From: Dermatophagoides farinae
Taxonomy: Eukaryota; Arthropoda; Arachnida; Sarcoptiformes; Pyroglyphidae
Assembly (NCBI RefSeq): GCF_024713945.1
Contig: NC_134682.1
Coordinates: 868,001 to 932,000 of the forward strand
Direction: 5' to 3'
DNA: 64,000 nucleotides
In this document: positions 1 to 64,000 of the stretch, piece after piece
Numbering within the stretch: position 1 is the stretch's first letter
How the letters are laid out: each line of letters begins with the position of its first letter
The notes under the pieces: model-generated
Told to the model about the DNA's origin: nothing
Databases searched by the model: none
Seen by the model: the letters and a program-made list of their open reading frames with translations, nothing else
Position numbers and translations under genes: made by a program

Positions 1-877
1 TTTTTTTTGCTATGCAAGGTAAAAGAAGAAAAATTCAGAAAAGCCATTTTTTTCGAGAACAATAATGTTCCAAAATGTATTTTTTTTTTCATTCACAAAA
101 TCCAACAAATCACAAAAACTTTTTACTTCTCATGTGACAGACACACACACACATACAGTTTCAAAAATATCACATCATCATTATCATTATATGTCAATTT
201 AGTCGAATGACATACAATCAAATCTCATCATCATCATCATGATAATTGTCCCCATTATTTGACATTAGTAGTACTAGTAGTAGTAGTAGTAGTAGTAAAA
301 GTATTCGTTTGAAACAATTAGGATTTTCATTCATTCATTCAATCGATTCAAAACCTTTTCATTCAATTCTTTTTTGTTTGTTCTGATTTGTTGTTGTCTA
401 GGACTTGGTTTCACCATTGTTGTTCACTACTAATAATGATGATGATGATGATGATAATCACGATCATAAACTTTTCATTTGAAATGTGAACAGCAAAAAA
501 AATGGGAATGATGATGATGATTAGTTGATCATGACATAATCATTAACGAATCTTAAAAAGAAAAAGATCCATATATTCACATAAGGAGCTCATTTTGTGT
601 GCGATTAATGATTGATTAAATAACTATGAAAAAACCAAAATACAAATAACAGAAGTTACAAATAAAAAAAATTGTTCATCTATAAATGGTCAACATATCT
701 ATAACCAGATTATTTTCATCATCATCAGATCATTATCAATCATTCATCGAACACAACACTGACAATTTATGTTGGTTGTAAACACACAAACGTGACCACC
801 CTATCATGTGTGTGTGTGTAACACCGAAAGCTATAGCCAAAAAAAAAAAAAAAAAAATTATTGAAATCTCTTCTTAC
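1..877. other. Non-coding left flank, probably intron of the Ral gene
   Basis: No credible coding exon was found on either strand. The stretch is AT-rich with (GAT)n, (AGT)n and poly-T runs. Because the Ral exon at 878-1058 ends in a consensus donor (GAG then GTAAG, minus strand), this segment is most simply an intron of that gene. The exon coding for the switch I region (normally FVEDYEPTKADS in Ral) was looked for here and not seen, so it should lie beyond base 1. Confidence 0.5.
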
Positions 878-1215
878 CTCATCATACATAAATTGTAATG
901 TTAATGCTGATTTACCGACACCACCGGATCCAACCATAATAACTTTATGTACAGGTATTGGTTGCTGTGTTTGAACAATCGCCGTTGATGATTGATTTGT
1001 ATTCACTGGATGTACAGTGGATGATGATTTCATTGGATTATCATCTTTTGTGAATGTTCTATAAAAAAAACAAACCGAATTAATTTATTGATGATTTCAT
1101 TCAATCAATCAAAAAAAACAAAACAAACATACCTAATGGCGAATGCTCGACATCGTTCATACAATGAACGAGCTGTTTCAACACTTTGATCATAAAATTT
1201 ACGTACGTTTTCCAT
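878..1215 (-). CDS. Rala: Ral-type small GTPase, 5' two exons (partial)
   Basis: Ral GTPases are membrane-anchored molecular switches that act on the exocyst and on vesicle traffic. Two minus-strand exons are visible: 1133-1215 (start ATG at 1215) and 878-1058. They are joined by a 74-bp intron with a GTATG donor and a TATAG acceptor, and together give 88 residues in one frame. The end of exon 2 reads [20 protein letters not shown] then MYDE, which matches the Ral P-loop (GSGGVGKS) and is more Ral-like than Ras or Rap. Exon 2 ends in phase 0 at the conserved YDE, with donor GTAAG. The rest of the GTPase domain and the CAAX end are off the left edge. The first exon adds [20 protein letters not shown] and further residues, which ordinary Ral proteins lack. 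An alternative start is the in-frame ATG at 1033. Confidence 0.75.
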
Positions 1216-3165
1216 TATTATTGCAAATGTCAACAACAACAACAAAAAAAAACAACGAATCAAGAAACAAAACAAAAAAAAAATGAATGAATGTTTTTCT
1301 TGATTCGAAAATTCGAACTCAAATCAAAATCAACTTAGTGTATGATGCTATGAATGTCGTAGATTGTTGTAGATTTGTCGAGTTTTGTGTTGTTTGATGC
1401 TATTTTCATTTAGAAATGTACACATATGATGATGATGTCGTCTTCTTTTGATGGTTGTAGATATTTGTCGGCATCAATCATTTCATAGTCATTGCAGCAG
1501 ACGGCACCAAATTAAATTGAGTGTGTGTATATATATATAATCTTGTCTTTTCTTGTCGTTTTCACCAATCACTATATTATTATGTGATTGTGATATGATA
1601 TTCCTGATTAGTAGAGACCGGGAACCATGGAAATCCTTCAACAATCATCAAAAATCATCATCATCATCATCACTAACAATAACAAAAAAAAAAAAAAAAA
1701 CGAAAACGAAAACGAAAACGATTAACAACAATACACAGACGAAAAAATTGAAGAAAAATTTTGTGGTTATTTTTTTTCAATGAGGAAATTTGTGAAAAGT
1801 CATCAAATTTTTTCATTGAAAAAAAAAGAAAAATAAAAATATGAATTAGTTTGTTTGGTAAATATTGACGTTGTAAAGTCAATTATAAAATGAAACGACT
1901 AGAAGATTCCATATTCATTCAATCGTAACAATCAATCAAGGAAATATACCAAAAAAAAAAAAAAAAACAAAAAATGATCAAACAATTCTTAGAATGAGAT
2001 AAAATCATCAAAAATAAAAACACACACGCATTTATATTAAAAATAAAGAAAATAAATGCACATTCACATAGTACGTTTGATCATCATCATTTGATTGAAA
2101 ATTCTGAATGAAAATTGAAATCAGAATATCATCATCAGATCAGATTTATATTTAACAAACAAAAAAAGTAAATCTTTAGAGCGTTAACGGTGACAATGAT
2201 GATGTCAATGGTAACCATTTATATCATCAACAATCTTGTGGTAAAGAATATAAATAATTTTTTCCTTTCTCTCGAAAAAATGTTAACCTCGATTTATATA
2301 TCATGATTGGTTGTTGTGTAGTAAAGGTGGTAATAACTACTTTTTTTTCTCAATAATTAATCACAATATATATAGTGCAAGCAATATAATCTACATTTTG
2401 TGATTTCCATTTTTTTTTTTTGGACTTTACATGTAGGGGGTGTATGTGTGTGTGTGCGTTTTTTTTAGGTTAATCATCATCATCGTGGTGATGGTATTAC
2501 ACACACACACACCTTTATTATTTACCAAAAATTGTAACAAACAAACACAGACACCACCACCACAATCATAATTATGATGATGATGATGATGAAAAAATCA
2601 TTGTTGTTGTACATTATGGGGAGTTTTTATTTACGTGTTTTGTTTTTTATTCTCGATGGTCGATTTCAATGTTAAACAATTACTGAGAAATGTATTTCTG
2701 GTCGTCACTTACACTAGTCGACGACTGGTACAAATGAATTTTTTGTTTTGCTTTTTTCTATCTATCTATAAATATTTTTTTGAGGTTATTAATGTTTTAT
2801 ATATCAATCTCGTATGGTTAGTAATAATAATTACCGGAAAACTAAATGTCAGATCAAATTTTTTTTTGTTTGTTCGTGATTAACGATGAATGTAATGAAA
2901 AAAAAAAAAAATCAATAGTAGAAAAAAAAGGTGTTTGATGATAAAATATTTGACCTGTAAACACAGAAACACAAACACACACACACACACACACGCAGAA
3001 AAATTATATTCACAAAAACATTGAAAAAAACTACAAGTGAAAATGATCGTTTATGATGATGATGATGATGATCGTGATCATGTCGTTATCAAGTCATTCA
3101 AAGTTGACAATGTCGATGTTTTTCAAGTTTTTTTTCTATTTTCTAGTTTGACATGTAAATTGGTC

Positions 3166-3199
<34 letters not shown>

Positions 3200-5764
3200 A
3201 CTTCGTTAATGAATTGAATGAATGGTTGTGTGTGTGTGTGTATGTGACACTAGAATTCAATCAACCGAAAACCAAACCATACCGACATACAAACACAGTG
3301 TGTAAATATAAGTGAAAATCACCAAATTAATTTGTGGACAATGATGATGATGAGAATTGGAATTGAATTCCGAATATTTGAAAGATGAATCAGAATCACA
3401 ATGATTAAGCGGAAAAAAATCGCATTGATGATTATGATGATGATGATGAGACGGAAAAAAATTGAATATTCACAAATAAATGATTTGAATGAATGAATGA
3501 ATGAATGAATATTCAGAAATCTTGCAACATGTTGTTGTTGTTATTGTTGTTGGCTACTCTGCAAAATAATGAATCAAAATGAGAAATCAAACGATTGAGT
3601 CACCATACAGAAACATAAAATTGTTGCCAAACCACCACCGCCACCACCACAACAACAATCATCATCATCATTATTAATAATACGGCTACAACGCGTATGG
3701 CAACGCCACGGTCAATCTTTAAAATCATCATCATCAATGAGAACAAAATGAGAATGGAGAATGGAGAATGATTTCGGCCAATAGGTTTTCTCTCAACGAA
3801 ATATTTCTCTTTTTCAAATTTTTTGTCTTGTCTATGAATAAAAAACAAGAAATGTTACCATCTTTATTACCAACTATACTTACTACGATCATCATTTTTC
3901 GGCTTACCATACAGGTATAATTGTTGAATCGTTTGGATTTTTTTTCTTTTTATTTTGACTAGAAATTGATCAGATTTATCTTGTTTCTTGTTGGCATTTA
4001 TTTTTTTTTTGTTTTTGTGTATACCGGCAATATAGATCGATTACATGAAAATTTTCACAACGATCATAAAATACCACACATCATCATTCAATTTCCAATT
4101 AAGAATCCTGATGGAAAATTGCATGCATGATTAAATACTGAAAGTATTCGGATATGTGGTTGCATGAATTGAAACAATAAAGACATTTAACACACACATA
4201 CACACACACACACATAAAAACAATTGAAATTGTCGTGAATTTTACTCATTTCTATCATCGACAATAATGATAATGATGATGAAACTGTCAACGAAACTTT
4301 TTTTTCCCGTACAAGTTTCATCATCATCATCGAATTGAATTGAATTTGGTGATTGGATATTTTTTTTTTTGTTTTGTTTTCGCCATGCCTAGTTGAATTC
4401 ATCAACGAATTTAAATGAATGTGATGATGATGATCATTCAATGAAATGAAATGAGAACTTTGGAAAAAAATAACAATTGGGAACACAAATTAATCGTTCA
4501 TTTCGTTTGTGTGTTTGTGTGTGTAATTGTCAAATTAAAAAAACTACACGGAAGAGCGACGTTTTTTTTCTCGCACATATAAACAAATATGAATTGAATG
4601 CAAATTTTTTCTACTGAAAAAAAATTTAAAAAATGAAAAAAACAAATGGCCAAAGAAATATATATCGACCAACCTGGTTGTTCACTATATATCCATACAC
4701 ATTTGAAATGTCCCGGATTCAACTTTCTTGTTTTTTTTTGTTGTCAAATTTGATTGAATTTTTTTTTTTTGTTTGTTTGTTACGAGAAAAATAAATTTTT
4801 TTTTTGTCAAACCATTACATGTCATTCGGTGGACATTGGATCACCATCAAACATTCACATAAATATCATCAATGTATATGCATATCTAAATTTAGAAGAA
4901 CGTCCTTTTCCTGTAGACGTGAATAATTTTACTACTCGGGTTTTTATGGTTATTAATAGGATTTTCCATATACTATGTAATTATTATCATCATCATCGTA
5001 GTCATAAAAATGTATGACATTCGTTTTTCAATGAAAACAACAAGAATGAATGACCGGATTTTTTTTGTTTGTTAATTTTCGGGTAATTTTTATTCAAGAT
5101 TCATTCAAAGAGAGGAAAAAAATTTTTTCTTTTTTTTTTGATAATAGATAAATTAACCGGGAATGGATAAAAGTTTTTAAAATTTTAAAAAATAAAACAA
5201 TTTTTCAAATATGTTTGTCAAATCAAAATGTTTTTTTTTGTATGTGTCTGTGTGTGTGTGTGTTTAGTTACAATATTACTGTTCAATCATAATTAATTGG
5301 TGATCGATAATCGATTAATCAGTTGATTTGAAAATGAAATTTCAATTTTTAGTAGTAGTAGAAGCTTAGGAATTCAATCTGATGATTATTTTAAACTTTA
5401 AAGAAAAAAAAAAAAACAAAAACGAAAACAAAAAAAAATTAAAAAAAAAAACGCACAGAAATAGCCTAATGTAGAGTATAATGTACGATAAATTTCGATT
5501 CTGTTTTTTTCTTTGGATTCTGTTGATATACAATATTCTGAATCCAAATGAAATAGAGATGGAAAACTAATCAAAACAAGGATAAACGACAATGATGATG
5601 ATTCTGTATATGGCACACTTTGATTCACGGGTATCAATCAAATCAAATAGTAGTGGTATTTGCATTAATAGTGATGATAATATTTTTTTTTCTCGATTCA
5701 ATTCCATAAAATAAATAACCAAATTAATTAATTTGTGTGAATATTTTCGTTTGTCAGGTTAGGT

Positions 5765-5798
<34 letters not shown>

Positions 5799-6748
5799 GG
5801 TGTGTGTGAGTGCAATTATAATTCTGGTACATAATGGTTTTTGCATGTAGTAATGGTGTAATTGGATAATGATGTGACAAATCTAACAACAACAAAAAGC
5901 AAAAAAAAAATCAACACACTGATATTGTGGTGAACATACATTACCAATTATATAAAAATGTATCTTCTCATTGCAAACACACACACATAAAAAAACAATA
6001 TCATGAGCTAGACACATCACATCAATCAATGTAACAATCGTTTTTCATGAATAATAAAAACAGACTGAATGTCTAAGTCTAAAAAAAATATCCCAAAAAT
6101 TAGTTTAGTTTAGTTTAGTTTTTTTTTCTTGTTCGTTTCTAAATCAATTGTAGCATTCATATCAAGTGAATAATAATCATAATTGGTCAAATGATGATGA
6201 TGATGATAAAAATTAGTGGAAAGCAGGAAGAATAAATATCAATTTTCTATTTACCGAGAACCAAAAAAATAAAGAATCGGCAAATAGAATTTGTTTGTAA
6301 ATTTTCTTTCTTTCTTATTTCTATTGACGAAATTATGTTGACAACCTATCATATATGGTTTTCATTTCAATTTTCTCCTTTTCAATGAAATGTAGTAATG
6401 ATATTGAATTTTTTTTTATGTCATGGAGCAATAGGATCGTTTCGTTGTGTATGTGTGTGTGTTTTTCAGTTGAATGAAAATGAAATGAATGACGATGATG
6501 ATGATGATGAAATATGATTATGATTATAATGCAAATCAAGAATTTTTTCAGCACAATTTTTTTTTCTTTTTTTTCCAAATAATGATAATGATGATAAGCG
6601 AACGCGATTCAATAACGGTGGTCACAGTTATAGTTTGTTTTTCAAATCAAACAGATAATGATCGAAATGTTGACAATGATGATGATGATGATGAATGAAA
6701 ATAATTCATGATTTTCATTTTGCAAATAATCATTGTATCAAATTCTTC
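1216..6748. other. Repeat-rich intergenic region
   Basis: Only short spurious reading frames were seen, made of repeated GAT, GTT, TG and poly-A/T. It should contain the Ral promoter near its left end and the 3'UTR of synaptotagmin at its right end. No RNA gene or mobile element was recognised. Confidence 0.5.
5768..5797. repeat. (TG)n microsatellite
   Basis: About 15 uninterrupted TG units, followed by TTGGTGTGTGTG. It is one of many dinucleotide tracts in the window. Confidence 0.9.
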
Positions 6749-9700
6749 TCAATTATCTTTACCACCACCATCATCAGGATCTTTCAATGAATGCCATTGA
6801 GCTATTGGTCTTCGTGGTGATGCAAGCATATCCATCCAATGTCTTAATTCCGTACCAGATGCATTGCAGCCAAGTACAACCTGAATTCAATTCAATTTGA
6901 ATTAGCTAAATTCATCAATGATTCATTTAAATACCTTTCCAATTGGTTCAGATGTACCGATACGATCATAATCAACAACAGTAACAACCAACTGCACTTT
7001 TTGTATTTGCTCAAATGGAATTTCAAATGTAAATGATTCATTATAATATGGATTCAATGTACATTTCTTGATTGATGTTTTCTTCTTTTTCAATCGTTTT
7101 CCTGTTTTTTTTTTGTTGGAAAAAAAATGAAATAATGACAAACCATCCAATTCATATTAGTTGTTAATATTTACCATTTTGCATCAAGGCAATTTTTACG
7201 TATGGATCACTGAGGCCACCGACATCCATTTTTTTAAGATTTTTGGCTTCAAGGACAACGACAGTGAGCTTACCAGCAGTCGGTACATAACGTAATGAAA
7301 AACAAATATCTCCCAACTTGTTTTCCTGTTTAAAAAAATTTTTTTTTTGGTTTTTTATTTGAAAAAATAAAAATAAAAATAACATCAATCAATATATCGG
7401 TAAGAATGTTGAAAAAAAATGTTAAAAACGAAGGAAAAAAAACAAAAAAAAAATCATGGAATCCCCAGAATATACTTATGAATAATTTAAAACCAAACTG
7501 GAAAGTATTGCTCAATTTTAAATGACCTAAAAAAATGAAGAATAAATAATCGAATCTATTCACATATCAATCGAATCGAATTCGATTAGACGGCCAAAAA
7601 AAAAACAGGTAAAGTATATTATCATTGACTGAAATTTTTTTTTTGCCCTATTTCGTATGTTATAGATCATCATCATCATCATCATTATCTAGTTATTGTT
7701 GTGCATATGGTGCAGAATCATTGGGTGATTGTCTTTCATAATAATAATAAAAAAAAATGATAATTTTCATATTTGCTTCGTTTTCGTTTCATATATTTAC
7801 AGAGATAATAATGAGTAGTAGAACAAAAAAAAAATTTGACAAAATAAAAAAAAACAAGCATTTTTTTTTTGCATTTCATCATTCAATACTTACATCAATG
7901 AGATCCATCGATCGATTTGTTTATGAATCACAATATTGATCATCAATTATAAATATAAAAAAAAATTTTTTTTTTGATCGAAATTTTATATTCAAATGAA
8001 TCGATTATTTAGTTTTTTTTTTGGGCAATCGATAATGATCCATCAAAATTTTGTTTGTTTTTTTTTATGTTTCAAATCCAAATTATGAATTGTCCATGAA
8101 ATGGTGATAGTGGTGAAAATGATGATATACGATGGTTATTTATTTATTTATTTTTTTTTTTTTTGATTTTGATTTTGATAACAATTTAAATTGCCAAACA
8201 AAAACAAAACAAGAAAAAATGTTTAGTATTTATAGTCTTTTCATAGGAAAATCAAACATGCAAAAATGAAATTTTTTTTTTGTTATTTCGATCAATTGAT
8301 TGATCGAATGATTGAATGATTTAAATAATAATGGAAAAAAGCGATTGATTATTTTTTTTTCTTGTACTTGAGCAGCAACAGCAGCAATATATTAGATTCA
8401 AGCCAATTGTATCAAATGGGCATGCATTTAAAAATTTCAACTTTTCAACAAAAAAAAAGCAACTGGAATGAAGTGATATTTGATCATTGTTTTTTTTTAC
8501 AATGAATTTGACCTATTGATCCTTAAACCTATGCTTCTCTTTTTTGTTTGCTCCAAATTGAAATCCTCATCATATATCATAATAATTAATATAAAAAAAA
8601 TGAATGATTGATCATGATTGATCATGATCAAATGAAATAAATGTTATTAGAATATTGTCAGACTAACCTGTCCTTGTGCGTCTTCAACACTGGTTAAATC
8701 ACGCCATTCTTCAATAGTCTGTGCCAAATCAATTTGATTCAATGGAATTTTAACTTCACCAATTTGATCATGTTTCGAGAATCTATTGATAGAGAATCAA
8801 AGAATATAAATTATTTTTTTTCATGAATAAAATAAAAAAAGAAAATATCAAACCTGTCAAAATCGTATACTGCAAAAACCAATGTTTTTGTTGTTATTTC
8901 AGCATATGGAACTTTAAAATTAAATGTTTCATTGAATACTGGATTCAATGTTTTACGATGTACTTTTGTTTCAAATTTCTTTTTCTTATCTGGAAGTAGA
9001 TAGACCTAGAATATATCAAAAGATATTAGAGATGATGAGATTAGATACGATCCAATTCATTTGATGACGTAAAGAAATGGCATATATACCTTAACATATG
9101 GATCACTGGTTCCAGACATGTCAAGACCAGGTAATTCTTCAGCCTGTAAAACGGTAACTGCCAACTAAAATGAAATGAAATGACAGATTATATGACTATT
9201 TATATCAACATTTGAATGAATGAATGAATAAATTTACTTACATTAGATTGATTGAAATCATAATCAATTTTGAATTGTAATCGACCTAATTTGACCTCTT
9301 CTTTAGCATCATCTTTACCAGCTTCATTTTGTTCCATATCTTTAGTCAATTCTTCCATTTCAGGTTGAACTTTTTCTTTATATGTTTGACCAAGTAATTG
9401 AACAGATTTCAAATCAACTTTACCGCCCATAAATCCACCTTTTGCTTCTTTTCCACGAAATTTTCGCCACCATCTTTGTAGACAGCAAAAGAAAACCATG
9501 GCTAAAATGCCCATTATTACTAGAAAGATTAAAAATACAACCCAGAATGGAAGGCTTGTTTTTTTGGCCACAGTTTTCACCATATTTTCCACTGGTTTTT
9601 CCACTTCATCAAAAAAGCTGGTCGATTCTTTCATTGATTCAACTTTTGTGCCTTTAGCCATATTTTTGATGGTTGAATTGATTACACTACGTACGGTTGT

Positions 9701-9976
9701 AGTAAAATCATTGACTGTTTCATCCTGGCCACGAGAATATGATTCGGCACCACCACCACCACCAGTCGTACCGTTAATGTCACCTAATTGTCGAGCCAAT
9801 TCAACGGTAGGCTTATGGAATTCGATGCCTGGAACGAATTCAAGTTCGCCACCATTATTTGCAGCTTTAGCTACATTATCATTATGATGGACAGATGATC
9901 GTATTTGGCGTGATAACAACCGTTTGAATAACAATTCATTGGAAAAATGTGGATTCAGCAATTGATATGGAGGCAT
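6749..9976 (-). CDS. Syt1: Synaptotagmin-1, complete, seven coding exons
   Basis: This is the calcium sensor of synaptic vesicles that triggers SNARE-driven fusion. Exons (minus): 9242-9976, 9090-9164, 8854-9005, 8668-8782, 7175-7325, 6935-7101 and 6749-6880. All have GT-AG ends and compatible phases, giving 508 residues. Residues 1-141 are a luminal or extracellular tail with NGT and NST glycosylation sequons. Residues 142-165 form one membrane helix followed by a CC pair and basic residues (likely palmitoylation site). C2A spans about 229-355 ([24 protein letters not shown], calcium-binding Asp loops). C2B spans about 365-490 ([32 protein letters not shown]; poly-Lys [21 protein letters not shown]). 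The C2B loop has Glu where vertebrate SYT1 has Asp; from memory this is also the insect form. The C-terminal [20 protein letters not shown] is typical of the family. The N-terminal tail is longer than usual and starts at the first ATG of a 735-nt exon. Confidence 0.93.
7326..8667 (-). other. Large synaptotagmin intron between C2A and C2B
   Basis: This 1.34-kb intron is far longer than the others in the gene (about 55-90 bp). It holds poly-A/T tracts and (ATC)n repeats and no exon that could be recognised. It separates the C2A exons from the C2B exons, where alternative linkers could be inserted, but none is visible. Confidence 0.6.
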
Positions 9977-10289
9977 TTTTGGATTCTGTGTGACGTTTTT
10001 GTTTCTATTATTCAGATGAAATATGTATATGACTGTATGTGTGTGTGTGTGGCTGTTTCAATAATAGGAATGATGATTCAAAATAGGAATATTTGTGTTT
10101 ATGTGAAAAAAACCAGATCCAATTCTATTATTCTGTGTTGTCAAACCAAAAAAAACTAATTCAATGAATGATGATAATGGTGATGATGATGACGAATAAT
10201 GTCTTTTATTCATTGATTCACATTATTCAAATAATTGAATGTTATTTCTTTCTGGAATAATAAAGAATGGAAAAAAATAATTTTTATGC

Positions 10290-10320
<31 letters not shown>

Positions 10321-10522
10321 ACATACCGAATAAAATTTAAAATGATGAAATGAATTAACAAATTAAAATTGAAAACTTTTCAGATCGTTATTATTATTCC
10401 ATTCAATATAAGACTAGAAATTTTTTCAGGCTACATACACACAACCACAAACACAAACAGAATCACAGGAAAAATAATAATAAAAAAAAGTTGGTACTAA
10501 AATAAAAAATCAACAATGATAC

Positions 10523-10553
<31 letters not shown>

Positions 10554-12601
10554 TGATTCAAATGCGATGAAAATTCTTCGGTTTTTGTGTGTAGGTGTGT
10601 GTCTGTGTGCGTGCGATGTAGATGATGATATTTGTTTGTGAGTTGAAAATTATTTTAAGATGATGATGACGATAATTATCAGTAGCAGCAGCAGCAGCAG
10701 AAAGAAGAAGAAAAATGTGATTTAAGAATTAGAACACACAAACACAACAAAAAAAATCATAAACACAAATGACACAAACAGAGACACAAAATAAATGGAT
10801 GAACGAAAAAACAAAAAACAAAACAACAACCACAACAAAACAAATAAATTTTTTCTTTTAATTTTAATTTCGTTTGATGCTGATGATGCTGATGATGATG
10901 ATGATGATTATTGGTTATCTTCAGAACTTGGTTATTATATACAGGTTAAGTTGTAGTCATCTAACGAAAAAAAAACAACAACAACAAAAACGTTAAACAA
11001 CATCAATAAACATTATAATAGTAATAGTGATGATGATGATTCGAAATTGTAGTTTGACACTCAAATATAGTTACCTTAAATAAGAAGAATATGAAAAAAA
11101 AAATCATCGACATCATCATCATCAAATGGTGAGGGAATCGCCTACGATTATGATGAAGCCAGCAAACCCAAAAAGGATCTAGGTTAGAAGAATATTTTTA
11201 ATAAGACATATATAGCGGCAGTAGTAAAAAAGAATGTAAAAAATGATCATATAGCACAAACAGAGATCTGGATCTATTGAGTCGATCCAAAAAGGAAATT
11301 CCCAATAGCATTACGTACACGAAATGAAACTTGATTCTTTTTCTTCTTCTGGCAATGACGACGATAATGTCGACAACAATATAAAAATGGTGATGATGAT
11401 GATGATGATGATATAACGACGTAGCTTCAAATTGTGACATGCTCCAGAAAAAAGTCCTTCGGTGTATTGTCATAACGGAAATCGAAAAAAAACAACTACA
11501 AAATGGAAATTCTCTATAGCAAAATAATGGTTTTTTCGAGATTGTATAGAACCGGTGTGTGTGTTTGTTTATAATTATTATATACAGAGATTCAAACCTC
11601 TGGCTAATTCTGGATGGGTTGCCCACAAATGATGGTGGCGTATTTGTGTGTCTGTGTTGGAATATCGATTTTTTTCCATATTTTTTTCTACTAAATTGCT
11701 AAATTGAAAAACTGTATTTAGACCATTATCATATAGAATCCGGTCTGTTTGGATCATCGTCATCATCATTGTATGTATACCTATATGTGTGTGTGTGTGT
11801 GTGTGTGATTCTGGTTCTACCGAAAAAAAAATTGAAACATATACCCAGAGTTTGTATATATAGAATAAATTTTGTTCTTGAAAAAAATGTCCGAAAATTA
11901 TCTTTCATTTCTATTTCGGCAACAATATAAGATGAATGAATGTGATACAATTCAATTTCTGGTACATGGACATGCGTGCATCGAATGGATCATCATCATC
12001 ATTATATATAAAAAATATTTTCTGGAACTAGCTATCTTGAAGAATACGAAAAAAAAAATAAATAAACAACACTAAGAAATGTATGCCGAAACGAAATCGG
12101 ATGAACCAAAACATATTATGAATCTAACGTATTGATTAATGGTGATTCAATGGTTGAAAACAAAATTCGATTTTTTTTTATATAGTGTTCTGTAACATCA
12201 CCATCATCATCAAAATTTGGTGCCATGAATCGATATGTGGGGCCGCCCATAGTTTTTCTTTTTTTTTTTGGTGTTACGAAATTCAATTAATTAATTTGTG
12301 TGTTAATATTGCTAATTAATTGAATGTTGTAAATTGTTATTGTACCATTTTTTTTGCAGTAGGAATTTTTTTTTCAATTTAAATGCCAATTCCAAAAACA
12401 AAACAAAAATCTAATTATAATATGTGTGATGATCAATATGAAAATTAGCCTGCGCCAAAATGTATTCGAATTTTTTTTATTCTAAACCTCTATTTACACA
12501 GCATATGAAAAAGTAGGTAGAAATGGAAATGAAAAAAAACCAAAATATTTTTGTGCTCACAATTTTGAGTGGCCATCAATATCTTAAAAAATTAAAAAAT
12601 A
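9977..12601. other. Intergenic region between divergent Syt1 and BRF2-like genes
   Basis: It should contain the promoters of both flanking genes. It carries (GAT)n at about 10522-10553 and 10893-10908, CAG triplets near 10684-10699 and (TG)n near 11790-11808. The part from about 11130 to 12130 is less repetitive than its surroundings but has no convincing coding exon. Confidence 0.5.
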
Positions 12602-13732
12602 ATGTCTCAACTAGAACAACAACAACAACAATGTCCAGATTGTCAATCACAAGATATTATCATTGAAGATTTCATTTCAGTTTGTACAAATTGTGGTAAC
12701 GTTGTAAATGATGAACCGAATTTGGTGTTTCAACCACAAACAACGAAAGATGGGGAAAAAATTTCGTATTCACAACAACAACAATATCATCAACAAAATA
12801 TTATCAAATTATCGGACCAAAAACGAACTACCGCTCCAGTATTATATGGCATTAAACTTATATCTACATTATCGAAAAATCTAAATATCTCTAAATCGAT
12901 TCGAGAAATGGCCATAACTTTATTTCGTGATGTTTGCAAAGAAAATGAATTTAAAAATCGTTCAACAAACTTCAAACAAAGTTTAGCTTTATGTTGTCTA
13001 TATGTGATCTGTAATCAGGAATGTAATCACATTACATTGAACGAATTTTTCAAAAATTCTGATAGTGTTTTCAAACATGTTGGTAAAATTTTATTAAGTT
13101 TACAGAAAAAACGTCCAGAACTTTTTGAAAAAAGTGCCAAAAAAATCGAATCACTAATACCATTATACCTGTTTAAACATGATTTTGTCGATAAAGAAAA
13201 AATGGCCATTTCGGATTATGCAACCGGATTAGTATGGATGTGGCAAGAAGCTTGCCTAATTCAAGGATTTAATCCTATCACTATAATTTATGTTGCATTG
13301 TTCTATGCATGGAAAGCAGTGGATCAAAAACGGTCATCGATTACGGTTAATAAATTTTGTGATCAATTCAATATATCGAACCGAATAGTATTGGATAAAA
13401 AGGTACGATTCTTTTTTAAAGTATTAAAAGATTTTGCCAACTGCTGTCCATTGCTTACCAATAGTGAAGAATTGACCAAAAATACTATTTCATTACGTAT
13501 TGAAAAAATTGTTTACATGAAACGATCGATCATTGCTGAATATAATCAACTCAATACCAATGGTAATCATCAACAGGTTAATGAACAAAAAAATAATGAA
13601 ATAATATCGAACAACAATAAACCAATAACATTTGAAGAAATAGAAGATCAAGATTTCTCCGATGAAGAGATTAATTCCTATATTCGTTCCGATCATGAAG
13701 TGGAAGAGATTCGTAAATTATCTAGTAATTGA
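12602..13732 (+). CDS. BRF2: BRF2-like TFIIIB subunit (TFIIB-related factor)
   Basis: This is a 376-residue, intronless gene. TFIIB-related factors recruit RNA polymerase III; in vertebrates BRF2 serves type 3 promoters such as U6 and 7SK. An N-terminal zinc ribbon is seen (C11, C14, C28, C31: CPDCQ...CTNCG), then two cyclin-like helical repeats at about residues 75-160 and 190-290. Blocks shared with vertebrate BRF2, as remembered, are the ISYS segment after the ribbon, LCCLYVICNQECNHITLNEF (like GCCVLITCRQ...LTMGAI), SVFKHVGKILLSL, DKEKM, and a second repeat with TIIYVALFYAWKAVDQKRSS then ITVNKFC (like VITAATFLAWQSL...CSLARFC). The long C-terminal BRF1 region is missing. BRF1, TFIIB or a TAF1B/Rrn7-type factor are the alternatives; length and the cited blocks favour BRF2. 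A polyadenylation signal follows at 13800. Confidence 0.78.
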   Translation: MSQLEQQQQQCPDCQSQDIIIEDFISVCTNCGNVVNDEPNLVFQPQTTKDGEKISYSQQQQYHQQNIIKLSDQKRTTAPVLYGIKLISTLSKNLNISKSIREMAITLFRDVCKENEFKNRSTNFKQSLALCCLYVICNQECNHITLNEFFKNSDSVFKHVGKILLSLQKKRPELFEKSAKKIESLIPLYLFKHDFVDKEKMAISDYATGLVWMWQEACLIQGFNPITIIYVALFYAWKAVDQKRSSITVNKFCDQFNISNRIVLDKKVRFFFKVLKDFANCCPLLTNSEELTKNTISLRIEKIVYMKRSIIAEYNQLNTNGNHQQVNEQKNNEIISNNNKPITFEEIEDQDFSDEEINSYIRSDHEVEEIRKLSSN

Positions 13733-14198
13733 ATCATTTATAATTTTGATATTTACATTCTATTCTAAATATCCTTATTTTTTCTGAATTATTAATATAA
13801 ATAAAATACCAGATTTTCTTTGATATTTGATAACTTTCTGAAATGTTGAATTTTTTTTTAAACTACATCAAAAAGCAACAGATGGCATTACATTTGATTT
13901 TGTTGATATTTCTCAACGGTCAAAAATAAATAATCTGTGTTCACACACACACACACACACACATTCATCCACTGAGAATTTGGCGTCTAAACTTTTTGAT
14001 TTGTTTATTATTTTCAATATTTTGAATTTCGAAACAATCATGAATAATCAATCAAGTTCATGTAGGTTTATATTCAATTGTTAAAATATAAAAATATATC
14101 ACATTTAAACTATTTCTATATACTATAATTGCATTGTATTTTTCATTGATTCATCTATTTTCTATCATTCTATTCTATATATAGCTATCCAAAACAAA
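13733..14198 (+). other. Short intergenic spacer with (CA)n
   Basis: It holds the BRF2-like 3'UTR and the upstream region of the next gene. A (CA)n tract lies at about 13942-13963. No further gene was seen. Confidence 0.5.
13800..13805 (+). terminator. Polyadenylation signal AATAAA of the BRF2-like gene
   Basis: A canonical AATAAA lies 68 bases after the BRF2-like stop codon, in an AT-rich context. Confidence 0.55.
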
Positions 14199-14846
14199 AT
14201 GGATAAAGTTTTTCAATTGTATGAAGAATTTTTGGCCAATCAAGATTCCGATTGTAGTGTTGATCTGAAAAATTCCGATATTGATTTTTTATTTGAAGAC
14301 GATGATGATGGTGATGTGGATATTGAAAAATTCAACAATTCCCTCTATAACGACAAAATACAAAATACACCATCATCGAAATGTCAGGATAATAATAATG
14401 ACCAGCTGATACGTACATTATCAGAACAAATAATATCAGCTTGGAAAGCTACTTCCGAATATCGTGATGAATTTTTACGTGAAAATGTTCCCGAACAAAT
14501 GCTTGTTTCGGATAAATTGAAATTAGAAACAACTACCGAAGAAGAAATATTGGAAACAGCAAAAACATTAATTGAAGATTTAAAGTATAAAGAAAGTGAA
14601 TATCCCAAACTAATGGCGAAAATTTTACGAAAAAAATACCGTAAAATATTAGATGATTTGAATGAAAATTTCAATGCCGATGAGGAAAGATTTGCTAAAC
14701 AAATGGAATCAATCAAGCAACAAACAATGAAAACATCGGATCAATGTTATTATGAAAATTTTCATTCAATAATCAAACGAATACTCAGCCAAAAAAAGGT
14801 GGAAGAAAATCTAAAAAAATATAAAATATTGATGGAAATTTCGTAA
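14199..14846 (+). CDS. Unrecognised acidic coiled-coil protein, 215 aa
   Basis: This is a single-exon reading frame with a good start context (CAAAATGG) and its own AATAAA at 14893. Codon use is even, unlike the repeat-driven spurious frames nearby. The first about 70 residues are acidic (LFEDDDDGDVDIEKF). The rest is charged and helical (LSEQIISAWKATSEYRDEF; EEEILETAKTLIEDLKYKES; DDLNENFNADEERFAKQMES), which suggests a coiled coil. No signal peptide, membrane segment or known catalytic motif is seen, and the family was not recognised. It lies 466 bases after the BRF2-like gene on the same strand and tail-to-tail with ash1. The size and helical character would fit a small structural or adaptor protein, but that is a guess. 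Confidence 0.7.
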   Translation: MDKVFQLYEEFLANQDSDCSVDLKNSDIDFLFEDDDDGDVDIEKFNNSLYNDKIQNTPSSKCQDNNNDQLIRTLSEQIISAWKATSEYRDEFLRENVPEQMLVSDKLKLETTTEEEILETAKTLIEDLKYKESEYPKLMAKILRKKYRKILDDLNENFNADEERFAKQMESIKQQTMKTSDQCYYENFHSIIKRILSQKKVEENLKKYKILMEIS

Positions 14847-15230
14847 CAAAAATGAAATTATTTTCATTGATTTTTTTTAAAAAAAATCCAAAAATAAATT
14901 TCTTTTTAATATTTTAGATCGTTTTTTTTACATGCCAAATAAAATATACAAAATATATATAAATATAAAATATATGAAAAAAATACTGGTCGATTGTGTA
15001 TGGCGCGTGTGATTCATTCATACATGATTGATGTTTTGAACACACATAATGTGATGATGAAGTGAATTGAGAAAATGCGTTTGTATACAGAGAAAAAAAA
15101 TTGATAATTAGAATCGAATCGATATGAGGCAAAAAAAAAATTAATGAATAATGATGATGTGAAATGTAATTATCTACAATTGTCGATTTGCAAATTTCAT
15201 CGTTCATTACATACACAACACACACACAGT
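14847..15230. other. Tail-to-tail spacer between the coiled-coil gene and ash1
   Basis: It contains the AATAAA at 14893-14898 for the plus-strand gene and the short 3'UTR of ash1 on the minus strand. AT-rich; no gene was seen. Confidence 0.55.
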
Positions 15231-18200
15231 TTACAATTCCGATTCTGGTTTTTGTTGCTGTTGTTCTTTTAACAATTCCTGATAATATGCCTGTTCATTC
15301 AGTTTATTGGTCAATTTCCATAATCGAATCATTTTGTGTTTTTTTGTCTTTATATATGAAATGAACAAAAAAAATCAAAATTAACATTCGATCAAGATTA
15401 TTAAATGCCATATTACATACCTTTTCGTCAATTTCAGGAACCTTTGTAATAATAGCTGAAGTTGTAGATGATCGAGTATTGTCATCCTGTTGATCAATAT
15501 TTTCATCAAACTTATTGCCATGGTGGTTATCTTTACGATTAGATTTTGTTTTCTTTGCAACTGGTTCTGGCACTTGGTGTGGCTGTGTAAAAAATTCAAT
15601 TTGATCATTAAAAGAAATGATGATAAAAATACATTAATAGCTTACAGAATAAGTTCTTTTGATTTTCAATTTTTCAGGATACATTTCAAATGCATAGCTC
15701 TTAATATTGACTGGAAAATGTGCCGATTTCGGGATTCGACTAAATGATTTGGCACCGCGATCAACACGCATTTCACAAATGAATACATCTTTTGGATCAT
15801 ATCCGATTGGTCGACCTTTTGTATAGGTGGATGGATCTAAAACCATACAGGTTTTTCGCACCTCTTCCATTGCTGCCCATTCACAAAGTGGTGATCGTAA
15901 CAATTCATTTGGATAGAATTTACGTGTTGGTTCATGATAAGTTTCCGAAGGCCAAATATAATGATGGCCAAATAAAATTCGTTGTCCAGTATTTTTAATG
16001 ATGGCCAAATGTTGAACACGAATAATGATACATTGTTGGCGTTCGAATGGATGTGATCGTGTTTTGATAGCATTATCAGCTGCTGTTCTAATTGTTTCAA
16101 TAAAATGTTCACCATCTATTTGTTGTTCAGCATTCTTTTTTCCGGATAATTGTTTCGATGTCACAGGATTCGGTGATTGACGGTATATATAAACACAATC
16201 ACCAAGTCGAATTCGAAGACCCTTTTCGATTGGAGATTCCAATGTTAGATAATAATTCATTGGAAATGGCATATCAAAATTTGGCAGATTATTAGGCAAT
16301 GGTATATCCTATGATGATTATAAATAAACATTTACATTAATAATAATTTTAAAAAATTAAAAATCATTTGATGAATTTACCTTTGGCACAGGTCTAGGCT
16401 GACAAACTTCACAAACGTATTCATTTTCATTGAGATTGACTTCAGAAAATTGTTGAACACAATCAAAATGTTGCCAAATCTATGATTGAAACAATCAATT
16501 GTTTTTAATTCAAAACAAAAATTCATAGATAACAAATCTTACCTCGCATTTGTCACATTGAATCATTTGACCTTCTTCTCGGAGAATTCCACAAATACAA
16601 CGAATCACTTCTTCATTATTCTTTTCTTTAATCTGTAAATGTTGTTGAATTAATGAATCACTAGTGGTTTCGGAATTTCCATCATTTTCTTTCTTTAACT
16701 TTTTAGGAATAAACGATTCTACAATTCGTGGAAGAGAAAAATGTTCAGATATTCGAATCGGTTCATTCGATTCCAATACTCCAATGAATTTGTTCATTCT
16801 TTTTCGATTCATTTCGGTCAATTTAGTTCCTTTGAATTTTTCACCAAAAATATTCTTGCTACCATTGCATAGTGCTGCTGATGAATCATTTTCCGTATCA
16901 ACAATGTCCTTTATGATTGAATGTTTTTCTTTCAGCTTATCCGACAACAATTTGTATGCATCCCTTTCCATGGAATCAATTTCATCACAGCTAATACGAA
17001 TAAAGGTAAAATCATCATTGTCTAAAGTATTTGTCGATTCCGATGGTGATTTTGATCTTTTTCCATTTGTCGTAGTGGCTGTATTGTATCCATTTTTAGT
17101 TAATTTAAGTTTCTTCAATTTACTATTTCCATTGGTAATATCCAAACGAAATTCTTGTAGCTGTTCTTTTATATGTGAAATAATATTCCGTTCAAATGCG
17201 TCGATCTGTATCAATTTTCCAGTCCTAATTTGATCAATAAGCGGAGTGAAGCTGATCAAACTATTATTAATAGCATTTTCATGTTCATTAATTTTATTTC
17301 GTTTTCGTTTGACAGCTCCATGATTATTATTGTCATTATTGACATAATCTTCACCACCATTTTTTGGAATACCATTCTTATCATAATGATAACCTTTGAA
17401 AATGGTTGAGTATACTTTATTCAATATAAACAAACCAATTTCACGGCAAATGTTTGAGTAAATCTGTGTAAGTTTCAAAATTTTTGTATTCGGATCATTG
17501 CCCACACGTGAAATGCCACGAGTTTTAATAGAACAATTACTAGATAATAGACGACTAGTTGAAGATTCAGAATCGGAACCATTTCCATTATTATCACTTG
17601 TATAACGGATTCGATATAGATTTTTTTGATCATTATCTTGATTATTATCTAAATAGTTTTGCAATGCCAGATAGAATCGTCTTGTTTTTTCGAAATTTCT
17701 TCTCATAAACAATAAATCCTTTAGTATTTTTTGCTTTTTCGTATAACTAAGTGGTTCCATTTTTCTTTTCAACATGATTGGATCATAAGAAATTTCGACC
17801 ACATTCTCTTGTTGTGAAATGATGTCCTGTTTTCGAAGATTTTTACCATTTTTCACAATACTGACAGGCACTTTGATCTTTTTGGTTGCACGACGAACAA
17901 ACAGAAAACTTCGTCCAAGAGGATCGTTTGGAGGCAATCGAGAATATGGTTTAAGAAATGCATAAGGAAATTCAATTAATGGTTTTGTTTCCTCCGTTGA
18001 AATTGTTGGTTCTTCACTAGCAACATCGACATCCATTTGAATCGAGCCTGCTGCTTCATTACTGTTCCCCGTTAATTTTGGATTTAATGAATTCTTTCCA
18101 TTGATGAAACCACGACATTTCAATGAACCACAATGGCATATTTGTTTGGTTTCAACGTTGAAATTATGAAAATTATAATCATAAAACAGTTCTTCCATTG

Positions 18201-21200
18201 ATTCAATATCTCGTAAGGCAAACATGCAGATTCGATAATATCCATTAACGGCCCATTTTTGCATCTCGCAATTTGGTTCACAAGAATGATTGACAAAACG
18301 ACCTTCATTACCAACACGATAACCATCGATGACAACACCAGGCTCAATTTTCAAACAATAATGGTGTTGATCATTATTGTAGCGTTCATTCATACGTTTC
18401 AAAAACAATCGATCGCTAACTATTTCTCCAATATATTCGAGAATAAATTCACCTTTTTGAATTTTTTCGGTAGTTCGAATCCCCCAACCACGATGCCTGG
18501 TCATGAATCGTTCTAATCCAGGACTCCAATGATGACGTTGAATTCGTTGATTTGAACATTTATCTTTTGCTGGACAAGTTTGTGGCCAACATTCCTGATA
18601 CATCATACGATTAATACAATCGGTACCACATGCTGATTCGTTCGGGCTTCTTGGCATTGTACAACTACATGATTGTTGTGAATCAGTGGCTACAGGTTTA
18701 ACATCGACAAAAACATTTTGACGTACACGACGATAATTGGCAGAACTCATCAACAATGGAAATGGATTGTATTTATATTGATACCAGATATCGAAACTGA
18801 GATGAAAATCTTGTCGAAAACTTGGATCTTGTGGAAGAAATTTTCTAGGAATCGAATCATTGTTATGTTGTTTAGATTTTGTACTATCGATTTCTCCATC
18901 TTTGGATGAATTAAATGACGATGGTAAGCAAATCGGAGGAAATGGTAATATTGGCTTTGGCCATGTTTTGTTATCAATTGATTTTTGAGCATCATTTCTA
19001 TTATTATTGTCATCACTTTCAGAAGTTGATGTTGTTGTCTTGGATTTATCATCATCAGTTTTGACTAGAACATTCGAAAAAGATCTATCATTATCATTAT
19101 TCGTCGTCGTTGAATTATCATTAGTTTTTGAAGCAAAATATTCATCAGAATGTAATTGAATAAATTCTTCTGAATAAAGTCCAGCTTGATAATATTTTTT
19201 CGATGGAATTGGCCTTATAAATGGATTCGATTTGATGGGATAAACTTTTTTATGTCTATTATTCTGTTTATTTGATGGAGCAGTAACCATATAGATAGGA
19301 TAATCTGGATCATCATCTTCTTGACTTGATGTCGACGATGTTGTTGCAGTGGTCGATTGTCCAGTTGGAAATGAATGTATACTTGTAGAATCGGAATCTG
19401 AAAAATTTGATGATTTCTGCTTTGTATTTTTTTTATTGGATTTCTTTTTATTAGATTTACTTGCATCACTTTCAGATGATGACCATGATGATGATGATGA
19501 TGATGATGATAATGATGATTCACTTGATTTTTTCATTTTATTTTTTGTTGTTTGACTTTTTGATTTGACAATTTTTTTCATCATAGTTTCATTGTCATTA
19601 ACTTCGGCCATCATTATTGGATTCATAGAATTTTGATTCTTGTTTTTTGTATTAACAACAGTTTTGTTACGTTTTCTTGGCTTTGTAAATCCAGTCTTGT
19701 TGATAACACGTCTTCGTTTCTTTTTATTATTGTTTGCGATTGTTTTTTGAGCTTCATTAGTTTTCGAATCATTTTTCTTAGTATCAACTACAACAACGGT
19801 GGTATTCGCAGTTTGAGCAATTTCTTTATTCTTATTATTATTAGCTAAACCAGATTTTTTGTTGTTCATCTGGGTTTTAGATTTTACGGTATTAGTTTCA
19901 TTGATGGTAGCTGAGCTACTTAATTTTGATGTACGATTATTATTACCACCACCACCACCACCAGCAGCATTAATAGATTGGCGTGACATATTTTCACTAG
20001 AATTATTGAGATCTTCGTCTTTTGTTGAAAATAAATGTTGAATATTCTTTGATTTAATGTTAATATTTGTATTTTTTATTTCGTGTTTCAATAAATTTTT
20101 GTCGACACTTTTAGCTTGTAATTCTTGTTTACGTTTCGTTTCACACTTTTTCTTCTTTTTATTACCACAATTTGATCGATTATCATTATCATCATTCGTA
20201 ATTGTTGTTGTTTTATTCTCGTTTTCGTCATCGGTACCATCAAATTCGTCATCAGCATCAGCTTCATCTAAATCAACATTGGTCACTTTTGATAACGATG
20301 ATGATTTTAAATCATTGACATTTTGGCAATCACATTCATTATTAACTAAATAATTTTTATCACTTGATGATACTAATAAATAAGTTGAAAAAAAAGATAA
20401 AGTAAAATAACCGAAATCAAAAATAAAGAAAAAAAAATTTTTTTTGGCGGGCAAAAAAAAATCCTTACCTGGTTGCTGTTCGATATAATCACGATAAATG
20501 GCAGTGTTATTTCTGGTTGTTGATTGAATTTTTGTTCGTTTCGTTACACCTACACCAACAATCCGGCCGGTTTCTATTGATTGTTGTTGTTGATTCGACA
20601 ATAGATCAACGATAGATTCGGCGGTTTTTTGTTCCGTCGACAACGACGACGACGACGACGACGACAAAGATGATGATGCTGTTGCTACTATTGATGTTGT
20701 TGATGATTGTATTTGCTGCCGTTTAGCTTGACTCGAATTCGATTGGCTCATTATTGTCGTAATTGTGCCACTTCTACGATTGCTGCTAGAAATTGTTGAA
20801 CCAACATGTTTATCCAATACTGTGGTTGTATCATTTGGAATAGCATGTTGTTTCGATAATTTTAGTTCCAAATCTAATGATGATTGTCGTAGTGGTGGTT
20901 GTGTTGTTGTTGTTTTTGATTCTCGTTGTTTATTTATTTTATAACTACTACTACTACTACTACTATTAGTAACATTTTCGGCTGCTACATTATCTTTGTT
21001 CATATTTGGAACGTTCGATGGCGGCACTGATTCTTTGGATATTTTTCGAATATTTGATCCATAACTATTATTATTATTAATGATGGATGATGATAGCAAT
21101 GGAAATATTTTAGCAGGAATAATGGGACGAGGATGACCACAACCAACTGATTTTACACTTTTACTTGAAGTATTAACAACAGTTGTGGATGGAGGGGATG

Positions 21201-24200
21201 GCGTAATTAAATCGACAGAGGTCGATGAATTTGCTGTTTTACTTTTAGATTTATTTTTCTGTTTACCGCCACCGCCACCACCACCAGATACGGATGTTGC
21301 TGATGAAAATTGATTTGGTGATGATGATGATGATGATGAAGATGGTTCTTGTTCATCAGGACGATGTTGTCGTTTCTTTAATGGTAATAATCGTTGATTA
21401 TCATCTGATGATGAATTTTTATTCAGCCCGTTGTTTATAATAATGATATTATTATCTTTACCAATGTTGGATGTTGCCGTTGTAATCGTTTTTAATGTCA
21501 AATTCGTGGATCGTCGCTGATGATGTGAAGCAATTAATCGACTAGATTTAGTTATCTTTCCTATTGATGATTTCGTATATGTACATTGTCGAAATAATGG
21601 ATGCAATGCATGATGATCAATAGTTGGGCCATTAGTGCCCGTTAAATGCAAACATTTCAACCAATGAATAATCGAGTCAATTTTATTCATCAAAATCGGA
21701 TCAAATAATGATGCTGTGGTCAAAGATGATGTCGATGAATTTTTGCCACCATCTAAGCCTGTCGATAAGATGGAAAATCCTTTTTTACCATTATTATTAC
21801 TTGATGATGATGAATTTCGTTTTTTATTTTGTTTCGATTTATGTTTCTTATAATCATTTGCAGAAGATGAAATGGATTTGGATGATCGTAATTTTTCTTT
21901 ACGATGTTTTTTCTTTTTCGAACTTTTACTCACATTAGTATTATTATTATGAATGACTGTCATTTCTTTATGATTGTTTTTCTTTTTTTCCAAATCCAAA
22001 ATAGTTTTATCATTGCCAATTACCAATGCTTGATGACCATCATCATCTATTGATTTTGATTGTAATGGTGCCGCCGATGGTTTTCGATCCATTTCTTTTT
22101 GAATATTTTTTACATCATTTGTTTTTGGTGATTGTTTCGTTGAAATCGGAAACACAAGCGGTTGATCTAATGCAGATGATTTCAATAAATTATCACCAGT
22201 TTGATGTTGCTTCAACACTGGTGGTGGCGGTGCAGGTGGTGGTGGTAATGATGTATGTTTATTCGATTGCTTCAATTGTTGTTTTGGAGAATGATGTTGT
22301 TGTTGTTGTTGTTGACTGTTGTTGTTGTTGTTGTTGTCATTATCATCGACATCACTTAGACCAGAACTGGCAGCATTAAAAGAATCGATTGTATCTTTCA
22401 CCGAACGAACTAGACTTTCAAATTCATCTGATTGTGGTGATTTCATTACCAGAATATCCGATTGTAATTGTGTTGATGATTGTTGTGGTTTATTTGTGGA
22501 AATTTCATTCGTAGAAGACGACGACAAAGATTGAGATTGTTGAGACGTTATGGTAGTTACTGTTACCGGTGTTGATGTTTTCGAGGTAATTATATTCGAT
22601 GTTGTTGTCGGTATATTGCACTCGGTAGATGATGATGATGATAATGATGACAATGATTTCTTTGATTCTGGAAGTTTAATAGAAAGTTGAGCTGTTTTAG
22701 GAGCTAATTTCTCAATTTTAGGTTGTATATTTTTCAATTCAGATTGCCGTGATTTAATTGAATTTTGATTTTTTGATTCTGAATTCTTCTGAATCAACGT
22801 TATCGGTGTTGTTGATGTTGTTGTTGTTGTTGTTGTCGTAGGAGCATTGGCTATTATCACAGGACTTGAAAGATTAGAACGATGAAATTGTTGTTGTTGA
22901 TGTGGCTGAGGATGATGATGTGGCGGTGGACCGCTACGACCGGTTGGTGAAATTACTGATAATAATAATGGTGTTCCAAAAACTGAAGATGGAGCAGGCG
23001 GTGGTGGTGCTTGAATAGAAATTGGTTGCATCAAACCTGGTGATGGTTGTGAAAATAAAGTATATGGCAAATGTGGATTTAAAGCAGAATTTGGTGCCAA
23101 AATTAAACTATTTGTATTAGTAGCTGTCAATGGTTTAATAGTAGCTGCTGTGGATGCTGATGCAGTTTTAGTTGCGCTAGTTGTTGTCAAAATTGATGAT
23201 GACGGCTGAGACATTTTAGCTGCTTGCGAACCAACAATATTAATTGTTGCCGTTGTTGTTGTTGTTGTTGTTATTGACGGTTTAATTGTTGTTAATGATT
23301 TCGTAGTGGAATTTGAAGTAATCATCGATGCAACAGATGAAGAATGTTGAACATAATGATGAACCAATTGATTATTATTGGAAAATGAATTTGTTGCCAC
23401 TTGTGCCGATGATGATGTTAATGATGATGATGATGATGATTGTAATGGTGATTGTAATAATAACAATGTTTGTGGTGATATTATTGTCGATAATGGTGAA
23501 TGTTGTTGATTTGTCGCAGAATGATGTGCTGCCTGATGATGTGGATGATTCGGTGATACGGTATTCGGTAAGATTGTAATGGCAGGACCGGTTCCAAAAT
23601 TTGTTCTAGTTACATCCTGTATAGAAGATGATATTGAATTGGTCGTTTGTTTTATATTTAATAATTTATCCTTATTCGATTTGTTATGATGTTGTTGTGG
23701 TAAACTTTTTGCTATTACAGTCGTATTTGCTGCATTAGCTGTTGTTAGATTATGTTGTGAGGAAGTTGTTTGAACGATTCGAGGTAAGATAAATGGTGGC
23801 GATGTTGTTGTTGTTGTTGTTGATGTCATTGCATTGGATGATGCCGTATTGGACAATAAACTACCAGTAGCGGATGATTTTGCCGATGTAAGGCCAAACA
23901 TCATTAAAGAATGAGCGGCAGCAGCAGCAGCAGCAGCTGAAGATGGATCAGTACCGGGAAATGGAAAATTCAATGTAGATTTTGGCATTAATAATGGAGC
24001 TGTTGCAGTTGCTGCTGATACCGCTGTTGTAGCTGATGATGATGGTGAAAATTGTGGAGTATTTGACAATAATGTTGAATGTTGCATTGCGGCAGGAAAT
24101 GAAAATGGTGATAATGCTGCTGCTGCTGTAGCTGATCCGGTTGATAATGGTGGTGATGTAAATATAGTCAATTGAGATTGTTGTTGTTGTTGTTGTTGTT

Positions 24201-27198
24201 GATGATGATGTGATTGATTAGCATGTAAAGGAAAGAATGGATTCTGTCTATTGGATATAAATTGTGTATTAGCTGGATTAATCGTTTTATTATTATTATT
24301 ACTAGCAGTAGTAGCAGTAACTGGTAATTGAATATTATTCAACGAAAGTTGTGGATTAAAAATTGTTGGCATAAATGCTGAATGAAATGCTGGAAAATTA
24401 GCTGCTGCTGAATGAAATCCAGTTGAAAATGTGGGCGTAGTTCCGGGAAGAAAAAATGATGGATTTAAAAAATTATTACCAGCCGCTACTGCTGCAGCAG
24501 TTTGTGATGTAACCTGAATAAATTTGTTGGCATTATTGGCTATTGTCGATACTGATGCCGTTGCCGAAGTCGATGATGATGATGCTAATGATGACAAAAT
24601 ATTCGCGGAAGATAATAATTTCGATGATGATGATGATGACGAAGATTTTATCGAATTGGATAAATTTTGCTGTTGATGAACAGTTTGTTGTTGTTGAACA
24701 ATTTTATTGACCATAGTTCGTTGAATTTGTTCTTTTTTATTATTATTATTTGTTGTCATTATTGTTGTAGATGATGTTTCACTGCTGGTACTATCTGCTG
24801 CCATCATTGTCGTTTTATTATTGGTACTTATGGATTTTGAAATTGCACTATTTGTATTTTGAATTAAATTTGTAGTTGTCGATGTTGAAATAGATGATGA
24901 CGACGACGACGACGAAGAAAAAGATGATGATGTTTTAATATTCGAAACAGCATTCACCGATGTTGAACTTGAAACAGTTGATGTTGTCAATGTTGATATC
25001 GAACAAGAAACAGCACAAACAGTTGATGTTGATGATTTTTGTGATGGTAATATTCGATTCTGTGATTGTTGATGATGAGCAATACGATAACTTCGAAGTC
25101 TTTGACGTTCTTCGGCTGGATCACGTTTTTTAACCATAGACGTTGTTGTTGTCGTTGTGGTAGTTGATGTTGATGTTGTAGATGTTGTTGATATGCCATA
25201 TTTTTGGCTATCCACCGACATTGGTGATTCAATCATTGAATTAGAACAATCCGGTGTATTTGGATTCGATAATGAGCAAGTACTATTTACTTTTGTCAAT
25301 TTTTGGACATTGGTTGTTTCAGTAGTCTGTGCTAATTGTTGCATTGTCGAATGTTGAAATTGAAAGCTTGAAGACGATTCAGTAGTAGTTGTTTTCATCG
25401 ATGATTGTTGTTGTTGTTGCTGCTGCTGTTGTTGTTGTTGCAAAATGGTATCCACGGAAAATATGGATGAATGCTGTTGCTGTTGAATCATTGTCGTTTT
25501 ACTTGCCGTTTGTTGTTGTTGTTGCTGCTGCTGTTGTTCCACCAAAGATTCAGATATCGCATTATCTATTGTCATTCCTGCAACGGAAATTTTCGTCAAT
25601 ACATCTTCGATACCTTTATTATTGCTTAAAGCTGATGATTGACTACATGATGAACCGGATCTAGAGGTAAATGATGATGATGATGTTGTTGTTGTTGATG
25701 ATGATGAGGACGACGATGATGATGAACCGTTTGAAGATGAACATGATTTGGATTCATCATCATCATCATCACCAGATTCTTCCAATGAAGATGATTCAGA
25801 AGATGATGATGTTGATCGTGAAGAATTTCTTGAACACTTTGATGATCTAGAACCGGAACATGATTTTGTCTTCTTTTTCTTCTTCTTCTGATGATGATGA
25901 TGATGATGACAATGTTTTAGTTTCACTGAACGTTGAGCTTCTTTTATTGCTTTAGAATTCGTATCATTATCATCTTCGTCTGAATTATCGGAAGAACATG
26001 ATGATGATGATGACGACGATGTTGTCGATGATGATGATGATGATGATGATGATCCATTGGAATGTTTCGATGATGAATTTGATGACGATGAACACGATGA
26101 TGATAATGAATCACAGTTGGTTGTTGGCTGTTCAAAAAACCCGCTTGATTCGCGATTATTTATCGTCGTTTCATTGGCCAATTCTGTTGCTGCCTCTTTT
26201 GTTTTTCGAGAAATTTCATCACCAGATATTGTTTGCAAATTCTGTAAAGTTTGTTTTTGTTGTTGACTAGAATGTTTTTTCTTTTGAGATTTTTTCGACG
26301 ACGAAGATGATGACAATTTTAAGCTCTGAATTTGTTGTTGTTGTCCGGTTTCATTGTTGCTTAATAAATCTGAATTTGTTGATGTTTGTGAGATCGGCAT
26401 CGAAAGTGATTTATAATGGTGGCATTTTAAATCAGATGATGATGATGTACTTGTCTTTGTTGTTAAAACATTTGTTTTCAATGATGATAAAGATTTGGAT
26501 TTTTGATGATGATGATGATGATGATGGCCATGATTTTTATGATGGTGACGGTGGTGGCGACCTTTTCGAAGATTATTCCTAGGATAATGATTGTGCCGAT
26601 TATGCTGGTTTTGTTTATGATGATGACGTCGATGATGGCCATGATGATGATGATGATGGCTAGGGGAAGTAGTGGTCGTTGTACATTGTACCGTCGATTC
26701 AACAACACTCAATTTCCGAGTTTCAATAATTAATTTTTCCGTTTTCTGTACAACTGTATGATGATGGTGTTGATGATGTCGACGGTGATGATGATGGTGA
26801 TGATGATGATGAAGATCCGACGTGCCATTTTCGCCTTGTCCTGGTACAATGGATGATACGATATTACATTCTGACATAATAGAATCTTTGGTTGATGAAT
26901 TCAATGATTTTGATTTGGAAATTTTTTCATTTTTTCTTTTTTTCGATGATTGTTCCTGGTTGTTCGATAATTCATTGTTTGAGGTATCACATTTATTGTT
27001 TTTCGTATCCAAATTCTGTTGTTGTTGATTATTGGCCCCAATAGCAGCAGCAGCCAATGTTGTCTTTGCAATATTGATCAAATGATTTGTTGACAATGTT
27101 GCTTTAGGATTAGAATCCTTTGTAGACACCAGGATTTGTTGTTGTTGTTGTTGTTGTCGAGATTTATCTGGTTCAGTAGTTAATAATGTTGATGACAT
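15231..27198 (-). CDS. ash1: Ash1 histone H3K36 methyltransferase, six coding exons, 3866 aa
   Basis: Ash1/ASH1L is a trithorax-group nuclear enzyme that dimethylates H3 Lys36 and counteracts Polycomb silencing. Exons (minus): 20469-27198, 16543-20372, 16381-16479, 15646-16308, 15421-15582 and 15231-15347, all in phase. Residues 1 to about 2240 are low complexity: four His clusters (about residues 130-240), poly-Ser, poly-Gln, and Thr or Ala runs. An AWS domain starts near 2811 (CSCTMPRSPNESACGTDC). The SET domain (about 2870-2985) has GWGIRTTEKIQKGEFILEYI, RFVNHSCEPNCE and FYDYNF, and the post-SET is CHCGSLKCRGF. A strongly diverged bromodomain-like stretch is at about 3211-3390. The PHD finger spans the exon 2/3 junction (RCICGIL...CDKCE, IWQHFDC...YVCEVCQPR). 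The BAH domain fills exon 4 (GDCVYIY...RILFGHHYIWPSETYHEPTR). This order matches ASH1L. The start is the first ATG of the long frame. The 96-nt intron at 20373-20468 has no stop and can be mistaken for coding sequence. Confidence 0.92.
20373..20468 (-). other. Stop-free 96-nt intron inside ash1
   Basis: The donor CCAG then GTAAGG and the acceptor TTATTAG flank 96 nt (32 codons) with no stop. Translated, it reads as a Phe-rich stretch (NFFFFIFDF) unlike the hydrophilic Ser/Asn/Gln sequence on both sides. Removing it joins G+TA as Val and keeps the frame. I read it as a normal intron. Confidence 0.8.
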
Positions 27199-27841
27199 TG
27201 CACTTGTTTTGATATTTAAAATGTAGATTGAATCAATTTGGATTTTTTTTTCTCCTATACCCTCAAAATTCTATCGATATCATTTCGATTGTTTAATCGA
27301 TACTTGTTGTGTATTGATGATGATGATGAATAAATTCATTCGAATTCAAAAAAAAACTTTTCATTAAAAAAAAACAAGATTTAATGATAATGTTGCTGCC
27401 GTCGTCGTCGTCGAATTTTTTGATCAACACAAATCATCAGTTGTATTTAGTTTTTTTTATTTTCAATATATACACACACACACACACGTACATTGGATAC
27501 ACATAAGATAAATATATACAACAAATGAATGAATGAATGAAACAAATCATCAAACGACAACAAACTTATCCATGAGCCGAATATTAAAAAAAACCAACCA
27601 ACCAACCACAATACAACACAACACAACACAAACACATCAATTACGGGCCATATAAAAACTTTTTTTTTTTTTTTTTTGCTACACAAAGAAGCGGCAAGAA
27701 AAATTGAGAGAAAGTGAGATCCAATGGATGTAGCTGATTCGAGGTATTATTTTGTCTCTGTGTGTGTGTGTGTACGTGTATTTGATGTTTTTTTTTGGCG
27801 GTAGTTCGTGTGTTGTTGTTATTTTCATTGCTGTTATCATC

Positions 27842-27876
<35 letters not shown>

Positions 27877-28276
27877 ACACACACACATACTTTCATTTCT
27901 ATAGTGTATATATGCACCAAATGCCGCTGCTTGTAAAAATTTTTTTTTTATTCTACGGGCCGATACATTCATCATGCATCATTTTGTTTTGTTTTGATGA
28001 TGTTGGCCCAACATTGAAAAAAATGACGATGTTTTAAATGCTGGTAGTGGCGTGAATCCAAAAAAAATTTTATACGGGTAAATTAATGAGCGCTAGCGCA
28101 TTTTTTGTATTTAAATCTTTAAATTCAAATTTTGAAAAAAAAAATTTTATTTTGCATCATCAATTGGACTAACATTTGGACTATTTTTGTTGAACAACAA
28201 AAAAAAAAATGGAATATTTACAGAAAAATTATTTTAAAAAATTTTATATAAAATGAAGGAATTATCCACATTTGCT
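27199..28276. other. Spacer between ash1 start and Tim44 end
   Basis: It holds the ash1 5' region and the Tim44 3'UTR on the same strand. An AATAAA on the minus strand near 28145-28150 could serve Tim44. Poly-A/T, (TG)n and (CT)n are present. No gene was seen. Confidence 0.5.
27843..27873. repeat. (CT)n microsatellite
   Basis: About 15 CT units (GA on the minus strand), about 650 bases upstream of the ash1 start codon. Confidence 0.9.
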
Positions 28277-29973
28277 TCATAACCATTGTTCAGCACTATT
28301 GGCTGAAAGATCCAATAATCTCCATGCTGCTTTTGGATCCAATTCATTTTGATCCCGGCATAGTACCCAAACATAATGTACACGAATAATTTTCTCCTGT
28401 TTTTTCAATCGGAATAAATAAATAAATCAGATTATAAATCCAATAATAATAATAAATAAAACATACCGGATCACCTTCCACTACTTTTCCTTTTGAATCT
28501 TTTACACACATAATTTGTTGTGTTTGAAATGTTATAATCAATACGGGTCCTTGTTCCATCATTTTGCCCATTTCTAATTCCAAGTTTGTTAAATCAATTA
28601 CTTTGGATTCAAAATGATAGCCCATTGTTTGTGCTTGTTTGATTGGTGTCACCAATACATTGTATACCTGTGTGGTTGTAAAATTCATAATTTAAAAAAT
28701 AGAAATTAATAAAATAAAATATATTGAACAAAATACTTACACCTTCATAACACCAATCATTGAGCACTTCAAGATCACCACGAAGTATGGCTTCCAATAT
28801 ATTCGGTATGATATCAGTTTCACATTCTTTGATAAATTGTTGTCGATCAAAATTCGGATCCACTTTACAAATTTCGGTCAATACTTCGGATAATTCAGTT
28901 TTTGTAAACATTCCGCCAAACAATTCTGTCATCTTATCGGTAACTAAACGTGATGCACGAACCAATGGATTATCACTTTCATCCAGTTTGGTTTTCATTT
29001 CAAATATTTTATTCACATATGGATTATTATCTTTAAAATTTTGCCAACTTGAAAACCATTTTGAATCTTTATGTAATTCAACACCGGTTGCTTCTCTAGG
29101 TTTTTTTCGGAAAAAAAAATTAAATTAATCAAATTATCATCACTAATATATGAATGATACTCACTCATTAGGCTGTATAGGTCGTGATGATACAAATTGA
29201 TCAGAGTATTCTTTTCGTTTACGAAGTTTATCCGGTGGCTGATAAAATCGTGCCGTTGATAATGGTGTTTCACCAATTTCTTCTTTCACTGTTTGCACTG
29301 TTTTCGATACGGTTTGGAAAGCATCACTTTTGGAAATCTGTTCAATTTGTTCGGCAGCTTTTTTCGCTTGTTTCGACAATTCTTCTGCCGCTTCTTTACC
29401 TTTTTTACCAATATCGGTTTTACTTGCATCTTCTAAACCTTTACTTAGTTTTTGTTTTATCGTATCGATTTGTTCAATAATTTGTTTTGAACCTTTACTA
29501 GTTTCTGCTTCAATGTTTTGCTGCATATTTTTTTTTAATCGTAGAAAATGAAAAGTTTTATGAAATTAAAAAAAAATCGAATACTTACAAATTTTTTTCT
29601 TGCTTTTTTCAACGCTTCTGAATCTTCAAGTTTTTGTGCTTCTTCACGAAATTTTCGTAAATTTTCTTTCATTTCTTTACTTTTATCTAATTCTTCTTTT
29701 AGATTATCGAATATTTGTCCCAAAAATCCTTTATTTTGACGATTATTATTTGTCATATATCGAGCCTTGTATTTAACAGTGGGGAAAAGAAAAAAATTTT
29801 TTATTATACAAAAAAAAAAAATTTTCATTCACAAACACACTTACATTGAAACATGAATGTGGCCATATCCGAGGCGTATGGCTACCACATGGATGTGCAC
29901 CATTTAACGATAATGTAATCAATCTAATGGTCGATGCCGGATGTTTGACAGTGTTACCGAAAAAGGTATTCAT
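28277..29973 (-). CDS. Tim44: TIM44, mitochondrial import motor subunit, six exons
   Basis: TIM44 tethers the Hsp70 import motor to the TIM23 channel on the matrix side of the inner mitochondrial membrane. Exons (minus): 29845-29973, 29589-29765, 29165-29520, 28741-29095, 28467-28667 and 28277-28396, giving 445 residues, close to the usual about 450. The first exon (MNTFFGNTVKHPASTIRLIT) is basic and lacks acids, fitting a mitochondrial presequence. Exons 2-3 are a Lys/Glu-rich helical region (FLGQIFDNLKEELDKSKEMK). Exons 4-6 are the conserved C-terminal domain: IRGDL-type core LEAILRGDLEVLNDWCYEG, MGKMMEQGPVLIITFQ, VVEGDP, VHYVWVLCRDQNELDP and AAWRLLDLSA. The start at 29973 is the only in-frame ATG that leaves a clean presequence; a longer frame upstream reads into hydrophobic sequence. 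The exon 3 acceptor (ATATGCAG) has a poor pyrimidine tract, but the frame supports it. Confidence 0.93.
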
Positions 29974-30334
29974 TTCGATGAATGTCGCACACCAAAAACT
30001 AATCAATGAGAATAATAAAAAAAAATTGCCTAACAATCACTCGCAAAAAAACATTCAGTTTATCATTTCGTAAAAAAATGGTAAACAAACAATCTATAAT
30101 AAAAAGGATAGGATTGATAAATTCTGGTTGGAAAAAAATTATGATGAAATCGAATGAATTTTTCCGCAAAAAAAACCAGAAAGGCACTTTGTGGATCACA
30201 TGTGTGATAACTCAATGCGTTGATGATGATGATACCGACAGATTTAAAAATAGCATGCGCATGTACCGTTCATATAGGATAGGATAGAATTTTTTTTTGT
30301 TGTGAAATTTTTTTTTCTTTTATTCACCAATATT
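29974..30334. other. Spacer between Tim44 start and staufen stop
   Basis: AT-rich, 361 bp, holding the Tim44 promoter or 5'UTR and the short staufen 3'UTR. A minus-strand AATAAA is present at about 30318-30323 (TTTATT on plus). No gene was seen. Confidence 0.5.
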
Positions 30335-33300
30335 TCAACAAATAGATTTCCATAAATTAATTGAAAGATAACGAAGTGCTTTATAACTGGCAATTTCACG
30401 TGCTTCATCTTCATCCAAATCAATAGCAAAACTAAGAAATTCTTTTTGTAATAATGGAAAATGATCAACAAATTCTTTTGATGAACAATGAATGGTTATC
30501 AAAGCAATTGTTCCTTTTTGATTAATGGAATTATCATCGTCATCATTTTCGATATCAATCGATAATAATCGACATTTAAATTCAAAAATCAATGGATCAA
30601 TAGACATGGCTAGATTAGAATTCAATGTAGAAGCAATCAATGAAATTAATTGCAAATGATGCCAATATTTTTTTCGATTAAATTTTTCAGTCACCTGATG
30701 ATTAATCCATTCTCTAATATGTTCACTCCATCGATCAAATGATTCACTTTGATCTAGCATCTGTTTTCGATGATTATGATATTCGAATAATCTATCTTCA
30801 ACACGTTGAAATAGACAACTTGGATCTGTACGTTTTTGATTTTTTAAATATGAACTATAAACATCTTTTAAAAGAGTTTCAATGAATTCAATATTTCGAT
30901 CAATATCTTCACGTTGTTCATCACTATAAATAGCCGGTTCGAATTGTTGTGAATCGAATGTCATGACTAGATTGGCAATTTCAGTAGCATTGGAAGCAAG
31001 TGAAATTTTTAAATATTTTTTAAAATCAGGAATACTATAAACATCTACTAGTTGTGATAATGATAATTTGGAAACATTTGCAATGCATAAAAATATGTAT
31101 GCAATGATTGTTTGCGAAGATCGTTTGCTAGCCGATATAGCCATTATTGAAAGTTTACCAACAAGTTTATTGGAATCTTGACGAAAATGAATCAAACATT
31201 GAACACTATATAAATTATCATTATTGAAATGTTGAGATAGAAATTCAGGTTTACGAATGAAAAGATCTTGACATATTTGATACATTTTCGATATGATTGA
31301 TTTACTTTTCATTTGATTCAATGATGGTTTTGAATGATTTGATAATTTTTGCAATGATTGTTGTTGTTCATTAATATTTTCTTCAATCGAATCGATTGTC
31401 ATCATTTGTTTGAATGCATTTGTAGAAATTTTATGCAATACACGAAGACTTGCCGCTTCACGAGCATCATCATCATCATGGCCAAATGCATATGTTATAT
31501 AATGTTTATGTATGAGATCAAAATTTAATCTGCCATTGAATCGAACACTTATAAATGCAATACAATGTGAATCATTCATATCAATACGAATAGTATGACA
31601 ATGAAATTCTATGGCCAATTTTGAACAATCCAAAATACCAAGTGTTGTCAATTGGGCTATAAATTGTAAATGATTCCAATATTTTTCCATATCAAATGTA
31701 GATAATAATTGTTGTATTGATTGTTCATTGAAATGTTGAAATTTACTTGTTGTTGGAAAATTTTTTTCAAAATTCATCAATAAAAATGGTATTTTTTCCC
31801 GGATCACACCAATACTGGGTGGTTTTGTTGTTGATTGTTGTTTCAATGAATAATAGTAGAATTTTTTTGCCATAAATAAAATGAATTTTTTGTTAATTTC
31901 AAAATTTTTCATACACAATTCTTCCATAGATTCTTCATCACCATTGTAGAAAATTTCGATATTTTTTTCTTTATTGCAAAATTTACGTATATTTTCTTCA
32001 TTAGGAAATTCTTTACCGTTAGAATTGTTTGTTGCTATTTCCAATGAAAATCGTAGAGATTCAACAAATAATTCATCATTTTGATCGAATCTAGGCGGTT
32101 CCAGACCTAATCGAAGTAAACAGATGAAAGCCGAAATCTGTTTGGCCATACGTTGTGTTAATGAAAATCCAACAGTTTTCATACAGTACATGAATTTATC
32201 TGGTGTAATTTGTTCGAAAAATAATGTACATTCAACACGATAAATCTGACCTTTGGTTGATTCAATAATCTGTTGTTGATTGAAACGTTTAGCAATCGAA
32301 TGATTTGAACTGAGAAATGTGTAATTAAATGTTGGACTTTTTAAAGACATATTTCTAGCTAAATCATAAAGAAGCGTTAATGACTTGTTCGATACGGAAT
32401 CTAGATTTTGATTTATGTTTAGTTTCTCATCAGATCTCGAACATGATGGCCTTGGATCGGTGGTATCAACATTTTCAGTTTTATGTGAAGCAATATTTTT
32501 CAAATGATCAACATCGATTTTAATCAACATATTCTGTGCAGCTTGTTTTTTAGCCAATTTTTTCGACCGATCTCTGCCTTCAGTTTCAATCAATAATTTT
32601 CCATTATTTTGCGCATCAAACAATTGACAACAATAAATAAAAACAGGAATATGTGGTGGTCCATATGAATCGACAAGATGGAAATTGATTTTATAACGAT
32701 TTCGTGATACCAAATGATTCAATGTTGATATTGGATCAATCACAGAATTATTGTTATTATTGGATTTTTGATCTTCAGTTATGACCATGGAATTTTTAGA
32801 TTTATTTTCGTTGAATAGATTCGATTTAAGATGATCAAGTGCTTTTTGAGCGGCAATCTGTCTAGCCTCTTGTAGTGTTTTTCCATTGCCACAAAATTGA
32901 ACACCATTAAACTCTACTGATGCTTCGTATGCATGGTCATTCAATCGTTTTTCATTGATTTCAGATTGCAATTTCATTCTTGACTTTGTCGTTGATTGTA
33001 TATTAGAAATAAATGAAGGAGCTGGCACCGGAATATAACCAGGATTTACAAGTTCATAAATAAGATACTGCTTACTAGTGTATGGATCACAGAAATAAGT
33101 AGGATTAAAATATGTAATATTTGCAGGAATCGGCTGATAGCATGGAATGTTTGATGATAGTTGAGAATGATGATGGAATTGATTAGTTGAATATGGCTGA
33201 GTAATTGGCGCTGATGAATTGATCATGATTGGATTTTGATACGGTGATGTTTGCAGCAAAGAATTATTTATCGTTGTAAAATTTGTAGTAGATGGTTGCA

Positions 33301-33802
33301 GAAAACATGATGATGAACCGGATTGTTGATTCGATTGATAACGAGGTTGAATACCATTTCGAATGAATAATTTGTTTAATTCATCAAATTTTTCTTTCGA
33401 TTTCTGTTGTTGTGTATGATTTTGATTAGTCGATGTGAATTTTCGTCGATTATGTTGCTTGAAATTCGGAAATTTTAATCGAGTTTTCTCCAATGCATTG
33501 AATGCAGCATTTTGTTGAGCATTTTTTATCGAACTACCTTGTCCATTATGTTTTTCTGAAACACCAAGTTTTACATAAACTGTGAAAATTTTACCATGTT
33601 CTGGACCTTGTACATCGATTAATTCATATTCCGGTTTAATCTTATGCAAATGGCATAGCTCATTTATAAGACTCATAGCATCTTTTTGAGCTAATTGATC
33701 AATAAATGGATTGAATCCTTGATGAATATTACACAATCGTTGGTGGCCATTTGTTTCATTATATTGGCAACTTTTCGCCATTGGATATTGCCGCTTAGCC
33801 AT
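30335..33802 (-). CDS. stau: Staufen, intronless, with duplicated C-terminal module
   Basis: Staufen is a cytoplasmic double-stranded RNA binding protein that localises and regulates mRNAs. One 1155-residue frame is open without introns. dsRBD1 is at residues 41-110 (SLINELCHLHKIKPEYEL, GPEHGKIFTVYVKLG). dsRBD2 is split: its first helix is at 137-156 (ELNKLFIRNGIQPRY) and its second half at 285-328 (FNGVQFCGNGKTLQEAR...AAQKAL). The two halves are separated by a Pro/Ser/Asn/Tyr-rich insert, as in insect Staufen. dsRBD3 is at 356-428 (INFHLVDSYGPPHIPVF, KLAKKQAAQNML). Beyond it lie two related modules, 474-792 and 837-1152, each with a diverged dsRBD4-like part and a dsRBD5-like end (KYWNHLQFIAQL...DAREAASLRVLHKIS and KYWHHLQLISLI...EAREIASYKALRYLS). 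The usual protein has one such pair. The start at 33802 is the first ATG; a second in-frame Met is 7 residues later. Confidence 0.85.
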   Translation of the reverse strand: MAKRQYPMAKSCQYNETNGHQRLCNIHQGFNPFIDQLAQKDAMSLINELCHLHKIKPEYELIDVQGPEHGKIFTVYVKLGVSEKHNGQGSSIKNAQQNAAFNALEKTRLKFPNFKQHNRRKFTSTNQNHTQQQKSKEKFDELNKLFIRNGIQPRYQSNQQSGSSSCFLQPSTTNFTTINNSLLQTSPYQNPIMINSSAPITQPYSTNQFHHHSQLSSNIPCYQPIPANITYFNPTYFCDPYTSKQYLIYELVNPGYIPVPAPSFISNIQSTTKSRMKLQSEINEKRLNDHAYEASVEFNGVQFCGNGKTLQEARQIAAQKALDHLKSNLFNENKSKNSMVITEDQKSNNNNNSVIDPISTLNHLVSRNRYKINFHLVDSYGPPHIPVFIYCCQLFDAQNNGKLLIETEGRDRSKKLAKKQAAQNMLIKIDVDHLKNIASHKTENVDTTDPRPSCSRSDEKLNINQNLDSVSNKSLTLLYDLARNMSLKSPTFNYTFLSSNHSIAKRFNQQQIIESTKGQIYRVECTLFFEQITPDKFMYCMKTVGFSLTQRMAKQISAFICLLRLGLEPPRFDQNDELFVESLRFSLEIATNNSNGKEFPNEENIRKFCNKEKNIEIFYNGDEESMEELCMKNFEINKKFILFMAKKFYYYSLKQQSTTKPPSIGVIREKIPFLLMNFEKNFPTTSKFQHFNEQSIQQLLSTFDMEKYWNHLQFIAQLTTLGILDCSKLAIEFHCHTIRIDMNDSHCIAFISVRFNGRLNFDLIHKHYITYAFGHDDDDAREAASLRVLHKISTNAFKQMMTIDSIEENINEQQQSLQKLSNHSKPSLNQMKSKSIISKMYQICQDLFIRKPEFLSQHFNNDNLYSVQCLIHFRQDSNKLVGKLSIMAISASKRSSQTIIAYIFLCIANVSKLSLSQLVDVYSIPDFKKYLKISLASNATEIANLVMTFDSQQFEPAIYSDEQREDIDRNIEFIETLLKDVYSSYLKNQKRTDPSCLFQRVEDRLFEYHNHRKQMLDQSESFDRWSEHIREWINHQVTEKFNRKKYWHHLQLISLIASTLNSNLAMSIDPLIFEFKCRLLSIDIENDDDDNSINQKGTIALITIHCSSKEFVDHFPLLQKEFLSFAIDLDEDEAREIASYKALRYLSINLWKSIC

Positions 33803-34560
33803 ATTGCCGAAATTGGATAAAATTTATCATTTTATCACAGAATACATTGTATGGAATGTATAAATTTCAAATGAAAAAAAAAAATTCAAACAAACAAAAA
33901 CAAAACAAAACGATCCATAATACTCGAATAGAATTTATTTATTTTTACAAAATTTTGAACAGTATCGATACTATCGATAGATGACAATTTCAAAAAAAAA
34001 CTTTCCAAAATAAAAAATTTTTTTCAATTTGTAATAATAATAATAATTTTTATTTCAGGATAATTATAAATGATTATTATGATGATGGAAAAGCGATAAA
34101 AAAATAATAATTTTAGAACAAAAAAAAAAACAAGCAAAATTCAATTCAAAATGTGAAATCATTTTTTTTTCAAATTCAAATTCTTGACATATATCATATA
34201 ATTTTTTTTATTCATATTTTTTAGCCAAAAAAAGGTGAACTTTTGATTTCTTACGAATCCAAAAAGTGTTTATTAGGGATGATGAGTGAATGAATGAATT
34301 CATTGGGAAATGAAGTGAATGAATGATTTTTTTTTTTTTTTTTTGGTAATGGAAATGAAAAAAAAAATTTTTTATACAATCATCAGAATAATGATGATAA
34401 CACAGACACACACACACACACACACTCACACGAGTAACGACGACGATGAAATGAAATGAACAAAAAAAAAAGAGAAAATGATTAATGGATGAAGATAGAA
34501 TTCCACAATTAACAACAACAACTTCATCATCTCATCATCATCATCATCATCATCACATTG
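33803..34560. other. Spacer between staufen start and Pcf11 end
   Basis: It contains poly-A/T tracts, (CA)n at about 34404-34426 and (ATC)n at about 34528-34554 next to the Pcf11 stop. No gene was seen. Confidence 0.5.
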
Positions 34561-37500
34561 TTACATAATGGTACAAAGTGATGAAACTTCTTTACCTCGT
34601 GTATAATAATTTGATTGTTCTTGTTCTTGTTGTTGCTGTTGTTGTTGTTGTTGTTGTTCAATTTCGGATTGTTCTTGTAGATTATTAGAATTGTTGTCAT
34701 CATCATCTGGTTCGATATTCGATTTTGCATTCACCACCATCATCGGTTGACTTTTATCGATGGAAACATCATCCTGTGGATCGTTCAGATCTAATGATTG
34801 CACTAGTTGTTGTTGTTGATCTGTCTCCATTGATGATTCTTTTATAGTCACCATAGATTCAGCATCATCATCATTTGAACCATCAACAACAAAAACACGA
34901 TCATCATCATGATCATGATCTACCTGACTATTATTATGATCATTATCATCAACAATCAATGGTTGATGAATATTCTGATCACTAACAGTAGTAGTAGTAG
35001 AAGCAGTAGTAGTAGTAGTTTCATCATTATTATTTTGGACTTTATTATTAGATAATAGTTTATCCCTATCATCATTAGTTTTTTTGCTTGTATCATCATC
35101 ACTATTATCATCACAATGGTCATCGCAAACATCACTAGCGTTGTTGGCATCTGGTATTGTAGTCATCACACGAATATCCTTGTTGTTGTTGTCCATATCC
35201 TCTTCTTCAGATGCTGATTTGATTTTTTCATCATTATCCATAGTATTATCAGTTGGATTATCCCTGGAATGTTCATTATCATTATTGATGGTAGAGGATA
35301 CATTACCAGTATTTGACGATTCACTAGTTGGCTGCTGTTCATCAATTGGCGGAATCGATGACATTGATGTAGAGGATGTAGAATTTTTCATTTTAAGCAC
35401 AATTAAAGGTCGTTTAGGTTTCGATTCAGACGATTGTTGCTGTTTATTAACACCATCCGTAGTCGTCGCTGATGTCAGCTTTTCATCATTATCATCATCA
35501 TCATTTACGTCACTTATGTTCGATGATGATTTTATTTCACTCGTTTCAGTCATCGTTTCCAAGGGTGGAACAATTGTTTCGATTGTTATTTCAAATTCCT
35601 CTACTTTAACTTCGAATGATTCTGGCTCTTTCATTTGAAGATCATTTTGATCATCGTTTTCACTTTTCAAATCTATACCTGCCAGATCGGTAGTAGTGGT
35701 GGTATTACCAGCACCATCATCGGATTGTTGACCGACGGCCATTTCAACATCGTTCGTCGTTTCGATTTTAACATTGGTGATTTTAGACTCTTCGTCCTCA
35801 TCATCTTTCATTGGCATATCTAATCCTGGTATGATTGATGAACTACCAGCACCAGAACTAGCTGATTTAATTGATGTGTGTATCATCATTGAATTTAGTG
35901 ATAGATTTTGGTTGGCTGCGAAAAAAAAATTATTTTGAAAAAAATGGATCATCACAAAGGAGGAAAGGGTCATCAAAATCGAACTCACATTCGTCAAGAT
36001 GTTCATTATTTTGAATCGATTGTTTCTCCAATTGTTGCAACAGATGATCTTTAAGGCAAAGCGGATGAAATGGACGACCAACGGCAGCGGGTTGTTGCTC
36101 ATCGTTTCCGGCTACAGAAAAGCACACGGCATTGATTAGACGCCATTCTTCTTCATCTTCATACCATTCAATTTTGAATGGCTCATTACAAACAGTACAA
36201 TTACTGGTAACATCAGAATCGGCAACAACCGAACAAATTTTCTGATTATTTGAATCATCTTTATTATTGTTTGACATCACATTAATATTATCACAGCTTA
36301 TTACTTCGATGAACTGATCGAATTCACCGATACAATCTTTAAATTGTGCAAATTTCATATTAAATTGATTTGCACGATGTGCTGCACTACTTGGACTGTC
36401 GGCTGAATTTGAATCGAAAAATCCGCCATTATTTTCTTCAATATCATCATTAACTTCTTTGTAAAGAATCCATTGATCAATCGTATAATACCAAGGACGA
36501 CGATGTGCAAGGGCAGCTGAACCGAATTCAGGTTTAATTTTTTCACGACGATTCTGTCGAAAATGCCAATCTAAATGACGTGAATATCGACTCTTTTTTC
36601 CAGAATCAGATTCATTCGGAAATCTAAGCGAACAATTTGTACATTGAAGTCCATTATAAAGTTGATTGATAACAAATTGATGATATTGTTTAAGTTGAGA
36701 CATTTCCAACGATAGATATCGTTTGGGTTCTGTGGTCTGAGCTTTTTTCATTTTATTCGAATCATTGGTAGTTGTTGTCGTTGTAGTTGTCGATGTTCCA
36801 GTGAAAGTTGAAACTGTTTTATTGGAGATTAAACCGGCTGCCGATAATTTAGATAGCAATGAACCAAGATCGGATAATGCCGGTTTAGCTGAAGCAGATG
36901 TTGGTTGCTGTTGGAATGACGCCTGTGTAGTAGTGATGGTTGATGGTTGTTGCATTAATTCGTTCGCAGCAATTTGTGTTGAAACTGGAGTTGAGTGTTG
37001 CATGGCTGTCGAATGTAGATGATAGGTATTGGTTGTTGGAACATTATTAGTTGGTGATGGTATCATTGTATTTGAATGCATGTTGTTAATCGATGGACCA
37101 TAATTGAATGAAAGATGTGTAGTTGTAGGTGGCGGTGGTTGCATTAATTCGGCCGAAACAATTTGTGTTGAAACTGGTGCTGTTGGTTGTGGATGATAGA
37201 TGTTTGATGTTGAAACATTAGTAGTTGATGATGGTATCATTATATTTGAATGCATATTGTTAATCGATGGACCATAATTGAATGGCACCTGTGTACTAGT
37301 TGGTGGTTGTTGCATTAAATCGGCCGAAACAATTTGTGTTGAAGCGGGCTGCTGCATGGTTGTTGGCTGTATGAGATATGTATTCGTTGTTACAACATTA
37401 GTAGTTGATGATATCATTGTATTTGAAGGTATATTGTTGTTAATCGATGGACCATAATTGAATGGAAGATGTGTCGTTGTAGATGGTGGTGGTAGTTGTT

Positions 37501-39634
37501 GTTGTTGTTGCTGGTGACGTGACATTTTTGCTTTAGCTTCATCAACCAAACGATTCCAAAGATCATAACGTGGTTCATCCGATACTTGTAGAAATGGTTT
37601 TGAATCTGATAATAAAAATAAATGTGTTTGAAGATCGGCTTCAAAATAGATTGGAACTGGTGCACCACCAAATTGAGCTTTGTATGGTCGATCATTGACG
37701 ATTAATTCTCGATCAGGTAAACCAAGCATAATGCGTTGTGGATGTGGTATTCCCGATAAATGAAATAAATATGGTGTAGGATTATTGAAATTTAGACAGA
37801 AACTTTGTTCCGATGCTGTACCAGGATCAATAATCACTTTGGTTGGATGACCAGAAAAATAAACCTGTTTAGGTTCCAAAAACATTGGATCAGTTGACAT
37901 TAGCTGATCGAATGGAGTATCGGCATGAACTTTGAATGGTACAACTCCGGTTGTTGGATCCAAATAGAAAAGACGACAAAATTGTTTGTCAATGAATAAA
38001 GCAGATGAACCGTATGGTGGTTCAAGAAATGGTTGATTTGGAACTGTTGTTGTTGTCGCTGCTGCTGGTTGTGGTGGTGGTGGTGGAGGTGGTGCCGACA
38101 CTATCGGAGAATTATCATACGGTAGATTATGTGATGGTGCATATGATTGAGAAACAGGAGGCAATGGAAGTCGTGTTGGTGATTGGCGACGATTTTTTAT
38201 ATTTTTAATTTTCGATGCCACCACATTATTTGGTTTACGTGGTTCATTTGAACGTTTGGTTACGGGAATATGATGATTCGATCCAAGCGGTATAATATCA
38301 TCAGGTGATGGTGGTATCATCATTGGTGCCATAAGTTCATCTAATGGATTCTTTTTCATTTGTTTGCTACCACCAAATGATGATGAATGACCAGAAAATG
38401 ATGATGATGTTGGTGATGACAGTCGTTTACGTTTCGGTATTTTTATATTAATTTTCTTCTGCATCATCATTTTATCATTTCTACCATCCATCATCATTAT
38501 TTTATCATCCGAAGATTTACGTTTTCGATCCAATTTTGATGGTGATGAATTTTTCTTAAATTTTTTACTATTTTCTTGTTTGTTGTTCGATTTTTTCAAT
38601 AACACGGATGATGATGATGTTGGTGGTTGTTGTGGTTCATTTTTATTCTTAATTTTATTATTATGAGTTTTATTCGAATTCGATGATAATTGATTATTTT
38701 TATTAACTTTATTATTATTATTATTATTGGCAGCAGCAGCAGCTGCAGCTTTACTAATCAATTCTTTACGTAATTCATTTTCAATTTGATTACGTTTTGA
38801 AATGATATCATTTTGATTTAAATGAATTATTGTTGGATGTACAGTACCACCGGTGGTGGTTGATGATTGTTTTGTCGCCGTCGCCGATGATGATGATGAT
38901 GATTTATTATCTGATAAAATTTCAATTTTACTATTAAATACAATTCGTTGAGTTGTAGGCGATGGCGGGGTTAACTTTGATTTAGATCGTGATATTTCAA
39001 TCGGTTTCGATGATGGTGGTGCTGTCGATATATTTTGTGTTCTCGTAACAGGTATCACAATTTGTTTGACAGTTTGTTCTTTTGTTGATTGACTACCACC
39101 ACCACAACCAACAGCAACATCATTTCCATTTTGTTGTACTATAGGTTTTCTGGCCACAATTGGCCAACCAGGATCCAAAGCTTTGACAGCTACATCTAAT
39201 CGATAAAGAATTTCGGCACTAAAAAATGTATTCCATGTTTGTCGTAGTTTATATAACAAAAGTCTTGTTTTTTCATCAGATTTTTCGAATACATGACAGA
39301 AAAGTTTAACAATACGTTTTTGAAATAATTTTAAATAACATGAATCACGAACATTTTTACAAATAGAATCAATAAGATATAATGTAGGTAATTTAATATC
39401 CTTATTAACTTGCAATAAACGTTGTTCAATACAGTCAACAATTTCGACGGCTCTTGTGTCTTTGGATTCTTCGGCCAACATTGTTAACATTACGATATGT
39501 GGTTTAGAATTCATAACTAGATCGGATAATGATTGACGATATGCATCTACTGGATCAACATCTTCTTCAGTTGCATTATTATTATTATTATTATTTGATG
39601 AATGCAAATCTCCATCATCACCAATGGTAGCCAT
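34561..39634 (-). CDS. Pcf11: PCF11, pre-mRNA cleavage and termination factor, two coding exons
   Basis: Pcf11 is a subunit of cleavage factor II that binds the Pol II C-terminal domain and couples 3'-end cleavage to termination. Exons (minus): 35989-39634 and 34561-35915, joined in phase 1 (T+CC = Ser), giving 1666 residues. The N-terminal CID is at about 22-155 (DAYRQSLSDLVMNSKPHIVM, LPTLYLIDSICKNV, KLRQTWNTFF, ALDPGWPI). A Lys/Ser/Asn-rich region follows, then a mid-region motif (PFKVHADTPFDQLMSTDPMF; NYGPSIN repeats at about 725-908). Two zinc-finger-like sites are near 995 (CTNCSLRFPN...HLDWHF) and 1145 (CTVCNEPFKIEWYEDEEEWR...HPLC), both characteristic of Pcf11. The last exon codes for a 450-residue acidic, Asp/Ser/Thr-rich tail ending in a poly-Gln run and NYYTRGKEVSSLCTIM. 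The start is the first ATG before the CID. Confidence 0.92.
36917..37462 (-). repeat. Three tandem ~60-codon repeats inside Pcf11
   Basis: Units begin at 37462, 37282 and 37108 (minus), 180 and 174 nt apart. Each starts FNYGPSINN, continues with SN-x-MI, a Thr/Asn stretch and a Tyr, then QIVSADLMQ or a close variant (QIVSAELMQ, QIAANELMQ). The three copies are similar at DNA level as well, pointing to a fairly recent in-frame duplication. Confidence 0.9.
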
Positions 39635-41481
39635 TTTTTTGTTTTTGGTTATCCAAGATTTTCTTTACATGCAAAAAAAACAAAAATCGATTCTATAGAA
39701 AATAGAAAAAAAAATATAAATCAAAAAGAAAATTTTTTTTCAAAATCAAATTTACGATGATTTGTTTCTTAACCAAAACAATTTTCTATATAACCAACAA
39801 AAGTCAATGATGATGATGACGACGACAACAACGACGATGATGATGATTGTGTGTATGGTGTGATTGCTTGATGATGCGTGTTTATTTTTTTTATTATTAT
39901 TATTTAACTTGTATCTAAATATCTTGATGTAGACAAACAAAATAATGACGAAATTTGCAATCGATAAAGTGAAATTAAAAAGTGTCCTATATGTAATTGT
40001 ATCTGAGAGTATTATGAATGTGAGAGAAACAAAGATGATGATGATGATGATGATTTATAGAGTGACAGCATATGATAATCAATAGAAAAAAAAATAGTTG
40101 AAACAAAACAGAAAAATAACGAAAACAACGCGTGTTCCAAATATTAAAAAAAATTGAGCCAGCGATTGAAGCTCTTGTGTAAACAAAAAAGATCGAAATG
40201 AAATCGAATGATGATGATGATCGAGCATGTACACAACAGCACCGAATCATCACCAAATAAAAAACGATATACAACAACCACAACAAAAAAAATAAAGAGA
40301 AAAAGAGGGAGTAAAAAAAAAGAAAAAAAATTAGTCGCATTTAAATGCCGTTCATAAATGATGTACAAAATTTCTATATACTATGAATACGGTCAAAAGA
40401 TGGCGTTACGTTTTTCTAATTTATTTATTTATTCGAAATAATTTTCCCAAAAAATGGTATACAGTGATACCTTGGTTTCGATTATCATGGCTAAACCTCA
40501 AGCTGGTTGACTGACTGGCCACTTTTCAATTGGTCATCTGATTTGGATTTGTCATCGTTTATGCTCATTACCCCATTGTCCAGATAAAACTGGTCTTTAT
40601 ATTTTTTTTGTTTGTTTGTTGAATATTAAAGTCAAGTTATAATAAAGACAACCAACCAATTACTCCAATGATTGAAAAAAAGCAACCACCACCACCACTA
40701 CCACCGAACAAAAAACCATGAAATTCGACATTTACAATCGCTTCTAGGTCTAGGAAAAGTATCAAACTAGATTTTTTTTTAAACGATGAAATTTATTGCT
40801 TCCCAAACAAAACGAAGAAAAAACGATGACCCAAAACTCTAACTTAGCTGTGGTAATAATTAATTTTTATTAGTTTTTTTTTTAAAAAAAAGAAGAAAAC
40901 CTAGGATTTTATCTTCGAAAAGTCTTGATGGCTAGGCCATCATCCTGTTTACTAAAATGATGATGATGATGACGATGATCAAGATATGATTTCAACATGC
41001 GCACATTTTTTTTTAAAAAAAGGTAAAAAAAGACTTGCTTGGCCAGTGTCGATGGCCAACCAACCAACCAACGAAACTCTGTCCACTGATGAATTGACAG
41101 ATTGATCGTTTTTTTTGTTGTTGTTGTTGCTATCAAGCATGGTTGGTCGGTCGGTCGGTTGATTTTGTTTTTTTTTTTTTTTGAGGCGTGTCAATAGGTT
41201 TTTCTAGTAGTAGTTTCAACAACATTAAAAATACACAATTGGCGAACATGAACCAAAATAAAAAATGAAAAAAAAATTCCATAAACGAGGAAAAAAATAA
41301 TGGCCAGAGGTGTAGATAACAACGAATACGAAAAAAAAAAACATTCATAAACGAGGAAAAATGAAAATGAAAACCCAAAACTAAAACTATACTGTGGTGT
41401 GTGTGTGTGTAAAAATTGAAAAATGCATGACAAGCTTCAACTTTTTTTTCTCCATGTTCATTATTTCAATTGAAGAGATCA

Positions 41482-41689
<208 letters not shown>

Positions 41690-42523
41690 TGTTAGTCAAA
41701 CACGAGACCCGAAAAAAAAAAATTTTTTTTTGCATTTTCTATAGCCAGCCTAGCTCGCTAGCTTTTCGTATTTTTGCTTTTGTTTTTTTTTTCACAGCAG
41801 CAACAACAACAACAACAACAACAAGGGAAAAAAACGAAAACCCAGGGTACATTATTATCTGGGTGAATAATGGAAAAAAACAGAACAGAAAAAAACTTTT
41901 TTGGGCTTCATCATCAGTTTTCAAATCGTTTTTTTGTTTTCATTCATTTTTGTCCATCTCTCAGTTTTGGTGTTCAGAACACCAATTCATAGCGTCGTAT
42001 CATTATTATTATCATTATAGCTTGCTTGATTTTACACTCTTAGAAAGGCAAGGCAAGGCATGGCATGGCATTGCATGTCATGACATGACATGACATGACA
42101 CGACACGATTATTTGGGATATATAACACACATACACACACACACACACATATTGTGTTTGTCTGTCAGATTTTGTTGTTGTTTTTTTCACATTTTTTTTC
42201 GTTGTATGGATTCGAATATTGTGAATATTCCTGTTTTTCATTTACTCGTGTTGTCGATTTTCAATCATCATCATCATGAAGCTACTAATCAGGTGGTGGC
42301 CATGATTATGATGACGATGGTCATCAGAACATTGAAGAAATGAGGTTTCAAGGTTTTTTTTATTTTTTTTTTGTTGATAAAAAAAACCAAATATTCATGC
42401 ATTTCAGTAGTTCATTTTGGTAATACACACACAAAAACTCAGTGACTAAGACTAGTTTTCAGACTATCAGACATATACACAGACCAATATCTCAAACACA
42501 CACACACATTTGGTTTATGAATG

Positions 42524-42558
<35 letters not shown>

Positions 42559-45331
42559 TTTGAATGAGTGTGAAAGTTCACCATACAGATTGGATGAATG
42601 TGAATGGTGAAAAAACAAACGATCAAGATCTAGCTAGCCCACATTGGTAATACACAAACAAACAAAAAAAAATGGACAAATTCTCACAGTATTGTTAATC
42701 ATATGGATGGATTCTGAATTAGAATTTGGAATAATTTTCCGGAAATTTATTTATTCATCTTGATATCGGAAATTGGTGTTTGAAATGGTGAAACAAAAAA
42801 AAAATTTGGTTTCAGCATTTTTTTTTCGTTGTTTGTTTATTTGTTCCTTTCTACAATCGAAAAAAAATCACCACAATGATCATTATCCATAATGCTCACC
42901 CTCCCCTATTCACAACAAATGTTACCTCCTCTCTCTCTCTCTCTTTCCTTTCAGTATGATTTCAACTTTCAACTTTTTACTACTCTCCCTCTGTGTGGTA
43001 TCTATCTTTTTTTTTCTCGTTCTCACTGGATATATATCGAATGTCGTCGCTGATGATCTGGTCAACATCATCATCATCGTTGTTGTCGTCGTCGTCGTAG
43101 TCGTTGATTATTTGGTCCCTGATTATCGACCCCGAATGTCAATGATGCATTTCATTGTATATGACAGACGTATGTTGAATGTCAATACAACAGTTCATAT
43201 CATTTGTTCGAAACAAACAAATAAACGAACGAAATCAAACACTGTATCTCTAATGAATAATTAATTTCTAATTGATGATCTAGAATTGATGTTTTGGTCA
43301 CCACACAGCGAAACATCATCATCATCGAGAGTGTGTAATTTGAGAATTCAAAGAATTTTACACTCATTCTTGATTCTGAATAGAAAGAATCCCATGTTTG
43401 ATATTTGACATCTGACATTGAAAACCAAATAAAAAAAAAGAAGAAATAAAGACCAGAAGTAAATTCAATTAACGTTAATTGATTTTTTTTCTGTTGTTGC
43501 TGTTGTTTATCTTCTGGTGAGAATCAAATTCCTAAAGGGCAAAAAAAAAACAAAACGAAACTATTGATTTGATTAATTAGTTGGTTGGTTTTTTTTTGGC
43601 TATTCAAAGAAGAAAACAGAATTCCGGAAGGAAATGAAAAAAAAAATTTTTTTCGCAAAAAATCGATTGTATCGATCATCAAATTCGATATTATCACTGA
43701 TGATCAATCAATCAATCAATCCGGACCAATATCATCACACATAATTAATCACCATTGACAATCAATTTTTGGAACAACGAGTGAGATTGATAATGGATTG
43801 TGATATTGATTTTGTTTTTCTTTTGCTTTTCCATTTGCCAGAATAATCATCTTCATTATTTACTAATAGATAGAGAATCTAGAATTTCGCTAACTAGAAT
43901 AGAATTTGGTAATTGGTAATCGAATTCTAAGAAGAAGAAAGAGTTACGAAAATTCTTATATAACACTGTGTTGTGATTGCATTTCATGATGATTCCATTA
44001 TTTTGGATTTGTAGTGCATAGATTATTACGCTCTTTCTCTCTCTCTCTACTACTTGTTCCACCATTAAGATCACTGAGAGAAAAAAAACACTCTCGGGCA
44101 CTGTTTTGGGTCGATCAAACGACTGCTAAGGGCATAGGACACTGGTGCGTGTTTGTGTGTGTATATGAGAGAGAGAGGATAGAATTGCATTAGCAATTAG
44201 GTTCGTTTGTTTAGATATATGTTCAATGTGGGGTTGATGTTGGTGGGGGTTGGTTATATACAAACCATGGCCGTGGTCATAGTTTGAACTTAGATACACA
44301 AGGTTTTTTTTTGTTGATGGTAGAGAATTATTTTCTTTTTCATCTCCTGTAAATCCAATCCTGTGTAATACACCAATGTGTGTGAATGGCTTCTGAAATT
44401 TTTTTTTCATTCTTCTTCTTACCGAAATTATAGAATGTCAAAGCAAAAAAAAAATTCTTTGTGCATTGTTGAAAAAGTGGCCATTCCATTGATTCAGCAG
44501 TGTTACTCGGTCACATCTCATCAGAGCTTATGACCGCACAAATCTAACATGTATATAGTAAACACGTGTTCGGTTTCTTTCTGGTTCATGTTCATGGATC
44601 TCTCTCTCTTTGTGTTTTTGATGCTTCAATTGTGAATGATCCAACCGTTTTTTTTGCATCCTACTTGGATGTTGTTGAAACGTTCGCGTGCCAGTTTGTT
44701 CACTCATCATCATCTCGATTATTATTGTTGTTCATTCACGTACAATTTTGGAGGAGGTATTGTGTGTGTGTGTGTGTGTATAGTTTGTGGCACGTGTTAC
44801 AGAACTGAAAGACACAAATAAAAAAATGGAATGATTTGGCCTTCTTTTTTTCCTTTGGATCATGATCCAACTTTAATCAACCAACCATTAATTTATTCGA
44901 AATATTCCTTTTGGAATTTCGTTTCTAGCATTCTCAAATTAAATAGTATCAATTTGTTTAAAAAAAAAAACTAAAACCAAACGGAAATGAAAACTTTGTC
45001 ATTTTCATTCTGGTTCCATAACCATTTAATCTTGCGTTTTCCGCCGCAATGATCTTTGTGTGTGTGACGAGAAAACGAATAATACAGATTGACACATACA
45101 CACACACACACACACAGAAACATTGAACTATGACCAAAAGGCAAAATTGACAGCTGTTGTGTTGTGTTGTGTGTTCCAACTCTGCCATATATATTCTCAT
45201 ACACGACAATATCAATGGATGTGGATGGATGCTTTATATCAAATCAAATCAAATGTGGATAAAAGGAAAGTAGAAAGAAAAAATCCTGCTGCGTTCAACA
45301 TGCACAAAGAACGGCATGCTGTTGAAATGAA

Positions 45332-45333
<2 letters not shown>

Positions 45334-45414
<81 letters not shown>
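45334..45414. repeat. (GA)n tract, about 80 bp
   Basis: About 40 uninterrupted GA units, 3.8 kb from the longer GA tract and upstream of the proposed polyhomeotic leader exon. Confidence 0.97.
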
Positions 45415-45417
<3 letters not shown>

Positions 45418-47630
45418 ACTGAACGTAACACGGAAAGTAAATGTGCGTGAGCCGAAATAGAAAAAAAGGAGGTCCTTATTTTATTTTCTGGTTTGTTTTT
45501 TTTTTTTGGTTTTGGTTTTGGTTCATACACACAAACACACAGAGAGAAAAAAAATTTTTCTGAACAACGAACAAAAAAAAGGCTGTGTCAAATGATATCA
45601 TTGGTGTGTGCATATATTGTAATGATGAAAAAACTGACGTTGGCCGACCGATTATATATTTGTTGTTGTTGTTGTCGATGTTGTATACCATTTTGTTGTA
45701 CGAAAGATAGATGGATGATAAACACTTCTAGATACATACACACACACACCAATCAAATTTCACTCAAATAAATGTGTGTGTGTGTATGTGAATATATACC
45801 ACATGTGTGTGTGTGTCTGTGTGCAAACACACAGAGACTCATGGTAAATTCCAGAATTGTATATGAGACCCGATAACAACAACAACAACAACAACAAAAA
45901 AGTCTTGCGTCGAGTCAAAAGAAAAAAAACGAAAACGAAAACCTAAATATTCACATTGGAATGATGGCTACACACACATGGTTCATTCGTGTTCATTTTG
46001 ACTCGATTCGATTCGATTCAAAAATTGTGAATTGTTTCTCGATGTGAGGGGCGAGTCCAATTGAATAATGATAAAAAAGGAAGGTTTGGGATGAACGATG
46101 TATATAATAATAATGTGTGTGTGCATGGTACCCATTTCCCTGCTTTCTCTCTCTCTCTCTCTATTTACAAATGATCCAAATGAAATAAAAAAAGGAAACC
46201 TAACCACCACCATCACCACCACCAAAATCAATGAAATACCCAAAAAGTTTCAACCAATAGATCCATTTTAATCCACCTATTTTTTTCATTTCCCATTCAT
46301 TATATTTGAGTATTGTGTGTGTGTGTGTGTGTGTAGTTTTCGTTCATTGCATGATGACAACTAATCGAATTCAATGTTGATCATGAAAAAGAAAAAAACA
46401 TTTCCAGATGTTATGTAAAAAAGGGGTCATTGAAATGTAGGTAATAAAAAATAAAATTTATAGATAGCTGGACACAAGTTTTGTTGTGATTATCATTATT
46501 TTCAAACGACCAGTTGCGCTTTTTTTCTGAATACGCGATTCTCGATTCTTTTTTTCCGTTATATAATCGCATCAACAGAGAGAGAGAGAGATATGGAATA
46601 TGGTGGGTTTGTGATGGTGATCGATATTCTTTTTTCCCTAATTCATTCATAGGTCGTGTTTTAATTCAAATGTTCTGGGTTTTTTATTTTATTTTATTTT
46701 TTTTGACGAAATCATCAAAGTCAAATGTTGGTTACTGTTAGTTACAGAAACAGAGGAAAAATATTACTATCATCATCATACAACAAATAGCAGCAGCAGC
46801 AATGAAAATAACAAAATAACAGCCAACAACATCATCATCATCATTCACATATCAAACAAACAGACGTCGTAATAACTTTTATTACAAACGGCAAGCAGCA
46901 GCAGCAGCAGCAGTTTGAGAGATTGTATTGAAATGAAAAACAAGGATGATGATGATGATGGTTTGGTCGATTCACTCGGTAGGAGGACGGATTGTTTTCA
47001 ATTTTCATTTCAAACACATAAAAATACACTGTTGTGACAGGATATAGTAGAAATGCGCAATCTCAATAAAAGAAAAAAAAATATGAAGCGCCACCATTAA
47101 TGTGAATAATAATCGTGTAAAAACAGGATCCACATACCACACAAAACTACATTCACACTACTACCACCAAACACACACACACACACATACAACACAAAAA
47201 AAAAGTATCGAAAATATACAGCGACGACTCCAACATATAAACTTTATATGGGCGTAAAAGTTATGGAAAAATGCCGCTGATTGGTTATTAATGTTATCCA
47301 ATAAAAAAACTCACCCAACTTGATTTTCAAATTTTTTTCATATCCATTCCATACACAACATACACACCCAGAGAGAGAGAGAAAGAAAGAGAGATTTGTT
47401 GTAAAATATCACATATATATAAATACAAAGAGAAAATGTGTGTAAGCTCCGCCTATTTGATTTTTTTTTCGGTATTAACTAACAATAAAAAACGAAAATT
47501 GGTTTTGTGTGCACATGCTTTGTTGCTGCTGCTGCTTTTGTGATAACCAGCCGCCCTATGTATGTATGGTGCACTCTTTTATTTTGTGTATGTGCGTGTG
47601 TGTATGTGTGTATATGTCCAATTGGCATTC

Positions 47631-47932
47631 AGTTTTAATGTTTTAGTTCTGTCAATGTAAGGACGGCGGCAACAACAATAACAACAACGATAATAGTAAC
47701 GCAAAAACGTTTTTTCCTTTTTTTCTTCATCATCATCATCGTCATTTTATTTTTCTTTGCTTTATGTTATAACATTTTGATGTTGTTTTTTGTTTTTTTT
47801 TACAATTTTGCTGTATTGTCATTTGTATCAAAAAAAAAGAAGAATAAATATCGACAATTCTTCAGAAACTTCTGGAACGTTTGTTTATATTTTGCGTTAA
47901 GAATATCGACAAAAAAAACTTGAATCACAAGG
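47631..47932 (+). promoter_or_regulatory. Candidate polyhomeotic transcription start and 5' leader exon
   Basis: TTCAGTTTT at 47628-47636 resembles the arthropod initiator (TCAGT). It is followed by about 300 bases rich in CAA and GTT triplets, of leader type, and then ACAAG with a consensus donor GTAAGT at 47933 and a strong CT-rich tract after it. There is no long reading frame. On the plus strand the next gene is polyhomeotic 3.7 kb downstream, so this may be its non-coding first exon. The matching acceptor near the start codon was not found with confidence. Confidence 0.3.
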
Positions 47933-49667
47933 TAAGTTGCCCGTTTTGAACTTTTGCCTCTCTGTCTCTCTCTCTCTCTCTCTCTATCTCACTCTTATTG
48001 CTCTTTGTTGTTATTGTGATCGTTGTGTATGTGGATGATATGTCAATTTTTTTTTGTGTGTACGCATGCGTTGTCAAGTTATTTTTCGCCTTTTTCGTCA
48101 AATTATCTTGATGATATTTGATTATATTTCCTTTTCCGTTAAAAATTCATTGAAAATTCCAGGACAAAATTTTTTTTCTTTGGATTAAAGAATTTGAATT
48201 TATACAGAGATTTAAAGAAAATCAGAGAAATTGAGAGAGAAAGAGAGTGTTTACTGTAGTTTTTTCGAGTGTGTTTTTCTCTTGTACATTTATGTGCCAC
48301 TTCCATCACCACAAATCCGACCGAATGTTTTGTCGATTTTCTGTTTTGATTCGATTTGAGCATGCGTTCAAATTATTATGTGTTTGTGTTTATTGGTATT
48401 CTGGCGTTTATCGTTTCTTCGTAACACGATAATTTTGAACTGAAATAAAAATGTGTGTGTGTTTGTGTGTAGCTGTTGCTTTGCTTTTTCGTATGTGTTT
48501 CCTATCTTTCTTTTTTTTTTGGATGAAAATAACAACAAAAAAAATCTACAGTAAAATTTCTTTATTTTTTTGGTTAGTGTTCCAAAAAGTGATGTCATTT
48601 TTATAGTCCCTCCTTCTGGAGCCCATTTTAATAATCCACACATGATCAAGATTGAATCCTTATGGATTATTTTGACAAATTAAACCAAGATAAAGATTTA
48701 GGTTCAACAACAAAATCTATTTTTGTTGTATGGTGAGAGAGTTTTGACTGTTATTCGAATGTTTGCCTTTCTCTGTTGGTCTCTTGGGGCCTTTTTCAAT
48801 TCATTTCACAAACATTCATTCTTTTTTTTTGTTTAGAGAATCAGATCGAGCAAGTGAAAATTTTGACTCATTCCATACCGAATATTCGGTTGGATGAGCT
48901 TTGTGTTGTATGTAAAAAAAACTTGATCATCATCTAGTGTGTACACACTCTCTTGTGTTCCAGTTTGATTCGATTTTCGGGTTCGATGCCTGCTCGACTT
49001 TATGATGGGTTGGTTACTGATGATGATGATGATGATGAGGAGAATGACAAAGATGATGGCGATAGGCATCATCATCATTCTCTTCATATAGTCACATCAA
49101 TTGATTGCAAATTATTCGTAAAGCTCGAAAATGGATGGTGTGGTGTTGTCCTGGTGAGATTTTTTATATTTGCATGAAAAATAGAAAGATAGAGAGAAAG
49201 AAAAGTCAAACACCAGCCAAACATCAACCAGCGGGCTAGCAAAAGTATATACAAATAAATGAAATAAAAAAAAAATACTATCCTTGTGTCTCTCTCTCTT
49301 TCTTTCTGGTATCTAGGCTGGCAATCAGACATAGCCATAATAATAATAATAATCATCATCATTGCATCGATTGTGTGTATACGAGAAACGATGATGATGA
49401 TGATAGAGGATGTAGATGGTATAAAAAGAGAACCATTGATTGCTTTTTCTCTCTATCTTTGTATATATCTTATATTGAAAATTACAAAAAAAAATTTGTC
49501 TCCATAAATTTCTTTTCAACTATAAAAAATATTTTGGATTTGGATTCACATTTTTTTTTTATATCAAATGAATGAATGGACACATATGAAAAACGATGAT
49601 GATGATGATAATAAAGATTGAAAGAAGAAGAAGAAAAAGGCGTCATCTGAAATTAAATATTATGTGA

Positions 49668-49698
<31 letters not shown>

Positions 49699-51654
49699 GA
49701 TGGCTCCAATCCAATGAAGGAATAACAACAACAACAACAAAAAATCACTCCTTCTTTTGCTATTACCTTTATAATATGCTACAAACGAATGTATGAGTGA
49801 ACCAGGACGCCATGTTGAGCATTTTTATTCTATTCTTTTTTTATCGCTCCTTTTTCTTCTACTTCACATTTATTATCTCCCAAAGGAATGTTATTTAAAA
49901 AAAATAAATAAATGGCTCTGTAGTTGTTTGAATGCTATGTATGTATGAATGGATGGATGGATGTTGTATGAATTGAAATAATAACTGAACTGGTCCTTTC
50001 TTTTTTCTCAATTATTTTTTTTTCTTCTGGATTTTGTTGTTGTTGGTTGTTTGGAGTGTGTGTGTGTTATTTCTTGTACCGCAATCGAATATAACGCGCA
50101 CACACACACAATGTCGACTCTTTTTTTTGGAGAGGTTTTTTTTATACAATTTCTGGTTTAGTAGCATATATGAGCCTTCCTATTTGTGATTGATCATCAT
50201 CATCATCATCATCATCATCAGCAGCAGCAATGAGTTGAAAGAAATTGATTTGTTGAAATTATTACGGTATATATCTGTGTAAATAGATGTATCATCCTTC
50301 TTTTTTTTTCTTTTTAAATACCACCTATAATGATTGATTTTAATAATAATAATAAGATGATGATGATGATTTGTGATTGGTAGATTTAATGTTTACCTTT
50401 ATTCATTCATTAATGATGTTTCTGTTATTTATTTATTTTTTTTTATTTCAATGTTGATCAATTTTTGATAATTATTTATTGCTTGCAAATTGTTGAAAGC
50501 ATAGAGAAAAATGGAAATGAAGAAATGAAAAATAATTAGCAAAAAAAATAGCAACGGAATGTGAATGTGATGATAAGAAATGAATGAGAATTGTGTATGA
50601 ACCTCGAAAACCTGATTATCATTGACACGAACACGCACACACAAAATCAACAAGTAAAAAAAAAGAAGGCAATAATGATGATGATGACAAGATTGAATCT
50701 GGACGTTATATTTGATTTCATAATGACAAACTTGATCAATAAGATTTCTTAACCAACCAAGAAGGTTTGAACTAAATTCATTTTATGATGATCATGATGA
50801 TGTTTAGATGTGTATTGGTGATGATCATGTGTTTGTGTGTGTGTATGTGCATTAGCTCGTAGCACAGCTAGTGAAAGAGATGAAGAGAGAGAAAAAAAAA
50901 ATCCCGAAACATATGTGCAATCATTTCAAATTTCGACCATAATACGTACACGTTGTTTACAAAAACATACGATCATTTTTTTTTGGCAATAAATTAGCCA
51001 ACTCTATGTGTGTGTGTGTGTGTGTTGTACAAACAAAAGAAAGCTATAGAATTGAAACCAATTCTTCCATGCCTTGAATGATAATGATGGTGATTGACCA
51101 TTTTTTGTTGTTGTTTATAATATATCAACGTGTAACTTTATTTTTTCCTTTTGGTTTTTATTTTTGGTTCATTTCTCATTTTATTCTTTCGTTTTTTTTT
51201 TTGGATTATATACATGGTACTCATCTCATCACTTATAAAATCCCTCTCCAATTGTAGTTTTAGTGTTCTGTTCATCAATACACTCCGAAGTTTTTTTTTT
51301 TGGTTTGGTTTGGTTTTTTCTCCCTCAATAATATATTCCTCAAAGTCCTACTTCCTGTTCCGTTCCGTTCCGCTCACTCTCTCTATCACTTTGGCTTGGT
51401 TTCACCACCATATGGTTCATACATTGCACCACTACTACTACTGCATTTCCTTTTTGTTTTGGTGAAGGAATTTTGACTATATTGACACCCCCCAAAAAAA
51501 AGAAAACAAAAACTTGACATTAATGTTTTTTTTTTGGCTAATTTTATGTGAATTTTTTTTCAATATCTATTGTGGTGATTGTTGTTGTTGTTGAAAAAAA
51601 AAACAAACAAACAAAATGTTCACATCATGATCATCATTATCAACACCATTAACA
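47933..51654 (+). other. Probable first intron and leader of polyhomeotic
   Basis: Repeat-rich and non-coding: (TG)n at about 49669-49694, (ATC)n at about 50194-50219 and CAG triplets just after. No credible exon was seen on either strand. A long pyrimidine-rich segment lies at 51130-51440. Confidence 0.45.
51616..51630 (+). promoter_or_regulatory. Short upstream reading frame before polyhomeotic
   Basis: ATG TTC ACA TCA TGA ends 24 bases before the polyhomeotic start codon. If the leader includes this part, translation would need leaky scanning or reinitiation. Confidence 0.4.
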
Positions 51655-54600
51655 ATGTCGTCATTAACAGATTCACCAAGATTAATTAAAACTTCCAACG
51701 GTGGTTTAATTGTTGGACATAATACGAATAATAATAATAATAATACAGTCTCATCCGGTTCTTTTGCTCATCAAACAATATTGACAACAACATCAGCTAA
51801 ATCGACAACATCAAGTTCATTATTAGCAACAGCATTATTGCCAGCATCTTCAACATCAACGATATCATCAACATCTTTATCATCAACATCATCATCAAGT
51901 GGCAAAAAATCACGTAAAAACGATTCATCCAATTCATCTGTTGTCAATAACAATAACAACAACAACAATAACCCGAATACAATTACCGAAAATAATCATA
52001 ACGCCAATCATTTTCTTCCAATAGCGCCACAAACATTTTTTCAACATCCATCACAACCAGGTCTCACATTGGCTTCTGTACATCAACAAATACAGCCGGG
52101 CAGTGTGGCCGTATTTACATCGCCAACGATGGCGATGGCCACAATTGCCGGTACGGCTGGACCACAAGCTACTGTCCATCAACAACAAGGTACCTCGCCA
52201 GGTCAAACATTACAACATCCACATCAAAGTTTAGTTGTTAATGGTGCCATGACTCAACAATTTTCCACTGGAACATTTCAAACGGCAAATGGTCAGATCA
52301 TTCAAGCAGCGCCCGGAATGCAAATGATTGGCGGATTACCAACACAGGTTCAAGTGATTGGTGCCAATGGACAGCCAGCATATTTTCCACAATTCTATAC
52401 GGCTGGTCAAATGCAACCAACAATGTTGTTGAATAATTTGAGTATGGCAATACCGGCACAAAATCCAAGTCAAGGTTTAGCCATTCAATTGCCAACGACA
52501 CCTACTAATGCTGGTACAACAATGATCACAACAACCGGACAGATGACACATCAAACTGCAAATCAACCTACACCCGTTAAAGGTCATTCTAATCAAACCA
52601 CCATAATGAAAGGGGTAACCATTTCGCCACAACAGAATACGTTATCAACACAGGCAAATAAAACAAACGCATCAACAAATGCAACGAAAACACAACAACA
52701 ACATCATCATCAGCAACAAGTAATACAACCTACGGCCGCATTTCAACAGAATACTACCAATCCAACATTTGTCATTGGATTAGCTGCTCCACATAATTCA
52801 ACCGCAACACAGAATGGTCAAACAACAACCATTCTACAACCGACATCAACACCACCATCATCAGTTACGAATGCCCGTAAAACAACGGTAAGTTGAACAC
52901 ATTGAACAAAAAAGAATTAAAAACTATATTAGAATACACCCAACACTTGTGTTAATAGTAGCGAAACAGTAATAATTAGATTACAGAGATGAACAACACT
53001 TTTTATGATTGTGTGTGTGTGTGTATAGATCTGTTGTCATTTATCATATTTCCGGCCAACATTTTTTAGAATATGAAAAAATTCTATGACTGTTTTTGTG
53101 TGTTTTTGAAAAGATGATTCATAGGGTTGTTGTATGAAAAATGAGATACACACACACACACACAGGAAATCTATTTTTATTCACAAAAAATTTGAGTAGT
53201 TTTTTGTTTTAACAATCAACAGTTCATTCTTTCATTCATTTGATTCTTTGACATGATCCAAGTTAGACATTTTATAATATTTTTAAAATTGTTTTTTTGA
53301 TCTGTCTAAAATCGACAATTTTTTTCTTTGTTTTTTTCATCAATTTGCTTGCAATTATATTGCTCCCGTAATACCCCCGTGGGTTCATCACCATCTCCCC
53401 TTTTTCGCATTGGTTTTTTCCATTATTAATTGACCCAAATTTTTTTTGCGGATTTATTTATTAGAGCTCTGGCCGTTCAAACAATAAGGTTAGTTTCATT
53501 ACTCCCTTTATTGAAAGATTTGTTTGTTCGTTTTTTTGTGTTAGATTTTCTTGCCTATTATTTATTTATTTATTTATTTTTTTTTTGGTATTCTGCAATT
53601 CTTTATTTTTATCATTATTATTATCTATTGATTGAATTGTAGGGCACAAGTTTAATTCAAAAAATTCAACCTACATCACCATTATTGACACAGGCTCAAT
53701 TCAAAACAAATACATCGTTTGGCACAACATCGAATACAACTTCTCCAGCTCCTGGTCAAACCATCATGGTACATGGACAAAGCATTCAAACAGGTCCCAA
53801 TGGCAGTATTCAATTGGCTCCAAATCAACCGACTATTATTTCACCATTAACATCGTTTCAAACACTACAACCAAGTATCACGTGGACGACATCACCACAA
53901 TTGAATCAAACACCAACACAACTAGTTGCGCCGAATGGCCAGATTTTGATTCGAACACAAGGTCCAAATGATTCGCCACACATGTTGATTCAAACATCAA
54001 ATAATCAATTTCAAGCTGTTCCAATGCAAATGACACCCACAAATGGTGATCAACAACAGAACCATCAACAAAATGCCGGACCAATGCAAGTAACGCCAAC
54101 CGGACAACCTACTATGATGGCAACATCATCTATCAATCCAACAATGCCAATTTCGATCCAAACCAATCCAGGAGTAGCTACCATGTCTACAGCAATGGTT
54201 AATTCTCAACAACAACTAGCCAATTCCTTACCGAACACAACTATGCTTACGATGGTATCATCATCAGGAACTTCGACATTGACAACAGCGACCACCTTGG
54301 CTCAATCACGACAACGTCCGTTACGACCGGCTGCATCGATTGCATCATCGATTCCTTTAACAACAACAACAGTTCAGACAACTAACAATGCTATACAGAA
54401 TTCAACGGCTAAATCAAAATCAAGTGCAAATAATATTCCTAAATTGGCTCCCAAAGGATCGACTTCTGCATCATTATCATCATCATCAACGTCATCGTTG
54501 TCATCATCTCCATCAATTGTATCGAATTTTCCAAAAGCTCAACCATCATCTCTTGCTACTATCAATGGTAATAATTCTACGGCAAAAGTACCATTGCCTG

Positions 54601-56622
54601 TTGTGCTTCCAAAGACTTCTGCAGAAAATATCACAAATGGTGCTATCACAATGAATTGTAAAATACAAAAATCTATGATTACATGTGCTCAAAGTGTTAA
54701 TAATTCTACCTCAATAATGAATAATAATAATACATCGGTATCTTCTAGTACCAGTACACAATCGTTTGTACCGCCACAGAATAATAATCTAGTCTCTGGT
54801 ATGACTGCAACAGGAACTAATACTTCATTCAATGGTAAATTAAATCGAAATAAACCACAAACCGAAAAGAAAGATGCTGCAAGTGGTACGGAAAATAATA
54901 ATAAGTCATCAACATTGGTCTCATCATCAACATCAACCATCAATTTGAATCTCAAATCTCAAATGAAACCTAATTCCTTGAATTCTATGCGAAACAATTC
55001 ATTAACAAATACAAAGAATAAAATACCGATAGTTTTGTCATCTGGTCCTCTACTTACAAACAATACAAATCAATTGGGTAAAATACCGAATCATCAAACA
55101 GTGAATGGTACACAAACTCCACCTACATCATCCGCCAATAAAACTTTAACGATGATGAATGGTGGTGGTGGTGGATTAACAAATGGTGTATTGGCCAAAT
55201 CGAATACAACAAATACAATACCATCAACGACAAATACTGGATCTCAAGTGGTCAACAACAAAACCAAACAAAATGATCCTAATAATCAAGTATTAACGCA
55301 TGTCATTGATGGTTATGTCATTCAAGAAAGTGCCAATCCATTTCCAATCAATGGATTTTTAACATCTAGTGAATTCGATCCACAAAAATCTAATGGTGTT
55401 GTTGTTGTTGAAAAGATGGAATTAGATCCCGATAATAAGGATTTAATTTCAGCAAAATTGAAAGAGAATGGCCTAATTCCGCCTAATTCTCAACCCGGTA
55501 ATCAACCTCAATCTGATCATTCAAAGATCAATGATCCAAATAGCCAAATATTAGATGATCTTTGTGTCAGTTGTAAGAAAAACAAACGTCTACTACAGGC
55601 AAAGAAAAAGAAATGGAAACGATTTTGTCAAACTTGTATTGATAGATTCTTGAATAAAAAGAAAAACTTTAAAGAACAGCAGCAGTATCTACAACAACCA
55701 CCGAATTTCATTGGTAATTCTTCAGCGATGAAAACTTCCACTTCTTCTATTCAAACACATCAAACAACAACAACAGCAGCAATAGTCACTGCTGCTGTTG
55801 TTGGTTCCACCAAGATGAATAGTACTTTAGCCACCAATAGTAATTCTACATTATTGCCGACAACGCCGATAGTCAACGGCCTTGGTGGTGTTGGTGGAAA
55901 ACATTCATCAGTAATTGGTGTTTCGACACCACCGGGTGCTGTAACATCAAACATCAGCATCGATATTGGCCAAAATATGGCCAAACGTCCATTGAATCAA
56001 CAATCAGCAGCAGCAGCTACAATAAACATTGACCAGCAACAAGCAAATAAAAGACTTCGACTGTCTTCACCTACAAATGTTATCGGAAATTCGGTATGTT
56101 TGGGTATTTTTGACAATTTTAAAAAAAAATTTCAAATGAGACACTGATTGATTGTTTTTTTGTGATATTAGACCCAGACAACTGGTGATGTTGCTGTAAG
56201 TAATGGCAATAATGTTAATACAACCAATGGAAAGACTTTAGATTCTTTAGCAACGACATCATCAACAACAACAACAACATTAACGACAGCAAGCACAAAT
56301 GATGATAAAATGTGGCTTCCAGCTAATGGAACCAAAGAGCCTGGTAAATGGACTGTAAGTACAACTGTAACATGATATGATGATTTATCTTATCAATAAA
56401 AAAAAATTTTTCGTTTCATAGGTGCAAGAAGTTTATGAATTTATGAGCCATTGTGATGGTTGTTCAGATCTTGCTGATGGTTTTAAATCACAAGAAATCG
56501 ATGGTCAAGCCTTGATGTTAATAAAAGAGGATCACATAATCGATATATTGAATACAAAACTTGGTCCAGCATTGAAAATTTGTCGAAAAATCAAAGAATT
56601 AAAAGAACATTTCAATTATTGA
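51655..56622 (+). CDS. ph: Polyhomeotic (PRC1 subunit), five exons including a microexon
   Basis: Polyhomeotic/PHC is a Polycomb repressive complex 1 subunit that polymerises through its SAM domain and compacts chromatin. Exons: 51655-52887, 53465-53488 (24 nt), 53643-56093, 56172-56354 and 56422-56622, all in phase 0, giving 1363 residues. Most of the protein is Gln/Thr/Ser/Asn-rich. Near residue 968 is the HD1 homology (VLTHVIDGYVIQESANPFPI). At about 1059-1092 is an FCS-type zinc finger (DDLCVSCKKNKRLLQAKKKK, then RFCQTCIDRF). The C-terminal SAM domain is at about 1295-1360 (QEVYEFMSHCDGC; FKSQEIDGQALMLIKEDHII; KLGPALKICRKIKELKEH), which matches the PHC SAM, including DGQALMLI and KLGPALKI. 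The start is the first ATG of the frame before MSSLTDSPRLI. A polyadenylation signal lies at 56937. Confidence 0.92.
53465..53488 (+). other. Predicted 24-nt microexon of polyhomeotic
   Basis: A T-rich tract and ATTAG precede AGCTCTGGCCGTTCAAACAA then TAAG, followed by donor GTTAGT. It codes for SSGRSNNK in phase 0. Both neighbouring exons are also phase 0, so inclusion or skipping keeps the frame. Confidence 0.5.
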
Positions 56623-56936
56623 AATGAATGTGTGAAAATTTATTTTGCAAATTCGAATCAAAAATATATTCATGTTCATTCATAAATAACGATATATTAT
56701 CCTAGAATTTGCTTCTTTTTCTTTTCTTTTTGTATTTTTTCTATTTTATATTTTATGTATGTATAATAATGATATATAATTTATATATTAGATAGCCACA
56801 TCTATCGATTTCATCTCAAATATTCATTATACTTTGATGTAATCTGTTCTCAGTTCATTGTTTCTTTGATTTGTTTATTTATAAAAAAATGTCTGGCAAG
56901 AAAATTTCGTATATAATCATATTTGATTTCTTTGTA

Positions 56937-56942
56937 AATAAA
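56937..56942 (+). terminator. Polyadenylation signal AATAAA of polyhomeotic
   Basis: AATAAA lies 315 bases after the stop codon and about 70 bases before the stop of the opposing gene. Confidence 0.55.
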
Positions 56943-56991
56943 AACATTTTTCTTTTTGAAATATCAATCAATGAAATGAAATTTATCACAG

Positions 56992-56997
56992 TTTATT
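56992..56997 (-). terminator. Polyadenylation signal AATAAA of POGLUT1
   Basis: On the minus strand AATAAA starts only about 15 bases after the POGLUT1 stop codon, which predicts a very short 3'UTR and nearly touching transcript ends with polyhomeotic. Confidence 0.45.
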
Positions 56998-57012
56998 TTT
57001 ATTTTATTTTTT

Positions 57013-58305
57013 TTAATGAATTTCAATCAAAGTAGAATTTGGTTTCAACGGTCGATATGAAATTAGACGATCAGAATATAATGTCAATAATTGTTGCCAA
57101 TAACAGCGAATCGTTTTCATTGTAAGTTGATCGCGAATAAATTCGAATCCACGTTTAGCAATTCTTGATGCTAACAATTGATTTTCGTTTAGAAATTCCA
57201 ACAATTCAATTACGTTTTCAAAATTTTTATCAATAGGAATATAATGAATCCATGGTTTCAAATGTGGATAGAAAAATTCGATCCATTCGGATTCAACATT
57301 CAATACAAGTGATCGACAAAGGAAAAGATGTTTGTAACGGAAACTGGCTGCAACACCGTGAACATTAAACAAGTATTTGTATTCACAATGATCTTCAAAT
57401 GAAACAGTTTTGGCTGGATCATCTCCTAGTGTATCGGCTTTTGATTTCCAAGCTTGATTTTTTGTATATTTCGCATCCACCAAATCTGGTCTTGATCGAC
57501 TGAGCATGACGATTGGATCACGTTGTGAACTTGTTCGTGAACCACGGAAAAAGGCAACATTTTTCTTTTTGTTCCACGAAAGTTTACATTGAATTTTGAG
57601 TAATTTCTCGCGCATCAAATCCCATCGACCAATGCCATTTGGATATATATCAAGTGCAGGTCCACCAGACCAAAAAGTCCAAGCCGGATAAATAATATCT
57701 GCATAAGAAGAAACTTCTTTCGAAAATGATAATACTGGAAATTGTTGTTCTTTAGGAAAATATCGTCCAACTTGTGGATAATCACGTACATTTATAATCA
57801 AATCCATATCTGGTAACTGATCAATAATTTCAAGAATAAAATGTTCAATACCTTGACAACGAGAAGGAAACATACAATCTGATTGACGATAAAGACGTTT
57901 GCCTACAATCTGATAGTGAACACCATGTTTAGCAGCAATCATTTTATCGATAAATTCTTTGGTAATAAAATTTGAACCAAAATTTTCTTCAAAATACCTT
58001 AAATCTGAATTGATTAATGGAATAAACAAATCGCAACTGGTGGCATCATTTTTATTCGCAAAAGATTCAGAATAATTTTGATATGCCAATTGGATAGTGT
58101 CAAAAATTTTTGACCATTTTCGATACAAATCATCTTCAATATTGAATTCAGGTAGATATTTATTCTTTTCAACAATTGACCAATCATTTCTACTAGTGCA
58201 TGTGTCATGATTCACTGCATCAGAATAATTCGACAATAATGGCAGTAATAATAGTGGTAAAATGAAATGATGCAAAATATAAAATTTTTTCAACATGATA
58301 ATCAT
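57013..58305 (-). CDS. rumi: Protein O-glucosyltransferase 1 (Rumi)
   Basis: Rumi/POGLUT1 is a soluble ER enzyme that transfers glucose from UDP-glucose to Ser in EGF repeats of Notch and other proteins. One 430-residue exon is read from the ATG at 58305. The first about 29 residues are a signal peptide (hydrophobic FILPLLLLPLL). The frame stays open upstream to 58461, but that part is hydrophobic and intron-like, so the start before the signal sequence was chosen. The CAP10/KTELC1 domain shows NVRDYPQVGRYFP, YPAWTFWSGGPALDIYPNGI, GRWDLMREKLL, AFFRGSRTSSQRDPIVMLSR, LVDAKYTKNQAWKSK, DHCEYKYLFNVHGVAASFRY then KHLFLCRSLV, and EFFYPHLKPWIHYIP. These match POGLUT1 over the whole length. The protein ends NSTLIEIH with no KDEL-type retention signal. 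Confidence 0.93.
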   Translation of the reverse strand: MIIMLKKFYILHHFILPLLLLPLLSNYSDAVNHDTCTSRNDWSIVEKNKYLPEFNIEDDLYRKWSKIFDTIQLAYQNYSESFANKNDATSCDLFIPLINSDLRYFEENFGSNFITKEFIDKMIAAKHGVHYQIVGKRLYRQSDCMFPSRCQGIEHFILEIIDQLPDMDLIINVRDYPQVGRYFPKEQQFPVLSFSKEVSSYADIIYPAWTFWSGGPALDIYPNGIGRWDLMREKLLKIQCKLSWNKKKNVAFFRGSRTSSQRDPIVMLSRSRPDLVDAKYTKNQAWKSKADTLGDDPAKTVSFEDHCEYKYLFNVHGVAASFRYKHLFLCRSLVLNVESEWIEFFYPHLKPWIHYIPIDKNFENVIELLEFLNENQLLASRIAKRGFEFIRDQLTMKTIRCYWQQLLTLYSDRLISYRPLKPNSTLIEIH

Positions 58306-58782
58306 TTTTCGTTTGTCAAATTCAAATATCCAACAATCACATGTCAGATTGAGAAAAAAAACAAAAACAAAGAAATTGCTGAAAGTAACGCCATCAGGTG
58401 TTTTGTTCGCGAGATTTGGACATTCGTAATTCATGATCATATCTGTGAAATGGAAAAACAAAATTTTTCATGATCAACAAGAAAACAAAATGAAACCAAA
58501 ACCAAATAAATGAACAAAAAATAATTAAAGAAATTTTAATTTGAAAAAAAAATAAAATTTAAACAATAAACAATAATATATATGAGGTATCGCGGATCAT
58601 CATCATATTATATGAATCCATGAAATATAAAATGAAAAAAAAATGAATGCATACAGAATGAGAACAAAAACAAAACTCATAAAAAAATAACCTAATAGAA
58701 TTTCAAGGCTTTGGCATTTGGCGAATACATTCATATGTGGCATGGAAAATCTGGATCTGTTGTATCATTCGATTATTGAAAC
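58306..58782. other. Spacer between POGLUT1 start and PRUNE2 end
   Basis: 477 bp, AT-rich. It includes a frame-open, intron-like stretch just upstream of the POGLUT1 ATG. Minus-strand TTTATT/AATAAA elements near 58500-58560 could end the PRUNE2 transcript. No gene was seen. Confidence 0.45.
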
Positions 58783-61700
58783 TTACGTTTTAATCAAATC
58801 AGGAATATCCAGATCATCGATCGGTATTAATTGTTTTAGCTCATCCAATGATCGAACAAATTTCAATTTTCGAGAAAATTTCGAACTGCAACAGAAAATG
58901 GCATTAGATAATGATAATTTTAATGAATCAATGAAATTACCTAATGAATGGCTTGCTCATTATAATCAATGTTTTTAGCCAAAATGTAGGATGTACCAAA
59001 TAAAGACCTTTCAGGTTTTTCTTTAATTTACGATCAATCATTTGATAGCATCGTTTAAGCCAACTAAACGTGGGCATATTATTGACAGAGTGTTGTTGTT
59101 GCTGTTGACCAGTAGCGGTTATTGATGATTGGTGAACATTCCCGCCATTATGTAGATAGATGAGTATATAATCATCGGCCACCATATTGTGCAATGTGCT
59201 CACAACATATCTTGATGATGAAAATTTAAAAACAAAAAATTTATTTTTTAAATAAAATGACATTTTTTTAAACTTACAGGAAAAGATTATCCATTACATA
59301 ATGATAATCGATACGTGATCGATCCGGCAAATAACATGCTGAAAACAGAATGATTGCCGGACTAGAAAATTCAGAAGCCACCGCTTCACCATTTGATGAA
59401 GGCCGTAAATGGCCACCATGTGATAGGACATTTTTGTAAGGTTCAATCACTTTTAGATCTATTGATCGAAATTCTATGGCGCTCAAAGGTAAAGATGATC
59501 GACGATCACTTTGTATATCACCACCATCACCATTATCATTAGTTGGATCAATGTCACTTTGAGTGTTCAATACATCTGAAGATGACTCGTCACCATTTGT
59601 TTTTATATTGATATTCGGGTCGATTGAAGCATTTTTATCATCAACATCTGAAAACAATAAAAAACCATGAAAAAAATGTAAATATCAAATGTCCTGGAAT
59701 ATAAAAGATACACATTTATAATTACCAGTTTGGTTCAAGAACATGGTATAATTGACTTCAATTTTTTTCTTCATTGATTGATTACGACCTGTTTAAAAAG
59801 CAAAAAAAAAAATTTAAAAATCATAATTGTTGAATGAAAATGTTATATCATCAAAAATGATCATGCAATGTGCACATAAACAAAAATAAAAACAAACAAA
59901 TACCTAGGGTACTAGGGCTAGGATTGGAATTATTATTCACAAATGAATTGCTAACACCTAATGGATCATTTAAAACAATTTTCGGTAATGTTTGACTAGA
60001 ATTATTATTGTCAGGACTATTTGAACTTTGATGATCATTGATGAAATTATTGCCATTCATCATTGTCATATCTTGCGATGTTGATGAAACACCAGTAACT
60101 AATAATGGTGGTGTCATAATTTGTTCCAAAGCTGGCGGTGAAAATGCATCGCTTGCGAGAACCAAATTTTTTATATTCATCTGTGGAACAACTTTTTTTC
60201 GTTGACTTTTTGTCAATGTACTATTACGATTGAATGCCAACGATTGTTGTTGTTGTTGTTGCTGCTGTTGTTCATTTGTTTGTTTGTTGTTGTTGTTTGT
60301 TTCTTCTTCATCTTCTTTTTTTTCTTCAGTTTCCTGTGATGATGATTGTTGTTGTGATTGATTTTCAACATTAATGGTTGGTGGTCGATTGTTTTGCATT
60401 TTTTCTTGATCATTGGCTTCCGCTTTTTTTGAAAAATTCAAAACAACATTTGGATCTTTGTTTTCATCTACTTGCTGTTGTTGTTGTTGTTGTTGTTCAT
60501 CATCGGCATCTGTACGTGTGAACATTTTTTAATATGTGATACAATAAAAAAAATTAAACTGATTTTATTACTTCTCATCATTATAATACTACAAACCTGT
60601 TTGTTGATGTTGTTGTACTGTTTCCACAGTATCATCATCATTAACATTTTCAACAGCTGACACATCATTCATGTTTTTTTCTGAATCAACCATCTCTTTC
60701 TTTTGATTTATTTGTTGTTCAGTTTGCGATTGTTGTTGTTGTTGTTGTTCAACATTTCCTGCATACATAATTGATTCAGGACCAAATGATTCAAAATCAA
60801 ATTCAATTTCATGCGTATGGCTTAGGCAACTATTTTCAACTGGATTCATTAGAACAAGATTTTGTCCATCAGCATCCATTACAAGTATATTTTCATGTTC
60901 CATTGAATCAGTGACATTTGGATAATCACCAACAAATTCACCAACAAATGAATCATCGATAAATGAACCATAATATGAATCTGGTTGCTGTATAAATGAT
61001 GATGGTGCACTTGTTGTTGCTGTAGTATTAATCGTCAATTCACCGTTACCATTCGTGATTGTTACTGGATCATTACGTTTTGTTGTTTCTAATGCAGCAG
61101 CAAACGAGTTTTTTTTCCAATTAAAAATTATTTTCGATTCGAGAGGGCCACCACCACCACCACAACAACAGCAAAAAAAAATGAAAATCAAAAACAATCA
61201 AGCACAATCAAGAAAGTGAATCAAAACAAAAAAAATCAAAAACACAACAACATGCGACATATAGAATGTGAAAAAAATGAAATTAATAATAAAGGGAAAT
61301 AAAAAGCGGAAAAAAATGATAAATTATCTATATATCACACACAAGAGAAGAATGACTTGACAACAACAACCAAAAAAAATCAAATCAATCATTCAACAAC
61401 AACTATTACTACTAAAGTACAAACAAAAAAAAAACACACATACAAACCAAATTGGGTAGATTATCCATTTGTTTTTGGCGTTGCATTGTTTGATTGAATA
61501 AATTTTCTCCTGATGATGATGATATTTTATGATACTGTTGTTAATGTTGTTTGTTTGTTTGTTCGATAGAAAAAAAATTGAAATTTCATTCAATTACTAA
61601 CTACTACTCAACTATACAATGAATGAAAAAAAAACATTACAAAAACCTTTTGAATAAGTTCTTCAAATTCTGGAACAACAACAGTTTCTGGTTTATAATT

Positions 61701-63902
61701 AAGAAGAAATTCTGGATCTACTTCAGCTGTACTAATTTTAAATGATTCATGTTTCGATGATGATAACGATTTTGATTTCGGTGGTGGATAAATGAATAAT
61801 GGATGTCTTTTATTTTCATGTTCAACAATCACTTGTTGATCAAGGAAGAAATTTTATTTTTTTTTCACACACGGACATATATTAGATAGTGGTTAGATTA
61901 GTAGTGTTTTTTCAACAACAGAAGAAAAAGAAAATTTTTATTTCAAAGGAAAAAAAATTAGATCACAGAAAAGATCAAAAGAAAGCGGAAAGCATTGGTG
62001 GGACATCATTATCGTTATCATTTGACTTACCACCAATAGAACCATTGCTAGCACCAGGTCCATTCAATATTGTCGATATGATTGGAAGGACAACTTTACG
62101 TGATGCTTTCAAATTGTTTTGATTATAAATTCTTAATGATTCCAATGCAGTAATAAGCTCAAGTGATAATTGTTCTGAACGTTCAATGCAGGTTGCAATC
62201 TATGTAAATGAAATGATTTATAAAGATTTGAGCAACGAGAAATATGAAAGAAAAACCAAACTAACCGTTCGCATCAGATGTTTATTAGAACAAAATATTG
62301 CCAACTGTCGTCGTAGATTGTTTGGTATACGATTATCAAGACTCATCAATATGATAGCATTAAACGTCCGTGGTCGTGATTGATCAGAAAACATAGCTGT
62401 TTTCGGCGGTTGATTTGAATAATTTTTTAGTTCCTTCAATTTATCTCTTAAAGACATTTCGGTCAATAAAATTCCCGTCACCGATGAAATACATATTGCT
62501 AGATTATTATCTGAAATTGATTCGACAATTTTCATATCTTTTCTTAATAAATCTTCAAACGACAATCCATCAAGTGAATTTTTGGCCGCCACTAAACGTT
62601 GATATACTTCATTACGATCGTAAAGTGACGGCTCACTATCGGCTGGATGTTTCATCAGATCTTCCAATTTATTTATTGCTTCGTAATCTTTTGCATTGAA
62701 CCGTGATGCAGAATGTTCAAAACAAATAGTATCCAATAGTATTGGTCCGTATAGAATTAAGGCAATCTGTGAATCAAACGTTTCCGATGATGATTTGACC
62801 GGTGAACCAAACTTGTGTTTAGTGATATTTGATTTAAAATAACGTAAAGCAATCAACGAACAACAAGAACCAACACCGGTATCAATCTGTACTTTTGATG
62901 GATCACATTGAATGTATTGGGGTGATGATGATGATGATGATGACTGATCGGAACATGAATGCTGTTGTGGTGGTTGATGGTGATCAATGATTTCATCAAA
63001 TTGAGCTCGTGGTAAAAGTTTTTGAAACTCTTTATTGTCATTGTGATCAACTAACGATATGAATACTTGCACTATTATTTGATGTTTGTATCATCACAAT
63101 GTATAATGAATGATGGGCGAATTGGAAAAGAAAAAAATGAGAAAAAATGAAAATGAAGATTATTTGGAAAAAAAGAGCGAATTGGAATGATATGTAAATG
63201 AAAAGGCGAGAATGAACAAACCTGTTGATGATGAATTGATAGCATCAAAGTCGATTTCATCACGGCAAATAAGCCATTCGAGTTCAAATTGTAAAACTTT
63301 TTCAAACCAAAATACAATCTCTCTACGAAGGTGTAGGTCTTCACGGAACACATTCAATACGGGCAATACAATTACTTCCTATTTTTGTTATCATATTGTA
63401 CATTGTGCATGCGTGTATTTTTGGTTCATTCACCGAAGAGAACAAGAAAGAAAAAAAACATGAAAAATTCAAAACACGATCATCATTAAAATTTGTATTT
63501 TTTTTTTTTATTTATTTATGGATAGACCACCATACACGTGTATCTACTACTACTACTGCTACGACAATCCAGAAATTATTAATAGAACATGATGAAGATT
63601 ATCCATATTCATGAAATAAAAATTTAAAAAAAAACATACCGAATCATCTTGATCATCATCATCGTCATCTTGATGTTTTGTAAGCTCATGATATTTTATA
63701 TAGGCCAATACAATTGCCGAAACGGCTGAATCTAAATCACAGCTTTCGTTACCAATAACGATCGATAATTTTTTGAACGCTGTCACATTGGACTATATAT
63801 AAACAATGGATTTTTGTTTTTTTTTTATTATCGCTTTTTATACAAGTAAAAAAAACAAATACATACCAGATTGAATCGACAAAATTGTAAAAATCGATCC
63901 AT
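58783..63902 (-). CDS. PRUNE2: PRUNE2-like protein: DHH-DHHA2 prune module plus BCH domain, 11 exons
   Basis: Prune proteins are DHH-superfamily phosphoesterase homologues; BCH domains are lipid and Rho-signalling modules. Exons (minus): 63867-63902, 63640-63792, 63222-63378, 62266-63071, 62031-62199, 60597-61088, 59904-60509, 59726-59788, 59278-59647, 58941-59210 and 58783-58885. They give 1074 residues with phases that agree throughout. Prune motifs: GNESCDLDS (about 25-33), CRDEID (101-106), VDHN (124) and DHH (145). The DHHA2 part includes LSFEDLLRKDMKIVESISDN and RRQLAIFCSN. A Gln/Asn/Ser-rich linker (about 445-820) follows. The BCH domain is about 905-1074: VIEPYKNVLSHGG, DYHYVMDNLFLYVVSTLHNM, FSWLKRCYQMIDRKLKKNLK, SKPFISSKFSRKLKFVRSLD. 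DHH motif III reads VDHN/DHH where PRUNE1 has VDHH/DHR. Fly prune lacks the BCH part. Confidence 0.88.
61608..61831 (-). CDS. Alternative 3'-terminal exon of the PRUNE2-like gene
   Basis: The acceptor CAACAAG precedes a frame that joins the exon ending at 62031 (G+TG = Val) and reads VIVEHENKRHPLFIYPPPKS, later EFLLNYKPETVVVPEFEELI. It then runs through QKVFVMFFFHSLYS to a stop at 61608. A GT lies after EELIQK at 61647, but leaving there gives phase 0, which puts the next long-form exon (61088, needing phase 1) out of frame. Used as a terminal exon it gives a 514-residue protein with the DHH-DHHA2 module but no BCH. Skipping it restores the long form. The sequence looks coding (balanced composition, hydrophilic). 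Confidence 0.6.
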
Positions 63903-64000
63903 GATTAAACTGGGAGTAAAAATTGCAAAAAAAAAACAAATTCAAACAACGACTCAGGACTAATGATTGGATACGATGTTTGCAATGTTGATAATGTCCA
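63903..64000. other. 5' flank of the PRUNE2-like gene
   Basis: Fewer than 100 bases upstream of the start codon remain in the window. No feature was recognised. Confidence 0.4.

Follow-up and report, generated by a model that had tools for sequence, protein, structure and literature searches.

The locus at 30335..33802 on the minus strand of the window, i.e. the whole 64,000-nucleotide stretch of DNA analysed here, raises the question of whether a Staufen protein can carry its dsRBD4-dsRBD5 tail twice. The coding frame comprises 1155 codons plus the stop and needs no intron inside; it is possibly a retrocopy by origin. In the 62.4 Mb assembly that was searched, it was recovered as a 100% self-match, lying in an open frame of 1162 codons with 0 internal stops. 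Judged from its sequence, the gene encodes a dust-mite version of the RNA-transport protein Staufen. The genome, which also contains a group 2 allergen gene with Der f 2 as its best PDB match (271.8 bits, versus 247.9 for Der p 2), is probably that of Dermatophagoides farinae. In place of the single dsRBD4-dsRBD5 tail expected of a Staufen, two tandem copies are present, and we think it probable that the domain order dsRBD1-2-3-(4-5)-(4'-5') represents a Staufen with a tandem-duplicated dsRBD4-5 tail and a doubled dsRBD5 contact surface.

Pfam recognised three dsRBD stretches in the 1155-codon frame (residues 42-106, 273-325, and 357-428; 115.5 bits together). To assign them, each mite domain was scored against nine single dsRBDs, and z values were taken from this comparison; the letters of human STAU1 came from a PDB alignment and those of fly dsRBD1-3 are provisional. 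All three domains scored best with the Staufen domain of the same number, which bears out the Staufen identity proposed in the original prediction. Specifically, dsRBD1 (33485..33679, minus strand, as for every feature of this gene; Pfam dsrm, 53.5 bits) had fly Staufen dsRBD1 as its best partner (z 28.0, provisional fly sequence) and human dsRBD4 as the runner-up (z 12.6), and dsRBD3 (32519..32734; dsrm, 49 bits) was closest to fly Staufen dsRBD3 (z 18.5, provisional fly sequence) and human STAU1 dsRBD3 (z 12.5). In dsRBD3, two features that we take to be signatures of RNA contact are present, namely the GPPH loop and KKLAK at the helix start, and dsRBD1 has GPEH only. The main part of dsRBD2 (32828..32986; dsrm, 28.8 bits) found its best match (z 9.9, provisional fly sequence) in the end of fly dsRBD2, followed by Loquacious dsRBD3 (z 7.7), and hhalign aligned it with Prob 92 to a set of 14 dsRBDs. 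An insert of ∼115 residues (32987..33331, residues 158-272), rich in Pro, Ser, Thr, Asn, Gln, and Tyr, probably sits inside dsRBD2 and splits this domain, or else precedes it. A possible first part of the split domain (33332..33406, residues 133-157) was placed by visual inspection and by its position; a surrounding piece of 30 residues scored at chance against the nine dsRBDs, and the main stretch already covers dsrm profile positions 11-66 without these residues. The arrangement would resemble that of Drosophila Staufen, whose dsRBD2 has a ∼100-amino-acid insertion in loop L2 (PMC4600727, in excerpt).

Following dsRBD3, copy A of the tail (residues 466-805; 31388-32407) and copy B (residues 826-1155; 30338-31327) are collinear end to end. 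BLASTP aligned them over 358 columns with 83 identical positions (23%) and 53 gaps (66.2 bits, E 1e-16; phmmer, 49.6 bits), and when copy B was shuffled 1000 times, none of the shuffles reached the score of the whole unit (z 28.8). The tandem duplicated modules that had been predicted are hence significant in self-alignment, and all peptides named for them were found: LYDLARNMSLKSP at residue 478 and MYQICQDLFIRKP at residue 840, which were quoted for the module starts, KYWNHLQ at 707 and KYWHHLQ at 1045, and AREAASLRVLHKIS at 780 and AREIASYKALRYLS at 1134. The likeness resides in the two ends of the unit, and the spacer contributes little. Copies A and B of the dsRBD4-like part scored z 7.2 and those of the dsRBD5-like part z 22.7 (0 of 1000 shuffles in either case), compared with z 1.8 for the whole spacers, whose score was reached by 71 of 1000 shuffles. 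Within the spacers (copy A, 31706..32086, residues 573-699, mostly helical in a low-confidence model; copy B, 30692..31027, residues 926-1037), the earlier part was at chance (405/1000) and the later part above it (residues 631-700 versus 961-1037; z 4.1, 5/1000, with the cut chosen after viewing the alignment); the conserved stretch lies at 31820..31909 (residues 632-661) in copy A and at 30821..30910 (residues 965-994) in copy B. In the DNA, likeness among the matches listed had shrunk to short stretches, the best being 28 bases over KYW-HLQ, and the duplication is therefore old; it should be common to related mites. The 28-base stretch, which extends over KYW-HLQ-I, has 89% DNA identity between the copies, far above the mean protein identity. 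Used as queries, neither the full protein nor its aligned units found relatives in a viral contig collection or in bacterial and archaeal genome contigs, results that have no bearing on other mites.

What, then, are the repeated elements? The dsRBD5-like element of copy A (31394..31705, residues 700-803) and that of copy B, which forms the C-terminus (30338..30691, residues 1038-1155), are 34% identical in the alignment. Pfam scans of these elements alone returned no dsRBD, and a PDB profile search with the pair gave three unrelated matches only (best E 0.099); against the set of 14 dsRBDs, the score of the pair was reached by 5 of 100 shuffles, and against the dsRBD4 set by 53 of 100. An AF2 model of residues 703-805, covering copy A only, has a helix-sheet-helix fold (pLDDT 65.6) and resembled dsRBDs, including Staufen dsRBD5, in VIA-align and Foldseek, with no decisive single match. 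Judged by titles and ranges, dsRBDs made up 33 of the 50 structural neighbours listed for this model, the third domains of Loquacious and TRBP among them. The motifs KYW.HLQ.I and D.D.ARE.AS, one in each of the element's two helix regions, are kept in both copies; the former had been placed, as K-YW-HLQ-I-L, ahead of the dsRBD5-like end, which we correct, as it falls in the first helix of the domain in both copy A models. The copies differ in loops, for example by a DDDDNS insert in copy B. Net charges of -2 and -5 make both dsRBD5-like elements acidic. Comparisons across types, i.e. between the dsRBD4-like and dsRBD5-like elements within and between copies (A4-A5, B4-B5, A4-B5, B4-A5) and of all four elements with dsRBD1 and dsRBD3, were at chance throughout; nearest to an exception was A4 versus dsRBD3 (z 2.0, 48/1000 shuffles).

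The history and workings that we favour may be sketched as follows. An ancestral dsRBD4-spacer-dsRBD5 tail would have been duplicated in tandem inside the gene, and both copies would have diverged afterwards. Structured RNA would be bound by dsRBD1-3, chiefly by dsRBD3, and the two acidic dsRBD5-like domains might serve Staufen self-contact or the holding of an adaptor, twice per chain. By pairing within one chain, or by forming a four-armed dimer, the two copies could give rise to cargo RNPs of higher valency. In human STAU1, SSM and dsRBD5 constitute a dimerisation module (PDB 4dkk) whose dimer is weak and made in trans, and the decay factors UPF1 and UPF2 are reportedly not recruited stably unless STAU1 dimerises (PMC6838198, in excerpt); unlike STAU1, the mite chain would have two copies. 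It is conceivable, albeit unlikely, that this module acts twice in cis, with the dsRBD5-like pair as a covalently tethered pseudo-dimer that frees RNP assembly from weak trans dimerisation. A natural chain with two dsRBD5 modules would let valency be separated from trans dimerisation. A simple transfer of the dsRBD5 role to the mite protein is disfavoured, since STAU1 reportedly dimerises on RNA also without the module (PMC6838198) and mouse Stau2 did not form oligomers in SEC-SLS (PMC6477676).

Alternatively, the two tails might not pair at all, each dsRBD5-like domain having its own partner, e.g. a motor adaptor in one case and a decay factor in the other. Copies that share only 23% identity and differ in their loops are what specialisation would be expected to leave, and a precedent exists in the fly, where the sheet of dsRBD5 binds the adaptor Miranda (PMC4600727, in excerpt). 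However, the two helix motifs common to both copies fit a shared role equally well, and the reading rests on putative partners, so that separate adaptors appear to us an unlikely, if credible, arrangement. The doubled dsRBD5 contact surface, which we prefer, is compatible with the earlier proposal of 'probably protein-binding' folds as far as the acidic dsRBD5-like pair is concerned; the proposal does not extend as easily to the dsRBD4-like pair, which is basic (pI 9.5, net +6 each).

This basic character leads to a second alternative, in which the dsRBD4-like elements still contact RNA or microtubules and the duplication raises avidity for RNA or the cytoskeleton rather than adding protein contacts. 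Besides the charge, the dsRNA binding of STAU1 dsRBD4 (PMC6838198, in excerpt) speaks for it. Against it stands the sequence of the elements, as the GPxH loop and the KKxAK helix start are missing from both of them, just as they are absent from the two dsRBD5-like elements. We thus regard avidity as the main outcome of the duplication as rather improbable; in the scheme of a doubled dsRBD5 surface, too, the dsRBD4-like elements may still contact RNA or tubulin.

The descent of the dsRBD4-like elements (copy A, 32087..32404, residues 467-572; copy B, 31028..31318, residues 829-925) is supported by their likeness to one another and by a profile match of the pair: hhalign aligned it to dsRBD profiles with Prob 76-86, a score reached by 0 of 100 column shuffles, and the spacer pair, used as a control, stayed below Prob 1 in 6 of 6 comparisons with dsRBD profiles. 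Against the dsRBD4 set alone, the pair was not significant (8/100 shuffles), and 26 of 100 shuffles reached its score against two Staufen dsRBD5 domains. Among dsRBD4 domains, that of human STAU1 scored best (z 2.5 for copy B and z 1.3 for copy A), with copy A scoring higher with fly dsRBD2 (z 1.9, provisional fly sequence). The canonical dsRBD4 sequence (a PIS-L-QIQQ-KEKEP start and KK-AK) is absent from both elements. Pfam scans of the elements alone gave no dsRBD and one weak, unrelated match each (E 0.023 and 0.035), and a PDB profile search with the pair found no match. Of the four diverged dsRBD-like folds claimed in the original prediction, the dsRBD4-like pair is thus backed by profiles and the dsRBD5-like element of copy A by its model, whereas none of the four has a Pfam or PDB sequence match and no confident model was obtained for a dsRBD4-like element. 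Each tail unit likely starts dsRBD4-like and ends dsRBD5-like.

These same observations bear on a third explanation, according to which the repeated unit does not stem from dsRBDs and is an unrelated mite domain pair that was joined to a truncated Staufen and then duplicated. The missing Pfam and PDB sequence matches, the low model confidence, and the absent dsRBD4 start motif would all agree with such an origin. Yet position, order, and element plan are those of dsRBD4-5, the dsRBD4-like pair beats 100 of 100 shuffles against dsRBD profiles, and 33 of the 50 structural neighbours listed for the copy A dsRBD5-like model are dsRBDs, which makes an unrelated origin improbable. An assembly artefact or a pseudogene behind the doubled-tail frame, for which we found no supporting point, is extremely improbable, given that the frame stays open for 1155 codons and that the strong divergence of the copies, with 28 bases as the best DNA match among those listed, argues against misassembly.

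A doubled dsRBD4-5 tail sets the mite protein apart from the systems with which it can be compared. As in Drosophila Staufen with its five dsRBDs, domains matching dsRBD1-3 occur in order (provisional fly sequence) and are followed by dsRBD4-like and dsRBD5-like elements; unlike in the fly, this tail is doubled, and divergence has put both copies beyond the reach of Pfam. The type-III dsRBDs, i.e. the third domains of Loquacious, TRBP, and PACT, are likewise dsRBDs without RNA signatures, but these proteins have three dsRBDs and a tail that is not doubled. The Staufen family is described as having three to four dsRBDs and one C-terminal dsRBD-like domain (PMC6477676, in excerpt), and we found no doubled Staufen tail in open-licence papers among the matches listed. 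The doubled tail is a new architecture inside Staufen and does not amount to a system of a new kind. It also suggests how far dsRBD4-5 can diverge before sequence searches lose it, a point of possible relevance to the mite Aculops lycopersici, in which no Staufen homologue could reportedly be identified, the gene being present in Tetranychus urticae and other arachnids (PMC7738191). Strong divergence of Staufen in some mites would fit the absence of a recognised homologue there.

Genome-wide, 19 dsRBD matches were found, three in the Staufen gene and 16 elsewhere. The latter contained no group of three, at most two occurring together, and by eye none of the open frames around 15 of the 16 held three dsRBDs, a count that ignores introns and could miss a split or diverged second Staufen; the sixteenth match (L013) falls within the frame of another (L006). 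Protein searches of the genome returned only the Staufen gene among the best four candidates per search, and they are weaker evidence on a second Staufen than the survey of 19 matches because the remaining dsRBD genes were missing from their results. Among those genes, two with two dsRBDs each are Loquacious/R2D2-like, as judged by eye (L003/L004 at C2:5369k and L006/L013 at C6:596k). Their C-terminal parts resemble a third, degenerate dsRBD; a profile of these parts had no clear match to known type-III domains (1/60 shuffles reached the score) and none to the dsRBD5-like pair (15/60). Their alignment with the dsRBD4-like pair scored above all 60 shuffles, but it covers no more than 20 columns, located in a helical segment that is not part of the dsRBD-like end, and was given no weight. 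A Loquacious/R2D2/TRBP identity (two canonical dsRBDs and one type-III dsRBD) was also considered for the gene in the window and rejected, as three dsrm stretches and two further element pairs occur here; by eye, that plan fits the two other genes better.

Next to the Staufen frame, which runs without an intron over 1155 codons, the neighbouring Tim44 gene is spread over two or more short frames (28344-28688 and 28609-29016), both of which match Pfam Tim44 in part. Further neighbours in the window are a long protein at 16510-27198 (minus strand) with AWS and SET domains in the part at 16510-19509, ASH1-like by eye, and a CID domain protein at 35930-39634 (minus strand), PCF11-like by eye.
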